Assembly: GCF_041361465.1 (NCBI RefSeq)
Contig: NZ_JBGKAC010000001.1
Location: forward strand, 2,790,001-2,854,000
Source: Halobaculum sp. MBLA0143
GTDB taxonomy: Archaea; Halobacteriota; Halobacteria; Halobacteriales; Haloferacaceae
Direction: 5' to 3'
DNA length: 64,000 nt
Positions 1 to 64,000 of this stretch are shown piece after piece (the first letter of the stretch is position 1; each line of letters opens with the position of its first letter). A program made the translations under genes and the position numbers. The notes beneath the pieces were generated by a model, which was given only the letters and a program-made list of their open reading frames with translations, searched no databases and had not been told where the DNA came from.

Positions 1-519
1 CACCTGGCTCCCCAGTCTGTCGTACGCACGAATCGCTCGGACGCGGTTCGCCGTCCACCTACTCCTGACGTGGTCTGTGAGGTTGAAGACGGTAGAGACG
101 TACTCCTCTTCCATCGGGAGGCCAGAGATGACGAACGTCAGACCCTGTTCTTCTATCCGGCCGAGTTCGTCGGCTGCCCCCGCGAACCCAGCTCCGTCCA
201 TCTTCCCGACAGTCTCTGCCGAAAGGTCGTTTACCTCCCCACGGTAGGCCACGAGTCGGACCCGCTCCGGGTGGAGGCCCAGCGTGAGTGTACGCCGAAC
301 GTCTACGAGTGACCTCACAGACCCGAGAACAGCACCGATCTCGTCGATCCCTTTTAAACGATCGAAGTCTGCGATTACATCTCGTTCGTACTCTTCGCTG
401 ATATGCCTGAGTAAGGCGTCTAACGCCAACTCGAAGCGGTCTCTCTCTTCTATCTCCCGGGAATCGACCACGTCCCCGAGAACTATCCAGGCCCTGTCTG
501 GCTCGGTCACAGTCAACAC
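1..519 (-). CDS. SatD-like family protein, partial at window edge
   Basis: The minus strand from base 519 to the window edge is open for 173 codons; the C-terminus lies outside the window. The translation begins near VLTVTEPDRAWIVLGDVVDS, and the WIVLGDVVDSREIEERDRF segment matches the start of SatD-family proteins (GDVVxSRxIxDR). Later MDGAGFAGAADEL fits the family's conserved MDGxAFxxA block. There is no in-frame ATG, so a GTG at 519 or 510 is the likely start. SatD proteins are poorly characterised; no catalytic role is claimed. The family call is from pattern memory. Confidence 0.6.
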   Translation of the reverse strand, partial: MLTVTEPDRAWIVLGDVVDSREIEERDRFELALDALLRHISEEYERDVIADFDRLKGIDEIGAVLGSVRSLVDVRRTLTLGLHPERVRLVAYRGEVNDLSAETVGKMDGAGFAGAADELGRIEEQGLTFVISGLPMEEEYVSTVFNLTDHVRSRWTANRVRAIRAYDRLGSQV

Positions 520-522
520 TGT

Positions 523-549
523 ACGCTTTACATCCCGGAAGTAAAGCGT
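523..549. promoter_or_regulatory. 9-bp perfect inverted repeat upstream of the SatD-like gene
   Basis: Arms acgctttac (523-531) and gtaaagcgt (541-549) are perfect inverted copies with a 9-base spacer. They lie just upstream of the SatD-like start and between two divergently transcribed genes. This position suggests an operator or overlapping divergent promoters; the binding protein is unknown. Confidence 0.4.
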
Positions 550-609
550 TGTGGCTTTACACAGCCGACGGTCAGAACACCCTTGTCGCTCCCACCACTT
601 GCGTCGAGT

Positions 610-1011
610 GTGGACGCCACAGCCATCGACCACGTCAACCTCCGTATCCCCGAGGACGGTGTCACGGACGCGCTCGACTTCTACCGCGACGCGCTCGGCT
701 TCGAGATCGAAGGGCTCGCGCGGTACCGCGCCGACGAGAAGCCGTTCTTCGACGTGCGGCTCACGCCCGCCCACGTCGTCCACCTCTGGCCCACCCCGGA
801 GTTCGACGAGCCGACGGCGACCAACTACGACCACCTCGCGGTGCTCGTAGACGCAGACGTCGAACAGATCCACGACGAACTGACAGACGCCGGAGTGGCA
901 GTCGAGTCAGAACTCGACGCTCCACTGGGGGCGACCGGCGAGGCGCCGGCCGTCTACGTCCGCGACCCGTTCGGCTACCGGGTGGAACTGAAGGCCGCGA
1001 CTGCCGACTGA
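610..1011 (+). CDS. VOC family (glyoxalase/dioxygenase fold) protein
   Basis: A 133-residue single VOC module. It has IDHVNLRI at the N-terminus, a mid-protein YDHLAVLV strand and a terminal DPFGYRVELKA strand. These carry the His/His/Glu positions that usually bind a divalent metal in this superfamily. The substrate cannot be told from sequence; relatives include glyoxalase I, extradiol dioxygenases and fosfomycin-resistance proteins. I chose the GTG at 610, which starts MDATAIDHV. A TTG at 583, about 26 bp after an AT-rich box (ctttaca), would add nine residues and is possible if the mRNA is leaderless. Confidence 0.8.
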   Translation: MDATAIDHVNLRIPEDGVTDALDFYRDALGFEIEGLARYRADEKPFFDVRLTPAHVVHLWPTPEFDEPTATNYDHLAVLVDADVEQIHDELTDAGVAVESELDAPLGATGEAPAVYVRDPFGYRVELKAATAD

Positions 1012-1016
1012 CCGGC

Positions 1017-1751
1017 TCAGTTGGTCGTCGACCGGGAGCGCCCGGCGACCTCGTCGTCCTCGCCGACGGTGTCGGCCGGGGGCTCTGCGCCCTCGGCGGC
1101 CTCGGCGGCCTCGACCGTCTTCTGGGTGTCGACGTGCCAGCGGTCCACCTCGTCTTCGTACTCCGCGAGCCGCTCGGAGACGGCCGTCTTCAGCTCGTCG
1201 TCGTTGACGTTCACCTCGAACACGAACGTCGGCCCGTCCCCGCTGTCCCGGGCCGTCTTCTGGAGGTTCGCCGACACCAGTTCGTTGTCGAAGTAGTACG
1301 GCGCCAACTGCGTCATCACGCGCCGGTACAGCGTGTCCTCCACCGACCGCACCGCACGCCGCCCGGCGGAGTCGGCCGCCCGAACCACGTGGTCGATGGA
1401 GTCGTGCCACCGCCGGAGGGCCCGCTCGCCGTCGCCGTTCTCCACCTCCTCGTACGACTCCGACAGCTTCTCGCCGGCCGTCCGGAGGTCGTCCGAGGGA
1501 GCCTCGCCCGCCTTCTCGCCTTCCCCCTCGGAGACGCTGGCCTGTTCGGCCGTCTTCTCCTCGACGTCTCGGCTCAGTCGCTCGTGCGCCTTCGGCCGCC
1601 ACTCGTCCCACTCCTCGAACGCCCGCCGCCGCGCGTCCTCCTCGCCGTCTACCGCACCGACTTCGCGGAGCGCCCGGGTGATCCGTTCACCGTGTTCGGT
1701 GACCTCCCCCCAGTCACCGCGCGCCTCGAACCCGGAGATACTCTCTTGCAT
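1017..1751 (-). CDS. Haloarchaeal DUF5828-like acidic protein
   Basis: This 244-residue protein begins MQESISGFEARGDWGE and is very acidic. A helical charged N-terminal half (WDEWRPKAHERL) precedes a region with RRVMTQLAPYYFDNELVSANL and a mixed alpha/beta part containing FVFEVNVNDDE. The C-terminal 30 residues are low complexity. The pattern matches a family found only in haloarchaea that I recall as DUF5828; no function is known. It heads a minus-strand run of small haloarchaeal proteins ending at 3697. The name is from memory and less certain than the coding call. Confidence 0.75.
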   Translation of the reverse strand: MQESISGFEARGDWGEVTEHGERITRALREVGAVDGEEDARRRAFEEWDEWRPKAHERLSRDVEEKTAEQASVSEGEGEKAGEAPSDDLRTAGEKLSESYEEVENGDGERALRRWHDSIDHVVRAADSAGRRAVRSVEDTLYRRVMTQLAPYYFDNELVSANLQKTARDSGDGPTFVFEVNVNDDELKTAVSERLAEYEDEVDRWHVDTQKTVEAAEAAEGAEPPADTVGEDDEVAGRSRSTTN

Positions 1752-1809
1752 GAGACCGTGGTCGTCCTACGAGCGCTACGGACATAAACTCCTTCGGGCC
1801 GTCGGGCGA

Positions 1810-1971
1810 CTACCGCGAGAACAGACTCCCTACCCACGCCCGCACTCGACTCGTCTCCGCCGCCGCTCGCGACGCGTCACGCTCTCCGGCGTACGGGTCC
1901 CGACAGGCCCGCTCGTGGTCGTCGACGCGTTCTTCGGTCTGATCCGTCGTCGGCACTGTCCCGTGGTCCAT
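1810..1971 (-). CDS. Possible 53-residue hypothetical protein
   Basis: An ATG at 1971 opens 53 codons reading MDHGTVPTTDQTEERVDDHE at the start and ending WVGSLFSR. Third codon positions are mostly G or C, and the composition (Asp, Glu, Arg) is typical of haloarchaeal coding sequence. A GAGGTG stretch lies about 8-14 bases before the ATG. It fills the otherwise empty gap between its minus-strand neighbours. No family is recognised, and it could be a chance frame in GC-rich DNA. Confidence 0.4.
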   Translation of the reverse strand: MDHGTVPTTDQTEERVDDHERACRDPYAGERDASRAAAETSRVRAWVGSLFSR

Positions 1972-2016
1972 GGTACTCGTTACCACCTCACTACCAGGTT
2001 CACTTATCGCTTGGGG

Positions 2017-2472
2017 CTACTGGACGCGGTCGCCGACGACCCACTTGTGGGAGTAGCTCGTGCCACAGGCGCAGTGGGCGTACGCGTGAACGACGTCACC
2101 TTCGGCGTACAGCCCGCCGACGCCCTCGTTTTCCGCCTCGGCGAACGCGAAGATGAACTCGACGGCGTGTCGGTCGTCGTCGCCGGCCTCCGGACACTCG
2201 CCGCCGTCGAGACCCGGACTGATCTCGCCGTCGACGTTCATGGCCGTCTGTGCGAACTCCATCGCGTCCATTCCCGTCCCGGAGGCGAACGCTCGCCGAC
2301 CCTTCTCCCCGGGGACGACCAACACCACGCCCCCGTCGACTTCGTCGCCGATCTCCGCCAGTCGGCCCTCCGCGTCCGTGTACTCGTCGGCCAGGAAGAT
2401 GGCGACGTCCTCTAACCGCTCGCCGGCGAGGAACGACGCCAGCGCGCCACCCTCCCCCGTTGACTCGTCCAT
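2017..2472 (-). CDS. Haloarchaeal DUF5807-like protein
   Basis: The 151-residue product starts MDESTGEGGALASFLAGERL. It contains VAIFLADEY, GVVLVVPGEKGRRAFASGTG and a C-terminal AYAHCACGTSYSHKWVVGD block with a CxC pair. The pattern fits a haloarchaeal family I recall as DUF5807; its role is unknown. The CACG cysteines could bind metal, but only one pair is seen. The start at 2472 was preferred over a longer frame because the upstream translation is low-complexity Ser/Thr/Arg typical of a wrong-frame extension. Confidence 0.75.
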   Translation of the reverse strand: MDESTGEGGALASFLAGERLEDVAIFLADEYTDAEGRLAEIGDEVDGGVVLVVPGEKGRRAFASGTGMDAMEFAQTAMNVDGEISPGLDGGECPEAGDDDRHAVEFIFAFAEAENEGVGGLYAEGDVVHAYAHCACGTSYSHKWVVGDRVQ

Positions 2473-2524
2473 ACGCCCGCTCGCACACCCAGCGACTAAA
2501 ACGCGTTCGTCCCGGGCGACGGGC

Positions 2525-2803
2525 TCACTCCTCGTCGTCGCCGTCGTCGATGTCGATCTCCACGGGTCCGTCGTCGTCGTCGGTGTCGACGGGGACCGAC
2601 TCGTCGTCGGCACGCCCGCCCAACAGGTCGCCGACGATGTAGCCGACCGCGCCGCCGACGCCGGCGGCGACGCCGGCCCCGACCGGTCCCTTGCGGCTCC
2701 CCAGGACGGCGCCGACGACGGCGCCGACCCCGGCGGCCCGTTGACGCGTCCGGTCTGCCTCGTCGTCCGCGAGCAACGGCTCGATGGCCTCTCGTTGGCT
2801 CAT
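2525..2803 (-). CDS. Small glycine-zipper protein
   Basis: A 92-residue protein beginning MSQREAIEPLLADDEADRTR. Its middle third is Gly/Ala/Val-rich (VGAVVGAVLGSRKGPVGAGV, GVGGAVGYIVGDLLGG), as in glycine-zipper membrane segments. The last 25 residues are almost all Asp and Glu. It could insert in or associate with the membrane; function is unknown. The conservative start at 2803 excludes an Arg-rich extension. Confidence 0.7.
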   Translation of the reverse strand: MSQREAIEPLLADDEADRTRQRAAGVGAVVGAVLGSRKGPVGAGVAAGVGGAVGYIVGDLLGGRADDESVPVDTDDDDGPVEIDIDDGDDEE

Positions 2804-2841
2804 ACCACACGGTTGACGCCGGGGCCACTTGAGGGTAGCCG

Positions 2842-3297
2842 TTAGCCGTCGAGGTCCCGCGCGATGTCGCGCAGCCCCGTGTCCGGCCGTCGCAACACGT
2901 CGTACACCGTCCGCTCGCCGGGCGCCCGTAGTCCGTAGTGGAACCCCGGGTCGATCTCGTCGAGCTCGACGGCGTCGCCCCGCTCGCGGTCGTGACCACG
3001 ACACCACGCCACGAGTCGATTTTCCACCTCCGCCGGCGGGACACTGTCGTCTCGACCGTCGACGACCGCGAGGTCGCCGCCGGTGTCGTACGCGCCCCGG
3101 ATCACCGCTCCGTCGGCGCCGGCTTGGACGCGAGCGTGACACTGTCGACCGTCCAAGACGAGCCGAATCCGCTCGCCGCCGGACAGTGACGCCGCAGACG
3201 GCACGCCCAGCGCCGGCAGTCGCGTCCCGCCGGAGCGGACGAGGTGCGTCCGGTGGCTGGGCACGGCCGGCGCGTCGCTGGCGATCCGGTCGCTCAC
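2842..3297 (-). CDS. Conserved haloarchaeal hypothetical protein
   Basis: The 151-residue product starts MSDRIASDAPAVPSHRTHLV. It has a beta-rich section with ERIRLVLDGRQCHARVQ and VIRGAYDT, then ENRLVAWCRGHDRERGDAVE and DPGFHYGLRAPGERTVYDV. The pattern resembles short haloarchaeal proteins with AbrB- or barrel-like small domains. I do not recognise a characterised family. It lies 10 bp downstream of the S6e gene on the same strand, so co-transcription with ribosomal protein S6e is likely. Confidence 0.7.
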   Translation of the reverse strand: MSDRIASDAPAVPSHRTHLVRSGGTRLPALGVPSAASLSGGERIRLVLDGRQCHARVQAGADGAVIRGAYDTGGDLAVVDGRDDSVPPAEVENRLVAWCRGHDRERGDAVELDEIDPGFHYGLRAPGERTVYDVLRRPDTGLRDIARDLDG

Positions 3298-3307
3298 GGC
3301 CGTCCGA

Positions 3308-3697
3308 CTACTCCTCGTCCGTCTCCTCGTCGTCCAACGCCGCCGCCAGCGTCCCGCCGTCGGCGACGCTGGCGTTCACCTGCGCGGTCGCCTCCGAGAT
3401 CTCTCGGCCACGGACGGTGACGCGCTTGCGCTCGCCGTCGCGGGACGGCTCGTAGCCGACCCCACCCTCCAACAGCAGCTCCTTCAGCTCGTCGCCGGCG
3501 ACGTCTTCTCGCATCGGCCGTCCGGCGTCGTCGGACCCGCCCGTCAGCGCCAGCGTGTAGCCGTCCAGTCCGACGGCGCCGCCGTCCACCTCGTCGCCCA
3601 GTTCGCGTCCGAGGAACCGGTTGGCGTCCTGTCCTTCTACGTCGAACTGTCGCGTGTCGCCGGTCTCGTCGCCGACGACGACCTCGAATTCTGCCAT
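3308..3697 (-). CDS. rps6e: 30S ribosomal protein S6e
   Basis: The 129-residue product matches archaeal S6e: [20 protein letters not shown] at the start, then [18 protein letters not shown], the hallmark [16 protein letters not shown] loop, [20 protein letters not shown] and a short acidic tail. S6e is a small-subunit ribosomal protein of archaea and eukaryotes. The start at 3697 gives the usual MAEF N-terminus; 11 extra upstream residues in frame are not family-like. The downstream minus-strand genes begin within 10-50 bp and may share its transcript. Confidence 0.95.
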
Positions 3698-3903
3698 TAG
3701 AAAGGTAGAGACTGGCTCCGAGGAAAACACTGTCGATCAAACTCCCGTCTGTCGGTCGTTCGTCGGCGTTCGGTGCCGTTCGAGGCGCTGTCGGTTCGGC
3801 CGTCCGTAGCCCACTGCACCGCACCACGCCGCACCACGCTCCCTCTCCGCCCGTCGGGACAGACCCACGGGCTCTTGTCGCCCGCCCGCCTCACTCGTCA
3901 CGA

Positions 3904-4173
3904 GTGCTCTTGGAACGACTGACGTGGCTGATCGTCGGCGCGGGCGCGTCGCTGGTGCTCGCGGGCTACAGACGACTCGTCTCCCCGTCGACGGACGGCT
4001 CCGACGACGGGTCGCTCGCGCGGACGCTCTTCCGGACCGCTGCGCGGGTCGTGGCGTACGGGCTCGCCGCCGGCACGCTCCTGTACGGGGTCGAACGCGG
4101 GCTCCCGCTGTGGGTCGCGGCCGGCTTCGTCGCGGTCGAGGCGGTCGGGCTCCTCGCCGACCGCCGCGCCTGA
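3904..4173 (+). CDS. Small membrane protein
   Basis: An 89-residue protein starting at a GTG (MLLERLTWLIVGAGASLVLA). Two hydrophobic segments, about residues 5-22 and 50-85, flank a short polar loop (SPSTDGSDDGS). The end carries ADRRA. No family is recognised. It ends 62 bp before endA on the same strand, so it may be co-transcribed with it. Confidence 0.6.
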   Translation: MLLERLTWLIVGAGASLVLAGYRRLVSPSTDGSDDGSLARTLFRTAARVVAYGLAAGTLLYGVERGLPLWVAAGFVAVEAVGLLADRRA

Positions 4174-4235
4174 CCACCGCTCGTCGCCGGCCGTCGTCCG
4201 ACAGCCCGAAGAGGCTGCTCGCCCCCGCGTACCGT

Positions 4236-5273
4236 ATGGACGCGACACTCCGCGACGACGGCGTCGTCCACGCCGGCGGCGACGCCAGACAGCGGTTCTT
4301 CGACTCCAGCGGCTACGGCCGCCCGCACGGTGACGGCGTCGACCTCGCCCGCGTCGAGGCGGCACACCTCCTGTACCGCGGCGACCTGGACGGCGTCGAC
4401 GGCGCCGACTTCCGCGAGTTCTTCGTCGACAGCGTCGCGGCGGAGGACCGCTTCGCCGCCCGGTTCCTGGTGTACGCCGACCTCCGCGAGCGGGGGTTCT
4501 ACTGCTCGCCCGCCCGCGAGGGGTGGCCCGGCCACGACGGCGACCCGCTCCCGGACCTGACTGTCTACGAGCGGGGCGCCGACCCGGGCGGCCCGGTGGC
4601 GTACCGCGTGCTCGTCGCCGGCGAGCGCCGTTCGCTCCCGGCGCGTGACCTCCCCGGCGTCGCGCTCGCGGTCGTCGACGAGGAGAGCGACGTGAGCTAC
4701 TTCACCTGCGAGGGGACGGGCGGCTTCGACGGCGCCACGGACGTCGACCTCCCGACGGGTGTCGACGCCACCCTGCTCGACGACCGCGCCGTCTGTTGGG
4801 AACCGCCCACGCGGCTGTTCGAGTCCGGCTTCTACGGCCAGCCCGTCGCCGGCCGCGACGCCGCCGTCGTCGACGCACTCCAACTGTCGCTCGTGGAGGC
4901 TGCGGACCTCGCGGAGCGGGGTGTGATCGCGCTGTCGGCCGACGATGTCCGCGAGCGGGGCCGCGCCGTGGAGGGCGATCGGTTCGACCGCCGGCTGGCC
5001 GTCTACCGCCGGCTCCGAGCCGACGGCGTCGTCCCCAAGACGGGCTACAAGTTCGGCGCCGACTTCCGGACGTACGACGACGTCGAGAGCGTCTCGGAGC
5101 TGTCACACTCGGAGGCACTCGTCCGAGCACTCCCGGCGGACCACGCCTTCCACCCCCGAGAGCTCGCCTTGGACGTGCGGCTAGCCGGCGGCGTCCGCAA
5201 GCGGATGGTGTTCGCCGTCGGCGCCGACGAGGGCGACCCGCAGTGGCTCACCGTCGGACGACTGACTCCCTGA
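4236..5273 (+). CDS. endA: tRNA-splicing endonuclease EndA
   Basis: The 345-residue protein cuts introns from precursor tRNAs. It has the two-repeat fused form usual in haloarchaea: an N-terminal degenerate copy (FFDSSGYGRP near residue 24) and a second copy (RLFESGFYGQPV near 190). The catalytic triad is visible near the C-terminus: Tyr in GYKFGADFRTY, His in ELSHSEAL, and Lys in GGVRKRMVF. The ATG at 4236 gives MDATLRDDG. The endA-trpS order is common in haloarchaea, where tRNA-Trp carries an intron; that link is background knowledge. Confidence 0.93.
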   Translation: MDATLRDDGVVHAGGDARQRFFDSSGYGRPHGDGVDLARVEAAHLLYRGDLDGVDGADFREFFVDSVAAEDRFAARFLVYADLRERGFYCSPAREGWPGHDGDPLPDLTVYERGADPGGPVAYRVLVAGERRSLPARDLPGVALAVVDEESDVSYFTCEGTGGFDGATDVDLPTGVDATLLDDRAVCWEPPTRLFESGFYGQPVAGRDAAVVDALQLSLVEAADLAERGVIALSADDVRERGRAVEGDRFDRRLAVYRRLRADGVVPKTGYKFGADFRTYDDVESVSELSHSEALVRALPADHAFHPRELALDVRLAGGVRKRMVFAVGADEGDPQWLTVGRLTP

Positions 5274-5277
5274 CACG

Positions 5278-5398
5278 CAGACACCCTGCCACGACACCCT
5301 GCCACGCTGATACCCTGCCACGACACCCTGCCACGCTGATACCCTGCCACGACACCCTGCCACGCTGATACCCTGCCACGACACCCTGCCACGCTGTC
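5278..5398. repeat. Tandem 29-bp minisatellite between endA and trpS
   Basis: Three consecutive identical 29-bp units occupy 5293-5321, 5322-5350 and 5351-5379. Each is built from two imperfect halves around the core accctgccac. Partial copies precede (5278-5292) and follow (5380-5397). The array starts about 5 bp after the endA stop and ends about 50 bp before trpS. It is not CRISPR-like because there are no spacers. Confidence 0.9.
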
Positions 5399-5446
5399 AC
5401 GTGCGAAGCGAACGCTTTTGACCGACAGCGGCGAATCGGTCGACGG

Positions 5447-7102
5447 ATGCGCGACACCGACCACGACGCGCCCGACACGGAGGCACAGTCCGACGACGAC
5501 CGCCGCCAGTCGGGCGCGTGGTGGCGCTCGCACGGCGGTCGGCCCGTCACGGACGGCGGCACGGAGACGGACGCAGACGGCGTCACCCTCGACCCGTGGG
5601 GCTCTGCGACCGTCGGCGACTACCAGAACCTGTTCGCGGAGTTCGGCATCGAGGACTTCAGAGACGTGATCGACGACGTGCCCACCCCCCACCACCTGAT
5701 GCGCCGACGGGTGATCTTCGGCCACCGGGGGTACGACCGCGTCGCCCGAGCGCTGGCGAACGACGAGCCGGCAGCCGCACTCTCGGGGTTCATGCCGACC
5801 GGTGACCCACACATCGGTCACAAGCTCGTGTTCGACGAGCTGATCTGGCACCAACGGCAGGGCGCCGACACGTACGGGCTGATCGCGGACCTGGAGGCGC
5901 ACGCTGCCCGCGGGCTCTCGTGGGACGAGATCGACGAGCACGCCCGCGACTACCTCCTGTCGCTGATCGCGCTGGGGTTCGACCCCGAGGAGGGTGAGCT
6001 GTACCGTCAGTCCACGAACGACCGGCTCCAGAGCCTGGCGTTCGAGCTCGGGGGTAACGCCCGGTTCTCGGAGTTCCAGTCGATCTACGGCTTCGACGGC
6101 GAGACCAGCGTCTCGCACATGCAGTCCGTCGTCACGCAGATGGCGGACATCCTCTACCCACAGCTCGACGAGCCGAAGCCGACGGTGATCCCGGTCGGCC
6201 CGGACCAGGACCCGCACGTCCGGCTCGCCCGCGACCTGGCGGCCCGGACGCGATTCTTCAAGGTGACGGAGGCGTTCGCCAGTTTCGCGGCCGACCCGCC
6301 GGAACGGGAACTGCTCGGCCGGGCTCACGACGCCCGCGAGGAGTGGGCCGACGACCCGGATCGCCCCCGGTGTGAGGACGCCGCCGACTGGATCGCCGAG
6401 GCGTCCGTTCCCGAGGAGCTGTCGACCGCCCGCGACCGCGTCGTCGAGAAGCTCACCAACGCCGGGATGGAGCCGCTCCGGCCCCGAGTCCGGCTCCTCG
6501 ACCGCAACGCCGACGAGGCGGCGTTCGACGCGCTGATCGAGGCCGTCGACGGAGAGAAACGGGTGTTCGACGAACACGTCGACTGCTTCGACCTCTCTCG
6601 CGAGGCCGCAGAGGAGTTGGCCCGCGAGGTGGAGCTGGACCACGGCGGCTACGGCTTCCGGACCCCGTCGTCGATCTACCACCGGTTCATGACCGGGCTC
6701 ACCGGCGGGAAGATGTCCTCCTCGGTGCCGGCGTCACACATCTCGTTGTTGGACGACCCCGAGGACGGCTACGACAAGGTGATGGCCGCCACCACCGGCG
6801 GCCGCTCGACCGCCGAGAAACAACGCGAACTCGGCGGTGAGCCCGACGACTGCCCCGTCTACGAGCTGTACGCCTACCTCCTCTCGCGGGACGACGACGA
6901 GTTCGCACAGCGCGTCTACGACGAGTGTGCGGACGGGGACCGACTCTGTGGCGGCTGCAAGGAACAGGCGGCCGAGCTGATGGAGGCGTTCCTCGAAGAA
7001 CACCAAGAGGCACGCGCCGAAGCGGCAGAGCTGCTGGAGTCGCTCGACGTCGACCTCGACGTCGACGCCAGCAGACGCGGCGTCGCGCCCGCAGAAGAGT
7101 AA
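5447..7102 (+). CDS. trpS: Tryptophan--tRNA ligase
   Basis: The 551-residue class I synthetase charges tRNA-Trp. It carries the HIGH-type signature (GDPHIGHKLVFDE, near residue 123) and the KMSKS-type loop as GGKMSSSVPAS near residue 425. VSHMQSVVTQMADILYP and PVGPDQDPHVRLARD form the amino-acid site region. A roughly 110-residue acidic insert between these blocks is a known haloarchaeal feature. A cysteine cluster (CPVY..., LCGGCKEQ) lies near the C-terminus. An AT-rich box (cgcttttg, 5409-5416) precedes the ATG by about 30 bp. Confidence 0.96.
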   Translation: MRDTDHDAPDTEAQSDDDRRQSGAWWRSHGGRPVTDGGTETDADGVTLDPWGSATVGDYQNLFAEFGIEDFRDVIDDVPTPHHLMRRRVIFGHRGYDRVARALANDEPAAALSGFMPTGDPHIGHKLVFDELIWHQRQGADTYGLIADLEAHAARGLSWDEIDEHARDYLLSLIALGFDPEEGELYRQSTNDRLQSLAFELGGNARFSEFQSIYGFDGETSVSHMQSVVTQMADILYPQLDEPKPTVIPVGPDQDPHVRLARDLAARTRFFKVTEAFASFAADPPERELLGRAHDAREEWADDPDRPRCEDAADWIAEASVPEELSTARDRVVEKLTNAGMEPLRPRVRLLDRNADEAAFDALIEAVDGEKRVFDEHVDCFDLSREAAEELAREVELDHGGYGFRTPSSIYHRFMTGLTGGKMSSSVPASHISLLDDPEDGYDKVMAATTGGRSTAEKQRELGGEPDDCPVYELYAYLLSRDDDEFAQRVYDECADGDRLCGGCKEQAAELMEAFLEEHQEARAEAAELLESLDVDLDVDASRRGVAPAEE

Positions 7103-7168
7103 CGGCCCTCGCCTCGAACCGTCCGTGTGGAGGGGCGTCGGGGGGACCGTCGCTCGAACGAGTGTCGC

Positions 7169-7195
7169 CGCGGGGCCGTCCCCAGCGGCCCCGCG
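7169..7195. terminator. GC hairpin downstream of trpS
   Basis: A perfect 10-bp inverted repeat (cgcggggccg at 7169-7178 and its complement at 7186-7195, spacer 7) lies 67 bp past the trpS stop. It sits between convergent genes (trpS plus, exported protein minus). It could be an RNA hairpin near transcript ends, but there is no T-run, so the terminator role is a guess. Confidence 0.3.
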
Positions 7196-7296
7196 TCACT
7201 GTGGATCGCGGGTCGGCAGCTGTCGCGGTCTCCTCGGTCGTCCAACCTCGTCATCGGAGACGGTGACCGTGCTCCGTCACCGACGCGCCGTCGGTG

Positions 7297-7950
7297 TCAC
7301 TCGTCCGCCTGCTCGTCCTCGTCGTCTTCGTTCTCGTCGTCTTCGTTCTCGTCGGCCTCACGAGCGTCCTCTTCGTCGTTCGCCTCGTCGTCCGCGGGCG
7401 GGCCACCCCGCTGTGAGTTCTCGCGAGCCTCCTCGGCGGCCTCCTCGGGGAGGTCACCGTCGTGACCCGGGGCGTCGGCAGCCTGTTCCGGGAGATCACG
7501 CTCGTCGTCCTCGCGTTCGTCGTCGTCACGCTCCTCGCCTTCGCGTTCCTCGACCTCGCGCTCCTCGGCGCCGTACTCGTACTCCTCGCTCTCCAGCACG
7601 AGCGTGCCGTTGGCGACGACGTACTCCAACTCACCCTCGAACCCGGGCGCGGTCAGCTCGACTTCCAGTTCGGAGTCGTTCCCGGCCGCGAACGCCACCG
7701 TCCCGTTCGCGTCCGTGGTGCCGACGCGCTCGTGGTCGACGGAGACGTTCACGCCTTCGAAGGCGTCCCCGGCGTCCGTCACGACCAGTGTCACGGTGCC
7801 GTTCGTCAGCGTCGCCGTCGCGTCGACGTTCGTCGGTCGTTCCTCTAGCTGTGCGTCCGCCGCACCGATGCCGGCGACCCCGCCCGCCGCGGCGGCACCG
7901 CCGCCGGCGACGATCAGGGCGACCGCGGCCAGGACTGTCTTGATCGACAT
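7297..7950 (-). CDS. Exported protein with Ig-like domain and long acidic tail
   Basis: The 217-residue product begins MSIKTVLAAVALIVAGGGAA, a signal peptide with Sec-type features ending near ADAQ. Residues about 45-115 form a beta-sandwich-like segment (VTLVVTDAGDAFEGVNVSVD, GTTDANGTVAFAAG) like carboxypeptidase-regulatory domains. The last 95 residues are a Glu/Asp/Arg low-complexity tail. The protein is probably secreted or cell-surface; function is unknown. The start at 7950 was chosen because it begins the signal peptide. Confidence 0.75.
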   Translation of the reverse strand: MSIKTVLAAVALIVAGGGAAAAGGVAGIGAADAQLEERPTNVDATATLTNGTVTLVVTDAGDAFEGVNVSVDHERVGTTDANGTVAFAAGNDSELEVELTAPGFEGELEYVVANGTLVLESEEYEYGAEEREVEEREGEERDDDEREDDERDLPEQAADAPGHDGDLPEEAAEEARENSQRGGPPADDEANDEEDAREADENEDDENEDDEDEQADE

Positions 7951-8269
7951 GCGAGTCGACCCACGACCGGAACAGTATAGAAGGGGAGAGGCGCTGGCGG
8001 CGTCTCCCGGCCGCTCGCGCCGAATTTCGGCCCGTTTGTGCCGAGTTGCACGCCGTTTCGCCGGGTCGTGCGGCCGCGTCGCCGATCCGACCGTCTTCGG
8101 GCTACAGTGCTTCCTGTTCCTCGATGGCGCGCTCGGCACACAGCCCTTCGACGGTGAGCCGGAGGAGTGGGCCGAGCCGCGACGACTCGGTGTAGCGAGG
8201 GTCTCTTTACCGACCCTACGAAGACTGACACGTCACCCCCACCAGTCTCGACAACCGGTACCATCAAGC

Positions 8270-8279
8270 GGGTTAAGTA
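8270..8279 (+). promoter_or_regulatory. Putative TATA box of pdxS
   Basis: The sequence gttaagtag at about 8271-8279 lies roughly 26-30 bp before the pdxS ATG at 8302. This spacing expected of an archaeal promoter predicts a leaderless or nearly leaderless transcript. Confidence 0.45.
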
Positions 8280-8301
8280 GCCGCAACCCCAGGGTACGAA
8301 C

Positions 8302-9243
8302 ATGAGCGAGACCGACGGTCCAGAGGACGTGCGCGGTGCGATCGAGGAGATCGCCTCCAGCCCCGAGCGCGGGACGGAGACGGTCAAGCGAGGGTTCGCC
8401 CGGATGCAGAAGGGCGGTGTCATCATGGACGTTGTGAACGCCGAACAGGCCCGGATCGCCGAGGACTGTGGTGCCGTCGCGGTGATGGCGTTGGAGTCCG
8501 TGCCGGCAGACATCCGTAAGCGCGGCGGCGTCGCTCGGATGCCCGACCCGAACGTCGTCCCGGAGATCATCGACGAGGTGTCGATTCCGGTGATGGGGAA
8601 GTCCCGGATCGGCCACACGAAGGAGGCAGAGGTGCTCCAGGCGCTCGGTGTCGACATGGTCGACGAGAGCGAGGTCCTGACGCCCGCGGACGACCGCTAC
8701 CACATCGACAAGCGTGAGTTCACGGCGCCGTTCGTCTGTGGCGCTCGGAACCTCCAGGAGGGGCTGCGCCGGATCAACGAGGGTGCGGCGATGATCCGGA
8801 CGAAGGGTGAGGCCGGCACGGGCGACGTGAACCAGGCCGTCCACCACCAGCGCAACATCAAGAGCGCGATCCGGAAGCTCACCGGGATGAGCCACGAGGA
8901 ACGCGAGAAGTGGGCCCGCGAGCACGAGGCACCGCTCCACCTCGTCCACGAGACGGCCGAGCTCGGCCGACTGCCGGTCGTCAACTTCGCGGCCGGCGGG
9001 ATCGCGACGCCCGCCGACGCGGCGCTGATGATGCACCACGGCTGTGACGGCATCTTCGTCGGCTCCGGCGTGTTCGGCGCGGAGAACCCGGAGTCGATGG
9101 GCACGGCCATCGTGGAGGCGGTGAACAACTGGGACGACCCCGAGCGGCTCGCGGAGATCGCCCAGCGCGCCGGCAGCGGGATGCGGGGCGACGCCAACGC
9201 CGACCTCCCGGAAGAGGAGAAGCTCCAGAGCCGCGGCGTGTAG
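8302..9243 (+). CDS. pdxS: Pyridoxal 5'-phosphate synthase lyase subunit PdxS
   Basis: The 313-residue TIM-barrel enzyme makes PLP from ribose 5-phosphate, glyceraldehyde 3-phosphate and ammonia supplied by the glutaminase PdxT. Diagnostic blocks are the [18 protein letters not shown] aspartate site, the [17 protein letters not shown] lysine that binds the pentose, and the second lysine in [17 protein letters not shown]. Later come [19 protein letters not shown] and IFVGSGVFG. PdxT is not adjacent here. Confidence 0.96.
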
Positions 9244-9294
9244 TCCGGCCGGAACGACAAACGATTTACTGGGGTGCGTGCTACCGTCGGTCAG

Positions 9295-9834
9295 ATGACG
9301 GTCGCCCTCCAGTTCGTCGACGAGATGCCGGACTTCCTGCGATCGTTGCTCGAGTCGGAACTCGCCTTGGTCGCGTTGCTCGGCGTGTTCGTGCTGGAGG
9401 GGGCGATGCTGATGTACTTCATGCCGTCGGAGCTGATCGTCCCCGGGAGCCTCGTCCTGCTCGGGACGGAGCCGACGACGGTCGCGGCCGTGATCGGCGT
9501 GTCCGTCGCCGGCGCCACCGCCGGCCAGACGGCGTTGTTCCTCCTCGCACAGCGGGGCGGCCGGGAGTACCTCCTGGAGAAGCGGTGGTTCCGGGTGAGC
9601 GAGGAGTCGTTGGACCGGTTCGACAGCTGGTTCGACCGGTGGGGGCCGGTCGTCGTCCCGGTGTCGAACACGCTGTTGTTCACTCGCGGGATGTTGACCG
9701 TTCCGGCCGGGCTGTCGGAGCTAGACGCTCGGCGGTTCGTCGTCCTGTCGGCGCTCGGGACGCTGTCGTTCGAGCTCCTGTTGGCAGGCGCGTTCGTCTT
9801 CGGCGTCGACGCGCTCGAGGGTGTGTTGTTCTGA
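9295..9834 (+). CDS. DedA/SNARE-associated (VTT domain) membrane protein
   Basis: The 179-residue integral membrane protein shows the DedA order. A hydrophobic helix is followed by the re-entrant FMPSELIVPGSLVL loop, a GATAGQTALFLLAQRGGREYL segment, and then the RGMLTVPAGLSELDARRFV stretch. A final hydrophobic helix follows. DedA proteins are linked to membrane homeostasis and lipid or ion transport; the substrate here is unknown. I chose the ATG at 9295 over a GTG at 9274 because a TTTAC box lies about 28 bp upstream, fitting a leaderless start. Confidence 0.8.
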   Translation: MTVALQFVDEMPDFLRSLLESELALVALLGVFVLEGAMLMYFMPSELIVPGSLVLLGTEPTTVAAVIGVSVAGATAGQTALFLLAQRGGREYLLEKRWFRVSEESLDRFDSWFDRWGPVVVPVSNTLLFTRGMLTVPAGLSELDARRFVVLSALGTLSFELLLAGAFVFGVDALEGVLF

Positions 9835-9906
9835 TCCGGGCGACGGTCGTGCGCGTCGTCGACACGTCGGCCAACGTTTACTGCCTGTCGCGGCGCAGAC
9901 GGGGGT

Positions 9907-10707
9907 ATGGACAGACGCCGACTGCTGGCTGCGCTGGCGACCACCGGAATCGCCGGCTGTCTGGGGGATGGCGGCTCGGACCCCACCGCGACTCCAGAGA
10001 CGACTGGAACGCCGGAGACGACTGCACCGCCACAGACGACCGGAACACCGGCGGCGAGCCAGACCCCGACCTCGACAGCCGGTGACACGCCGTCGGCGAC
10101 GGCGACCGAGACGGACGCGCCGGACACGGCGACGCCCGCCCTCGGCGCCGTCGCAGACCACCCGGCGGCGGCGAACCTCCGCGCACAGCCCCGCCGAGGC
10201 GAGTTCGGCGGCCACGTCGTCCTCGCGTTCGAGGACCCCTCCTGTGTCCGGTGTGCGGCGTTCCACCAGCGTGTCGTCCCCGAGATCAGACAGAACCTCG
10301 TCGAGCCGGGGAAGGCGGCGTTCGTCGTCCGGCCGTACCCGGTCGTCTACCCGTGGGGCGACCCCGCCTCCCGGGCGTTGGAGGCGACGTTCGCGCGCGA
10401 CGAGGCGACCTTCTGGGGGCTGTTGGCCTACTACTACCGGAACCGGGACCGGTTCGGCATGGACAACGTCCTCCGGCTGACGGAGTCGTTCCTCGCGGGC
10501 ACCGGGGTCGACCAGAACGCGGTCGTCGCGGACGTGGAGTCGGGCGCGGCCGACGAGGCCGTCGCGGCGAACGTGGCGGCGGCGGAGGCGGCCGACCTGG
10601 GCCGGACTACCCCCGTCGTGTTGTTGTTCCGCGACGGCCAGTTCGTCACGAGCGCGAACGGCAGCGTGAGCTACACGCTGATCGCCAACGCGCTGGGGGA
10701 GGCATGA
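9907..10707 (+). CDS. Thioredoxin-fold (DsbA-like) lipoprotein
   Basis: The 266-residue product has a Tat/lipobox leader (MDRRRLLAALATTGIAGCLG; lipid cysteine about residue 18) and a roughly 65-residue Thr/Pro linker. A thioredoxin-fold domain follows with a redox CVRC pair in FEDPSCVRCAAFHQRVVPEI. It continues DsbA-like, with FVVRPYPVVYPWGDPASRAL and a late cis-Pro-like TTPVVLLFRDGQF. It likely acts outside the membrane in thiol-disulfide exchange. Its stop overlaps the next ATG (ATGA at 10704), so the two are translationally coupled. Confidence 0.85.
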   Translation: MDRRRLLAALATTGIAGCLGDGGSDPTATPETTGTPETTAPPQTTGTPAASQTPTSTAGDTPSATATETDAPDTATPALGAVADHPAAANLRAQPRRGEFGGHVVLAFEDPSCVRCAAFHQRVVPEIRQNLVEPGKAAFVVRPYPVVYPWGDPASRALEATFARDEATFWGLLAYYYRNRDRFGMDNVLRLTESFLAGTGVDQNAVVADVESGAADEAVAANVAAAEAADLGRTTPVVLLFRDGQFVTSANGSVSYTLIANALGEA

Positions 10708-11303
10708 GTGGGTCGGCGCCGTCCGTCAGGCTCCCCACCCGACGACACGACTGGCGGCTGATGGGCCGGACGGCACGGCTCGTGTTGTCCGTGCCGGTGT
10801 ACACCGTCGTCGCGGTCGTCGCGGCCGTCGCGTCGTTGACGTTGTTCGTCGTCTCGCTCAACGTCCCGTTGGTGTCGAACGTCGTGGTCGGTGGCGGGCT
10901 GCCGCTCGTCAACCGACTCCGGGTGCTGGCAGAGCTGTACCCGTTCGTCGGCACCTCCTTCGGACCGCTCCAGGGAGGGTTGTTGATCGTCGTCGCGGCG
11001 TTGTCCGGGGTCGACGTGTCGATGGCGACGTACCACCTCCGGGAGCACGGCGTGAGCCTGGAGACTGGCAGCGGGCTCGCGGGAGTGGTTCTCGGGACGC
11101 TCGGCGCCGGCTGTGCCGCCTGTGGTTCTGCGGTGTTGTTGGGGCTGTTGTCGTTGTTCGGCGTCGGCTCCTCGTTGTTGTTCCTCCCGTTGGACGGACT
11201 GGAGTTCGCGTTCGCGGCGCTGGTCGTGCTCACGCTGTCGATCCACTGGCTGGCCGACGGGATGCGGGGCGGCGAGGTGGCGGGCTGTCCGGTCGAGCTG
11301 TAG
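10704..11303 (+). CDS. Polytopic membrane protein with CAAC motif
   Basis: The 199-residue protein has about five hydrophobic helices (residues 30-60, 70-80, 95-110, 130-160, 170-185). The fourth contains GTLGAGCAACGSAVLLGLL, a CxxC inside a membrane helix. Overlap with the upstream DsbA-like lipoprotein suggests a redox pair in which the membrane protein passes electrons, as DsbB, VKOR or CcdA do. The sequence does not clearly match any of those families, so that role is inferred from the cysteines and the coupling. Confidence 0.65.
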   Translation: MSGSAPSVRLPTRRHDWRLMGRTARLVLSVPVYTVVAVVAAVASLTLFVVSLNVPLVSNVVVGGGLPLVNRLRVLAELYPFVGTSFGPLQGGLLIVVAALSGVDVSMATYHLREHGVSLETGSGLAGVVLGTLGAGCAACGSAVLLGLLSLFGVGSSLLFLPLDGLEFAFAALVVLTLSIHWLADGMRGGEVAGCPVEL

Positions 11304-11304
11304 C

Positions 11305-11886
11305 TCAGGTGCCGTCCGGGTGGCCGCGGCCGGCCGCCCGACTCACCTGCTCGGCGATCACCTCGTTCAGGTCTCTCGGGTCGCGGACGTTCTCGAACCG
11401 GATGTCTCCGAGCCCGTCGTTGACAGAGATCGTGCCGTAGCCCAACAGCTTCTGGATTCGGCCCTGCTCCAGCTGGTGGCTCCGCACCATCGTGAGCGGC
11501 ACCTCGCGGCGCCAGGTTCGCAACAGGAGACTGTACTGTCGGACCAGCGACCGTTCGTCGACGACGTACTCCGTACGCCGGAGGACGTACACTCGGATCA
11601 GGAACCTGGCGACGCCGATGCCGGTCAACAACAGGACGGCGTTGCCGACGACGTTCGCCTGCGTCGCTCCGCCGAACAGTCCGGGGTTCGACACGACGAG
11701 CCCCGTGAGCGCACCGCCGCCCAGGCCGACGATCACCAGCCACACGAGCGTGGGTCTGACCGTCGGCACCGCGGTGATGGGGTACTCACGGCCGCCTGTC
11801 GTCGCGTCGTCTGCCGGTGAACTGTCCGTCTCACTGTCCGTCGACGACTCTGTCGTCTCGGAGTGTGGCTGTGTCTCCTGGCTCAT
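11305..11886 (-). CDS. PH-domain (bPH2/YdbT-type) membrane protein
   Basis: This 193-residue protein has a Ser/Thr/Asp-rich N-terminus and two hydrophobic helices (LVWLVIVGLGGGALTGLVVS; NAVLLLTGIGVARFLI). A cytoplasmic bPH2-type domain follows, with YVVDERSLVRQYSLLLRTWRREVPLTMV and GYGTISVNDG. Such domains occur in YdbS/YdbT-like proteins of unknown exact role. It overlaps the upstream gene by four bases (ATGA), so the pair forms one transcription unit. Confidence 0.75.
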   Translation of the reverse strand: MSQETQPHSETTESSTDSETDSSPADDATTGGREYPITAVPTVRPTLVWLVIVGLGGGALTGLVVSNPGLFGGATQANVVGNAVLLLTGIGVARFLIRVYVLRRTEYVVDERSLVRQYSLLLRTWRREVPLTMVRSHQLEQGRIQKLLGYGTISVNDGLGDIRFENVRDPRDLNEVIAEQVSRAAGRGHPDGT

Positions 11887-12671
11887 AGTTTCGGAATGAA
11901 GGGCACCCCCTGCGCGAGGACGGTGGCGACGATGTACACGACCGGCGAGACGACGACGCCGAGGACGACCAACAGGCTGGGCAGTCGGCCGGCGTCGTGG
12001 TTGATGCGGCTCCCGAGGTACAGCGAGTAGAGGTAGTACACCGCCAACACCGCGAGCAACGAGAGGGCGTACACGCCCGCCGTCGACATCCCGCTGAACA
12101 CGAACCCCTGCGGCTCGCCGCCCGGCGGCTCCAGTGTCGACCCCATCGCGTTCAACACGGACGCGAACAACGCCCGTTGGAGGTCCAACACCACGCCGGC
12201 GGCCACGTCCGTGCCGGCCTGCGAGAGGTACACCACGACGGTGTACATCCCGGCGAGGTAGGCGCTCGTGGAGTAGACCACGCTGTAGGCCGTCCGGACG
12301 AACCCACGGGACTGGAGTGTCACCACCAGCGCGGCGTGGACCGCGAACAGTGTCAGCACGGTCCCCGCGAGCAGCGTCAGCGAGTTGACGATCAGCCCGA
12401 CGGTGAACTGCCACACCGTGTCCGGACTCGCCAACGGGAGCCGGGCCACCGCCGGCGGCGCTGCGCCGGCGCCACGGACACCGACGCCGGCGAGCGTCAG
12501 CGGCGCAGCGTACAAGACGACGTTCACGAGGTAGACGACACTCAGCGTGTACAACTGTCGGAACTGCCCCCCGGAGGCGCTCCGACCGCGGCCGGTCTCC
12601 GCGGCGACGAGCCGCGCCGGACGGAACACGGCGTCGAACACCCCGGCGACGATCCCCCCTGTGCGTGCCAT
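11883..12671 (-). CDS. Yip1-like polytopic membrane protein
   Basis: The 262-residue protein begins MARTGGIVAGVFDAVFRPAR and has six hydrophobic stretches. Its layout (an amphipathic front helix, a long first helix LYTLSVVYLVNVVLYAAPLT, then VYSTSAYLAGMYTVVVYLSQ and a C-terminal helix pair) resembles archaeal Yip1-domain proteins. The family call is tentative. It is coupled to the downstream bPH2 protein, hinting at a shared membrane role. Confidence 0.6.
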   Translation of the reverse strand: MARTGGIVAGVFDAVFRPARLVAAETGRGRSASGGQFRQLYTLSVVYLVNVVLYAAPLTLAGVGVRGAGAAPPAVARLPLASPDTVWQFTVGLIVNSLTLLAGTVLTLFAVHAALVVTLQSRGFVRTAYSVVYSTSAYLAGMYTVVVYLSQAGTDVAAGVVLDLQRALFASVLNAMGSTLEPPGGEPQGFVFSGMSTAGVYALSLLAVLAVYYLYSLYLGSRINHDAGRLPSLLVVLGVVVSPVVYIVATVLAQGVPFIPKL

Positions 12672-12719
12672 CGTGCTACCGTGCCGTCCGCCCCAACTTA
12701 AGCTTGCCTCCCCCCGGGG

Positions 12720-13319
12720 TCAGTGATCCGGCTCTCGACCCGTCAGCTCCGCCACGAGTGACTCGACACGCTCGATCACGACCTCCGGCGACGCGCTCGC
12801 GTCCACCTCGACGAACCGCTCCGGCTCCGCCTCTCGGAGCCGGCGGTAGTTGTCGTCCACCTCCGCGAGGAACCCGGCGCGTTCGAACTTGTTGTCGGCG
12901 CCTGCCCGCTCTGCGGCGGTCTGTGGGTCCAACTGGAAGAACAGCGTCGCGTCCGGCTCCCGGGTGAACGCGCGGTGGATCCCCTGGACGTACTCCAAGG
13001 GCCGTTCCAACTCCGTCTCGGAGAGACTGGCGGCCTGGTAGGCGTACCGGGAGTCCGTGTACCGGTCGGAGATCACGAGCCGGTCGTCGGCCAGCGCCGG
13101 CCGGACGACACGCGAGAGGTGTGCGGCGTGGTCCGCGGTGTACAAGAACAGCTCCGCCAACGGGTCGGCGTCGTCGTCGGCGAGCGAGCGGTTCACCGTC
13201 TCCCCGTACCACGACTCCGTCGGCTCGCGCGTGAACACCGCGTCCGGGTAGGCGTCCCGGAGCGCCTCCCAGGCGGTCGTCTTCCCACTCCCGTCGAGCC
13301 CCTCCAGCGTCACCAACAT
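12720..13319 (-). CDS. tmk: Thymidylate kinase
   Basis: The 199-residue enzyme phosphorylates dTMP to dTDP. It has the P-loop [20 protein letters not shown] at the very N-terminus, [10 protein letters not shown], the DRY motif in [18 protein letters not shown], and [14 protein letters not shown]. The start at 13319 gives the standard P-loop-first N-terminus. A TTAATG-type AT-rich box lies about 27 bp upstream, implying a leaderless transcript. Confidence 0.93.
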
Positions 13320-13380
13320 CCGTGTCGCGGTTCGGCCCGACGTGTTAATGAACTTGGGTTCGACGGCCGTCTCGACCGTG

Positions 13381-14967
13381 TCACTCCGTCTCCAACCGCT
13401 CGACGGCCGTCTCGACCGTCTCGACACGGTTCAGCTGCTCTCGGTTCGCGGCCGCGAGCGACGCCGCGTCCGCCGCGACCGTCCGGACCGCCTCCGCCGC
13501 CGACTCGACGGTCGTCGCAACCGACTCCGTCCCGCTCGCCTGGTCGTCCGTCGCCCGCGACACCTCCTCCATCCCGGCCGCGGTCTCGGCGGCCGCCTCG
13601 GCGATTCCGTCGAGATCCGACAGTGTCGACTCCACGCTCATGGCCGCCTCGTTCACCCGTTGGCTCGCCGTGTCCAGGCTGTCGACCGTGTCGTCCACGT
13701 CCCGGCGGATCTCCGCGACCGTCTCCTCGATTCGGCCAGCCTGTTCGCGGGAGTCTTCGGCCAACGACTTCACCTCCTCGGCGACCACGGCGAAGCCGTC
13801 CCCGTCCTCGCCGGCGCGTGCGGCCTCGATCGAGGCGTTCAGCGCCAGGAGGTTCGTCTGGTCGGCCACCTCGTCGATCACCTCGACGACCGACTCGATC
13901 TCCTCTACCCGGTCGACGAGCGTCGACACGTCCTCGACGACCGTCTCCGTCGCCGTCTCCACGGCGTCCATCCGACTCAGAGCGTCTTCGGCCGACTCGC
14001 GGCCGTCGGCCGCCAGCTCCTCGGCCCGTTCGCTGGTCGCCGCCACGTCGTCGGCCGTCGCGGCCACCTCCTCGACGCTCGCGCTCAGTTGGCTCACCTC
14101 GTCCGCGGCGGTGTCCATCTGGTCGACGGCTTCTTCGGCCGTCTCTGCGGCCGAATCGGCCGTCTCGACCGTCTCGGCCGCCTCCGTCGCCAGCTCCGTC
14201 AGCGGCTCGTCCACCTCCTCCGTGACAGTCGTCGCCAGGTCGCGCCGCCGGTCGGCCGCCGCCTGCACCCGTTCGTTGTACGAGTGGAGGTACGTCTCCA
14301 TCGCCACCTGTTGATCGAGCAGCATCAGCTTCAGCGCAGACATCACCCGGTCGGTGAGCGTGTCCAGTGCCGTCTCGACGACTCCGGTGACTCCCTCGCT
14401 GTCGGCAGACGCCCCGACGGAGTCGTCAGTCGTAGCCTCGTCGTCGCCACCAGACGCCACCCGGCTCTCGTCGGTCGGTCCCTCGACGCCGTCAAGTTCG
14501 CCGGCCCGGAGCTCCGAGAGCACGTCCTCCTGGACGGCGTCGACGATTCCGCGGTAGTAGATGGAGTACGCCCCGAGGTAGAACTTCGGTCCCATGTCGA
14601 TCACGTCGTGGATCTTGCCGACTCGGGCCCGCCGGTCGAAGTACGACCGACCGTACTCGCCGCCACCCAGGTCGCGGAGGTAGCCCGCCTGTGAGGCTTC
14701 GAGTGCCGACACCGACTTCGGGGAGCCGTCCAGCACCGCCCGACTCTCCGTGAACGCCCCCAGGTGGTCGTAGAACTCCGAGACGAGGTCGTCCGCGATC
14801 CGGTCGAACGTGTCGGACAGCTCCGAGAGCCGTCGTTCGTCCGTCTCGTCGAACCGTGTGAACGCCTTCCGCCATGCGATCTCCTCGGCGTCGATCCCCA
14901 GCTCCGCGGTTAACTCTCGCCCGTCGACTGCGCGTCGTTGCTCGGCCGTGATCCCGTGGTCTGTCAT
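13381..14967 (-). CDS. hemAT: Globin-coupled aerotaxis transducer HemAT
   Basis: The 528-residue soluble transducer has an N-terminal globin domain (about residues 30-190). The likely proximal haem histidine lies in [20 protein letters not shown], followed by [14 protein letters not shown] Gly/Ser/Asp linker leads to a methyl-accepting signalling domain with the hairpin tip [21 protein letters not shown] and [18 protein letters not shown]. HemAT binds O2 and signals through CheA/CheW. No transmembrane helix is seen. A TTTCAAA box lies about 28 bp upstream of the ATG. Confidence 0.92.
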
Positions 14968-15050
14968 CCGTCTCCGGGGTGGCGGGAGACGGGTTTGAAA
15001 GTTCCGAGAGGCGTGTCACTCGATGATGCTGCGCCCACCCGAAACGAGAC

Positions 15051-15596
15051 CTACTCGTCGACGTGGACGGCCTCGATCTCGACCGGGTCGCGGGGGGCGT
15101 CGTTGCGGTCCGTCTGGACGGCGCCGATCTCCTCGATCACGTCCATCCCGTCGGTCACCTCGCCGAAGACGGCGTGTTTGCCGTCGAGGTGGGGCTGGGC
15201 GTCCAGCGTGACGAAGAACTGCGAGCCGTTCGTGTCCGGCCCGGAGTTGGCCATCGACAACACGCCCGGCCCCTCGTGTGTCAGGTCGTCGTGGAACTCG
15301 TCGTCGAACTGGTAGCCGGGGCCGCCGCGTCCGGTCCCGGTCGGGTCCCCGCCCTGGATCATGAAGTCGCCGATGATCCGGTGGAACTGCGTCCCCTGGT
15401 ACAGCGAGTCGCCCCGTACTTCTCCCGTCTGCGGGTCCTCCCAAGTGTTCGTGTCCGGCGCCGGCTCGGCGTCGGCCGCCGGGTCGTGACGCGCCAGCCC
15501 GAGGAAGTTCTCGACCGTCCGCGGCGCTCGGTCCGCGAACAGCGTCACTGTGAACTCACCGTGCGTCGTGTCGAACGTCACTGTCGGCTGACTCAT
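15051..15596 (-). CDS. Cyclophilin-type peptidyl-prolyl isomerase
   Basis: The 181-residue cyclophilin opens MSQPTVTFDTTHGEFTVTLF. It contains APRTVENFLGLA, the catalytic FHRIIGDFMIQGGDPTGTGR block, GVLSMANSGPDTNGSQFFVT and LDGKHAVFGEV. It isomerises X-Pro bonds during protein folding in the cytoplasm. A roughly 20-residue acidic insert (PAADAEPAPDTNTWEDPQTG) before the FHRII block is common in haloarchaeal members. Confidence 0.95.
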   Translation of the reverse strand: MSQPTVTFDTTHGEFTVTLFADRAPRTVENFLGLARHDPAADAEPAPDTNTWEDPQTGEVRGDSLYQGTQFHRIIGDFMIQGGDPTGTGRGGPGYQFDDEFHDDLTHEGPGVLSMANSGPDTNGSQFFVTLDAQPHLDGKHAVFGEVTDGMDVIEEIGAVQTDRNDAPRDPVEIEAVHVDE

Positions 15597-15823
15597 TGTA
15601 CGTGACTGAACGGGCCAGGCGGTTAGTCGCTTTGGCTCCCGCGCGCCAGCGGCGTCCGGCGAACTTCACCCCCGGCTTCCGGTGGCCTATGTCGGTGTGA
15701 GTGTATTCAACGCCGACCTCTCCTGTGGGAAAGTAGTCGGTACTTCCATAGTTGAATCTGTAGATCTGGTTTTCCCAAGAAACAGAAGTATTAACTGTGG
15801 CCGATAGCAGAGTGCCGGCAACA

Positions 15824-16648
15824 ATGACGACGGAGACGAGAAGTGAGCCGCCGGTAGACGCACTCGAACGGGTGTTGTCCGCGACCGACGGCGCCGACGA
15901 GCAGAGCCGGTACCTCCTCAACCCGACCCGAAGCTACGTGTTCGCGCTCGCCTCGACGGACGAGACGGCGTCCCTGTCTCGGCCGCTCCGTGTGCTCGGC
16001 CGCCGGGCGGTGTTGCGGGAACTCCGTCAGGACTTCCTGATGGGGAGCCGGACGGCGAACCTCGTCGACGCTGGCGCGGTGTCGCTCCGGGAGGCAGAGT
16101 TGGACCACGAGACGCCGGCGGTCGTCGCGCCGGACGGCGTCCACGCGCTCGTGTCGGTCGAAGACACCGCCGGGAGCCTCCCGACGAACCACCCCGAGTT
16201 CGAGTCCGACGCCCGGACGGCGTGTGCGGAGCTGTGGGAGACGGCCGACCAGTACCCGCTCCGGACGCCGGCGCTGTCGTCGCTCCGCCGGTCGATGACG
16301 GACGACCTCGGCCAGGAGTTCCGCGACGGGTTCGAGACGGCGTTGGAGGTGGCCGCGAGTCTCCGCGACCGCACGGCGTTCCACGAGGTGCGGGCCGCGC
16401 TTGCGGTCGCCGCCGAACGGGAACTGCTCCACTACGACGTGAGCCGCTGGGGGGAAGACTCCGGACTCGCCTCCACGGCCTCCTTCTCCCGCCACAAGAC
16501 GGACCTGGAGGCCGAGGGCGTGATCGAGACGGAGAAAGAGCCCGTCCAGATGGGCCGTCCGCGCCAACGGCTCCTACTCACCGACGAGTACCGCGCTGTC
16601 GTGGAGGAGGAAGGGCTGGCTGGACTCGTCAGCCGGGTCATGGAGTGA
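15824..16648 (+). CDS. TbsP/DUF5821-like transcriptional regulator
   Basis: The roughly 275-residue protein begins MTTETRSEPPVDALERVLSA. Its C-terminal third is a winged helix: AAERELLHYDVSRWGEDSGL, STASFSRHKTDLEAEGVIET and MGRPRQRLLLTDEYR. This pattern matches haloarchaeal DUF5821 proteins, one of which (TbsP) acts at a TrmB-controlled gluconeogenic promoter; that is background knowledge. A TATTAAC box at 15789-15795 favours the ATG at 15824. A GTG at 15797 is too close to the box. Confidence 0.65.
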   Translation: MTTETRSEPPVDALERVLSATDGADEQSRYLLNPTRSYVFALASTDETASLSRPLRVLGRRAVLRELRQDFLMGSRTANLVDAGAVSLREAELDHETPAVVAPDGVHALVSVEDTAGSLPTNHPEFESDARTACAELWETADQYPLRTPALSSLRRSMTDDLGQEFRDGFETALEVAASLRDRTAFHEVRAALAVAAERELLHYDVSRWGEDSGLASTASFSRHKTDLEAEGVIETEKEPVQMGRPRQRLLLTDEYRAVVEEEGLAGLVSRVME

Positions 16649-16771
16649 GGAAACTGGAGGGGCTCGCTACGGGTCCGACGCAGCCCTCGCGTCGGTCGGG
16701 TCATCTCACCCGCTCTTCCCCGAGGAGGACTCCTCTGTGTTGATCTCGTCTCTCCCGAGCCGAGCAATCGT

Positions 16772-17479
16772 TTAATCTGTGACGTATCGTTTGCCCTTCG
16801 GAAAGTACGTTTCTTCTTCGACGTTGTACACACTGAGCCACACTGTGTTCTTCACATTCCCCGTGATCTTGACAATCTCAGACAACGGAACCTGCTCGCT
16901 TGCGTCCGCACCGTTGCTACGTACTGTCACGACCCCCGTTCCGGTTGCGTCCACCCGGTCGTGGTAAGTCACGCTCTTGACATCAGAAAACGTCCACGAT
17001 GCCTCGAACTCGGGGTCGTCGTCACGAGTGACGCGTATCGTTCCAGTTTGCCCGGAGTGCCCACTAAGAGCCACGTCGACACGACCGTCCCTACGGAATC
17101 CTCGTGGCACGTCGATCTCGGCGTTCGTCTGGATCTGTACCTCGTCGCCGAGTGTTACATTGAGACCGTCTTCCACCTCCCAACTGTACGCCGTAGTCGT
17201 CCCGTCCCACTGCACTGCGACCCCGACTGTCTGTTGATTCAGGACCTGTTCGGCGAGCTTGACGGTGGCTCGTGGCGGTACAGTGACCTCAGCGTCCACC
17301 AGTGTCGCGTCTTCGCCACTGACGACAACACTCGCTTCGCGTGGCTGACCAGCCGGGTTGTACACGCTAACCGTGGTCGGGTGACGTGCGGATGAGAAGA
17401 ACGATCCGAGACAGCCACCGCTGGCGGCGGCGACGATTGTAGCGAGTGCGCCGCGTCGGGTCGTCTGTGAGCTTCTCAT
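16772..17479 (-). CDS. Tat-exported lipoprotein of unknown function
   Basis: The 235-residue product starts MRSSQTTRRGALATIVAAAS, a twin-arginine signal, with the lipobox SGGC at about residue 29. The mature part is all-beta in character (TVSVYNPAGQPREASVVVSG, TVPPRATVKLAEQVL, GTIRVTRDDDPEFEASWTF). It ends with VYNVEEETYFPKGKRYVTD. GC is lower than in housekeeping neighbours. It lies 67 bp downstream of the C39-like peptidase gene on the same strand. No family is recognised. Confidence 0.75.
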   Translation of the reverse strand: MRSSQTTRRGALATIVAAASGGCLGSFFSSARHPTTVSVYNPAGQPREASVVVSGEDATLVDAEVTVPPRATVKLAEQVLNQQTVGVAVQWDGTTTAYSWEVEDGLNVTLGDEVQIQTNAEIDVPRGFRRDGRVDVALSGHSGQTGTIRVTRDDDPEFEASWTFSDVKSVTYHDRVDATGTGVVTVRSNGADASEQVPLSEIVKITGNVKNTVWLSVYNVEEETYFPKGKRYVTD

Positions 17480-17546
17480 ATTTATCAATTTGTATAACAA
17501 CGAAGTAGTCGGTGTCTTCTGGTGGGTTGTCTCCGACGTACTGCAG

Positions 17547-18560
17547 TCAGTACGGCCGGACTTTCGTGTAGCTAGCAGCGTCCCAGCTCCAGTAGTCGAG
17601 ATGATGAGCGTACTGGTCCCAGGTGTCGTGAATTATCAGTTCACCACCACTCTGACTGTAGCCAACAACCGCTACGGTGTGGTCCCCGTAGCTCCCGCGC
17701 TTGTTGTCTGGCTCTCCCCCGTTCGTCATATTCAATAAGAACGGTCGCTCGGCACCGATCTCCTGTTTCACGAAGTTGGGGTGACTCCAGACGTAGATGT
17801 TGTCTCCGATGTACGATCTACTTCCCAGACCGTAATCGTCGAAGTTGTCGATTCCATCGTCGATGTCCGTCGGGAGTGTCGTTCCGTCGTGCAGTGTGTT
17901 CATGCTCTTGTGGAGTACGTCGACATACTCGTGTTTCTGTGACTCTGATACACCTTCATGATACGAAATGATCATCGACGCAGCAACTGGGACACAGCCG
18001 TCCCAGTGCGCCCACGGATCAGGGTCCTCTTCCGGTTCGTCGTTCGGCACTGACCACGCCGGTACACCCCACAACTGTTCACGACTGCTGGTGAGCGTAC
18101 CACCACTAGCTGAAGGTGATGACTCTATACTCGCCGGATCGATCCCACTCAGTGGTGCCGCACGTCCGTTCCGGACGTTCACCCCACGGCCGTCCGCGAG
18201 TTCGACCCCGTACTTCACGCCCCCGTGGTAGACGAGTCGACCCGTCGGGCGTGCGCCTTTTCGCCGAGCACGAGTCTTCGTTGCTCCGACGTGTTTCTGC
18301 GGCGGGCTCGCTCTGCTGTACTCGATCACATCGGCCCAACCGGGTCGTGCTCCGGTCGTGACGTAGCCAACTGCTTCCTCTTGCTTCTGAACTGCGAACG
18401 AGTAGACCGCTGGAACGTACTTCGGACCGTCAGCGGCGTTGCGAGCGTGGAACGTGGTTGGACGACCCAGCGTCGCACCCTTCCAGTCGGCGAACTTCTC
18501 ACGTCTCGCAGCCTGCTTCACCGTCTGTGCTGCTGCCTCCCGGGCGTCATCCATCGACAC
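17547..18560 (-). CDS. C39-like exported cysteine peptidase
   Basis: The last 190 of 337 residues resemble a C39/papain-like fold. WDGCVPVAASMIISYHEG has the catalytic-type Cys, GDHTVAVVGYSQSGGELIIH the His, and HDTWDQYAHHLDYWSWD the final Asp/Asn region. The N-terminal part (AAAQTVKQAARREKFADWKG) looks like a propeptide. The GTG at 18560 starts MSMDDAREAA, but the same frame continues upstream into a clear Tat signal (see 18561-18667) with no usable start. The protein from 18560 alone would lack export. Substrate unknown. Confidence 0.7.
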   Translation of the reverse strand: MSMDDAREAAAQTVKQAARREKFADWKGATLGRPTTFHARNAADGPKYVPAVYSFAVQKQEEAVGYVTTGARPGWADVIEYSRASPPQKHVGATKTRARRKGARPTGRLVYHGGVKYGVELADGRGVNVRNGRAAPLSGIDPASIESSPSASGGTLTSSREQLWGVPAWSVPNDEPEEDPDPWAHWDGCVPVAASMIISYHEGVSESQKHEYVDVLHKSMNTLHDGTTLPTDIDDGIDNFDDYGLGSRSYIGDNIYVWSHPNFVKQEIGAERPFLLNMTNGGEPDNKRGSYGDHTVAVVGYSQSGGELIIHDTWDQYAHHLDYWSWDAASYTKVRPY

Positions 18561-18667
18561 CGTGTCTGTACCGGCTGCCGATGCCGTTCCGACAACACCG
18601 ACTGAACCGAGACCGACTGCACTGATCGTCTTGAGAACGTTCCGTCTGGAATAGGAGCGTCTTTCAC
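18561..18667 (-). pseudogene. Tat signal of the C39-like peptidase, apparently cut off from its start codon
   Basis: Reading upstream in the peptidase frame gives SRRNVLKTISAVGLGSVGVV and then GTASAAGTDTVSMDDA, a textbook Tat signal with an AxA-like cleavage site. The frame runs back to a TAA without any ATG, GTG or TTG. A GTG at 18667, reading VKDAPIP, is out of frame by one base. A single-base deletion between 18648 and 18664 (or a sequencing error) would explain this. Confidence 0.55.
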
Positions 18668-18872
18668 TCTCCGTTGTGTATTATACTCTTATATTACTAA
18701 TACAAATAGGTGCCGATACGACCAACTCTAATTTGACACACAGTATCACCGTCTCGGCAGCCTCGGAGTCAGTCTCTCCAACGGAACGACACCGCAAGTG
18801 CGAAGTCACGTAGCAGTTCGCCTGTCTCACTTGACCCATGTGTACCGTTATCGTCGCCCACTGCCGGACGGA
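18668..18872. other. AT-rich intergenic region
   Basis: This gap holds an AT-rich stretch (18676-18710) that is the probable promoter of the minus-strand peptidase and lipoprotein pair. I see no gene, RNA or repeat in the rest. Confidence 0.5.
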
Positions 18873-19166
18873 TCAGGGGTGATCCGTCTCTTTGCGGGTC
18901 GCCAGCCGGTCGTAACAGTCCAAGACATGGTCGAAGTACTCTTCTGTCATCAGCTGTGGGTTGTCGATGCGGTGGAAGTCGTCCAAGAGAAACGCCGTCT
19001 CCTCCCGGTCGAGCCCGTACGCGTGGAACGCCGCGGCGTCCACCTCCGCACGCAGCCGCGCACGCGCTTCTGGCTCAGCTACGGCCTCGAACCCTCCTAA
19101 TCGGTCGCGCATCTCCGCGAACGCCTCCCCGTAGCAGTTGAGCCGAGCCGCACGCCGCGAGGTAAG
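18873..19166 (-). pseudogene. C-terminal fragment of the interrupted restriction-modification gene
   Basis: The minus-strand frame reads RRAARLNCYGEAFAEMRDRL, then DREETAFLLDDFHRIDNPQL, and ends RLATRKETDHP. The LNCYGEAFAEM and FHRIDNPQ blocks are typical of the C-terminus of large Eco57I-type methylase/restriction proteins. Its missing upstream part is the fragment at 21991-25636, on the same strand beyond the inserted IS block. It has no proper start of its own. Confidence 0.7.
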
Positions 19167-19170
19167 CTAA

Positions 19171-19190
19171 CCCACCCCTAAAGGGGTGGG
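19171..19190. repeat. IS hairpin 1 (end of downstream tnpB element)
   Basis: The palindrome cccacccctaaaggggtggg has 8-bp perfect arms. It overlaps the last codons of the 19178-20419 tnpB gene and marks the element's right end next to the restriction-gene fragment. Confidence 0.75.
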
Positions 19191-20419
19191 CTTTCAGCGT
19201 GGACTCCCGTTCTGGCCGAGTCATCGGCAGGCGAATATTCGCCGTTCACGTTCACCATCCCGCTGTTCAAGCGCACGCCTACGAGTGCGCCTCCACCAGC
19301 CCCAGTTTGGTTCTGACGGAGAAACCGCAAACCGATGTTCTTTGCTGCGTTGTAGTCCGCGTCGTTCTGGTACTCACAGTTCAAACACTCGAACTGCGCT
19401 CCCTCCCGGTTGTCAGGGTGAGTGAACCCACACTCGGAACACCGTCGTGACGTGTTCTTCGGGTTCACTTGTTCGACACGCAGCCCGTACGCTTCGGCTT
19501 TGTACTCGACGTACTCGTACAGTCGGTCGAACGCCCACTTGTGGCCCCACGACGCCCCTGTCCGCTCTCGGATGTCGGTCAGGTCCTCGAAGGCAATCAC
19601 CGTACAGCCGTTCTCACGAGCCTCTGCGACCAGTTCGTTGCTGATACGATGGAGCATCAGCGTGAACCGACCTTTTTCTTTGCGTCCGACTGACTGGATG
19701 GTCTCGTGTGCCCACCGCGTGCCGTGGTCTTGCAGGTCGCCACGCCGTTTCTCGTATTCTCTGCGCCAGTGGTCGAACTCGTTCCCTGTCCAAAACCGGC
19801 CTGTGCTAGTGACGGCAAGTTGGTTCACGCCGAGGTCAACCCCGAGAACCGTTCCGTTCTCGGTGGCTGCCTGTGCCGACGTGTTAATCTCCACGTCTGC
19901 TGTGCAACAGATGTGAAGTTGCCACTCACTGTGTTGCCGGTGAAGTTCTGCACTAGTAATATTGTAGTCGTCGTTGAACAGGTATTGCTCGTGGGGCGTG
20001 TCCGTCGTATCCTCGGGTAGTACGTAGTCGGCCTCGATTCGCCCGTCGACTGTGGCGAGGCTCACGTACTCGTCGTGGAACGTGGCCGTCCGCGACTCAT
20101 ACACGAGGTGAGGGCTGCTGAACTGTGGTTTTGACGCTTCCTTACCCTGTTTCCAGCGTTCGACAACGCCTTTGCACGCTTCGGCAGCCTTGTTGCGGGC
20201 CGACTGGACGTGGTTCGAGTGGAGGTCAGTTGCCTTCCGAACGTCGTCGTAGGTGTCGTCGTTGAGCGTGGTCTTGCTCGTGGTGACGTATTCGCCTTGG
20301 AAGGCATGGTCGGTGACGTATTGAGCAGCCCAGAGGAACTGGTCAACGGTGTCTTCGAGAAGTGCAGCGTCGTGACTGTCCACCTCAAGCGTGACGGGAA
20401 CAGTCCGGCGCACTTCCAT
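19178..20419 (-). CDS. tnpB: RNA-guided endonuclease TnpB (element B)
   Basis: The 413-residue TnpB carries all RuvC parts: [17 protein letters not shown] (RuvC-I Asp), [15 protein letters not shown] (RuvC-II Glu) and [15 protein letters not shown] (RuvC-III Asp). It also has a four-cysteine zinc finger, [13 protein letters not shown] to [10 protein letters not shown]. Nothing is visibly truncated. TnpB nucleases cut DNA next to a short motif, guided by an RNA made from the element's right end. The C-terminus (HAESPPL) runs into the right-end hairpin. Activity is unproven. Confidence 0.9.
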
Positions 20420-20454
20420 GTCTCATATGTATTGTTACTCACTCTTGACATCCT

Positions 20455-20474
20455 CCCACCCCTGAAGGGGTGGG
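20455..20474. repeat. IS hairpin 2 (between the two tnpB genes)
   Basis: The palindrome cccacccctgaaggggtggg lies 20 bp after the stop of the upstream tnpB (element A) and 35 bp before the start of element B's tnpB. It is probably the right end of element A abutting the left end of B. Confidence 0.75.
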
Positions 20475-20493
20475 ATTCCCGAGCGTTGGGATA

Positions 20494-21750
20494 TTACGGT
20501 TTGCAGGCCCCCTGTTCTCTCGGTGTGAACCGACCGCTCTCACGGTCGAACAGGAAGACTCCGGGCTGTGCCAAGCAGCCGTTACTTATATCCCCAGCTG
20601 GGGGACTCTGAGTTATCTTTCTCCGGATGTTCACCGCACCATTCACGTCTGCATTCATCGTCGTCTCACACGACGAACAGACATACAGCCCACGCTCCAC
20701 GCGGTTCGCGTCACGGATCTGTCCACAACACGAACACGTCTTCGAGGTGTTTTCTTCATCCACCCAATCAACAAGGATACCGCGTTCCTCCGCCTTGTAC
20801 TCCAGCAACCGGGTGAACCGGGCGAACTCCCACCCGTGGAGTTTCTTGTTCCCCGACGCGCCCCAATTCCGAGAGTCACCATTCTCGTCTTCGCGGATGC
20901 CTGTGAGGTCTCCAACAGCAATCTTCTCCACGCCTTCTTCCACGCATCGCTTGACGATGTGCTTCGAGAGGGTGTGAAGGAAGTGATCCTTGCGTCGGGA
21001 CAGTTTCCGACGAGCCTTCTGAGCACGACGTGACGGGCCCTTCTCGCCTTCCGTCTGGTACTCTTCTCGAGTGAAGTAGTGCTTGTCCTGTTTCAGTGTG
21101 TTCCCCGGATACAACTCTGGAGAACCACCCTCGAAGTCGATGGCGAGGTAGTTGCTGATACCGAGGTCGATACCCGCTGTCTTGTCGCCAGGGGCGTTTT
21201 CGACAGGAATCTGCTTTCGACAGACGAGGTGGAGTTCCCACTCGTCACCGTTCCAGACGGCCCGCGCTTGCTGGATGTTCTCGACTTCCACGTCAGGGCG
21301 TGTCTCGTATTCTGCGAGGATGAAGTCAGACCGCGACTCTCTCAGGTTGAAGCCTTTTGAGAGGCGGAGCTGGCCGTGTTTAGTGTCGTGCCTGATTCCG
21401 TTTTGCTTCCACGTCACGGTGGAGCGTGGGTGATCATCGCCGTACTTCCGGTAGCCTGGTGGGTTCGCGTCGTCGTCGGAGTCAAACCAGCTGGTGAACG
21501 CTTCAGCAAGTTCTTCGAGAACTCGCTGACTTGACTGCGAGTGCAGGTCACTGTAGCGTTCGTGGTGTTTCAACTCCGATTTCAGCTCGGCTTCGTCGGG
21601 AATCTCACCGTCATCATCCCACCGTTGTTGGATATAGTAGCGACCGACGTTCCACAGTTTGGATGCGGAGAATCCGCACTGGTCGAGGTCGTCACGAACC
21701 TGCCGGTGGTTCGTGATGCGTGCGACGTACGTGCGGGTCGTCTCCAGCAT
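20494..21750 (-). CDS. tnpB: RNA-guided endonuclease TnpB (element A)
   Basis: This 418-residue TnpB is clearly diverged from its neighbour. It has TAGIDLGISNYLAIDFEGG (RuvC-I), KIAVGDLTGIREDENG (RuvC-II, with Asp where Glu is commonest), KTCSCCGQIRDANR to YVCSSCETTM (zinc finger) and NADVNGAVNIRRKI (RuvC-III). The ATG at 21750 (MLETTRTYVARI) was preferred over a longer frame. The tail after RuvC-III (LAQPGVFLFDRESGRFTPRE) is typical of haloarchaeal IS1341 proteins. The GDL in motif II deserves checking, but I cannot call it inactive. Confidence 0.9.
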   Translation of the reverse strand: MLETTRTYVARITNHRQVRDDLDQCGFSASKLWNVGRYYIQQRWDDDGEIPDEAELKSELKHHERYSDLHSQSSQRVLEELAEAFTSWFDSDDDANPPGYRKYGDDHPRSTVTWKQNGIRHDTKHGQLRLSKGFNLRESRSDFILAEYETRPDVEVENIQQARAVWNGDEWELHLVCRKQIPVENAPGDKTAGIDLGISNYLAIDFEGGSPELYPGNTLKQDKHYFTREEYQTEGEKGPSRRAQKARRKLSRRKDHFLHTLSKHIVKRCVEEGVEKIAVGDLTGIREDENGDSRNWGASGNKKLHGWEFARFTRLLEYKAEERGILVDWVDEENTSKTCSCCGQIRDANRVERGLYVCSSCETTMNADVNGAVNIRRKITQSPPAGDISNGCLAQPGVFLFDRESGRFTPREQGACKP

Positions 21751-21861
21751 TGTACTGTGTTCATAACGTGTTATGAGGATTCCACTATTAAACCCTGTGT
21801 TCGGAGTAGAATATCCAGCCAAGCGTTTGCGTGTGGGTAGGTTCCGTGTTGTCGACTTCAT

Positions 21862-21881
21862 CCCACCCCTAAAGGGGTGGG
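21862..21881. repeat. IS hairpin 3
   Basis: The palindrome cccacccctaaaggggtggg lies upstream of element A's tnpB. It has no tnpB of its own between it and hairpin 4, so it looks like a leftover right end from an earlier insertion or a short non-coding element. Confidence 0.7.
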
Positions 21882-21962
21882 TTTTTGCCTTGTGATTCTA
21901 TAAACATTGGGAGTCAGTCGGTCGTCGTACAGTGGTTCGGGTCTCGCGCGTGTCGGCTTCCT

Positions 21963-21982
21963 CCCACCCCTAAAGGGGTGGG
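21963..21982. repeat. IS hairpin 4 (next to the restriction gene)
   Basis: The palindrome cccacccctaaaggggtggg is followed by tttccgccttg, close to hairpin 3's tttttgccttg. It directly abuts restriction-gene coding sequence and so marks the other border of the IS block. Confidence 0.7.
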
Positions 21983-21990
21983 TTTCCGCC

Positions 21991-24900
21991 TTGCTCCGCT
22001 ATGAACTCGAACCAGTCGTCGCCTGCGGTGAGGTGTGGCACCGGAGCTCCTTCGAACTTGTAGCGGGCGATGTTGGTGTCGATCCTCGTCTTCATGAAGT
22101 AGTCGAGCGGAATCGAGTTGAGAATCCCCAGTAGCGCGAACAGCTCACGGTCTGTGAAGGCTCGCTCGTACACCCCGTGGAGTGGGAACTGTTGGAGGTC
22201 GTCGGCCGTCGGCGCTATCTCGTAGGGTCGGATCGTAGTGAGGGCGTGATAGCAGATGACCCCCGGCGGAAGGACGGCCGCGATCAGCGTCCGCTCGTTG
22301 GCCGAGTTGGTAATGTTCCTGTACGCGATACGGTATTCCGTGCAGTCGAGGAGTACGTCTTCCTCGGACAACGGGCGTCCGCGTTCGTCTTCGAGTAACT
22401 CGTCGACGAACGACTTCATGCTCCCGTTGCTCGCCTCGCCGTCGAAGCTGTCGTAGATGGCGCGCTTCAGACGGCCGAGACTCTTCTCCCGTACCCGTCT
22501 CTTGGCACTTCTGTCCGGGTCCCGACTCTCGGCGACGCTCCAGTACTCCGGTTCTTCGAGGTCTAGAACACTGTCGTCGTGGACGAACTGGTGCATATTG
22601 CTCCCGCCGTACACCGGATAGTCGGCGTTCTCGCGGTCTTCGCTGAAGTACTCGGAGTCTCGGGTGTAGATCTCGATGTGGCCGTCTGCCCGCCAACTGC
22701 CGTCGACGGACTCACCCACTGGGTCGTGGCGTAACAGCGTCTCTAGCACGTCGACCTCGCTCTGTGACGAGACCTTGGGGAAGGTGAGCGCCTCTGGCGA
22801 GTAGCGTTGGATCAGCTCTGGCGTTACACGGACCGTCTCTGTGCGGTAGTTCTGAAGCGTTCCGACGTCGTGCTGTCCGAACGTTGCTCGGAACGACTCC
22901 GTACACCCGGTGTTCTGGAACACCGTCACGGCAAACTGAAACTGACGATGGAGCGAAGCGAAGATCCCCCTGTTCTCGAAGCCGACGACAGCGTCGAGAC
23001 GCTTCTGATCGAGAAGATGCGAGCGCAGCCGCTTCGCCGAAGCGTTCGAGAAGATTTTGTTGGGTAGCACCTTCGCAACGTACCCGTCCTCGTTCGTCAG
23101 GTCGAACACCCGTTCGAGAAACAGCATACTGAGATCGTTCCGCCCCGTTCTCGTCTGCCCGTCTATCTCGCCCCACTGGAGGTTGTAGGCTGGCCCGTCG
23201 GTGAAGTACGTCGCCCGTCGTTGAATGTTCTGTTCGTACGTCTCCCACGCCGTTTGTATCTCGGGATCGTCCCGGAGTTCGGACTCAACTTTGTCTTTCA
23301 CTGTGGGTTCGAGCGAACGAAAGTCGGACCTGTACCGACTGAAGAATTCATCACGACGTGGCTGGAGCATGTCCCAGGGTGGGTTTGCGACAACGATGTC
23401 GAAACCACCATCTGCGTACACTGGTGCGAACTCCAACACCCAGTGGAACGGGTCGAACGACTGGATCTGTTCCAGCGACACGTCGAGCCCAGCCTCACGG
23501 AACTGTTGGTGAATCTTCTCGTCTAGCGCTGGTCTGTGCTCGTCTTTCCGCCGTTCCGCCTCCTGGAGGTGCTGTCTCGCAGCGACGGTGTCGCTCGCGG
23601 CGCTGTGTTCGTCCACCGCTTCGATTACGTCACCATACCGCTCTCGAACAGAGTCGGCACCCCAGTTGTCAAGCACAGCCTGGCTGCCGTTCTCTCCGCT
23701 GTCGCTGCCGGTCGTCTCCACGAGGTCGGTGAACCCGATCAGACTGTTACCCTGCTGGACGTTGAACACGATATTCGGGAGTGCGAGGTCGTCGTCTTCC
23801 GCGGCGGCGAACGTTCCAGGCTCCACCTCGGAGACAATCGACAGCCACAGCCGAAGTTTGGCGACCTCTACGGCGGGCTGCACCACGTCGACACCGTAGA
23901 TGTTCTCGACGACGGTATTTCTCCGAAGCCGCCAGGTCGGCGGAGTCTCGTTTCGAGGGTCGTCGGCGGATAGTTCACCGTAGGCGGCGTCGTACAGCGC
24001 CTTCCGGACGCGAACGATCTCACTCTCGACAGACGTGAGAAAGTGACCAGAGCCACACGCGGGGTCCAGTGCCCGAAACTCGTCGACGACATCGTCGACA
24101 ATCTCTTCGACGAGCGCCGTGTTGGGGGGGGAGTGAGCCGATCAGATCGAACACGTCGTCGGCGTCTGTGAGCATCGACTCCGTGTAGCCGTGTTCGTGT
24201 CGAAGGTGAGACCCGATCTCCTCGCGGAGCCGTGGCAACACCGTCTGCTCGGCACAGAACCGCGTTATCTCGTCTGGCGTGTAGTACGCGCCCAACTCCT
24301 TCTTCTGATCGCCGGTGTCTGTCGTGATGTAGTTGATCGTCTTCTCGAACACGTTCCCGAGTACACTCGGATCGAGTGCCGACGGTCCGCCATCGGTCGA
24401 GAACTCGTAGCGTTCGAGCAGGTCGAGCAGGTCGAACAACACGTCGTCGACGACATCGAACGCCGTGTCGTCCACGTCGGCGTCGTAGTTGACTGCCGGC
24501 CGGAACAGCCCGCCGTTGAGGTACGGCATCTCGGAGTACCGTGTGATGGTCTCGATCCGTCGACTCCGGTCGTCTCTGCGCTCGTCGAACACCCCGAAGA
24601 ACAACGGTTCGAGGTACGTCTCGTACAGTGACCGCGGCACGTCGGACTCCCGATGTTCGGCGGCAATCTTCTCGAGAAGCCCAGACTCCACGAGGTCGCG
24701 GTCCTCGAGGAACTTCACGAACACGAGTCGGTTGACGAGACCGATCGCGAACAGCCGCACGTCGTCACCGGTCGCTTCCGACGGTGCGACGACCCCGTCC
24801 CCGACCAAGCTCCGTCCGATGTGCTCGTCGTCACCCGGCGCACGACCGAAGACGTGCGCGACGTACTCATCGTAGAACTGATCGGTGATCTCTGCGCGGC

Positions 24901-25636
24901 GTCGGCTGACGATCCGGTCTGCATCCCGGGCTGTCGTGACGACGTTGTCCAGTTCGAACCCGGCGACGAACCGTTCCAGTGTCGTCCGCGTGTCGTCGGT
25001 GTCCCACTCTTCGGGAGCGACATCGACCCCGGTCTGTTCGGCGAAAATGTGACGCACGACCGGACGGAGGTCCACCCCGGCGAGCCTGTCTAAGCTGTAC
25101 GTATCTCGATCGTATCTGACGAGCACCCATCGCAGCCCGTCGGTTGCGACACCGAACTCCGCCTCAAATGGGCGGTACGACAGCCAGTCGAGCACCTGGC
25201 CGAGACCGTGTCTGTCTCGATCGAGCGACTTGTTCAGCGGTTCGGCTTCGAAAAGTAACTGTCGAGAGTCTACACCGTCGTACGGCTGGAACGACGCGGC
25301 GTAGTCTGCTTGATCCCCTCGGCGGTCGGAGAGGTCCCCGACCTCGTGTGCGAGTTCGTCGTACCCGAGCGCATCCAGCATCGGCTCGACGAACACGCGA
25401 CACGCCAGCGGCTCTGGCTCCTCCCGCCGTGCAGCGTCGGACTCCCGGAGCACTCGGTCATCACAGAGTAGTTCTGCCGCAGTCTCGTCGTCGACGACCG
25501 CCGCACGGAATCGCTTGACCGCCCGACGGAGTGTCGACTCGACGGTGTCGACCCCCTCGTCGGTGACCGTCGTTTCGACTGCCTCCGCGAGAAACTCCGT
25601 CTGCGTGACATCTCCCGGCGATGGCCCCTCTCTCAT
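21991..25636 (-). pseudogene. Type IIG-like restriction-modification protein, frameshifted and IS-interrupted
   Basis: From the ATG at 25636 (MREGPSPGDV) the frame gives a putative nuclease domain (PMLDALGYDELAHEV, RQLLFEAEPLNKSLD), helical parts and KELGAYYTPDEITRFCAEQT. It then leaves frame at a run of eight G (24124-24131; C on the coding strand). One frame over, coding resumes with DPACGSGHFLTSVE (methylase motif I), DIVVANPPWDM (motif IV) and a target-recognition-like half. It stops at the IS block after DDWFEFIAEQ. Removing one C restores LPPNTALVEEIVDD across the tract. The C-terminus is at 18873-19166. Confidence 0.8.
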
Positions 25637-25769
25637 CGTTTCTCTTGTGTCTGCCTCCCCACTAGCGTATGAATCCCCGTCTCCCAGCCCCCGACAGCCC
25701 GCTCGCGTCGTCACGACGGCGGTTCCACGCAGTTTTTAACCCGCCTCCCCCCTACCACACGGCAGACAG

Positions 25770-26501
25770 ATGAGCCGACCGTGGGAGTCGTGGGACCACG
25801 TCCTCAAGGTGGACCCGGACAAGGAGCTGTACGGCGACGAGACGTTCGCCGACGTCTGCCGGACGGGGACGGACGCCATCGAGATCGGTGGGACGCTCGA
25901 CGTGACCACAGCGAAGATGGAGCGGGTGATGACGGCGTGTTCCGAACACGACGTGGCGTTGTACCAGGAGCCGTCGAACCCGGCGGTCGTGGTGGAAGAC
26001 GAGGCGTTGGACGGCTACCTCGTCCCGGTCGTGCTCAACGCGACGGACCCGTTCTGGATCACCGGCGCCCACAAGGAGTGGGTCCGGATCGCGAACGGTG
26101 TCGACTGGGACCGGACGACCACGGAAGCGTACGTCGTGCTCAACCCCGACGCGGACGTGGCGGAGCTGACGGAGGCCGACTGCGACCAGTCGCCCGACGA
26201 CGTGGCGGCGTTCGCCCGGGCGGCAGAGCGAATGTTCGGGCAGGAGATCGTCTACCTGGAGTACTCCGGCACGCTGGGCGACCCGGAGGTCGTCGCCGCG
26301 GCCGACGACGCCACCGAGGAGGCGACGTTGTTCTACGGCGGTGGCGTCGGCGACTACGACAGCGCCTACCAGATGGGCAGACACGCGGACGTGGTCGTCG
26401 TCGGCGACCTGATCCACGACGCCGGCGCCGACGCCGTTCGGGAGACCGTCCAGGGCGCCCGCGACGCGACTGCCGAGACGGTCTCGCCCGACTCCGGGTG
26501 A
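25770..26501 (+). CDS. Geranylgeranylglyceryl phosphate synthase
   Basis: The 243-residue TIM-barrel prenyltransferase makes the first ether bond of archaeal lipids, joining geranylgeranyl diphosphate to glycerol-1-phosphate. Signatures are [76 protein letters not shown] and [13 protein letters not shown]. An AGTTTTTAAC box at 25731-25740 provides a promoter about 30 bp upstream of the ATG. Confidence 0.94.
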
Positions 26502-26614
26502 AGACGGTACTGTTCGACCTCCCAGACGGTTGTTTGTAGTCCAGTTATCACGCGTGGGATCCACGCCGGTCGAATTTAAAGGGTGTAGCCAGACCGTGGG
26601 GTGAGGGGACAAAC

Positions 26615-28951
<2,337 letters not shown>

Positions 28952-28957
28952 TCCGGG

Positions 28958-29764
28958 CTACTCCCGGTACCGGTTCAGCCGATCACGCAGCCGCTTCGCG
29001 GCCTGGCCGGCCGCGTGGTGGAACTCCTCGCCGGCGTTCTCGCCGGCGAACACGATCCCGCGTGAGGAGTTGACGAGCCCGACGCCGTCCGCGAGCCCGT
29101 GTTCCACCGCCGCCTCGGCGTCGCCGCCCTGCGCGCCGACGCCGGGCACCAGGAACGGGAGGTCCGGCACCGCCTCGCGCAGTTCCTCCAGTTCCTCCGG
29201 CGCGGTCGCGCCGACGACGAGCCCGACGTTGTTCCGCTCGTTCCACAGATCCGCGAGTGCCGCGACCCGGCGGTACACCGGTTCGCCGGAGTCCAACTCC
29301 AGATCCTGGAGGTCTGCCGCGCCGGGGTTGGAGGTGCGACACAGCACGAACACGCCCTTCTCGGCCTGCGAGAGGAACGGCTCCAACGAGTCCCGTCCGA
29401 GGTAGGGGTTGACGGTGATCGCGTCCGCCTCCGCCAGCAGTTCGGCGTACTGCCGCGCGGTGTTACCGATGTCCCCCCGTTTCGCGTCCAACAACACCGG
29501 CACGTCCTTGCCGTGGGCGTACGCGACGGTCTCCCGGAGCGCCCGCCAGCCGTCGGCGTCCTCGTAGAAGGCGACGTTCGGCTTGTAACAGGCGGCGTAC
29601 TCGTGGGTGGCGTCGACGATCCGGCGGTTGAACGCCCACCGCGGGAGGTCGTGGTCTTCGAGGTGTTCGGGTAGTCGGTCCAGGTCGGCGTCCAATCCGA
29701 CAGAGACGACGGTGTCCTGGCGCGCGATCCGGTCGGCGAGCCGGTCGAAGAAGGCGACTGTCAC
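28958..29764 (-). CDS. pyrF: Orotidine 5'-phosphate decarboxylase
   Basis: The 268-residue enzyme decarboxylates OMP to UMP, the last step of pyrimidine synthesis. It is of the longer type 2 form: SVGLDADLDRLPEHL, ACYKPNVAFYE, the catalytic VLLDAKRGDIGNTARQYAEL, DAITVNPYLGRDSLEPFL and FLVPGVGAQGGDAEA. The ATG at 29764 gives MTVAFFDRLADRI. It converges with the upstream transducer gene, 6 bp apart. Confidence 0.95.
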   Translation of the reverse strand: MTVAFFDRLADRIARQDTVVSVGLDADLDRLPEHLEDHDLPRWAFNRRIVDATHEYAACYKPNVAFYEDADGWRALRETVAYAHGKDVPVLLDAKRGDIGNTARQYAELLAEADAITVNPYLGRDSLEPFLSQAEKGVFVLCRTSNPGAADLQDLELDSGEPVYRRVAALADLWNERNNVGLVVGATAPEELEELREAVPDLPFLVPGVGAQGGDAEAAVEHGLADGVGLVNSSRGIVFAGENAGEEFHHAAGQAAKRLRDRLNRYRE

Positions 29765-29842
29765 GTCCGGCCGTGGGGGGGCCGGGGGTGTAAGGGTTCT
29801 CGGTTCGGGAATACGCAGTCGTACGTGTCTGTGGAAAGCTAA

Positions 29843-30826
29843 TTATCCACTGACGAGTTCGAAGAACTGATTAAATCCGCTCTCGTATAGAACTCCGTTA
29901 CGATAGAATTGCTCATTCCCGTCAAGCGTTACGAGTGCGTCTTGGAGTCCCAGTGAACCTTTATCTGCGGCAATTTCCGTCCCGGTGTCAAACTGTGAGG
30001 TATCCTCCCCGTGGTCGAAATCAACAAATTGCCAGTCGTAGTTCGTCACCTTCGGGTCTTGCGTGACGGTGCGTTTCACGTCGCTCTTTTGCGTGTAACT
30101 GAACCCAATTGACCCACTAGGAGCGCTACTTAGGCTCATGTCGACACCAATCTGTGCGTTGTTATCTGATGTCGCCGGCTGATTACCGACGACTGCTAGC
30201 CCCGTCCCGCCGTAATTGCTCCAGTCATGATCCATCTGGCATGTCAGAATAGAATCCCCCAGACCCCCATCCGCTGGAGTTAGTTTGAACGTATTGTGCG
30301 TCCCCCACCGGTCGTAGTCTGATCTGCTTCCTGTCCAGTTGAACACCTTTGAGTCAGAGACGACATCCCCCTCGTAGTTGTATGACTTGTACACGTTGTC
30401 ATCGAACAATTCCCACGGCTCCTCAGACTTGACCCTTGTCGTCACCTGTTGTCCCGACAGCTCTTCCGTGAACTGACGTGCATACGAACGAACATCGTCG
30501 TGAACCTCCGATACTCTCGTGTCGTCTGCCGTCGCTCCAATGAACTGCCGTGTCTCTCCGTCTCGATTGACCGCCGCCGTCATTCCGACGATTTTGACTT
30601 CATTGTTTTTCGGACGAGCTGATCCTAGAACTAGTCGTCCAGAGTCAGTGAATGAAGTGAGTTCGTCCTTCTGGATCTTCACCCCCTCTTCCTGACTCAC
30701 TTCGTTACCCAGGTCTCGAAGCTCTGTCACGACCTTCACTTCCGGCTCACTGGCCGTTACGACGCCAGTTAACCCGATTGTCGATGCTGCTCCGATGCAC
30801 TTCAACACCGCTCTTCTGCTCTGCAT
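29843..30826 (-). CDS. Tat-exported protein of unknown function
   Basis: The 327-residue product starts MQSRRAVLKCIGAASTIGLT, a twin-arginine signal ending near VVTAS. The mature protein is rich in Asn, Ser and Asp with beta-like segments (LTCQMDHDWSNYGGTGLAVV, IGFSYTQKSDVKRTVTQDP). GC is visibly lower than in flanking genes, suggesting transfer or relaxed selection. No catalytic motif or known domain is recognised. A start five codons earlier is possible but would place residues before the signal. Confidence 0.7.
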   Translation of the reverse strand: MQSRRAVLKCIGAASTIGLTGVVTASEPEVKVVTELRDLGNEVSQEEGVKIQKDELTSFTDSGRLVLGSARPKNNEVKIVGMTAAVNRDGETRQFIGATADDTRVSEVHDDVRSYARQFTEELSGQQVTTRVKSEEPWELFDDNVYKSYNYEGDVVSDSKVFNWTGSRSDYDRWGTHNTFKLTPADGGLGDSILTCQMDHDWSNYGGTGLAVVGNQPATSDNNAQIGVDMSLSSAPSGSIGFSYTQKSDVKRTVTQDPKVTNYDWQFVDFDHGEDTSQFDTGTEIAADKGSLGLQDALVTLDGNEQFYRNGVLYESGFNQFFELVSG

Positions 30827-31086
30827 CACTTGATTATACACGATACCTAGTAATAAATGGTTCGAAAAGAGATGATGGTGTATTTCGTGTAGTTTTCCTA
30901 ATACATAACGCAGGTATCGGGGCTCACACTGGCCTGTCTAAGAAATGAAAGTAAAACAAATGTCGGGTGGATGTCTAATAGCACGCCCATTGGAACCTAA
31001 CTTTGTTTGAAATAGTTACAGTTTGATAAAATTATAGTATGTAATAATACATTATCTTAGCGATCCGGTATCAAGACATGATTCTG
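30827..31086. other. AT-rich intergenic region
   Basis: These 260 bp are the most AT-rich in the window, with runs such as gataaaattatagtatgtaa and aataatacatta. They probably include the promoter of the Tat-exported gene (acctagtaataaatgg, 30847-30862). No gene or RNA is seen. Confidence 0.5.
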
Positions 31087-31977
31087 TTACAGCATCTCGT
31101 CGATGTGCGTGCCGATCTCGTCGATCCGGGCGCTCTGGGCGTTCGTCTCGTCGGCGATCTCGTCGGCCTTCTGGGAGACGTCGCGGGCGGTCTCTGCGGT
31201 CTCTTCGACCATCGTCGCCACCTCCTCCGTCGAGGAGGCCTGCGAGTCGGTGGCGTTGGCCACCTCGCCGATCCCGTCGTCCACCTCGGAGACGGCGGTG
31301 CCGATCTCCTCTAGGATCTCGATGGCGTTCTGGACGGCGTCGGCGCCGCGCTCCACCTGCCGGTTCGACTCCTCGATCGTCTCGACGGCGGAGTCGGTGT
31401 CCTCCTGGATGTCCGTGATCGTCTCCTCGATGTCGGCCGCGCGGTCCTGTGACTCCTCGGCCAACGACTTCACCTCGTCGGCGACGACGGCGAACCCGTC
31501 GCCTTCCGCCGACCGGGCGGCCTCGATGTTGGCGTTCAGCGCCAGGAGGTTCGTCTGGTCTGCGATGTCGTCGATGACGGTGACGATCTCGCTGATCTCG
31601 TCGACACGGCTCTGGATCGTCTCGACGCTCTCGGCCACGTTGGCGGCGGCGTCGTAGATCCCGTCCATCGCCTCCTGAACCTCCTGGGCGGCCTCCTGGC
31701 CGTCGTCGGCGAGGGTCTGTGCCTCCGCGCTCGCGGTCGCAACCTGCTCGGCGGAGGCGGCCACCTGTTCGACGCTTGCAGAGAGGTTCGACACCTCCTG
31801 TGACACCTCGGCCATCGAGTCCGCCTGCTCGTCGGTGAGTTCGGAGATCTCCGCCGTCCGACTGCTGATCTGGCTGGACGACTCACCCACCTCCTCCAGT
31901 GCCTCCTTGACCAGTTCCAACGTCGCGTCTTCGCCCTCGGCGTCGACGACTCCGTCTCCGCCCGTGCTGGAAGCCAT
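31087..31977 (-). CDS. Short soluble methyl-accepting protein without sensor domain
   Basis: Nearly all 296 residues are a chemotaxis signalling coiled coil. The tip is [20 protein letters not shown] followed by FAVVADEVKSLAEESQDRAA. Only about 30 acidic residues precede it (MASSTGGDGVVDAEGEDATL), and there is no transmembrane segment. It can join receptor arrays with CheA/CheW but must get its signal from a partner or from the cytoplasm directly. Confidence 0.88.
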   Translation of the reverse strand: MASSTGGDGVVDAEGEDATLELVKEALEEVGESSSQISSRTAEISELTDEQADSMAEVSQEVSNLSASVEQVAASAEQVATASAEAQTLADDGQEAAQEVQEAMDGIYDAAANVAESVETIQSRVDEISEIVTVIDDIADQTNLLALNANIEAARSAEGDGFAVVADEVKSLAEESQDRAADIEETITDIQEDTDSAVETIEESNRQVERGADAVQNAIEILEEIGTAVSEVDDGIGEVANATDSQASSTEEVATMVEETAETARDVSQKADEIADETNAQSARIDEIGTHIDEML

Positions 31978-32093
31978 GCTCGCCTGGGGGGTCGTTCGCC
32001 AGCCGTATGAATCGTCTCCCTCCCGTGTGGACGGCGCGTCAGTTGGCGTGCTACACCGACGCGCTTAGGGGGAGCTCGCCCCTACACCGGGAC

Positions 32094-32459
32094 ATGAGTG
32101 AGCGTGGACTGAGCGACCAGTACAACACGGCCAGCCCCTGGCCGTTGTTCGTCGCTATGGGCATCCCGGTGTCGGAGTTGGGCGTCCTGTTCGGACTGTT
32201 CCCCGTCGCTGTCGCCGGACTACTCCTCTTCTGTGGCAGCGTCGCGGGGATGTTCGCGGAGTCCGGCTACGCCGACACTCCGTGGCCGGCCGTCGCAGTG
32301 CTGGGCGTCGTCTGTGTCGCCGTCGGCGCCTGGTTCACGTTCGGCGGCGTCGGCCTCCCCGTCCGGGGGCAGGCCGTCGGCGCGGCCGGGATCCTCCTGC
32401 TCGTCGGCGCGCTCGTCGGCAAGGCAGTCGCCTTCTCCACCCGCGAGCCGGCGGTCTGA
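32094..32459 (+). CDS. Small membrane protein (DUF7541-like)
   Basis: The 121-residue protein starts MSERGLSDQYNTASPWPLFV and has four hydrophobic helices. The SDQYxxASPWPxFVAxGxxxxE pattern matches small haloarchaeal membrane proteins usually found near terminal oxidase genes, recalled as DUF7541. The next gene has a similar association. No oxidase subunits are within this window. Function unknown. Confidence 0.65.
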   Translation: MSERGLSDQYNTASPWPLFVAMGIPVSELGVLFGLFPVAVAGLLLFCGSVAGMFAESGYADTPWPAVAVLGVVCVAVGAWFTFGGVGLPVRGQAVGAAGILLLVGALVGKAVAFSTREPAV

Positions 32460-32522
32460 GCCGGGCGACCCCGCCGACGACGAATGGACAAGGTATTAAC
32501 CCACCACCGACAACCGCCGCGC

Positions 32523-32930
32523 ATGGCTGCCACGTTCGACAGGGACACGCTGTTGGACCTCCTGGTCAACGTGATCCCGCTCGTGATCATCGGCTTCTTC
32601 GTCCTGGCGTTCGCCGTGTTCGACCCGTTCGGCGGCGATCAACTGGGGCGTGCGATCCAGGTGCTCCTGTTGGTCGCCCCGTTCGTCGCGCTGGCGGTCC
32701 TCACGTACATCTCCGGCAAGGCGATCGCCGGCGACGAGGAGCGCGCCGAGGTGTACCACCAGGGCCAGGCGACGCTCGACGACGCCGAGCCCCGACACGC
32801 CGACGAGGAGCCGGCGCTGGAAGACGACACGACCGGCGGTGACGCGGCGTCTGCAGACGGGTCCGTCGCAGACGACCCCGCAGACGACGTGTCCGAGGAA
32901 GAACAGTCGACGGACGAACGGTCCGCCTGA
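32523..32930 (+). CDS. Small membrane protein (DUF6684-like)
   Basis: The 135-residue product begins MAATFDRDTLLDLLVNVIPL. Two hydrophobic helices (IIGFFVLAFAVFDPF; VLLLVAPFVALAVLTYISG) are followed by a roughly 60-residue Asp/Glu-rich tail. The FDRDTLLDLxVNxIPLxI front matches haloarchaeal DUF6684 proteins, often next to cytochrome oxidase genes. It is likely co-transcribed with the 32094 gene, with a separate AT-rich box at 32493-32500. Confidence 0.65.
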   Translation: MAATFDRDTLLDLLVNVIPLVIIGFFVLAFAVFDPFGGDQLGRAIQVLLLVAPFVALAVLTYISGKAIAGDEERAEVYHQGQATLDDAEPRHADEEPALEDDTTGGDAASADGSVADDPADDVSEEEQSTDERSA

Positions 32931-32952
32931 TCCCGGCTCCGACGCCTCGGGT

Positions 32953-33339
32953 TCAGTCGTCTGCCGACGGCGCCTCGGCGGTCTCCGGCAGCCACTCGTC
33001 GGCCCACGCCTCCAGCTCCTGGAACACCGGACAGAGGTGACGCCCCGCCTCGGTCAGGCTGTAGTAGGTGGCGATGGGCCGGTCTTCCACCCGACGGTCG
33101 ACGAGTCCGCCGTCCTCCAAGTCGTCCAACACCCGCGACAGCGTCCGCGAGTTGGCGCCCGTCGACCGTTTCAGTTCGTTGAACCGTTTCTCACCGCCCA
33201 ACAGGTCGTTGAGGACGATCAGCCGCCACTCGGACCCGATCTCCTCGACGGCCTCGACGACCGAACACAGCTCCGCCCGGTCTGCTGTCTCCCTGTGTGT
33301 GTCGCTCGCCGTCGCTTCGCGTTGTGTATTCCCCGACAC
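32953..33339 (-). CDS. HxlR-family winged-helix regulator
   Basis: The roughly 128-residue regulator has the HxlR layout: an N-terminal Cys in AELCSVVEAVEEIGSEWRLI, the recognition region RFNELKRSTGANSRTLSRVL and the wing LVDRRVEDRPIATYYSLTEA. HxlR proteins often sense thiol-reactive compounds through that cysteine. I prefer the GTG at 33339 because an AT-rich box (agctacttt) lies about 30 bp upstream. A GTG at 33393 would add 18 residues of non-family sequence. Confidence 0.8.
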   Translation of the reverse strand: MSGNTQREATASDTHRETADRAELCSVVEAVEEIGSEWRLIVLNDLLGGEKRFNELKRSTGANSRTLSRVLDDLEDGGLVDRRVEDRPIATYYSLTEAGRHLCPVFQELEAWADEWLPETAEAPSADD

Positions 33340-33415
33340 ACCTACGTTCGGGGCCTGCGAGCAAAGTAGCTTCCGAACGCCAGTAGGTTTCACCGTGCAA
33401 CCGCTCGCCGGCGGC

Positions 33416-34150
33416 TCAGCCTCGGACGAGCCGGCCGTCCTCGGTCCCGAGCACGCCGCGTTCGACGGCGTACACCAGGCTCTCTTCGACGGCCTCCGGC
33501 TCCAGGTCGTAGGCGCCAGCCGCCAGGTCGACGAACTCCGAGCGGTCGACCGGGAACGACCGGTTGTTGAGCAGCCGCATCACCTTCCGGAACTGCGGGG
33601 GCTCCTCGCTCCCCTCCGTCCGGTCACTCGTGTCGGTCCTGCCCGTGTTGTCGTCTCCACCCGTCTCGTCGGTGTCGTCGTCGGACGCCCCGGGTCCGCC
33701 GGTCTCGTCGTCTGCGCCCGTCGCGCCGTCGCGCTCTCCCCTCTCGCCGCCGACTGCGTCGGCGCTCCCGTTCGCCGCCCGCGGGTCGACTCCGTCCCGG
33801 CGGCTGTCCCCCGTGTCACGGTCACCCTCGTCGTCCGTGGGGTCGTCCGGCGTCGGCTCGGACGTCGACCCCGCGGGTTCGAGTCCGCTCTGCTCCGTCG
33901 ACTCGTCGGCGTCGGACCCGGCGACGCCCGTCGTGCCCGACTCGCCCGTGTCTGTCACGCCCGTCGTGCCGGACTCGGCGGTCCGCAGTCGTTCCAGCAA
34001 CGGCTCGACGGCGGTCGACAGCGTCGCGCGGCAGTCGTCACACAGTACGAGCCGCCGGCGGTCCGTCGGCGACCGATCCGGCGGCGCCGGGCCGATCTCG
34101 TAGGCGCCGGCGGCCGCCGCCCCACAGAAGTCACAGTCGAGTTCTCGCAC
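33416..34150 (-). CDS. Zinc-ribbon protein with long disordered linker
   Basis: The 244-residue protein starts MRELDCDFCGAAAAGAYEIG. A second cysteine pair (LVLCDDCRATLSTA) makes a four-Cys zinc site within the first 45 residues. About 115 residues of Gly/Asp/Thr/Ser linker follow. A C-terminal helical region (FRKVMRLLNNRSFPVDRSEF, then VEESLVYAVERGVLGTEDGR) looks like a winged-helix or partner-binding domain. Function unknown; it resembles haloarchaeal small zinc-finger regulators. Confidence 0.65.
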   Translation of the reverse strand: MRELDCDFCGAAAAGAYEIGPAPPDRSPTDRRRLVLCDDCRATLSTAVEPLLERLRTAESGTTGVTDTGESGTTGVAGSDADESTEQSGLEPAGSTSEPTPDDPTDDEGDRDTGDSRRDGVDPRAANGSADAVGGERGERDGATGADDETGGPGASDDDTDETGGDDNTGRTDTSDRTEGSEEPPQFRKVMRLLNNRSFPVDRSEFVDLAAGAYDLEPEAVEESLVYAVERGVLGTEDGRLVRG

Positions 34151-34192
34151 ACCCCCGGGGAGGAGTGCCCGGGGTAAGACCGTTTCTGTCGC

Positions 34193-34651
34193 TCACACGA
34201 GTCGCCGCCGCGCCGGGTCGGCCCGGGCGTACCGCCAGCCGGCCGCGAGCCACACCGCTGCCGTCCCGGTCGGGTACCCTGTCCGAGTCGGCTGGACGCC
34301 GAACTCCAGCGCGACGAGGAGGTTGAGGAAGCCCGCCAGCGCCAAGAGCCCGGTCGTCACCCGTGGGTCTTCCAGACCGACCTGGTTCGTGGCCGCGCTC
34401 ACGACGGCACCGAGCCAGCAGGCGGTCGCCCCGGCCCACCGCAGCAGGATCGGCGGGCCGGAGACGAGAGGGTACGACACGAGCGGCTGGACGGTGACGG
34501 CCGGCTCGAAGCTCACTCCGCCCCAGACGAACCGGAGGAACACTTCGCCGCCGACGAACGTCTGGACCGACCACGGGACGGCACCGACGGCGACCAACAC
34601 CGCGGCGACGAGCGTCGGGCTGGGGGGCGTCCGGTCCGACACGGCTGTCAC
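34193..34651 (-). CDS. Small polytopic membrane protein
   Basis: The 152-residue product has about four hydrophobic segments (LVAAVLVAVGAVPWSVQTFV, WAGATACWLGAVVSAATNQV, TGLLALAGFLNLLVALEFGV, TAAVWLAAGWRYA). I do not recognise a family with confidence. Its GTG start overlaps the stop of the Drg gene (34648-34651), so it is translationally coupled to that GTPase. Confidence 0.6.
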   Translation of the reverse strand: MTAVSDRTPPSPTLVAAVLVAVGAVPWSVQTFVGGEVFLRFVWGGVSFEPAVTVQPLVSYPLVSGPPILLRWAGATACWLGAVVSAATNQVGLEDPRVTTGLLALAGFLNLLVALEFGVQPTRTGYPTGTAAVWLAAGWRYARADPARRRLV

Positions 34652-35757
34652 TTCCGGGCGACGATCCGGAGCACGTCCTCGTCGGCGAGCTCGTGGCCCC
34701 GGCCGACCTGTTGCTCGTCGTGTTTCGCGCTGTCGCCGCTGACCCGGGCGAACTTGAACCGCTCGTCGAACTCCCCGCCGATCTTCTGGCAGGCGTCACC
34801 GACGGTCGCCCCTTCGAACAGGACCAGTGGTTCCTCGTAGTCCACGCCGCGACCGGGCTTGTCCATGTAGATCCGGATCAGCCCCAGCTCCTCCCAGAGT
34901 CGTTGTTTGAGCCCGTCCATCCCGCGTTCCTCCACGGCGGAGATGAACACCACGTCCTCGGGGTTCAGCCCCCGGTCGCGCAGTTTCTCGCGCACCGTCG
35001 GGAGGTAGTCGCGGTCGATCAGGTCCGCCTTGTTCACCGTCACCATCGACGGGAGGTACTCCCGGTTGTCCAACACGGCGTCGACGAGTTCGTCGATGGT
35101 GAGGTCCTTCGGGATGGTCACGACGGCGTTGACGTAGCCGTACTCCCGGAGCACGTCCTTCACCGTCTGCTCGTCCAACGACACGCCGTCACCCATCGTC
35201 ACCTGGATGCCGTCCTTGTGGGTCTTCCGGATGTTGACGTTGGCCGGCTCCGTGTCCAGCCGGATGTTCGTGTCGTACAGCTCCTCGGAGAGTCGGTCGT
35301 ACTGTTGAATCTCGAACACCGAGAGGACGAACACGACCAGGTCCGCCGTCCGGACGACGGACAACACCTCCTTGCCGCCGCCGCGGCCCCCGGCAGCCCC
35401 CTCGATCAGCCCCGGTACGTCCAGGATCTGGATGTTCGCACCGCGGTACTGGAGCATCCCCGGGTTCACGTCGAGCGTGGTGAACTCGTAAGAGCCCACC
35501 TCGCTGTCGGCGTTGGTCAGGGCGTTGATCAGCGTCGACTTCCCGACGGACGGGAAGCCGACGAGCGCGACCGTCGCGTCGCCGTGTTTCTCGACGGCGT
35601 AGCCGCCGCCGCCACCGGCCGAGGACTGGTTCTCGAGTTCCTCCTTCTTCTCGGCGAGCTTCGCCTTCAGCCGACCGATGTGCGCCTCCGTCGACTTGTT
35701 GTACGGCGTCTCGGCGATCTCCTCCCGGAGGTCCTCGATCTCTTCTTCCAGTCCCAT
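34648..35757 (-). CDS. Drg-family OBG-type GTPase
   Basis: The 369-residue GTPase starts MGLEEEIEDLREEIAETPYN. It contains the P-loop VALVGFPSVGKSTLINALTN, the switch region YEFTTLDVNPGML, G3 ILDVPGLIEGAAGGRGGG, G4 VNKADLI and a C-terminal TGS domain (IRIYMDKPGRGVDYEEPLVL, GATVGDACQKIGGEF). Drg proteins act with ribosomes or translation factors in archaea and eukaryotes. The start at 35757 matches the family N-terminus. Confidence 0.94.
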   Translation of the reverse strand: MGLEEEIEDLREEIAETPYNKSTEAHIGRLKAKLAEKKEELENQSSAGGGGGYAVEKHGDATVALVGFPSVGKSTLINALTNADSEVGSYEFTTLDVNPGMLQYRGANIQILDVPGLIEGAAGGRGGGKEVLSVVRTADLVVFVLSVFEIQQYDRLSEELYDTNIRLDTEPANVNIRKTHKDGIQVTMGDGVSLDEQTVKDVLREYGYVNAVVTIPKDLTIDELVDAVLDNREYLPSMVTVNKADLIDRDYLPTVREKLRDRGLNPEDVVFISAVEERGMDGLKQRLWEELGLIRIYMDKPGRGVDYEEPLVLFEGATVGDACQKIGGEFDERFKFARVSGDSAKHDEQQVGRGHELADEDVLRIVARK

Positions 35758-35873
35758 CTGTCGGTCGTCACTCCGTCGGCCGCCGGTGAAAACGCTTCCC
35801 TTCGGCACAGTCGTGTACACGCCTTTTCTTCGGTACGTTCTTACGTCGTGCCAAGAATCGGTGTGTGTGTAGT

Positions 35874-36077
35874 ATGCCGGACCCCGCGCGCCTCCGCGAC
35901 AGCACGCAGATCGTCCTCCCGTGTGCGGCGCTGGACGACGTGCGGGAGCAGCTCGAAGCGGAGTTCACCGTCACCATCTACTCCGACGACGGGGACGTCT
36001 GTCGCATCATCGCCAGTCCGGTGGAGATCAAGGCGGTCGCGGAGTTTCTCACCCGACACGGCGTCTCCGTGCGGTGA
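35874..36077 (+). CDS. VNG_1110C-family small protein
   Basis: This 67-residue protein reads MPDPARLRDSTQIVLPCAAL at the start and CRIIASPVEIKAVAEFLTRH toward the end. It is one of the widely conserved small proteins of haloarchaea, recalled as the VNG_1110C family; no function is known. It diverges from drg, and the roughly 115-bp gap carries AT-rich boxes (ttttcttcgg, 35825) for one or both genes. Confidence 0.8.
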   Translation: MPDPARLRDSTQIVLPCAALDDVREQLEAEFTVTIYSDDGDVCRIIASPVEIKAVAEFLTRHGVSVR

Positions 36078-36185
36078 ACTGCTGTCTCACTCGACGAAAC
36101 GTTATCTGTACTTCCGTTCACGGGTGTGAACGCACCGGCTCGGGAAAACGAGTCGAACACTCGACGAGACTGCCACAGCAACACG

Positions 36186-36503
36186 ATGTCGGAGACAGAT
36201 CACAACGAAGGCGAGAACGCACCGACCGAGACCGGCTGGGCAACAGTGACGTGAAAACCCGGCGTGAGCAAACTGATCGACAGGCTGCTCGACCTCCTCG
36301 CAACGCGCGAGTTCGACGAGAGCGAACTCGCGGAGATGGCGGGCGTCAGCCGCAACACCGTCGGCAACCACATCGACACGCTGGAGGCGGCGGGATTCGT
36401 CGAGTCGGTCCCACACGCGCCGCGGTATCGGGTCGACACCGAGTCGGCGGCGTTCCGACGAGCCGTGGAGCTGGATGTCGCCGTTCGGGACGCCCTGGAG
36501 TGA
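36186..36503 (+). pseudogene. HTH regulator with in-frame TGA after codon 22
   Basis: An ATG at 36186 starts MSETDHNEGENAPTETGWAT and meets TGA at 36252-36254. The same frame continues KPGVSKLIDRLLDLLATREF, SELAEMAGVSRNTVGNHIDT and FRRAVELDVAVRDALE. Both parts match a common haloarchaeal winged-HTH family with an acidic leader followed by EKPGVxxLID, so the TGA looks like a nonsense change. A GTG at 36264 could restart translation to give a 79-residue HTH protein. Confidence 0.6.
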
Positions 36504-36504
36504 G

Positions 36505-36735
36505 CTACTGCCGAGCGCTGTAGTACCAGACGTAGCCAGCGTAGAGTACCCACAGCCCGACGAATCCGGAGACGGCGAACAACCACGGACCGGTCGCTCC
36601 TCTCGCCAACCCACCGACCCCAGCGAGCGCGACGAGCGTCACACCGGCGTGTGCCGACAGCCACAGTGTCGCCACCACGAGCCCCGCAGTGACGACAGTG
36701 CGGGCGATCTCGACGACGCCGGTCTGAACACGCAT
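36505..36735 (-). CDS. Small two-helix membrane protein
   Basis: The 76-residue product (MRVQTGVVEIARTVVTAGLV...) has two long hydrophobic helices around residues 10-42 and 49-70 and ends YAGYVWYYSARQ. No family is recognised. It converges on the disrupted HTH gene with stop codons 2 bp apart. Confidence 0.55.
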   Translation of the reverse strand: MRVQTGVVEIARTVVTAGLVVATLWLSAHAGVTLVALAGVGGLARGATGPWLFAVSGFVGLWVLYAGYVWYYSARQ

Positions 36736-36816
36736 CAGTCTGCCTGTTACTGACTTCTGACTACTTGTGATCGTTGGGTGAGACGTGTCCGAAAGTGTGT
36801 CACAACGAGTCGACAG

Positions 36817-37251
36817 TCAGAACAACGAGTCGGCTGTCGCGGCGCCGATCACGGAGAAGACGGAGCCGACGGAGACGGCTTTCAGCGTCACCCACGCCAA
36901 CTCCCGGTGGTCCGTGCCGAACTGCGCGCCGAGGAACGTGTTCGGGGCGTCGAACGCCAGCGCCAGCACGAACACGGACAGGTACGAGACGGCCATCAGC
37001 GAGACGAATCGGACGGGAACGCCCGCCACCTCCGCCTCGCGGTCGGGGTCGCGGTCGGCGTCCGCTCGGTACAGGGCGGCGTACCCGATGGCGAAGACGA
37101 GTAGCGTCGTCACGCCCAACTGGTACCAGGCCATGCTGGCCGCCAGGTCCCACACCTCCTGGGTGACGACGAACGGCCCGGCCAGGAGGAACCCCCCGAC
37201 GGCCTGTTGAAACGTGTCGGCCAGCGCGAACCGGGAGTGACGCCCTACCAT
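36817..37251 (-). CDS. DUF2391-family membrane protein
   Basis: The 144-residue protein has about four transmembrane helices and the pattern FALADTFQQAVGGFLLAGPF, VTQEVWDLAASM, DREAEVAGVPVRFVSLMAVS and VSVGSVFSVIGAATADSLF, matching archaeal DUF2391 proteins of unknown role. The ATG at 37251 gives MVGRHSRFAL; longer frames add low-quality sequence. Confidence 0.8.
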   Translation of the reverse strand: MVGRHSRFALADTFQQAVGGFLLAGPFVVTQEVWDLAASMAWYQLGVTTLLVFAIGYAALYRADADRDPDREAEVAGVPVRFVSLMAVSYLSVFVLALAFDAPNTFLGAQFGTDHRELAWVTLKAVSVGSVFSVIGAATADSLF

Positions 37252-37351
37252 AGCCGCCGGGAGTCGGGCCACGGACAAAAATCCCGACGAGTCGGCGGCA
37301 GGAATCCGCAGAGTGGACAGCGTTAAACGAGAACCAGTGTTACCTGGCGGC

Positions 37352-37435
37352 ATGGACACGGACAGGCGGGGCGGCACCGAGACCGGGCGACGACCACCCA
37401 CGGGCACCGGGGAGGAACACGCGTGCGTCTCGTAG
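37352..37435 (+). CDS. Possible 27-codon leader ORF overlapping the aspartate kinase start
   Basis: An ATG at 37352, about 25 bp after a CGTTAAACG box (37321-37329), begins MDTDRRGGTETGRRPPTGTG and stops at TAG 37433-37435. It overlaps the first codons of the kinase gene in another frame. The arrangement suggests a leaderless upstream ORF on the kinase mRNA; translation is unproven. Confidence 0.35.
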   Translation: MDTDRRGGTETGRRPPTGTGEEHACVS

Positions 37436-38628
37436 CCAAGTTCGGCGGCACGTCGTTGGGAACCGGCCAACGCGTCGAGCGCGCCGCCGACTCGATCGCG
37501 GACGTGGTCGCGGACGGCCACGAGATCGCCGTCGTCGCCAGCGCGATGGGGTCGACGACGGACGAACTCCTGGAGGACATCACCTTCGACGCCGACAACG
37601 CCGACCGCGCGGAGATCGTCTCGATGGGTGAACGCACCTCCGTCCGGATGCTGAAGGCGGCGCTGGCGGCCCGCGACGTGGACGCCACGTTCGTCGAGCC
37701 CGGGAGTGACCTCTGGCCCGTCATCACGGACAGTCACGGCGAGGTGGACCCTTCCGTCACCCAGGAACGGGCCGAGGCGCTGGCGGAGGCGTTGGACGGC
37801 ACCGTCCCGGTCGTCACCGGGTTCCTGGCGGAGACGCCCGACGGCGACGTGACGACGCTCGGCCGCGGCGGCTCCGACACCACCGCGGTGATGCTGGGCA
37901 ACTACATGGACGCAGACGAGGTCGTGATCGTCACCGACGTGGAGGGGGTCATGACCGGCGACCCCGGCGTCGTGGAGGGTGCCCGCAACGTCGCCCGCAT
38001 CACCGTCGACGAACTGCGGAACCTCTCGTTCCGCGGGGCGGAGGTGATCGCCCCCTCGGCGCTGTCGTACAAACACGAGGACCTGAACGTCCGGGTCCTC
38101 CACTACCAACACGGCGACCTCACCGCCGGCGGCACGAAGGTGGAGGGCACCTTCGAGAACATCGTCGACATGGAGGAGGACCCGTTGGCGTGTATCACCG
38201 TCGCCGGCCGGGCGATCCGGAACCGGCCGGGTATCCTCTCCGACCTCTCGGAGGCGTTGTTCGAACACGAGATCAACATCGACGCCGTCGCCTCCGGCAT
38301 GGACTCCGTCACCTTCTACGTCGGCAGCGACGTGGCCGAGGTGGCGGAGACGACGCTCCACGACGAGGTGGTGGAAGACGAGTCGCTGTCCTCGGTCACC
38401 AACGAGTCGGAGTTCGCCGTCATTCGGATCATGGGCGGGGAACTTCCAAATCGTCCGGGGGTCATCTCCGGAATCGTCGCTCCCCTCGCCGACGCCGGCG
38501 TGACGATCCACGACATCGTCACGTCGGCCACCTCCGTCGCCGTGTTCGTGGCGTGGTCGGAACGCGAGGAGGTGCTGTCCATCGTCCAGGAACAGGTGTC
38601 GATCTCACACGAGAACGTCTCGCGGTAG
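37423..38628 (+). CDS. Aspartate kinase
   Basis: The 401-residue enzyme phosphorylates aspartate at the entry to threonine, methionine and lysine synthesis. It has the N-terminal MRLVAKFGGTSLGTG kinase motif, VSMGERTSVRMLKAAL, GFLAETPDGDVTTLGRGGSD and TDVEGVMTGDP. Two C-terminal ACT units follow (ITVAGRAIRNRPGILSDLSE; IRIMGGELPNRPGVISGIVA), so feedback control by an amino acid is likely. The GTG start is preceded by a ggggagga Shine-Dalgarno, unlike the leaderless genes around it. Confidence 0.95.
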   Translation: MRLVAKFGGTSLGTGQRVERAADSIADVVADGHEIAVVASAMGSTTDELLEDITFDADNADRAEIVSMGERTSVRMLKAALAARDVDATFVEPGSDLWPVITDSHGEVDPSVTQERAEALAEALDGTVPVVTGFLAETPDGDVTTLGRGGSDTTAVMLGNYMDADEVVIVTDVEGVMTGDPGVVEGARNVARITVDELRNLSFRGAEVIAPSALSYKHEDLNVRVLHYQHGDLTAGGTKVEGTFENIVDMEEDPLACITVAGRAIRNRPGILSDLSEALFEHEINIDAVASGMDSVTFYVGSDVAEVAETTLHDEVVEDESLSSVTNESEFAVIRIMGGELPNRPGVISGIVAPLADAGVTIHDIVTSATSVAVFVAWSEREEVLSIVQEQVSISHENVSR

Positions 38629-38640
38629 CCCGTCGTTCGT

Positions 38641-39309
38641 TCACTTCCCGTGGTACAGCCGTTCGCCGATCTTCTCCGGCAGTCCGGCGTCCGCCACCGC
38701 CTCCGCGACTCCGTCCACGTCGTACGTCACTCGGTGTTCCGCCACCGACCGGTCGTCCAGGTCGACGACGGCGTACGCCGCCCGCGGGTCACCGTCCCGT
38801 GGCTGGCCGACGCTCCCGGGATTGACGACGACTCCCTCGTCGAACGTCTCGTGGTGTTGGAGGTGGGTGTGGCCCAACACGAGCACCTCGGGGTCGCCCG
38901 CGGCCGCCAGCAGCGACGGGTCGAACTCCTCCGGGTAGGTGTAGTGGTCCTGGCGCTCCGGGTGGTCGTGGACGACGGCCACCTGCCCGTCGGCGAGCCG
39001 TCGGCGTCGCGGGAGGTCCCCCAGCCACGACAGCGCGCCCTCGTCCAACTGCTCGCGGGCGTGGTCGACGCCGGCCGACGCCATCGCGTTGAACCGGAAC
39101 CCCGTGTCCTCGGCGACCGCCCGGTCGTGGTTACCGACGACGGTCGGCACCCCACGGTCGCGGAGCGTCTCGACGCAGTCGGCCGGCCACGGGTTGTACC
39201 CCACCACGTCGCCGGCACACACCAGCCGGTCGACCGGCGGGAGATCCGCCAGCACCGCCTCCAGCGCCACTCTGTTGCCGTGAACGTCCGAGAGCAGTCC
39301 GATTCGCAC
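38641..39309 (-). CDS. YfcE/MJ0936-type metallophosphoesterase
   Basis: The 222-residue calcineurin-like phosphoesterase has the metal-site series MRIGLLSDVHGN, VCAGDVVGYNPWP, VVGNHDRAVA, AVVHDHP and LVLGHTHLQHHE with VNPGSVGQPRDGDPRAAY. Relatives cleave phosphodiesters in vitro; the natural substrate is unknown. The start at 39309 places the first motif at the N-terminus, as usual. Confidence 0.9.
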   Translation of the reverse strand: MRIGLLSDVHGNRVALEAVLADLPPVDRLVCAGDVVGYNPWPADCVETLRDRGVPTVVGNHDRAVAEDTGFRFNAMASAGVDHAREQLDEGALSWLGDLPRRRRLADGQVAVVHDHPERQDHYTYPEEFDPSLLAAAGDPEVLVLGHTHLQHHETFDEGVVVNPGSVGQPRDGDPRAAYAVVDLDDRSVAEHRVTYDVDGVAEAVADAGLPEKIGERLYHGK

Positions 39310-39335
39310 GCTTCGCCGTTTGTGGCTACTGTGTG

Positions 39336-41096
39336 TTAACTTCCGGTGTCAGGGCGCTCACGAGCCGGCGCCGCCGCCTCCCTGCCGGCGACGACTCCGG
39401 GGACGCGGACGGTCGCGGTCGTCCCGTCCGACGTGTCGACGGCGAGGCCGCCGCCGACGGCGTCTACCCCCCACCGGACGAGCCAGAGTCCGAGCCCGCT
39501 GCCGTGTTCCAGCGCCGTCTCCGCGTCCGCCCGCAGCGGAGCGAGTTCGTACTCCGGCACGCCCGGTCCCTCGTCGTGGATCTCGATCACGGCCTCGTCG
39601 TCGTCGGCACGGGCCGACACCGTCACCGGCGGCGCGCCGTGTTCGACCGCGTTGTCGACGAGGTTCGCCACGGCCAGCGTCACCGGCGCCGGCGCCACCG
39701 CCAGCCGTAGCTCCGCCGGGACTCGAACGTCGACATCGTCGTGATCGTCGACCGCCTCGGACACGAGCGCCGCCACCGCCACCTCTCGACGGTCGTCGCC
39801 GGCGTCCAACGCCTCCTCACCCCGGCGAGCGGCGTCGCCGAGCGCGAGCAGCTCGTCTGCCTGGCGTTCGATCTCCGCCGCCAGTTCGGGCGTCTCTCCG
39901 TCTCCGGTGTCGGCGATCTGCCCGGCGTACAGCTGGACGACGCTCAGACCGTTCCGGAGGTTGTGCCGGAGCACACGATTCAACACGTCCAGCCGTTGGC
40001 GTCGCCGGCGCTCGGCCGTGATGTCCTGGAGGACGACCGTGTAGCCGACGAGCGTGTCCGTCCTGTCCCGGAGTCCGGAGGCGGTCACCCGGTACGTCCG
40101 TCGTCGACCGCCGACCCGCAGTTCCACCGACTCCGGAGGGTCGCTCGGGTCGAACGACAGCCCGACTGTCGCCGCCGGCTCGCCGAGCGTCGCCGCCCGC
40201 GTCGTGTCCAGCGTGTCGGCGGCGGCCTCGTTCAGTCGGATCACTCGCGACTCGCGGTCCAAGACGACCACCGGCGTCGCCAGCTCGTCGACGGCCGCCC
40301 GTTCGCTGGCACGTCGCGTCGCAGGGTCGAACTCGAACAGGTCGGACGCGAGGTAGGCGTAGCCGTCCAACAGGACGTGTGGCAGCGCCAACACCGGCAT
40401 CAGGTTCGGACCGCCGACGGGCAGCCCGAGACCCCACAGCGTCGCGCCGACGGCCGGCGGGAGCGTGCTCACTCCGACTGCCGCCGCCTCACGACGGTAC
40501 AACGGCCCGTAGCTGACGACGGTGTCGAACAACAGGACCGTACCCCCAGCCGTCAACGCGGCGTTCGCCACGAAGCTGAGGAAGATCGCGGGACCGCGGG
40601 TGTACGTCGCGCCGGCGACGCCAGCGGTCTCTGCCACCTCGAACCCGGTCCAGACGAGACCGCCGGCGGGCGCGAACGGGAGCGTCACCGTCACCCCGAG
40701 GAGAACGACTACCACCACGCCGAACGGCCGGGTCCGGAGCACCGCCGGCCGGCCGGTGTACGTCAGCGCGAACGCGGCGAACGCCGGTCCGAGCCAGGTG
40801 AAGACGACCCAGAACCCGACCTCGACGGCGGCCCGCAGCCCCGGGTCGGTGACGAGGAAACCGACACCGTACAACGCCGTGTACGCGGCCTGGAGCCCCA
40901 ACACGATCAAGAACCAGTCGGCGCCCGGCGCCCCACGGTGACGCCACAGCGCCGCGATCAGATAACAGGTGCCGACCGCGGCCGCCAACGACGCGACCAC
41001 GGGCCACGAGAGCGCCGACAACACGCCGTCTCGTCCGTGGCCCGTCGTGAGGTAGCTTACGGTCGACTGTCGCGTGGAGTGTCGAGCGGGCCTCAC
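39336..41096 (-). CDS. 7TM-PAS sensor histidine kinase
   Basis: The 586-residue kinase has seven hydrophobic helices in the first 245 residues (HisKA_7TM type). A PAS domain follows (TPVVVLDRESRVIRLNEAAA, then TLVGYTVVLQDITAERRRRQ). The phospho-acceptor lies in LNRVLRHNLRNGLSVVQ, with ATPase boxes NLVDNAVEHG, EIHDEGPGVP and GSGLGLWLV. The signal is unknown. It is divergent from a membrane-anchored HTH regulator across a shared promoter. The GTG at 41096 sits about 25 bp after a GATAAGT box. Confidence 0.9.
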   Translation of the reverse strand: MRPARHSTRQSTVSYLTTGHGRDGVLSALSWPVVASLAAAVGTCYLIAALWRHRGAPGADWFLIVLGLQAAYTALYGVGFLVTDPGLRAAVEVGFWVVFTWLGPAFAAFALTYTGRPAVLRTRPFGVVVVVLLGVTVTLPFAPAGGLVWTGFEVAETAGVAGATYTRGPAIFLSFVANAALTAGGTVLLFDTVVSYGPLYRREAAAVGVSTLPPAVGATLWGLGLPVGGPNLMPVLALPHVLLDGYAYLASDLFEFDPATRRASERAAVDELATPVVVLDRESRVIRLNEAAADTLDTTRAATLGEPAATVGLSFDPSDPPESVELRVGGRRRTYRVTASGLRDRTDTLVGYTVVLQDITAERRRRQRLDVLNRVLRHNLRNGLSVVQLYAGQIADTGDGETPELAAEIERQADELLALGDAARRGEEALDAGDDRREVAVAALVSEAVDDHDDVDVRVPAELRLAVAPAPVTLAVANLVDNAVEHGAPPVTVSARADDDEAVIEIHDEGPGVPEYELAPLRADAETALEHGSGLGLWLVRWGVDAVGGGLAVDTSDGTTATVRVPGVVAGREAAAPARERPDTGS

Positions 41097-41117
41097 ACGG
41101 CTGCCCCTTGGGGGCCA

Positions 41118-41125
41118 CTTATCAA
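41118..41125. promoter_or_regulatory. Shared AT-rich box of divergent genes
   Basis: Between the starts at 41096 (minus) and 41149 (plus) the only AT-rich sequence is cttatcaa at 41118-41125. It lies about 25 bp from each start. One element, or two overlapping ones, probably serves both the histidine kinase and the HTH regulator, which would tie their expression together. Confidence 0.45.
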
Positions 41126-41148
41126 CCCCCCGAGGCTACGACGGACGA

Positions 41149-42630
41149 ATGCGAGAGACGAGCCTCGCGGCCGTGATCGTGGTTCTGGTCGCCGCCGTCG
41201 CGGGCGTCGCGGTCGTCGGCGCGACCGCACCCGGCGACGGCGGGCTGCCGGCGCTCGCCGACACGCCGGAGACGGACGACACCGTCACCCGAATCGGCCT
41301 CTCGGCGAACGGCTCCGCCGTCTGGACGGTGCGGTACCGCACTCGGCTCCGGACGGACGCCGACCTCGCCGCCTACCGCGAGTTCCAGGCGACGTTCCGG
41401 AACGACACTGCCGCCTACGAGTCGTCGTTCCGCGACCGGATCGCGCCGGTCGTCGCCGACGCCGCCGAGGGGACCGGTCGCGAGATGCGGCTCGCAGACG
41501 TGACGGCGACCACGTCGATCCAACGGGTGCCCCGGCGCTGGGGTGTCGTCGCCTACCGGTTCCGCTGGGCGAACTTCTCGGCGACCGCGCCCGACGGCAG
41601 CCTCCGCGCCGGCGACGTGTTCGGCGGCGGCTACTACCTCGGGGCCAACGACACGCTCGTCGTCACTGCGCCGTCGGACTACCGTCTCACTCGGGTGGAG
41701 CCGTCGCCGGACGGACGCGAGGACGGCCGGGCGCGCTGGACCGGTCGACGCAGCTTCGCAGACGGTCGCCCCTCCGTCGTCGCGGCACCCCCGACACCGA
41801 CGGCCTCGCCGACCGCCACGCCCTCGCCGACCCCCTCACCCACACCGCCACCGACGGCCTCGCCGGCGACGACGACCACGCCCGCGACCGACCAGGGCGG
41901 CGACGACCTCGTGATTCCGGCGGCGATTGCGGGCGTGATCGCCGTTCTGTTCACTGCGCTCGTCGTAGCCGGGCGCGCTCCCTCCTGGCTCCCGGGCGGC
42001 AGGGGGAGCGACCCGACCGACCCGGGTGACCCGGACGCGCCCGACGGCGGGGCGAGCACGGCTCCGACGGACACCGCCTCGACCACCACGGCTGCCGTCG
42101 ACGCGACCGACGCGGACGGAGCGACCGCCGACGGCGACACGGCGCGCGACGAGACGACCGACCGGGCCACGCCCGACACGGGGACGACGGCCGACGGATC
42201 GGAGACGGGAACGACCGACGAGACGACGGCCGACGAGACGACGACCGATGTGACGACGACCGACGACACGGAGACAGAGTCGTCGGACTCGACGGACGCA
42301 ACAGACACGGACGCGACCGGCGACGCGTCGGACCCCACGGACGCGACGACGGCTGCGGGCGTGGCCGGCGACGCGGACGGCGAGCCCCCGGAGCCGTACG
42401 CGAGCGTGCTCGCCGACCTCCGGCCGCCGCTGACGGACGAAGAACGGGTGACGCAGGCGCTGGCCCGCGAACACGGCCGGATGCGCCAGTCGGCGCTGGC
42501 GGACACGTTGGAGTGGTCGGCGTCGAAGACATCCCGAGTGCTCTCGCGGATGGCCGACGACGACCGAGTGGAGAAGCTCCGGGTCGGCCGCGAGAACGTC
42601 GTGGAGTTAGTCGTCGACGAGGACCCGTAG
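41149..42630 (+). CDS. Membrane-anchored HTH regulator with exported domain
   Basis: The 493-residue protein has a signal-anchor (LAAVIVVLVAAVAGVAVVGA) and an external domain of about 180 residues (WTVRYRTRLRTDADLAAYRE; WGVVAYRFRWANFSATAPDG). A Pro/Thr linker, a second helix near 270 (LVIPAAIAGVIAVLFTALVV) and about 140 Thr/Asp/Ala-rich residues follow. It ends in a winged helix: LTDEERVTQALAREHGRMRQ, LEWSASKTSRVLSRMADDDR. This layout is seen in haloarchaeal transmembrane regulators (DUF7345/DUF7343 type, from memory) that may couple an external cue to DNA binding. Confidence 0.75.
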   Translation: MRETSLAAVIVVLVAAVAGVAVVGATAPGDGGLPALADTPETDDTVTRIGLSANGSAVWTVRYRTRLRTDADLAAYREFQATFRNDTAAYESSFRDRIAPVVADAAEGTGREMRLADVTATTSIQRVPRRWGVVAYRFRWANFSATAPDGSLRAGDVFGGGYYLGANDTLVVTAPSDYRLTRVEPSPDGREDGRARWTGRRSFADGRPSVVAAPPTPTASPTATPSPTPSPTPPPTASPATTTTPATDQGGDDLVIPAAIAGVIAVLFTALVVAGRAPSWLPGGRGSDPTDPGDPDAPDGGASTAPTDTASTTTAAVDATDADGATADGDTARDETTDRATPDTGTTADGSETGTTDETTADETTTDVTTTDDTETESSDSTDATDTDATGDASDPTDATTAAGVAGDADGEPPEPYASVLADLRPPLTDEERVTQALAREHGRMRQSALADTLEWSASKTSRVLSRMADDDRVEKLRVGRENVVELVVDEDP

Positions 42631-42662
42631 CTTCTCCTCACCGGCGACCGTCCCCTCACAGC

Positions 42663-44024
42663 GTGTCCCTCCGTCTGTACTGTTTCGACGACCTCGAAGG
42701 CGTGTACGATCGCCCGACGCGTGTCGCCCGGCTCGTCGGACTGTGTCGCGGGCTGCCCGAGGAGGCCGTCGTCGTCGGCGGCGGCGACGACACCGCACTC
42801 GGCAGCCTCGCGGCACTCGCTGCCACGGACGCCGTCGGCGACGACCCGCCGTCCGGCTTCGACCACGGTCGCGCGCTGGCCCGCCCGGCGTTCGAGGCGA
42901 TCGCCCACGACGCCGAGGTGCCCGGCAACCACGATCTCGACCCCGGGCTGGACTGGACCCGGGCGTGGGCAGCCTCCGTCCCGCCGACGTACTGCTGTGG
43001 TAACGCGGCCGACGGCTTCCAGGACACGGTCGTCGTGGAACGCGGCGACGCCCGCGTCGGTGTCGTCGGCGTCACCCACCCGGCGACCGAGGAACTGCTC
43101 CCGCTGGGGCTGGCGACGACCGTCTCCGACCCGGTGCCGGCCGTCCGAGAGGGGCTCGCCGCGCTCCGCGACCGCGGCGTCGACCACACGGTCGTCCTCT
43201 CGCACTGTGGCGAACACGACGAGCGGGTCGCCCGCGAGACGGACGCCGACGCCGTCGTCGGCGGTCACGTCCACGAGCGTCTGACGGGGACGTTCGACGG
43301 CACCGTCCTCCTCCGGGGCGGAGGTCCCGACGCGGTGCTCTCCGCGCGTCTCGCGGACGGCGACCCGGCGATCCGCACGCACCCAGTCGCCGACGCACCG
43401 GTCCACGAGCCCACCCGGGAGCGCTACCGCGATCTCCGGGCCACGCTCGGCGGTGACGAGCCGTTGGCGACCGTCGACCGCGTCCCCCGAGAGCGACGGC
43501 ACCGCACCGGCGGGGAGTCGCGTGTCGGCAACTTCCTCGCGGACGCGCTCCGGGCGGCCGTCGACGCCGACGCCGCGTTGTTCCCCGCCGGCTCGCTGCG
43601 TCCGGGGCCGGCGCTGTCCGGCACCGTCACACTCGCGGACGCCGTCTCGTTGGCCCCGTTCGACGACACCGTCCACGAACTCCGTCTGTCCGGCGCGCAA
43701 CTCCGTACGGTGCTCGCGGACTGCGGCTGCGACCACCCCGGCGAGCGTGGGTGGGTCCACGCCCACGTCGCCGGGCTCCGGGTGCGCTGGGACGCCGACG
43801 GCGACCTCCAGTCCGTCTGTCGCTCGGACGGGGGTCCGCTCGTCGACGACGAGCCGTACACCGTGGCGACGACCGGGTGGTTCGTGCTGACGGACGGCTA
43901 CGACCCCGCGAACGAGACACACCTCGTCCGCGACCGGGTGTCGGTGCTCGCGGCGATCGCCGAGCACGCGCGAGAGGGTGGGTTGGGGGTCGGGACGGAG
44001 GGGCGGATTGCGAGAGAGAACTAG
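42663..44024 (+). CDS. 5'-nucleotidase/metallophosphoesterase family enzyme
   Basis: The 453-residue protein has an N-terminal metallophosphoesterase domain (EVPGNHDLD, TVVLSHCGEHDERV, VVGGHVHERL). A C-terminal 5'-nucleotidase domain follows (GGESRVGNFLADALRAAVDA, LSGTVTLADAVSLAPFDDTV, DDEPYTVATTGWFV). The first usual DxH motif appears replaced by CFDDLEGVYDRPTR, so one metal ligand set is atypical. No signal peptide is seen, so it is probably cytoplasmic. The GTG at 42663 gives MSLRLYCFDDL. Confidence 0.8.
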   Translation: MSLRLYCFDDLEGVYDRPTRVARLVGLCRGLPEEAVVVGGGDDTALGSLAALAATDAVGDDPPSGFDHGRALARPAFEAIAHDAEVPGNHDLDPGLDWTRAWAASVPPTYCCGNAADGFQDTVVVERGDARVGVVGVTHPATEELLPLGLATTVSDPVPAVREGLAALRDRGVDHTVVLSHCGEHDERVARETDADAVVGGHVHERLTGTFDGTVLLRGGGPDAVLSARLADGDPAIRTHPVADAPVHEPTRERYRDLRATLGGDEPLATVDRVPRERRHRTGGESRVGNFLADALRAAVDADAALFPAGSLRPGPALSGTVTLADAVSLAPFDDTVHELRLSGAQLRTVLADCGCDHPGERGWVHAHVAGLRVRWDADGDLQSVCRSDGGPLVDDEPYTVATTGWFVLTDGYDPANETHLVRDRVSVLAAIAEHAREGGLGVGTEGRIAREN

Positions 44025-44033
44025 ACTCCGGGT

Positions 44034-44498
44034 CTACTGCGACACGTCGACCTGCGGACGAGCGTCGAACGCTTCGATTCGCTCGATCCGCTCCGTGCGC
44101 TCCAGCGCCTCGTCTGCGACTGCCAGCACCTCGACTTCGTCGTAGAAGCCGAGTTCGTCGAGTCGCGCGACGCCGCGGCCGGTGACCGCCCAGTACGTGT
44201 TCGGAAGGTCGTTGGCGGGGTCGTCTGTGGACAGTCGCTCGGTGAGCTCTGCCGACTCCAACTTCCGGAGGTGGTAGTCGATTGTCCCCGACTCGATGTC
44301 CGGGTTCCGGTAGGACAGTTCCTCGACGGAGAGCACGCCGCTGTCGTGAGCGAGGATCTGTTGGACGAAGCGGAGACGCTTCTTGTCCAGCAACGTGTCT
44401 AACTGATCGAACCGAGTTCCATCGATCTCTGCCTGTTCGCCCGCTTCTAGTCTCGCTGCTCTGTCCACTGTCGAATCGTCTAGTCCTCTCTCACTCAT
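44034..44498 (-). CDS. Winged-helix DNA-binding protein
   Basis: The 154-residue protein has a central winged helix: LLDKKRLRFVQQILAHDSGV, SVEELSYRNPDIESGTIDYH, LRKLESAELTERLSTDDPAN, and the wing NTYWAVTGRGVARLDEL. It looks ArsR/MarR-like and probably regulates nearby or distant genes. It converges with the nucleotidase gene, 9 bp apart. No effector domain is visible. Confidence 0.75.
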   Translation of the reverse strand: MSERGLDDSTVDRAARLEAGEQAEIDGTRFDQLDTLLDKKRLRFVQQILAHDSGVLSVEELSYRNPDIESGTIDYHLRKLESAELTERLSTDDPANDLPNTYWAVTGRGVARLDELGFYDEVEVLAVADEALERTERIERIEAFDARPQVDVSQ

Positions 44499-44637
44499 CT
44501 CGTCTAGTCTCTAGTCGGGCTAGCCTACATCTGTTTTGGTGAGTCCTGAACGAGGATTCGCAAAGAGAGCTAGCGGGCACGAGGAGCCACCGAACAAAGA
44601 GCTAACAACAGTATGTGGCTCTAGCGCTATTCACACA

Positions 44638-45228
44638 GTGTCCGAGTTCGTCAAGAGAATAATCGAAGAGTGGACAAATCTCCGAGAGGGCAGCCTCACA
44701 CCGAGAGAATACAGTGCGCTGTACGATGTCGTCCACAAGGACTGTGAACAGTTCGCTGACGTAGAACAACTGTACTTCGTCCTCGGAAGCTACGACGATG
44801 CCTCTGGCCAACGGAACCGGCTGGAGGCTGTTCGAGACTGTATCTCGGAGTACCCTCCGATGGAAGCGTCTCTGATGGAAGAGATCGATTCAGAGGATAG
44901 AGTAGTGGACCAGTGGTATCTGAAGTTCTGTGCTTTCTACGACCGGACAGACTACGCTGTCTTCGTGTTCGAGGACGACGATGGCGGTCACGAACTCGAA
45001 TTTGGTGAGGTTTCTCTCGACGAGAAAGTCAGAGTTCTCAAACGAGACTACTACTCGGACGGGGAAGTCGCCACACAGGCAGAACACGACCACTACGACG
45101 GAATGCTCGCCAAGAAGTTCGAAACTGTCGACAATCGTGGCCGACTGTACCGTCGGACTCACGCCGAGACCGTGGACTGTGACAATCTTGACCGGGCGAC
45201 CCGACGAGTGGCCGAAGACTGTCGGTAG
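44638..45228 (+). CDS. Hypothetical protein, lower-GC
   Basis: From the GTG at 44638 the product has 196 residues (MSEFVKRIIEEWTNLREGSL...). A GTG at 44536 in frame would add 34. It is rich in aromatic and charged residues (YFVLGSYDDASGQRNRLEAV; YDRTDYAVFVFEDDDGGHEL) and ends with a more basic stretch (KFETVDNRGRLYRRTHAETV). Base composition is less GC-rich than its neighbours. No family is recognised. It occupies the place downstream of atpB where a D subunit could be expected. Confidence 0.55.
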   Translation: MSEFVKRIIEEWTNLREGSLTPREYSALYDVVHKDCEQFADVEQLYFVLGSYDDASGQRNRLEAVRDCISEYPPMEASLMEEIDSEDRVVDQWYLKFCAFYDRTDYAVFVFEDDDGGHELEFGEVSLDEKVRVLKRDYYSDGEVATQAEHDHYDGMLAKKFETVDNRGRLYRRTHAETVDCDNLDRATRRVAEDCR

Positions 45229-45334
45229 TGGTGCTGTATCCTAACTGATCTGGTCTGATACACGACACAGGTCCGGCTGTTCGGCCCGGTAGCTTGTCGA
45301 AACAAAGACCGAAATAGAAAACGAGAAACCGCCC

Positions 45335-46738
45335 TCAGTCCGCAGCGACTTCCTCGACGTCGTCTTGGTAGTACTCCTCGATCAGGTCCTCGCCGACGCG
45401 GTTGAGTTCCGACCTCGGGAGCAACGACAGGAGGTCCCAGCCGATGTCCAGCGTGTCGTCGATGTCGCGGTCCGTGTCGTACCCCTGCTCGACGAACTCC
45501 GTCTCGAACTGGTCGGCGAAGTCGAGGAGGCGGTTCTGGCGGTCGTCCAGCGCTTCGCGGCCGACGATGTTCTCCAGGTCGCGGAGCTCGACGCCTTCGG
45601 CGTACGCCGCGAACAGCTGGTCTTTCACGTCGGCGTGGTCGCCGCGGGTGTACCCCTCGCCGATCCCGTCGTCCATCAGCCGCGACAGCGACGGCAGGAC
45701 GTTGATCGGCGGCTCGACACCCTGACTGTTGAGGTCCCGGTCCATCATGATCTGGCCTTCCGTGATGTAGCCGGTCAGGTCCGGAATCGGGTGGGTGTCG
45801 TCGTCACCGGGCATCGTGAGGATCGGGATCTGCGTGACGGAGCCCTCGCGTCCGTCGATCCGGCCGGCACGCTCGTACAGGGACGCCAGGTCCGTGTACA
45901 TGTACCCCGGGTAGCCACGGCGGCCCGGCACCTCCTCGCGGGCGGCGCCGATCTCCCGGAGCGCCTCACAGTAGTTCGTCATGTCCGTCAGGATCGTCAG
46001 GACGTGGTACCCCTTGTCGAACGCGAGGTACTCGGCGGTAGTGAGCGCCAGCCGCGGCGTCACCGTCCGCTCTACGGCCGGGTCGTCCGCGAGGTTCATG
46101 AACACGACGGACCGCTCCAGCGCGCCGGTGCGCTCGAAGTCGGCCATGAACTCGTTGGCCTCCTCCTGGGTGATCCCCATCGCGCCGAAGATCACGGCGA
46201 ACTCGGAGTCCTCGCCGGCCGCCTCGGCCTCCGGCACGGACGCCTGCCGCGCGATCTGGAGCGCCAGTTCGTTGTGCGGCAGCCCGGACGCCGAGAAGAT
46301 CGGCAGCTTCTGGCCCCGCACCAGGGTGTTCATGCCGTCGATGGCGGACACGCCGGTCTGGATGAACTCCTCCGGGTACTCCCGGGAGACGGGGTTGATC
46401 GCCGCCCCGACGATGTCGCGCTTCTCGTCTGCGACGACGTCCGGCCCGCCGTCGATCGGCTGGCCGGAGCCGTCCAGCACGCGTCCCAGCAGATCCTCGG
46501 TGAGATCCATCTTCAGCGTCTTCCCGAGGAACCGCACGGACGCGTTCCGGTCGATACCGGACGTGCCCTCGAACACCTGGATGGCGACGAGCCCCTCTTC
46601 CGACTCCAGGATCTGCCCCCGCTTGGTCTCCCCTTGGGGCGTCTGGATCTCCACCATCTCGTCGTACCCGACCGGCTCGTCCACCTCGGCGAACACCAGC
46701 GGGCCGCTGACCTCCGTGATTGTCTCGTACTCTTTCAT
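45335..46738 (-). CDS. atpB: A-type ATP synthase subunit B
   Basis: The 467-residue non-catalytic subunit starts [20 protein letters not shown]. It shows [37 protein letters not shown] (in place of a Walker A), [40 protein letters not shown] and the C-terminal [12 protein letters not shown]. It forms the A3B3 head with subunit A. The gene begins 2 bp after atpA ends and is the last synthase gene here. Confidence 0.97.
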
Positions 46739-46740
46739 TG

Positions 46741-48513
46741 TTAGTAGAGCGAACGCAGCTGTTCGGTGATGTCTTCGGCGAGTTCGTCGACGAACTCGTC
46801 GTACTCGTCTTCCGGCGTGGTTCCGATCCGGTTGATCCGCGGGGCCGCCTCGATCCCGATGATCTCGTCGATCGGAACACCGGCGTCCAGTGCGTCGAAC
46901 GCCTCGTCGTTGAACTCCTTGATGACCTCGAGGATGCGGTACGTCTTCTCCGGCGGGCAGTACCGGTCCACGTCGTGGAGCGCGTTCTGCTGGAGGTACC
47001 CCTCACGCAGGAACCGCGCCACCTCCAGAGTGAGCTGTTGGTCCTCCGGCAGGGCGTCCTTCCCGACGAGCTGGACGATCTCTTGGAGTTCGTCTTCCTC
47101 GTCCAGGGTGTCGACGGCCCACTGGCGCTTCTCCGGCCAGTCGTCCGCGACGTTCTCCCGGAACCACTCGTCGAGCTGTTCGCGGTACAGCGAGTAGGAG
47201 TCGTTCCAGTTGATCGCCGGGAAGTGCCGGCGCTCCGCCAGGTCGGAGTCCAACGCCCAGAACGTCTTCACGATCCGCAGCGTGTTCTGGGTCACCGGCT
47301 CGGAGAAGTCACCCCCCGGCGGGGAGACGGCGCCGATCACGGAGATCGACCCCTCCGTGCCGTTGACGTTCTGGAAGTAGCCGGCCCGCTCGTAGAACTG
47401 ACTCAGGCGGGCGGCGAGGTACGCCGGGTACCCCTCCTCGCCGGGCATCTCCTCCAGCCGGGAGGAGATCTCCCGCATCGCCTCCGCCCACCGCGAGGTG
47501 GAGTCGGCCATCAGGGCCACGTCGTACCCCATGTCGCGGTAGTGCTCGGCGATGGTGATCCCCGTGTACACGCACGACTCTCGTGCGGCGACGGGCATGT
47601 TCGACGTGTTGGCGATGAGACAGGTCCGGGCCATCAACGGGTTGCCGGACTGTGGGTCCGGCAGCTCCGGGAAGTCCTCGATGACCTCCGTCATCTCGTT
47701 GCCGCGCTCCCCGCAGCCGATGTAGACGACGATGTCCGCGTCCGCGAACTTCGCCAACGACTGCTGGGTGACGGTCTTCCCGGAGCCGAACGGCCCCGGA
47801 ATCGCCGCCGTCCCGCCCTTCGCCAACGGGAACAACCCGTCGAGGATCCGTTGGCCGGACACCAACGGCGTCTTCGGCGTCTCCTTCTCGACGGTCGGCC
47901 GTTGCTCGCGCACCGGCCACTCCTGGTGCATCGAGATCTCCGTGCCGTCTTCCAACTCGACGACCGTCTCCTCGACGGTGAAGGTGCCCTCCTTCGTCTC
48001 GCTGACGACACCGCCCTCGATGTCCGGCGGCACCATCACCTTGTGGTCGATGGTGACCGTCTCCGGGACGACTCCGAGCACGTCACCGGACTCGACTTTG
48101 TCTCCCGCCTCGACCTCGGGGGTGAACTCCCACTCCGCCTCCATGTCGATCCCCGGGGCGTCGACGCCGCGGTCGAGGAACGCACTGTCCATCTTCTCTT
48201 CGAGCACGTCGAGTGGCCGTTGGACACCGTCGTAGATGGTGTCGAGCATCCCCGGGCCGAGGTCGACCGTCAGCGGCTCGCCCGTGTTCTCGACGGGCTC
48301 GCCGGGGGCGACCCCCGAGGTCTCCTCGTACACCTGGATCGTGGTCACGTCACCCTCGATCTCGATCACTTCGCCCATCAGGCCCTCGTCGCCGACGTAC
48401 ACCACGTCGTTCATCCGGGCGTCGAGGTCGGTCGCGGTGACGACCGGCCCACTCACGCTCCGGATCACGCCGGCGTCTGCGGGCGTCGTCTCCGGATCAG
48501 TTGCTTGACTCAT
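46741..48513 (-). CDS. atpA: A-type ATP synthase catalytic subunit A
   Basis: The 590-residue catalytic subunit carries the Walker [21 protein letters not shown] (near residue 240), [40 protein letters not shown] and [20 protein letters not shown]. The non-homologous insert typical of A/V-type A subunits (residues about 110-200) is present. No intein interrupts it, although inteins occur at the P-loop of some archaeal A subunits. Confidence 0.97.
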
Positions 48514-48538
48514 GTGTTGTTGTAGGTTCCGCGGTGGT

Positions 48539-48889
48539 TCAGGGTGTCCCCCGTTCCTGGTCTTCCTCGTCTTCCGCCATCAGGTCGATCCCGATGGCGC
48601 GTTTGATCTGTTCGCGCAGCCCGCTGCCGCCGGCACCGGCACCGAGCGTGACGAGCACCGGGTCGACGCTCCCCTGGACGGACTCCCGGACCCCCCGAGA
48701 GAGGTGCTCCAGGTCGCTGTCGCGCATCACGACGATGCCGACGTCGTCGTCGGCGAGCGTCCGTTCGACGGCGTCGTCCAGCTGCTCGTCCTTCTCGTCT
48801 TCCGGCACGTCCTCGAACTTCCGTACACCGGCCAGCCGGAACCCAGTAGTGAACTCCGGACTGCCGATCACTGCGATCTCCTGGCTCAT
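48539..48889 (-). CDS. atpF: A-type ATP synthase subunit F
   Basis: The 116-residue subunit reads [20 protein letters not shown], then [20 protein letters not shown] and [20 protein letters not shown], the V/A-type F pattern of a small alpha/beta stalk protein that contacts D and regulates the head. Its ATG overlaps the atpC stop (48886-48889). Confidence 0.93.
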
Positions 48890-49935
48890 AGGATCACCAG
48901 TTCGCGCTCGATCTCGTCTGCGTCGAGCCCCGCCTCCTTGCCGCGGGCAATCGCCCGGATGTTGTCCACCTCGCGCTCCTTCGAGAGCACGAACGCGATC
49001 ACGGGCGTCACCGACAACGGGAAGACGGTGCCCAGCGCGTCCGCGTACTCCACCTGTGCGGCCTCCAGCCCGCGCTCGAAGCCGGCCAGGCTGTCTGCCG
49101 ACTCCAGTTCGTCCAGCGCCGCAGACAGGTCGTCGCCGTACGTGCTGTCGCGGATGTACGCGATCAGCTCGTTCACGTCGCCGGCGAGGCGCTGTACGTC
49201 GCGGATCGAGAACAGGCCGCCGCCGTCGATGAAGTACTCCGCCGGGTCCAGCTCCGTCCCGGAGCGCGCCAGCCGCAGGGCGTTGATCGCGTTCCGGAAG
49301 TCGATCTCCGCCCGCAGGTACCGGCGGTACTCCGCGAGCTCCGGCGACGACCCCACGTTCGTGGTCAGCAGTTCGTAGTACGCCCGGTCGACGGCGTTCT
49401 CCAGGGGCACGAGCAGCCCCGTCTCCTCGTAGTCCTCGACGGCGTCGGCCAGCGCGTCGCCGAACAACGTGTCGGACAGTCCCTCGACGATCTCCTCGAC
49501 GGTACCGGCGTCGGCCAGCCGCTCCAACCGAGTCGAGTCTAGCTCTCCCGCCTGGATCAGGTCGACGCGCACGTCCTCGGCGCCCGCCTCCGCGTACACC
49601 CCACGCAGGAGCGTCTTGACGTTCCAGGCGTCGAACTTCCGGAGGTACCGGACGAGCAGGTCGTACAGGCCCCCCTCTGCCCAGCCCAACAGGTCGTCGA
49701 ACTGTCGAGCCAGGTTGCGGTTGAGCGCGTACTCGATCAGGTCGACCCCGCCGAAACGAGACCCGAGCTCGTTGACCTCCCGCTCGTAGGTGGTCTCTTC
49801 CATCTCGCGGGCGATCTCGGCCGGCGACATTCGCAGCAGTCTACGGTACGACTCCTCGTCGTACAGCCCGGCCCGCCGCGACCGGACACGGGCGTTGACG
49901 TACTCCGCGTTGGCGCTCCCGGAGCGACTACTCAT
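48886..49935 (-). CDS. atpC: A-type ATP synthase subunit C
   Basis: The 349-residue subunit C (V-type d homologue) has repeated helical units: YVNARVRSRRAGLYDEESYR, LARQFDDLLGWAEGGLYDLL, LRKFDAWNVKTLLRGVYAEA, and late VIAFVLSKEREVDNIRAIAR. It links the central stalk to the K ring. It overlaps atpE by eight bases (49928-49935) and atpF by four. Confidence 0.94.
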   Translation of the reverse strand: MSSRSGSANAEYVNARVRSRRAGLYDEESYRRLLRMSPAEIAREMEETTYEREVNELGSRFGGVDLIEYALNRNLARQFDDLLGWAEGGLYDLLVRYLRKFDAWNVKTLLRGVYAEAGAEDVRVDLIQAGELDSTRLERLADAGTVEEIVEGLSDTLFGDALADAVEDYEETGLLVPLENAVDRAYYELLTTNVGSSPELAEYRRYLRAEIDFRNAINALRLARSGTELDPAEYFIDGGGLFSIRDVQRLAGDVNELIAYIRDSTYGDDLSAALDELESADSLAGFERGLEAAQVEYADALGTVFPLSVTPVIAFVLSKEREVDNIRAIARGKEAGLDADEIERELVIL

Positions 49936-50509
49936 CGTCGAACAGTCGTGCGCTCAGTTCCTTGAGGCTGTCCTCCCACACGTCCGTCAGCACGGAGTCG
50001 AACGTGTTGTCGACCCGGACGCGGGACACCTCGCTCTCGACGACGACACCGCCGAGACAGTCGTGCTCGCCCCCGTACTGGTAGCCCTCGTAGTCGGACA
50101 ACAGTTCACGGATGAGCGACTCGTCGTCTGCGCGGCCGGAGACGACGACGTCGTCCGTGTCGAACTCCGCGGCCGCGTCCTCCAACAGCAGACGGGTCAG
50201 CTCCGCCCGCCTGTCGCCCGACAGCTCCGCGATCGCGGCTTCCGTCTCCTCGCGTACGTCTTCGAGCACGTCGCGGCGCGCCTCCAGCCGGGCCTGCTTG
50301 GCCTCCAGCTTCGCAGAGGACAGCGCCTGTTCCCGCTCCTGTTCGATCTGCCGCTCGACGGCCGCCTCGCGGTCCTCCAGGAGCTCCTCGGCCTCGGCTT
50401 CCGCCTCGGCGACGATCTCCTCGGCACGCTCCTCGGCGTCCTCGCGGATCTCCTCGGCGCGCGTGCGGGCGTCGTCCCGGATGTCTTCGACAACTGTATC
50501 GAGACTCAT
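49928..50509 (-). CDS. atpE: A-type ATP synthase subunit E
   Basis: The 193-residue peripheral-stalk subunit has a long N-terminal coiled coil (TRAEEIREDAEERAEEIVAE; ERQIEQEREQALSSAKLEAK) and a globular C-terminal domain (DVVVSGRADDESLIRELLSD; GGVVVESEVSRVRVDNTFDS). It pairs with AtpH to form the stator. Confidence 0.94.
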   Translation of the reverse strand: MSLDTVVEDIRDDARTRAEEIREDAEERAEEIVAEAEAEAEELLEDREAAVERQIEQEREQALSSAKLEAKQARLEARRDVLEDVREETEAAIAELSGDRRAELTRLLLEDAAAEFDTDDVVVSGRADDESLIRELLSDYEGYQYGGEHDCLGGVVVESEVSRVRVDNTFDSVLTDVWEDSLKELSARLFDDE

Positions 50510-50532
50510 GTGTTGAGAAAGGGGTCCCCGGC

Positions 50533-50799
50533 TTACGCCAGGATGACTGTTACGAATGCGAAGAGGATCAGCGTCTCCGGCAGCGCCGTGAAGACGAGTC
50601 CAGGAACGAACAGGTCGTCGTCCTCGGCGATCGCGCCGATTGCCGCCGCACCGATCCCTCGCTGGGCGTAGCCCACACCGATAGCTGCGAGACCGACAGC
50701 GATAGCAGCTGCACCGCTGTTGTTGAGCGCCGGGCTGCTACTACCTTCCTGCAGTACAACGTTCGCCAGTTCTGGGGCAGTTTCGAGCATGAGGTTCAC
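50533..50799 (-). CDS. atpK: A-type ATP synthase subunit K (proteolipid ring)
   Basis: The 88-residue two-helix proteolipid has GAAAIAVGLAAIGVGYAQRG as helix 1 and a helix 2 with the ion-binding glutamate in FTALPETLILFAFVTVILA. Being a single hairpin, it differs from the larger c subunits of some archaea. It has its own promoter-like box upstream (see 50800-51003). Confidence 0.95.
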   Translation of the reverse strand: MNLMLETAPELANVVLQEGSSSPALNNSGAAAIAVGLAAIGVGYAQRGIGAAAIGAIAEDDDLFVPGLVFTALPETLILFAFVTVILA

Positions 50800-51003
50800 C
50801 GTGTGTTCGCTCGTCTACGGACAGGTCGTCTTTGCCCTCGTGGCGGTAATAAGCGTTCCCAAATAGAACGGCCAAACGAGGCGATTCCGGACTGCTCGGC
50901 GTTCGAGCCCCGTACGCCAGCCCGACTCACGGGCGGGGGACGAGACCGAGCGTGACGACGAGAGTGAGAGGGAAGACGAGAACGGCACCGAGGGTGACGC
51001 CGA
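50800..51003 (-). promoter_or_regulatory. atpI-atpK spacer with internal promoter
   Basis: This 204-bp gap inside an otherwise overlapping operon contains a CGCTTATTACC-type box (minus strand, about 50846-50857), roughly 47-58 bp before the atpK ATG. It could raise expression of the ring subunit, needed in more copies. No gene is seen in the gap. Confidence 0.4.
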
Positions 51004-53259
51004 CTACTCCTCGCTCGTGAACGTCCGCTCCGTGCCGAACGGGTCGTAGGTGATCCCGTCGCCGTCGTAGAACTTCGAGAAGAACTCGAAGTACTCCAGC
51101 CGGATCGCCTGGATCCCGGAGGAGGTGACACCCAGCGCCAGCACCAACAGGTGCCCGGCGATCAGGACGAGCACGCCAGCGACGAGCAACACCGGCCCGC
51201 CGTGGGCCATCCCACCGAACAGGATGCCGGTCACCTCGTGTCCGTGGTACGTCGCCCCGACCTCCGGCATCTTCGTGAGCGCGAAGTGCCAGGCCGTCTC
51301 TCCGCCCTCTCCCGTCTCGTACACGCCGAAGAACAGGAGGTTGACGGCGAACGCCATCCCGGCTTTCGCCACCAACACCGCCCCGATCCGGAGGTACGAG
51401 AGGGTGTGTGAGAGCACGGTGAAGATCTCGACGATCTCCGCCGTCGGCCCGACGATGATCAACAACACGCCGAGCCCCATCATCACCGCCCCGATCTGCC
51501 CGACGATCACCGGGAACCCGGTGAACCCGAGCTCGAAGGCGGCCGCCTTCCCGCTGGAGAACACTTCGAACAGGATCGGCGGGGTCCGGCCGAACCAGGT
51601 GCTGAACAGGAACAGCCACAGCCCGTTCAGCGCCAACAGCCAGGAGCCGGACTCCTCTAACGCCTCGACGAACCCGTGGAACTCCAGGTTCTCCAGGAAG
51701 TCGAAGATCCACGCGACGTTGAGGTGGAGCACTCCGAACACCACGGAGACGACGAGCCACGTCCGGGCCCAGTAGGAGCCGGCCGGCTCCAGCCCCTTCT
51801 CTATCGGGGCGTGTTTCAGCCCGACGATCCCCTCCCAGAACTCGGAGGCGATCAGGTGCAGTCCGAAGATCTCCCCGTAGAGGATCCCGAAGATCGCCGT
51901 CGAGACGCCGGCGATCATCGCCACCGCGCCGGCGGCCTGGAACGAGTCCGAGTCGAACCCACTGTACAGGTACGCGCCGATGGCCGTGTAGATCAGCCCG
52001 TACGCGAAGTCACCGATCATGAAGCCGAACATCACCGGGAACGTCAGGAACAACACGATCGTCGGGTCGAACTCCCGGTAGTTCGGCTCGCCGACGAGCC
52101 CGGTCAGCAGTTCGAACGGCTTCGCGATCCCGGGGTTGTCCTGGATCGTCGGCGGGTCGTCGTCCCGCATCACGACGGGCGCGCCGCCGTCCGCGACCGC
52201 CCGTTGTGGTTCCTCCTCTTCCGCTTCGGCCCGGTCGCCGTCCGTCTCGTCCGTGCCGGCGTCCTGGACGGACTGGGGCACGTCCTCGCGCACCTGGACG
52301 GCGCCGTCACTCCCGAAGCTGGCGCGTTCCAACTCCTCCACCTCGGCGCTGTTGCCGACGGCGTCGGAGATGGCGCCCGCGAACTCCGTGTACTCTTCCG
52401 TCGGGATCCAGCCTTCGGCGACGAAGGCGTTCTCGGTGGTGGCGAACGACAACGGCGCCTCCGCCTTCCCGACTCGGATCGAGAGCTCCTCTTCTGCCGC
52501 CAGCAGGAATCCGGCCCACTCCTCGCGGAGCGTCTCGATCTCGCGGTCGACCGTCTCGATCTCCGTCCGGAGCTCCTCGCGGTCCGCCTCCAGGCTCTGG
52601 TGGTACGCCTCGGGCGCCGTCTTCTCCGTCTCGTCCAGTTCGGGCACCTCGACGGCCGCGAACTCCGCGCCGACGAGGGTGTCCGCCAGCGCGTCCTCGT
52701 CGGCCGACGGCGTCGGCCGGGCGAACACGGCGAGGTACTCCTCGCCCGCGAAGATGTCGAACTCGTCGAGATCCGTCGCGTGGGTGACGGCCTCCCGAAC
52801 GGCCGACTCCTGACCCTCGCCGACGGTGACTTGGAGGCTGTCGTAGCCGCTCAACAGGTCGATGTCGACTCCGACGTCGACGAACGGCTCGACGGTGTCG
52901 ATCCGTTCGTTCACCCGGCGGAGGTCGTCGCGCAGGTCCTCACGCCGGTCGTCGAGTTCGTTCGCCTCGACCCGAACCTCCTCCAGCTCCGCCTCCAGGG
53001 CCTCGTCCGTGACGATCCGCGACGGGCCGGCGTCCGACGGCTCGACGCCCAACTGTGAGATCAGCGACCGGACGGTGACGAGCTTGTCCGCCGCCGCCTC
53101 CGCCGTCGCCGTCGACTCACCGGGGTCGAACCCCTCCCACCCGCCGTCGTACTCCGTCATGTGGACCAACGACTGGTCGTGGATCGCCTCGACCACGTCT
53201 CCCATCACGCGACGGGAGCCCGTGACCGAGATCTTGCTCATCTGCTCAGGTCTGAGCAT
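51004..53259 (-). CDS. atpI: A-type ATP synthase subunit I (a subunit)
   Basis: The 751-residue subunit begins MLRPEQMSKISVTGSRRVMG, with a cytoplasmic half of coiled coils (VRVEANELDDRREDLRDDLR). A Glu/Asp-rich insert (TDETDGDRAEAEEEEPQRAV) precedes about seven membrane helices that include GDFAYGLIYTAIGAYLYSGF and HTLSYLRIGAVLVAKAGMAF, the latter with the conserved proton-path arginine. It overlaps atpH by 14 bases. Confidence 0.95.
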   Translation of the reverse strand: MLRPEQMSKISVTGSRRVMGDVVEAIHDQSLVHMTEYDGGWEGFDPGESTATAEAAADKLVTVRSLISQLGVEPSDAGPSRIVTDEALEAELEEVRVEANELDDRREDLRDDLRRVNERIDTVEPFVDVGVDIDLLSGYDSLQVTVGEGQESAVREAVTHATDLDEFDIFAGEEYLAVFARPTPSADEDALADTLVGAEFAAVEVPELDETEKTAPEAYHQSLEADREELRTEIETVDREIETLREEWAGFLLAAEEELSIRVGKAEAPLSFATTENAFVAEGWIPTEEYTEFAGAISDAVGNSAEVEELERASFGSDGAVQVREDVPQSVQDAGTDETDGDRAEAEEEEPQRAVADGGAPVVMRDDDPPTIQDNPGIAKPFELLTGLVGEPNYREFDPTIVLFLTFPVMFGFMIGDFAYGLIYTAIGAYLYSGFDSDSFQAAGAVAMIAGVSTAIFGILYGEIFGLHLIASEFWEGIVGLKHAPIEKGLEPAGSYWARTWLVVSVVFGVLHLNVAWIFDFLENLEFHGFVEALEESGSWLLALNGLWLFLFSTWFGRTPPILFEVFSSGKAAAFELGFTGFPVIVGQIGAVMMGLGVLLIIVGPTAEIVEIFTVLSHTLSYLRIGAVLVAKAGMAFAVNLLFFGVYETGEGGETAWHFALTKMPEVGATYHGHEVTGILFGGMAHGGPVLLVAGVLVLIAGHLLVLALGVTSSGIQAIRLEYFEFFSKFYDGDGITYDPFGTERTFTSEE

Positions 53260-53578
53260 GCACCGCCTCCTCGAACTTCTCGACCGCGTGCTCGACCGCC
53301 TCGTCAGTGCGGTCGCGGGCGCGGTCGACGAGGTCCCTCCGTTCGCTCTGTCCCTCCTCGAGGATCCGCTCGCGTTCGGCGTCGATCTCCTCGCGCGCCT
53401 CGGCGAGCCGTTCTTCCTCGAGTTCGTCGGCTTCGGCCTCGGCGTCTTCGAGGATCTCGTCGGCCTCCGCCCGGGCGGCCTGGATCTGCTCGTCCCGGTC
53501 GGACTCCGCCTCGGCGACGATCTCCTCGGCGTCTGCCTCGGCCTCCTTCACTCGTTCGAGAACTTCGGGTCTCGGCAT
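53246..53578 (-). CDS. atpH: A-type ATP synthase subunit H
   Basis: The 110-residue stator subunit is almost wholly coiled coil (MPRPEVLERVKEAEADAEEI; DEILEDAEAEADELEEERLA). It is the first gene of the synthase cluster; an AT-rich box (cttatacgc, minus strand, about 53608-53616) lies 30 bp before its ATG and is the likely operon promoter. Confidence 0.92.
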   Translation of the reverse strand: MPRPEVLERVKEAEADAEEIVAEAESDRDEQIQAARAEADEILEDAEAEADELEEERLAEAREEIDAERERILEEGQSERRDLVDRARDRTDEAVEHAVEKFEEAVHAQT

Positions 53579-53734
53579 TGGTAGTCGTCGTTCGATGCTT
53601 GGTCTACGTGCGTATAAGGTGTTTGCGAAACGTTGCAAGGCCGACTCGGTCGTGTGACGGGGGGTGTGGGGGGCTGGCGCTCCGAGCTGGGGATGGGTTT
53701 CGGGTCGTCGTGGGCGGCGTGTCTCCCGGCAGTG

Positions 53735-54001
53735 TTACTGCTCGTCGATTCCGACCCGACTCTGGGCCTCTTCTGTCGACATCGTCCACCCCGCCGCGAG
53801 ATCCTCGTATCCCTCCGAGACGCCCTCCTGCGCGCCGGACGTCAACACTGGGTCCGTCGTGTCGCGCAGCACCTCGCGGACGAACTCCGACCGATTGGTG
53901 TACTCCAACTCCTCGGCGAGTTCGTCGACTGTCTCCAGGAGTTTCCTCGGCACTTTCACGTTGAGCTTCACCATCTCCCCGTCGTTGTCGTCCACATCCA
54001 C
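53735..54001 (-). CDS. Ribbon-helix-helix DNA-binding protein
   Basis: The protein of about 88 residues has the CopG/MetJ-type fold: strand VKLNVKVPRKLL, helix ETVDELAEELEYT and helix NRSEFVREVLRDTT, then an acidic tail. I chose a GTG at 54001 because a CTATTTGTA box lies about 26 bp upstream. The ATG at 53974 (MVKLNVKVPR) is an alternative that keeps the whole domain. It is divergent from the large NTPase gene and may regulate it. Confidence 0.7.
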   Translation of the reverse strand: MDVDDNDGEMVKLNVKVPRKLLETVDELAEELEYTNRSEFVREVLRDTTDPVLTSGAQEGVSEGYEDLAAGWTMSTEEAQSRVGIDEQ

Positions 54002-54261
54002 ATGCCTTGGTGCCCGTGTGGTACAAATAGAGTTGTCGGCGGGGACCTCGGTGGCGGTGAGTCGTCCGCGTGGCGCGCGGAGAAGAGTCCGTCGGTCCGC
54101 TGTACCGATGTGCGGGGACTCTTGTGGTCCGCCTCTCTCCTGACGAACATGAGTAGTGACGAGATCGGCCCCTGACTCGGCCGCAGATTTTTTGATCATG
54201 TGACACGATACACCGTCAACCTCCGCAAAACTGAAAATACACGGAGACGAGACGGCTAGCG

Positions 54262-57200
54262 ATGGGCCTCTCTCCCCGAACACTGAAGTTCGCTGTCGAC
54301 ATCGGGCGGAAGGCGTACGACCGCCTCACCGACACGGACCTCGACGCGCAGATCGAAACCGCGGCGATGGCGGCCGGGGAACGCGCCGCGGAGGACGACG
54401 AGGACCTCGACCCGACGGGTGTCCGCGATCTGATCGCCGTCACGCTCCAAGACAGCACGGAGTTGGCCGAGGGTGTCGACGAACTGATCGAGCGCGGGGA
54501 GCCGGTCGCCGCAGAGACAGAGTTGCTCGCGGAGGAACTGGCTCGGCTGGGCAACGAGTACGACCCCCTGGCGGCGGTCGCGGTCGGAAGTATCGACTGG
54601 CCCGCGGTGGCGGAGACGTTTCTGGAGACGTTCGAGCGGGAGGTGGCCGCGACGGACGGCGACCAACGCTGGCTGTTGTTCCAGGCGTACAATCAGCGCG
54701 TGCTCGACGCGGTGACGCCCGACGAGTTCGCCGAGGCGCGCCAGCGGCTCACCGACGAGGGCTTCGACGTGGTGAGTGACACCGACTTCGAGACCGAGAT
54801 CGAGAGTCCCCGACTGGCGTGGCGTGAGCCGTTCGACTGGCACCACCTCACCAACGACTACGCGGTCGACAGATACCACGGCGACAGCGACCGGACGTTC
54901 ACCGAGGAGGTTCTGGCGACACTCGACGGCGGCGGCCACCAACTGCTGTTCGGGCCGCCGGGGTCGGGGAAGACGGTCGCCTGCCGACAGGCGGCGGCTG
55001 CGTGGCACCACGACGACGAGACGGGGCCGGTGATCCACTGGCGTGGCGGGCTGAGCGGTAAACGGATCGACCCCAAGACACTGGAGCAAGCCGTCGAGAC
55101 GCTCCGGAAACTCGGCGACACGCTCGTCGTCGTCGAGGACGCTGCCCGAAACCCGACGCTTCCGATCTTCGAGTTCCTGAACGAGGATCTGGCAGACGAG
55201 CCGGACGTGAGCGTCCTGCTCGACGCCCGCGAGTACGAACTCGACAGGCTCGGGCAACGGATCGGGCGCGCCTCTGACAACGACAGCGTGGGGCAGTCGG
55301 TGTCCAACAGACTCGGCACACTGACGGAACGCGACAGGGTCCCGTATCTCTCGGTCAGGGAGATTGACGAGATCTTCGACCGATTCGCCGCGACGACCGA
55401 CTCCAACAGAGAGGTGCTCCCGTCGGCAGAGGCGGTGTTCCGACACCTCACCACCATCGAGAGTCGTGAACGAGAGACGGCCACTCCGGACGACGACCAC
55501 GGCGAGACGACCGCGGCGGCCACCGAAACGAGCGACGCGACCGGCGAGGAGAGTAGTGCCGAACCGAACGAAGCCGACGCAGACGCGGTTCGTGAGACGC
55601 CGCGGATCACACCCGAACAGATCCGCCAGACCGTCGGTGGCAATTCGTCGGTGTCCGTCGCCAGCCCGATGTTGATGCTCTCTTACTACCTCCCGGTGGC
55701 GGCCGACGACGAAGATGCCGACACAGCAGACGGGGAGGTCGACACGGATATCTCGAAGTCACCGTTGGAACAACGCGTGCGGTCCGTGTTCGACGAACTG
55801 AACGGCTCCGACAAGACGGATGACGAGTCCACGCCGGCGGTCCTCCGCCGCAGAGCGGTGTTGACGATAGCGACGCTCGCGGCGGCGGACCTTCCGATTC
55901 ACGAGTCGTATCTCTACGCACTCGCCGACGGAGATTCTGACTACGACGTGATCGAGAGTGTGATCGACGACTACCGCGGGCGTGTCCACTTCGGACGAGC
56001 TGGAGAGGTGACCGGCGAGGGGAAACACGTCTTCCGGTCGCCACACGAACTCTGGGGGCTCACCTACCTCTACGTTCACGAGATGGAGTCGAAAAGATCC
56101 ACTGTTCACTTCGAGAAGTCGATGAACACCGTGTTCTCGGTGATCGGCGACGAGTCCGTGCGGCGGGAACTGGGAGACGCGAAGATGGCGTTCAGAGATC
56201 AGACATACTTGTTCGGGTTCTTGAAGGACGATCCGACACAGGTCGCAGACACCGTCGTCAGTCAACTGTTCCAGATCGGAAAAGACAGGCCTACGCTCGT
56301 CAACCTGTTCGGGAGAACTCGGCGGTCGCGTCTCGAACTCCCGGAATATTGTTCCGACGAGACGTTCGTCAAGCAGTCGCTCTGGCGCAGCGAGATGTAC
56401 CGCACCGTCAGACCGACCGACGAGTGGAACTCAGATGCAGACGACACCGACCGGACACGGGAATCGGACGACGGACGCCACCAGTCGGTGGTGGAGCTAC
56501 GCAAGGCTCGTGAGACCGCGAGTGAGCGAGATGTCGAGACCGACTGGATTGAAGAACGGTTCTACCGTCGATTGGGTCGTTATGCCCGTGGACAGGGTGA
56601 CCTACGGGCGGCAGAGTGGTTGTTCGGCGCGAGTCTCGCTCGGGCACGCCGACGGGAGAACGACCACGGGGTGGCCAGCAGTCTCCAAGCGCTCGGAGGG
56701 GTTGCGCGGATGCGCGGTGCACTCGACGATGCAGAGGAGTATCTCGAGGAGTGCAGTGAGAAGTTGGAAGAAACGGCCGACGCGTCCGATTTGGCCGCTG
56801 TAGTTCACAGCCTCGGGAACATCGCTCTCCAGCGGGGAGAGTTCGAGACGGCCGAAGAGTGCCACGAGCGGAGCCTCTCGATCAAACAAGAGATTGGCGA
56901 CCGCTCCGGGGAGGCGAAGAGTCTCGGAAGCCTCGGGAACATCGCTCGAAACCGGGGAGAGTTCGAGACGGCCGAAGAGTACCACGAACAGAGCCTCTCG
57001 ATTTTCGAAGAGATCGGCGACCGCTCCGGGGAGGCGAGCAGTCTCCACAGCCTCGGTTTGATAGCTCTCCAGCGGGGAGAGTTAGAGACGGCCGAAGAGT
57101 ACCACGAGCGGAGCCTCTCGATCAAACAAGAGATCGGCGACCGCTCCGGGGAGGCGAAAAGTCTCGGAAGCCTCGGGACCATCGCTCGAAACCGGGGAGA

Positions 57201-58611
57201 GTTCGAGACGGCCGAAGAGTACCACGAGCGGAGCCTCTCGATCAAACAAGAGATCGGCGACCGCTCCGGGGAGGCGAAAAGTCTCGGAAGCCTCGGGACC
57301 ATCGCTCGAAACCGGGGAGAGTTCGAGACGGCCGAAGAGTACCACGAGCGGAGCCTCTCGATCGAGCAAGAGATCGGCGACCGCTCCGGGGAGGCCGACA
57401 GTCTCGGAAGCCTCGGGAACATCGCTCTCCAGCGGGGAGAGTTTGAGACGGCCGAAGAGTACCACGAGCGGAGCCTCTCGATCAAACAAGAGATCGGCGA
57501 CCGCTCCGGGGAGGCGAAAAGTCTCCACAGCCTCGGGACCATCGCTCGAAACCGGGGAGAGTTCGAGACGGCGACGGAACGCTATCAGTCGGCACTGGCA
57601 ATCTTCGAGGAACTCGGACAGGTGCGTGAGGCGATCCAGACGATCCAGAATCTCGTCAGGACAGCCGAGGGACTCGACGACGAGGAGGCCGCGATAGAGT
57701 GGGTCGAACGCGGCATCGAGCAACTCGACGATCTCGATCTCGCCGGGCTGGGCCAGGAACGACGTTGGTTCGTGAAACGGTTCGTACGACTCGACGGCGA
57801 CCGAGACGACCTGGAAGGCCTCTACACGACTGCGTTGCAGCGACTGTTGGAAGACGACTTCGCCGCCGCCAGCGACCTCCTCGAAGGCGTCTGGGACTGC
57901 CGCGAGTCGTTCGCGCCCGAAACGGACGCCTCCAGGATCTGTCTCCGTGCCGGCGTCGGGTACGCTGCACCAGCGACACAGAGAGATACCGACGGCGCTG
58001 CGAAAGTGGTCGAAACCGTCTGCGAGGCGGTCGAACCGCACCGCGACAGGCTCTCGGAGCCCGCCACGGCACTCCACGACCTCCTCGTCGACGGCGCGAC
58101 AGAGCACGACCCGGACGCGCTCCGAGAGCCAGCCGACCGCGAGGACCCAGGACTCGACGACCTGGAGCGGTTCGCGTACGCAGAACTGCTGGAACGGCTC
58201 GTCGGTGATCCGAAGCCGTTGGACATCTACCCAGAGGTAATCCGGGCAATGGTCACCGACGACGCCGAGTTCGCGGAAGTCGTCCGGTCGTGTCTCGCGG
58301 CGTGGGACCGACACACCGACACGGAGGGTGACCAGTACCGCGCCGCGCTCGCGGCGGGCGTCGTGCTCGAATTCCACCGCGAATTCGCCGACGAACTTCC
58401 AGCGGACCGCGAGAGCGTGTTCGGCGTGGTCCGCGAGAACCGCGAGCACCTCTCCGAGCCGATCGAAGCGCTGTTCGAGTACCTCGACACCGGCGCGACC
58501 GAGCACGGCCCCGAGGCGCTTCGGGAGGCGGCCGACCGCGAGGACCCGACGCTCGTCGATCTGGAACGGATTGCGGTCGCTGCCCTACTGACCACGCTCC
58601 AGTCACAGTAG
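54262..58611 (+). CDS. STAND-like P-loop NTPase with tandem TPR repeats
   Basis: The 1449-residue protein has an unassigned N-terminal 220 residues. An ATPase domain follows: Walker A HQLLFGPPGSGKTVACRQAA near 231, Walker B-like TLVVVEDAARN near 288. An acidic low-complexity insert at about 395-440 is followed by a helical linker. TPR repeats start near 770, with six almost identical 40-residue units at 851-1090. The C-terminus holds two copies of a unit with ATEHxPxALREPADREDP. P-loop plus repeats recalls STAND proteins such as Avs and MalT. The effector is not obvious; a defence or signalling role is inferred. Confidence 0.75.
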   Translation: MGLSPRTLKFAVDIGRKAYDRLTDTDLDAQIETAAMAAGERAAEDDEDLDPTGVRDLIAVTLQDSTELAEGVDELIERGEPVAAETELLAEELARLGNEYDPLAAVAVGSIDWPAVAETFLETFEREVAATDGDQRWLLFQAYNQRVLDAVTPDEFAEARQRLTDEGFDVVSDTDFETEIESPRLAWREPFDWHHLTNDYAVDRYHGDSDRTFTEEVLATLDGGGHQLLFGPPGSGKTVACRQAAAAWHHDDETGPVIHWRGGLSGKRIDPKTLEQAVETLRKLGDTLVVVEDAARNPTLPIFEFLNEDLADEPDVSVLLDAREYELDRLGQRIGRASDNDSVGQSVSNRLGTLTERDRVPYLSVREIDEIFDRFAATTDSNREVLPSAEAVFRHLTTIESRERETATPDDDHGETTAAATETSDATGEESSAEPNEADADAVRETPRITPEQIRQTVGGNSSVSVASPMLMLSYYLPVAADDEDADTADGEVDTDISKSPLEQRVRSVFDELNGSDKTDDESTPAVLRRRAVLTIATLAAADLPIHESYLYALADGDSDYDVIESVIDDYRGRVHFGRAGEVTGEGKHVFRSPHELWGLTYLYVHEMESKRSTVHFEKSMNTVFSVIGDESVRRELGDAKMAFRDQTYLFGFLKDDPTQVADTVVSQLFQIGKDRPTLVNLFGRTRRSRLELPEYCSDETFVKQSLWRSEMYRTVRPTDEWNSDADDTDRTRESDDGRHQSVVELRKARETASERDVETDWIEERFYRRLGRYARGQGDLRAAEWLFGASLARARRRENDHGVASSLQALGGVARMRGALDDAEEYLEECSEKLEETADASDLAAVVHSLGNIALQRGEFETAEECHERSLSIKQEIGDRSGEAKSLGSLGNIARNRGEFETAEEYHEQSLSIFEEIGDRSGEASSLHSLGLIALQRGELETAEEYHERSLSIKQEIGDRSGEAKSLGSLGTIARNRGEFETAEEYHERSLSIKQEIGDRSGEAKSLGSLGTIARNRGEFETAEEYHERSLSIEQEIGDRSGEADSLGSLGNIALQRGEFETAEEYHERSLSIKQEIGDRSGEAKSLHSLGTIARNRGEFETATERYQSALAIFEELGQVREAIQTIQNLVRTAEGLDDEEAAIEWVERGIEQLDDLDLAGLGQERRWFVKRFVRLDGDRDDLEGLYTTALQRLLEDDFAAASDLLEGVWDCRESFAPETDASRICLRAGVGYAAPATQRDTDGAAKVVETVCEAVEPHRDRLSEPATALHDLLVDGATEHDPDALREPADREDPGLDDLERFAYAELLERLVGDPKPLDIYPEVIRAMVTDDAEFAEVVRSCLAAWDRHTDTEGDQYRAALAAGVVLEFHREFADELPADRESVFGVVRENREHLSEPIEALFEYLDTGATEHGPEALREAADREDPTLVDLERIAVAALLTTLQSQ
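56812..57573 (+). repeat. Near-identical 120-bp TPR-coding tandem repeat
   Basis: Six full 120-bp units start at 56812, 56932, 57052, 57172, 57292 and 57412, with a partial seventh from 57532. Each codes for LGxIAxxRGEFETAEEYHER followed by SLSIxxEIGDRSGEAxSLxS. Differences cluster at a few positions (ALQ or ARN; N, T or L; KQ, FE or EQ; K, S or D), so units look like shuffled modules. Confidence 0.95.
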
Positions 58612-58724
58612 TCGGGACCGCGTCGCGCTCTCCGTCGGCATCGGTGCCCGATGTCTGGCAGTTTCACCGGCTATCGTAGACTGCACAGTGACAGTTCAGT
58701 GTTCGACCCGAACCGTGCGTACTA

Positions 58725-58750
58725 ATCTAGTGACACTACTTAGACTAGAT
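58725..58750. promoter_or_regulatory. Inverted repeat upstream of the DESGN-protein gene
   Basis: Arms atctagt (58725-58731) and actagat (58744-58750) are perfect inverted copies with a 12-base spacer, ending 13 bp before the ATG at 58764. The position suggests an operator over the start region. Confidence 0.35.
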
Positions 58751-58763
58751 AGTCGACGAGACG

Positions 58764-59663
58764 ATGTCTGACGACACGTATCCAGTCTCTCTCGAGAACC
58801 CCCGTTCCGACGACAGCGTTCGAGCCCGGAGTGTGGTCGGCGTCGACGAGTCCGGAAACGTGGGAGACGGTGTCTTCGTGACGGTTGCAGTTCGGGCTGC
58901 TCGTTCCAACGGTGTCGAGCTGGTTCGGCGGCTCGTCGAGAACGGGCTTCGACCGTTTCGGCACAAGTCTTCCTCGCTCGTTCGGTACAGCGACGTCGAC
59001 AAGGCGGATCGACGGCGGCGAGTGCGTGCGTTACTCGCGGATCTGTCTCACTCGACAGCGACGTGGGCTGCTGTACTCTCCGCCTCGCCGCTTGACGAGA
59101 CGGCAGCAGCAGCGATGTACGCAGTCGCAGCAAAGAAAGCAATCACGAACGGACTGGGACAGACTCGTCTAATGACAGACACCGTCGTACTTCGTGACGG
59201 CCAACTGGTGCGTGGTGAGCACGCACAGGCGCTTCCACGGCAGCTTCGTGGACACTGTGACGTGAGTTTCGAGCGAAACATCTGCCCGGTGTATCTCGCG
59301 CCGTTGGAGCAGGCCGAACGAACGTACCCTCAGGTAACTGCCGCAGACTACATCGCTGGCTCCCTCCGAGAAATAGCCGAGCAACACGGAACTATCGAGG
59401 CGGCAGTCGAGCAGTTCGACTACGAACAACCGGTGAGATTCGACAGCTCTTGGGACGAGCCTGCCCGCACTCCGAGTTCAGTGTATCGACTCGAACCAAT
59501 CGCTCCCATCCGCGAGAAACGTCTCAAGTCCCGAGCTATCGCGTGGCTTGCAGGAGGGGCGATCACACCCACCCGTGACCCGCTGGATCGTAACCGATAC
59601 CGAGGGTTGACTGATACGATCGACGACCCAGTCGTGTCGAACTACGTTACGGAACTCGACTGA
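58764..59663 (+). CDS. DESGN-motif protein resembling DUF3800/RNase H-fold nucleases
   Basis: The 299-residue protein has SVVGVDESGNVGDGVFVTVA near residue 25, where DUF3800 and RNase H-like proteins carry their first acidic pair. Later comes LVRYSDVDKADRRRRVRALL, a mid Asp in TRLMTDTVVLRDGQLVRGEH, and PQVTAADYIAGSLREIAEQH near 193, matching the family's final Asp (xADYIAG). These four acids suggest a metal-dependent nuclease core, though overall similarity is weak. It follows the STAND-like gene on the same strand after 152 bp. Confidence 0.65.
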   Translation: MSDDTYPVSLENPRSDDSVRARSVVGVDESGNVGDGVFVTVAVRAARSNGVELVRRLVENGLRPFRHKSSSLVRYSDVDKADRRRRVRALLADLSHSTATWAAVLSASPLDETAAAAMYAVAAKKAITNGLGQTRLMTDTVVLRDGQLVRGEHAQALPRQLRGHCDVSFERNICPVYLAPLEQAERTYPQVTAADYIAGSLREIAEQHGTIEAAVEQFDYEQPVRFDSSWDEPARTPSSVYRLEPIAPIREKRLKSRAIAWLAGGAITPTRDPLDRNRYRGLTDTIDDPVVSNYVTELD

Positions 59664-59999
59664 GGCTGTCGATCGGATGTAGAACTCGGACGTCATCGAA
59701 TTGTGAGCTACTACCTCACAATCCTCGTCGGATACGGTGGCGCGTTACGCTAACCACCACATCCGCGCCCTTAGTAAGCCGTAGAAGAGCGCGATTTATA
59801 TCCTTTTTGCCGCGAGATACTGCCGACCCTCTCGTCTTGCCGCAGCACAATCTATCTATTTGGCAAATATAGAACAAGTGGCCGAGTGAACAATCGGTAC
59901 CGTCGTCGGCAGGACGGCTCTGCCTACACCGCGCATCGACGAGATGGCTCCAGATTCGCCAGCAGCGTTTTGACGTTTACCGACAGCAAATGACACTGA
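59664..59999. other. Intergenic region with an inverted repeat
   Basis: No gene is seen in these 336 bp. They contain a perfect 8-bp inverted repeat, attgtgag (59700-59707) and ctcacaat (59715-59722), 37 bp after the previous stop, which may be a transcript-end hairpin. AT-rich boxes occur at 59794-59806 (gatttatatcctt) and 59847-59871. The second could start an unannotated short RNA, but none is recognisable. Confidence 0.4.
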
Positions 60000-60407
60000 A
60001 TGACAGAAGCCGGAATCCCGGTCGAGGAACTGCAACGACGGGAGCGTGCGGAGCTCTCGATCACGCCCGGGACGAACAAAGACGAGGCGCTGCGGTTTCT
60101 CGCCGCCAACCGCGACAGCGCGTTCCGTCCGCGGGAGGTCGCGGCCGAGACGGACGTGCCGGCGAACAGCGTCGGGAAGGTGCTCGAACGGCTGGAATCG
60201 GACGGCCTCGTCACGAACATCGGCGAGCACTACTCCGTCGATCGGCAGCGCACGGACGAGCTGACGACGGTGTTCGAGGATCTCCGGAATCTCGACCGGG
60301 TGCACGAGGCGGTCGAGTCACCGGCGCCCAGCGCAGACACCGAGCAGATTGCCACCGACGAAGCCGTCGACGAACTGGTCGAACAGGTCGCCGAGGAGAC
60401 GGAGTAG
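60000..60407 (+). CDS. Winged-HTH regulator
   Basis: The 135-residue protein has a MarR-like winged helix: GTNKDEALRFLAANRDSAFR, PREVAAETDVPANSVGKVLE and RLESDGLVTNIGEHYSVD. A Glu/Asp-rich C-terminus follows (AVDELVEQVAEETE). Similar haloarchaeal proteins are sometimes the DNA-binding partner of a small toxin. Here the next 70 bp contain no such gene, only a fragment of the sulfotransferase gene on the other strand. Confidence 0.7.
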   Translation: MTEAGIPVEELQRRERAELSITPGTNKDEALRFLAANRDSAFRPREVAAETDVPANSVGKVLERLESDGLVTNIGEHYSVDRQRTDELTTVFEDLRNLDRVHEAVESPAPSADTEQIATDEAVDELVEQVAEETE

Positions 60408-60477
60408 GTGATCGCGCGTGCCGTCGCAGTACGAACGGGGCGGTGTGGTCCAGTGAATCACTCGCCCAACTGCTTCC

Positions 60478-60599
60478 TCACCCCGCGACCCCACGCACGA
60501 ACCCGACGATCCGCCCCCGCGCCAGGACCAACTCCGTCAGCCCCCACAGCACGGCGACGAGTGCCGCGCCCGCGAGCGACGCGAACACCCACGAGTCCG
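60478..60599 (-). pseudogene. Duplicated 3' end of the arylsulfotransferase-family gene
   Basis: The minus strand reads DSWVFASLAGAALVAVLWGL, then TELVLARGRIVGFVRGVAG and a stop. It aligns base for base, with about a dozen differences and no gaps, to 61397-61518 at the end of the sulfotransferase gene. The differences keep the frame and are conservative, so the copy came from a related functional gene rather than decaying in place. Confidence 0.75.
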
Positions 60600-60629
60600 A
60601 CGGACTAGAACGAACCCTCCTCCTAGACC

Positions 60630-60645
60630 AGTGTGCTAGCACACT
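60630..60645. promoter_or_regulatory. 16-bp perfect palindrome at the vapB promoter
   Basis: The sequence agtgtgctagcacact is a perfect palindrome just upstream of a GAGTTTTAC box (60647-60655), which lies about 26 bp before the vapB GTG. This is the usual place for autoregulation by an AbrB-type antitoxin. Confidence 0.5.
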
Positions 60646-60678
60646 AGAGTTTTACCCGCCGAGGCTCTACCGACAGCT

Positions 60679-60930
60679 GTGAGCAGCGACAGCACTGACG
60701 CCGAGAGCAAGGTTTCCGGGAACCAGGCGAATATCCCGGCCCACATTCGACGCGAACTCGCCATCGACGACGGGGACCGGCTCCGCTGGCAACTCGAAGA
60801 CGACGGGACGGTAACGGTTCGTGTCGTTCGACGACAGGATAGAACGTTCGCTGATTTCGACGGCTACGACGGCGAGGAGACGACAGACGTTACGACCGAT
60901 CACGACGCCTGGGGCGTCGACAGCGAGTGA
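60679..60930 (+). CDS. vapB: VapB-type antitoxin (AbrB/SpoVT fold)
   Basis: The 83-residue protein has a swapped-hairpin AbrB domain (SKVSGNQANIPAHIRRELAI, DDGDRLRWQLEDDGTVTVRV). An acidic C-terminal tail (FADFDGYDGEETTDVTTDHD) would bind the toxin. It starts at a GTG and its stop directly abuts the vapC ATG, a typical two-gene operon. Binding to the upstream palindrome is inferred. Confidence 0.85.
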   Translation: MSSDSTDAESKVSGNQANIPAHIRRELAIDDGDRLRWQLEDDGTVTVRVVRRQDRTFADFDGYDGEETTDVTTDHDAWGVDSE

Positions 60931-61374
60931 ATGCCCCGTGCAGTAGTCGACACGACGGTCTTGTTTGCGGCTGCGTACCGCCGCGACGAGTCTCACGACC
61001 GCGCACTCTCAGTTATGCGCGGGTTCGACGACGGGACACTTCCGGAGGTAATTGTCTTGGACTACGTGCTCGCAGAGACGATCAACGGAATCACGACCCA
61101 TGCGGGCCACGACGCGGCCATCGACTTTCTCGACCGCGTCGAGTCGAGCACACGATTCCACCTCGACTCACCCACTGCGAACTGTCGTGCGAAGGGCAAG
61201 GCTCTGTTTCGTCAGCACGAACCGCTCTCGTTCGTCGACGCCTGTATCGTAGCGTACATGGAGACGACGGGACTCGACTACCTGTACGCACTCGACGACG
61301 ATTTCGATGCGGTCGAGGGTGTCCGTCGACTCGCTACGCCGGCGAATCCATACGATCCGAACGAGCACGAGTGA
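60931..61374 (+). CDS. vapC: VapC-type PIN-domain toxin
   Basis: The 147-residue PIN ribonuclease keeps the acidic site: Asp in RAVVDTTVLFAAAYRRDE, Glu in YVLAETINGITTHAG, Asp in LSFVDACIVAYMETTG and Asp in LYALDDDFDAVEGV. VapC toxins usually cut tRNA or rRNA until bound by VapB. The reading frame is intact. Confidence 0.88.
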   Translation: MPRAVVDTTVLFAAAYRRDESHDRALSVMRGFDDGTLPEVIVLDYVLAETINGITTHAGHDAAIDFLDRVESSTRFHLDSPTANCRAKGKALFRQHEPLSFVDACIVAYMETTGLDYLYALDDDFDAVEGVRRLATPANPYDPNEHE

Positions 61375-61396
61375 CTGTGTTTTCGTACCTGAGGCG

Positions 61397-62800
61397 TCAC
61401 CCCGCGACCCCACGCACGAACCCGACGATCCGCCCCCGCGCCAGGACCAACTCTGCGAGCCCCCACAGCACCACAACGAGCACAGCGCCCACGAGCGACG
61501 CGAACGCCCACGAGTCCATCCAGACGGGCTGGATCCACGGGGTGACGTGCGACCACGTCACGGCGAACTCCGTCGTGAGCCCGGCGACGGGTGTGCCGGC
61601 GAAGGTGTTCTGGACGGTCGCGGCGAAGGTGTTGGTGTCGCCGGTGCCCTCGATCAGCCCGGCGGAGCCGGTGAGGCTGTAGTTACCCGACACGCCCTGG
61701 TCGGTCATCGTCGGGCCGTTGGACTCGTCGCCGGTCCCGAGGCGTTCGGCCTCGTAGGCGCCCCAGGTGGCGTAGTACTCCCAGACGATCTTCCCCTGCG
61801 GTGTCACCTCGATCACGCGATGGTTCAGCGAGTCCGTGATGAGGGTGTTGCCGTTGGGTAGTCGGTCGGCGTCGCGCGGCCACGACAGCTGGCCGTCGCC
61901 GACGCTCCAGATCTGCTCCCACTCGCCGTCGCGCTTCGTGTACTCCACGACCCGGTCGTTCTCGGAGTCGGCCACGAGGATTGTCGGGTTGCCCGCCTCG
62001 CTCACGAGCCAGTCCGGATTGTGTTGTTCGAACATCGTCTCGTGATCGCCGTCCTCGCCGAGCCGCTCGACGATCTCTTTGCTCTCGCGGTCGACGACAA
62101 TCGCCTGGTCGAAGTTCCGCGGCGACAGGAGGAACCGCCCGTCGCCGATCCGGTCGACGTCGTTGACGTGGGTCCAGTCCTCCGAGAAGCCACCGTCCGT
62201 CGAGTTGGGGTAGTGGTTCCGGAACGTCCACTCCCAGACGAACTCCTCGGCCTCCCGGTCGTAGATCACGATCCGGTCGTTGCTCACCTCCGTCTCGTTG
62301 TTCCAGTTTCGCATGTTGGCGATCACGAGGTTCCCGTTCGGGAGCATGTCCACGTCGTGGGTGTCGGTCATGTCGAACCGTTCCTTCCAGACGGCGTTTC
62401 GGGTCGTCCGGTTCAGCTCCATCACGAGCGTCCCGTCCGGGTTCGTGGAGACGACGAGTAAGTTCCCGTTCGCCAACGGGTCGACGTCGTAGAACCAGGT
62501 CGCGTCGTACGGCCCGCCGTCGAACACCCAGTTCGTCTGCCCGTTCGGCCCGGCCGAGACGACCCGCGCGGGCTTCTTCTCTGCGCCCTGTCCCTGGAAG
62601 TGGAACCCCTGGATCGAGACGATGGTGTCGTTGTCGGCCGGCTCGCTGACGGTGCCCGGCTCCAGCCCGACCTGCCCGGGCGTGCCACTCGACTGCGGCG
62701 CGACGGCCGCGACGCCCGCCGGCGCCACCAAGGCGACGACGAGTCCGAACACGGCCAGTCGGGCGAGCCGGCGGCGCCCGCCGAGACGGTCGTCTGTCAT
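61397..62800 (-). CDS. Arylsulfotransferase (ASST)-family membrane-anchored protein
   Basis: The 467-residue protein has a signal (ARLAVFGLVVALVAPAGVAA), a beta-propeller body with repeated D-x-LPNGN units (DVDPLANGNLLVVSTNPDG, DTHDVDMLPNGNLVIANMRN, DADRLPNGNTLITDSLNHRV) and a C-terminal membrane helix (FASLVGAVLVVVLWGLAELV). This matches the ASST family, whose bacterial members move sulfate between phenols outside the membrane. Catalysis here is not proven, and NHL-type binding propellers look similar. Confidence 0.75.
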   Translation of the reverse strand: MTDDRLGGRRRLARLAVFGLVVALVAPAGVAAVAPQSSGTPGQVGLEPGTVSEPADNDTIVSIQGFHFQGQGAEKKPARVVSAGPNGQTNWVFDGGPYDATWFYDVDPLANGNLLVVSTNPDGTLVMELNRTTRNAVWKERFDMTDTHDVDMLPNGNLVIANMRNWNNETEVSNDRIVIYDREAEEFVWEWTFRNHYPNSTDGGFSEDWTHVNDVDRIGDGRFLLSPRNFDQAIVVDRESKEIVERLGEDGDHETMFEQHNPDWLVSEAGNPTILVADSENDRVVEYTKRDGEWEQIWSVGDGQLSWPRDADRLPNGNTLITDSLNHRVIEVTPQGKIVWEYYATWGAYEAERLGTGDESNGPTMTDQGVSGNYSLTGSAGLIEGTGDTNTFAATVQNTFAGTPVAGLTTEFAVTWSHVTPWIQPVWMDSWAFASLVGAVLVVVLWGLAELVLARGRIVGFVRGVAG

Positions 62801-62877
62801 TGTCTCTCGGGAGTCGCGGTGTCGTTGAAACGTTTGTGTTCCCGGCCGCCTGTGGGGCGGCCGTGTGAGTCTGCGAA

Positions 62878-63675
62878 CTACCCGCCCAGGAAGTCCTGTC
62901 GGACGGTCTCGTCGGCCAGCAACGTCTCCCCGGCGTCCTCGTAACGGTTCTCACCGCCGACGAGGACGTACCCTCGATCACACCGGCGCAGCGCCTCCTT
63001 GGCGTTCTGCTCGACCATCAGAATCGCCGTCCCGGTGTCGTTGATCTCGCTCACCTTCTCGAACATCTCGTCGACGAGGTCGGGCGCGAGCCCGGCGGAC
63101 GGTTCGTCCAACAGGAGCATCTCCGGCGAGAGCATGAGCGCGCGCCCCATCGCCAGCATCTGTTGTTGACCGCCGCTCATCGTCCCGGCCTTCTGGTCCT
63201 GGCGTTCCTCCAGGATGGGGAATCGCTGGAACACCTCCCGCAACGCGTCTTCGGGGGTCTCGTCCAGGATGTACGCCCCCATCTCGAGGTTCTCCCGGAC
63301 GGTCAACGACGCGAACACGTTGTCGTTCTGCGGGACGTAGCCCAGCCCCTCGTAGATGATCTCCTCGGGGTCCATCGCGGTGATCTCCGTCCCGGCGAAC
63401 GTCACCGTCCCGCCCATGTGGCTCGTGAGTCCGAACACGGACTTCATCACCGTCGACTTGCCGGCCCCGTTCGGGCCGACGATGGTGACGTACTCGCCGT
63501 CCCGAACGTCCAAGTCCACGTCAGAGAGGATCTGGAGATCGCCGTAGCCGGCGTCCAGCCCGCGGACCCGTAAGAGTGCGTCCGACCACGTCTCGATCTC
63601 CGTCTCGGCGCCGCCCGTGGCACCGATGTCGTCGCCGGTCGGCTCGTCTGCGGCCGGCGCGTCCGTCTCGCTCAC
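62878..63675 (-). CDS. livF: Branched-chain amino acid ABC transporter ATPase LivF
   Basis: The 265-residue ATPase has Walker A VTIVGPNGAGKSTVMKSVFG, the Q-loop YVPQNDNVFASLTVRENLEM, signature AGTMSGGQQQMLAMGRALML and Walker B MLLLDEPSAGLAPDLVDEMF, in the LivF pattern. A 35-residue acidic N-terminal extension is typical of haloarchaea. Its ATG overlaps the livG stop by four bases, so the pair is coupled. The substrate (amino acid or urea-like) is not fixed by sequence. Confidence 0.92.
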   Translation of the reverse strand: MSETDAPAADEPTGDDIGATGGAETEIETWSDALLRVRGLDAGYGDLQILSDVDLDVRDGEYVTIVGPNGAGKSTVMKSVFGLTSHMGGTVTFAGTEITAMDPEEIIYEGLGYVPQNDNVFASLTVRENLEMGAYILDETPEDALREVFQRFPILEERQDQKAGTMSGGQQQMLAMGRALMLSPEMLLLDEPSAGLAPDLVDEMFEKVSEINDTGTAILMVEQNAKEALRRCDRGYVLVGGENRYEDAGETLLADETVRQDFLGG

Positions 63676-64000
63676 ACGTCACCTCCGAGGTACGCCTCGA
63701 TCACGTCCTCGTTCGACTTCACTGCCGCCGGCGGCCCCTCCATGAGCACCGACCCCTGGTGCATCACGATGACGTGTTCACAGTTCTCCATGATCAGGTC
63801 CATGTCGTGTTCGACGATGAGGAAGGTGTACCCCTCCTCGCGCAGTTCGTGAACGTGCTCCAGCAGACGTTCCTCCAGCGACGGGTTGACCCCCGCGAAC
63901 GGCTCGTCGAGTAAGAGCACGTCCGGCTCCGTCAGGAGTGCTCGGGCCAACTCCAACAGCTTCCGTTGGCCCCCCGAGAGGTTGCCGGCGTACTCGTGTG
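63672..64000 (-). CDS. livG: Branched-chain amino acid ABC transporter ATPase LivG, partial
   Basis: The visible C-terminal 109 codons start inside the signature (HEYAGNLSGGQRKLLELARA). They include Walker B VLLLDEPFAGVNPSLEERLL, the switch histidine in FLIVEHDMDLIMENCEHVIV and the LivG-type tail MEGPPAAVKSNEDVIEAYLG. The N-terminus lies beyond the window edge. Confidence 0.9.
   Translation of the reverse strand, partial: HEYAGNLSGGQRKLLELARALLTEPDVLLLDEPFAGVNPSLEERLLEHVHELREEGYTFLIVEHDMDLIMENCEHVIVMHQGSVLMEGPPAAVKSNEDVIEAYLGGDV

What the first reader, a model, noticed from the sequence alone, without database searches (positions are those of the whole stretch)
19162..21990. Tandem stack of TnpB elements with four right-end hairpins but two tnpB genes
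Four near-identical 20-bp hairpins punctuate one insertion. Two follow tnpB genes; the two at 21862 and 21963 have no tnpB between them and share flanking sequence. This looks like repeated insertion at the same place, with older copies reduced to right-end scars, or like a short non-coding derivative. Neither element has a tnpA.
Basis: partly seen in the sequence, partly recalled or inferred. Interest (0 to 1): 0.55.

Follow-up and report, generated by a model that had tools for sequence, protein, structure and literature searches.

The report
Nested pair of TnpB insertion elements
One small mobile element carrying an RNA-guided nuclease gene has landed inside another, which itself interrupts a DNA-methyltransferase gene; each element simply has a hairpin at both ends, so the four hairpins are ordinary.

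Summary
The four hairpins are real, but they are not right-end scars. Each of the two tnpB-only IS200/IS605-type elements has one hairpin at its left end and one at its right end. The outer element is 19162-22000 (minus strand; hairpins 21963 and 19171). The inner element is 20445-21899 (minus; hairpins 21862 and 20455) and sits inside the outer one, between its left end and its tnpB. Uninterrupted outer-family copies in this genome (L002) and in the same genus (L084, L144) show the unoccupied site; removing the inner element at exactly those bases fits best. The outer element interrupts a type IIG-like methyltransferase gene; rejoining its flanks restores the frame seen in an intact relative. 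Cleavage and guide tetranucleotides at all four ends follow the IS608 pattern. The genome has no detectable TnpA, so mobility must have come in trans. The inner insertion point, TTTAT, coincides with the probable TATA box of the outer tnpB. IS605-type elements nested in one another were already counted in Haloquadratum (PMC3119063). Ordinary, with neat details: a relocated catalytic glutamate in the inner TnpB, a promoter-splitting insertion and an operator-like dyad.

The parts
19162..22000 (-). outer tnpB-only element, left end at 22000, right end at 19162 (1384 bp once the inner element is taken out)
   Evidence: ends fixed by single copies L002, L084, L085, L144 and by the restored reading frame of the interrupted gene
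20445..21899 (-). inner tnpB-only element (1455 bp), nested in the outer element between its left end and its tnpB
   Evidence: 28 of 30 inner-family loci (the window's own counted) align through the same right end; boundary test best at exactly these ends
22001..22005 (-). target of outer element, TTCAT
   Evidence: same TTCAT at L002 and L144; TCAT in other outer-family copies with a GAAA guide
21963..21982 (-). left-end hairpin of the outer element; guide GAAA at 21983-21986
21900..21904 (-). target of inner element, TTTAT; also the probable TATA box of the outer tnpB (-30 to -26 before the ATG once the inner element is removed)
21862..21881 (-). left-end hairpin of the inner element; guide AAAA at 21882-21885
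21762..21775 (-). dyad CATAAC-AC-GTTATG between the probable TATA box and start of the inner tnpB
20494..21750 (-). inner tnpB (RuvC glutamate in the alternative position)
   Evidence: Pfam, NCBIfam and solved-structure matches; residue comparison
20454..20618 (-). guide RNA scaffold of the inner element, Rfam RF02656 (sot0042)
   Evidence: 91.5 bits, gathering 88
20455..20474 (-). right-end hairpin of the inner element; guide GAAT at 20475-20478, cleavage site TCAA at 20445-20448
19178..20419 (-). outer tnpB (canonical D-E-D); its stop lies in the right-end hairpin
19171..19190 (-). right-end hairpin of the outer element; guide AAAG at 19191-19194, cleavage site TTAC at 19162-19165
22001..25714 (-). 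upstream part of the interrupted type IIG-like restriction-methyltransferase gene; also has a frame break near 24122-24129
18873..19161 (-). downstream (C-terminal) part of the same gene
   Evidence: tblastn of the intact 1194-aa relative in L024

Best explanation
Two different tnpB-only (IS1341-type) members of the IS200/IS605 superfamily are nested. The outer element inserted 3' of TTCAT in a type IIG-like methyltransferase gene. Later the inner element, of another TnpB family, inserted 3' of TTTAT in the outer element, between its left-end hairpin and its tnpB. Each element has a left and a right subterminal hairpin, giving four in all. Shown: exact ends, unoccupied sites, nesting, target and guide tetranucleotides. 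Inferred: single-strand transposition by a TnpA acting in trans (this genome has none now; same-genus genomes do); TnpB plus right-end RNA cutting the emptied site so that the element is copied back; loss of the outer tnpB's own TATA box, which would leave it silent or dependent on read-through.
For: Uninterrupted outer copy in the same genome, L002, 88% identical, about 33 bp where the window has about 1490 bp. Same-genus uninterrupted copies L084 and L144; L144 keeps TTTAT at the site. Of 441 boundary pairs tried, the exact ends score best against L144 and tie with one other pair for best against L084. Outer unoccupied site: joined flanks read DDWFEFI/SRRAARLNC, same length as DDWFDDIATRAARLNC in intact L024. 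Guide/cleavage rule: right ends 42 of 47 scored, left ends 36 of 47 scored, of 61 examined each. IS608 pairs read in PMC5934647 (passages). TnpB: NCBIfam guided_TnpB, 204 bits (inner) and 164 bits (outer). RF02656 at the inner right end.
Against: No TnpA in this genome (97.2% complete), so present mobility is not shown. The outer right end gave no Rfam guide-RNA hit at E up to 1. The guide classes in the outer family need only one change on the TnpB tree, so that covariation is few independent events and the permutation control overstates it. No transcript data.
Confidence: 0.96

Rival explanations
1. One reading: repeated insertion at one target, older copies reduced to right-end scars, or a short non-coding derivative (a PATE, palindrome-associated terminal-only element) between 21862 and 21963.
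For: Two hairpins 101 bp apart with similar flanks. Terminal-only PATEs of about 52 bp are described in Haloquadratum (PMC3119063, passages).
Against: The 21907-22007 segment with its hairpin is the left end of single outer copies L002, L084, L144 at the same distance from the same tnpB. The 21862 hairpin is the left end in inner-family copies. Left-end guides AAAA and GAAA differ from right-end guides GAAT and AAAG.
Confidence: 0.02
2. One composite element with two tnpB genes that moves as a unit.
For: Both genes run in the same direction and hairpins bracket the whole.
Against: Among 147 genomes searched, inner and outer matches were listed at separate places except in this locus; of 61 loci whose flanks were searched, only the two entries that are this window show a full-length tnpB of the other family next to the element.
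Confidence: 0.02

Closest known systems
IS200/IS605 superfamily, tnpB-only IS1341-type elements of haloarchaea (ISNph, ISHwa types in PMC3119063)
   Same: near-terminal palindromes, no target duplication, tnpB without tnpA, diverse low-copy families
   Different: nothing essential; two families happen to be nested
IS608 (ISHp608)
   Same: guide/cleavage pairs AAAG/TTAC and GAAT/TCAA, guides 5' of the hairpins (PMC5934647, passages)
   Different: outer right end uses TTAC/AAAG (the left pair in IS608); left ends use TCAT/GAAA or TTAT/AAAA; no tnpA
MGE-into-MGE insertions in Haloquadratum walsbyi (PMC3119063, Table 5)
   Same: IS605-type element inside an IS605-type element, 5 of 192 events
   Different: here the unoccupied site is resolved to the base and lies on the probable TATA box
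TnpBs with relocated RuvC glutamate (Ealt; PMC10711439)
   Same: inner TnpB lacks the canonical Glu (G283) and has Glu six residues before the zinc finger (E335)
   Different: RuvC-I motif is DLG, not the DPG of pro-Fanzors; IS605-type rather than IS607 ends

Membership tests
IS200/IS605 superfamily | subterminal hairpin at each end | tested here: met
IS200/IS605 superfamily | insertion 3' of a short target without target duplication | tested here: met
   unoccupied sites for outer and inner
IS200/IS605 superfamily | guide tetranucleotide 5' of hairpin pairs with cleavage site | tested here: met
   all four ends in the window; right ends 42 of 47, left ends 36 of 47 scored loci; position rule is my reading of the IS608 pairs
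IS200/IS605 superfamily | Y1 (HUH) transposase TnpA (in autonomous members) | tested here: not met
   none in the element or the genome; filed therefore only as tnpB-only IS1341-type, moved in trans; 87 of 147 genomes have one
TnpB nuclease (outer) | RuvC D-E-D and zinc ribbon | tested here: met
   D195, E278, D355, two CxxC
TnpB nuclease (inner) | RuvC D-E-D and zinc ribbon | tested here: met
   D198, D371, two CxxC; canonical Glu is G283 but E335 is invariant in 26 of 26 aligned members and Pro in 24 of 24 outer members; fits the published Ealt pattern
TnpB guide RNA (sot RNA) | structured RNA overlapping the 3' end of tnpB | tested here: met
   inner: RF02656; outer: no hit
PATE (terminal-only element) | fused left and right ends without a gene | tested here: not met
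TnpB nuclease | RNA-guided cutting of the emptied site | not testable with these tools
   needs an assay

The most novel reading that the evidence does not exclude
The inner family's target motif (TTAT) matches the haloarchaeal TATA box, so an inner element that lands there splits the core promoter of another TnpB element, and its guide RNA then carries the outer promoter sequence as its target. One RNA-guided element would thus silence a rival TnpB family and cut its unoccupied copies, a direct conflict between two TnpB families.
Probability: 0.1. Interest if true: 0.5.

Novelty: new member of a known kind. Interest (0 to 1): 0.25.

Why it matters
It corrects the reading of hairpin pairs in haloarchaeal-type genomes: left ends look like right-end scars unless single copies are compared. 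It gives a base-exact case of an RNA-guided element inserted in the probable promoter of another, and two end types whose target and guide letters change together.

Tried and rejected
Scar and PATE readings: rejected by single copies and unoccupied sites. Composite double-tnpB unit: rejected. Dead TnpB (repressor-like) for the inner protein because the canonical Glu is Gly: not favoured, since an alternative Glu is invariant. Other nested cases: flanks of 61 loci were searched for further TnpB; L061, L093 and L100 have TnpB pieces within about 30 nt of an end, but L093 rejoined did not restore a tnpB frame. Guide-RNA targets: TAM plus inner guide, up to 3 mismatches in 147 genomes: 3 places, namely the window's own junction, a weak site in G048, and the uninterrupted outer-family copy in G002 with 3 mismatches. 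TAM plus outer guide: the own junction and five weak sites, with matches in the reversed-pattern control too. First left-end count looked too close to the hairpin and gave 6 of 47; one search uses the distances seen. The guide/target covariation in the outer family is one change on the tree. The automatic stem finder ran into the guides; it was replaced by a fixed 8/4/8 stem.

Full report
Observation. Four hairpins at 19171, 20455, 21862 and 21963 are real: a pattern search with up to 2 mismatches gives 8 matches (four palindromic sites on both strands) against 0.00 expected in 100 shuffles. In the whole genome (3.58 Mb, 97.2% complete) the same kind of pattern has 8 sites, and the reversed-pattern control none. 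Four are in this locus, one is the left end of the copy at about C1:2971705-2973084, two bracket one tnpB on contig C2 (207786 and 209354), and one lies beside another tnpB at C1:1368254. Both window tnpB genes are on the minus strand, so left and right below follow the minus strand.

What it is. The outer element has a single copy elsewhere in the genome, L002: 88% identical over 1280 bp including the right end, and a second block of 101 bp (82%) that matches window 21907-22007, that is, the hairpin at 21963 with its flanks. Between these blocks L002 has about 33 bp where the window has about 1490 bp. L002 sits in a creatininase-like gene (my reading of the flanks, not searched); its tnpB has an in-frame stop at codon 77 and its right hairpin is decayed. 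Same-genus copies L084 (G001) and L144 (G002) are also uninterrupted. L144 reads CATTTATGACTGAGCAACGATACATATGAGACATGG where the window reads AATGTTTAT, inner element, GAGTGAGTAACAATACATATGAGACATGG. When 21 by 21 pairs of boundary shifts were tried, removal of exactly 20445-21899 scored best against L144 and tied for best with one other pair against L084.

Inner element. Of 30 inner-family loci fetched (the window's own counted), 28 align through the same right end, most reading GGATGTCAA, and left ends start 3' of TTAT in most. The extra hairpins are therefore left ends: 21963 for the outer and 21862 for the inner element.

The interrupted gene. The outer element splits a gene matching Eco57I-type and PADLOC type IIG models. 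The intact relative in L024 (same genus, 1194 aa) covers window frames on both sides: 75% identity just upstream, 72% downstream. The joined flanks read DDWFEFI/SRRAARLNC against DDWFDDIATRAARLNC. The window gene has a further frame break near 24122-24129, so it is broken twice; the order of events is not known.

How the ends work. In IS608 the cleavage sites pair with guide tetranucleotides just 5' of the hairpins: TTAC with AAAG at the left and TCAA with GAAT at the right; insertion is 3' of TTAC (PMC5934647, passages). The window has TCAT/GAAA (outer left), TTAC/AAAG (outer right), TTAT/AAAA (inner left) and TCAA/GAAT (inner right). I read from the IS608 pairs that guide position 1 is complementary to site position 2, and position 4 to position 4; that position rule is my inference. 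Right ends: 42 of 47 scored loci fit (61 examined, 14 dropped because the end was not aligned; shuffled guides gave at most 35 in 10,000). The five misses are L072, L079, L081, L082 and L002. Left ends: 36 of 47 scored fit (61 examined, 14 dropped for no hairpin or an unaligned start; shuffled at most 29). Of the 37 with guide AAAA, AATA or GAAA, 9 of 9 G-type have TCAT and 27 of 28 A-type have TTAT. Against over-reading: on the TnpB tree the outer-family guide classes need one change only, so independent events are few. Three of 30 TnpA-bearing loci from relatives (L135, L139, L142) have TTAC/AAAG left and TCAG/GAAC right, found by a scan that itself demands the rule.

Transposase. No Y1 transposase is found in the genome, while 87 of 147 genomes searched, including three same-genus ones, have it. 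Movement in trans is inferred. The Haloquadratum paper reports a similar puzzle of mobile IS605-type elements where tnpA copies are broken (PMC3119063, passages).

TnpB. The outer TnpB has D195, E278, D355. In the inner TnpB (numbers count from 21759; subtract 3 for the ATG at 21750) the canonical Glu is G283, Gly in 25 of 26 aligned members. E335, six residues before the zinc finger, is invariant in 26 of 26, while the outer family has Pro in 24 of 24. This fits the published alternative-glutamate pattern with a DLG motif (PMC10711439, passages). So both proteins look catalytically complete. The inner right end matches Rfam RF02656 above its gathering score. In ISDra2 the guide is about 16 nt of flank after the right end, and the motif for cutting equals the target site (PMC8612924, passages). 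By that rule the inner guide would be outer-element sequence.

Promoter. Upstream of outer-family tnpB genes an A+T-rich box lies at about -29 to -23 (24 loci besides the window; window A+T 0.34). Without the inner element the window has TTTAT at -30 to -26. The inner element inserted directly 3' of it, so the outer tnpB now has inner right-end sequence there. That the box is a TATA box, and that the outer gene is now silent or read through, is inference.

Known or new. Nested IS605-type elements were counted before: 5 of 192 insertions of one mobile element into another in Haloquadratum. Searches for print on TnpB elements at TATA boxes or nested insertions (listings only) showed nothing closer, in an open-licence library only. 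I file it as a new member of a known kind.

Noticed in passing
21762-21775 and inner-family loci L053-L082: Operator-like dyad CATAAS-NN-STTATG between a TATA-like box and the tnpB start in the inner family; the innermost pair swaps C-G for G-C symmetrically (20 of 28 complementary against a mean of 10.2 in shuffles; 2 of 30 loci lack the region and about 3 rows were matched at the wrong place by my pattern). Its arms contain TTAT, the element's own target motif.
   Followed up: partly
window 22001-25714 and 18873-19161: Type IIG-like restriction-methyltransferase gene broken twice: element insertion and a frame break near 24122-24129.
   Followed up: partly
L002 (about C1:2971705-2973084): Second outer-family copy has a stop at tnpB codon 77 and a decayed right-end hairpin; it seems to interrupt a creatininase-like gene.
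   Followed up: partly
L013 (C2:207786-209373): Another tnpB bracketed by the same kind of hairpins; RuvC motifs look altered (ALDVG, HADLDAS).
   Followed up: no
L102-L109: Outer-family relatives with long hairpin ends (AAGGAGCGAG type) instead of the 8/4/8 hairpin.
   Followed up: no
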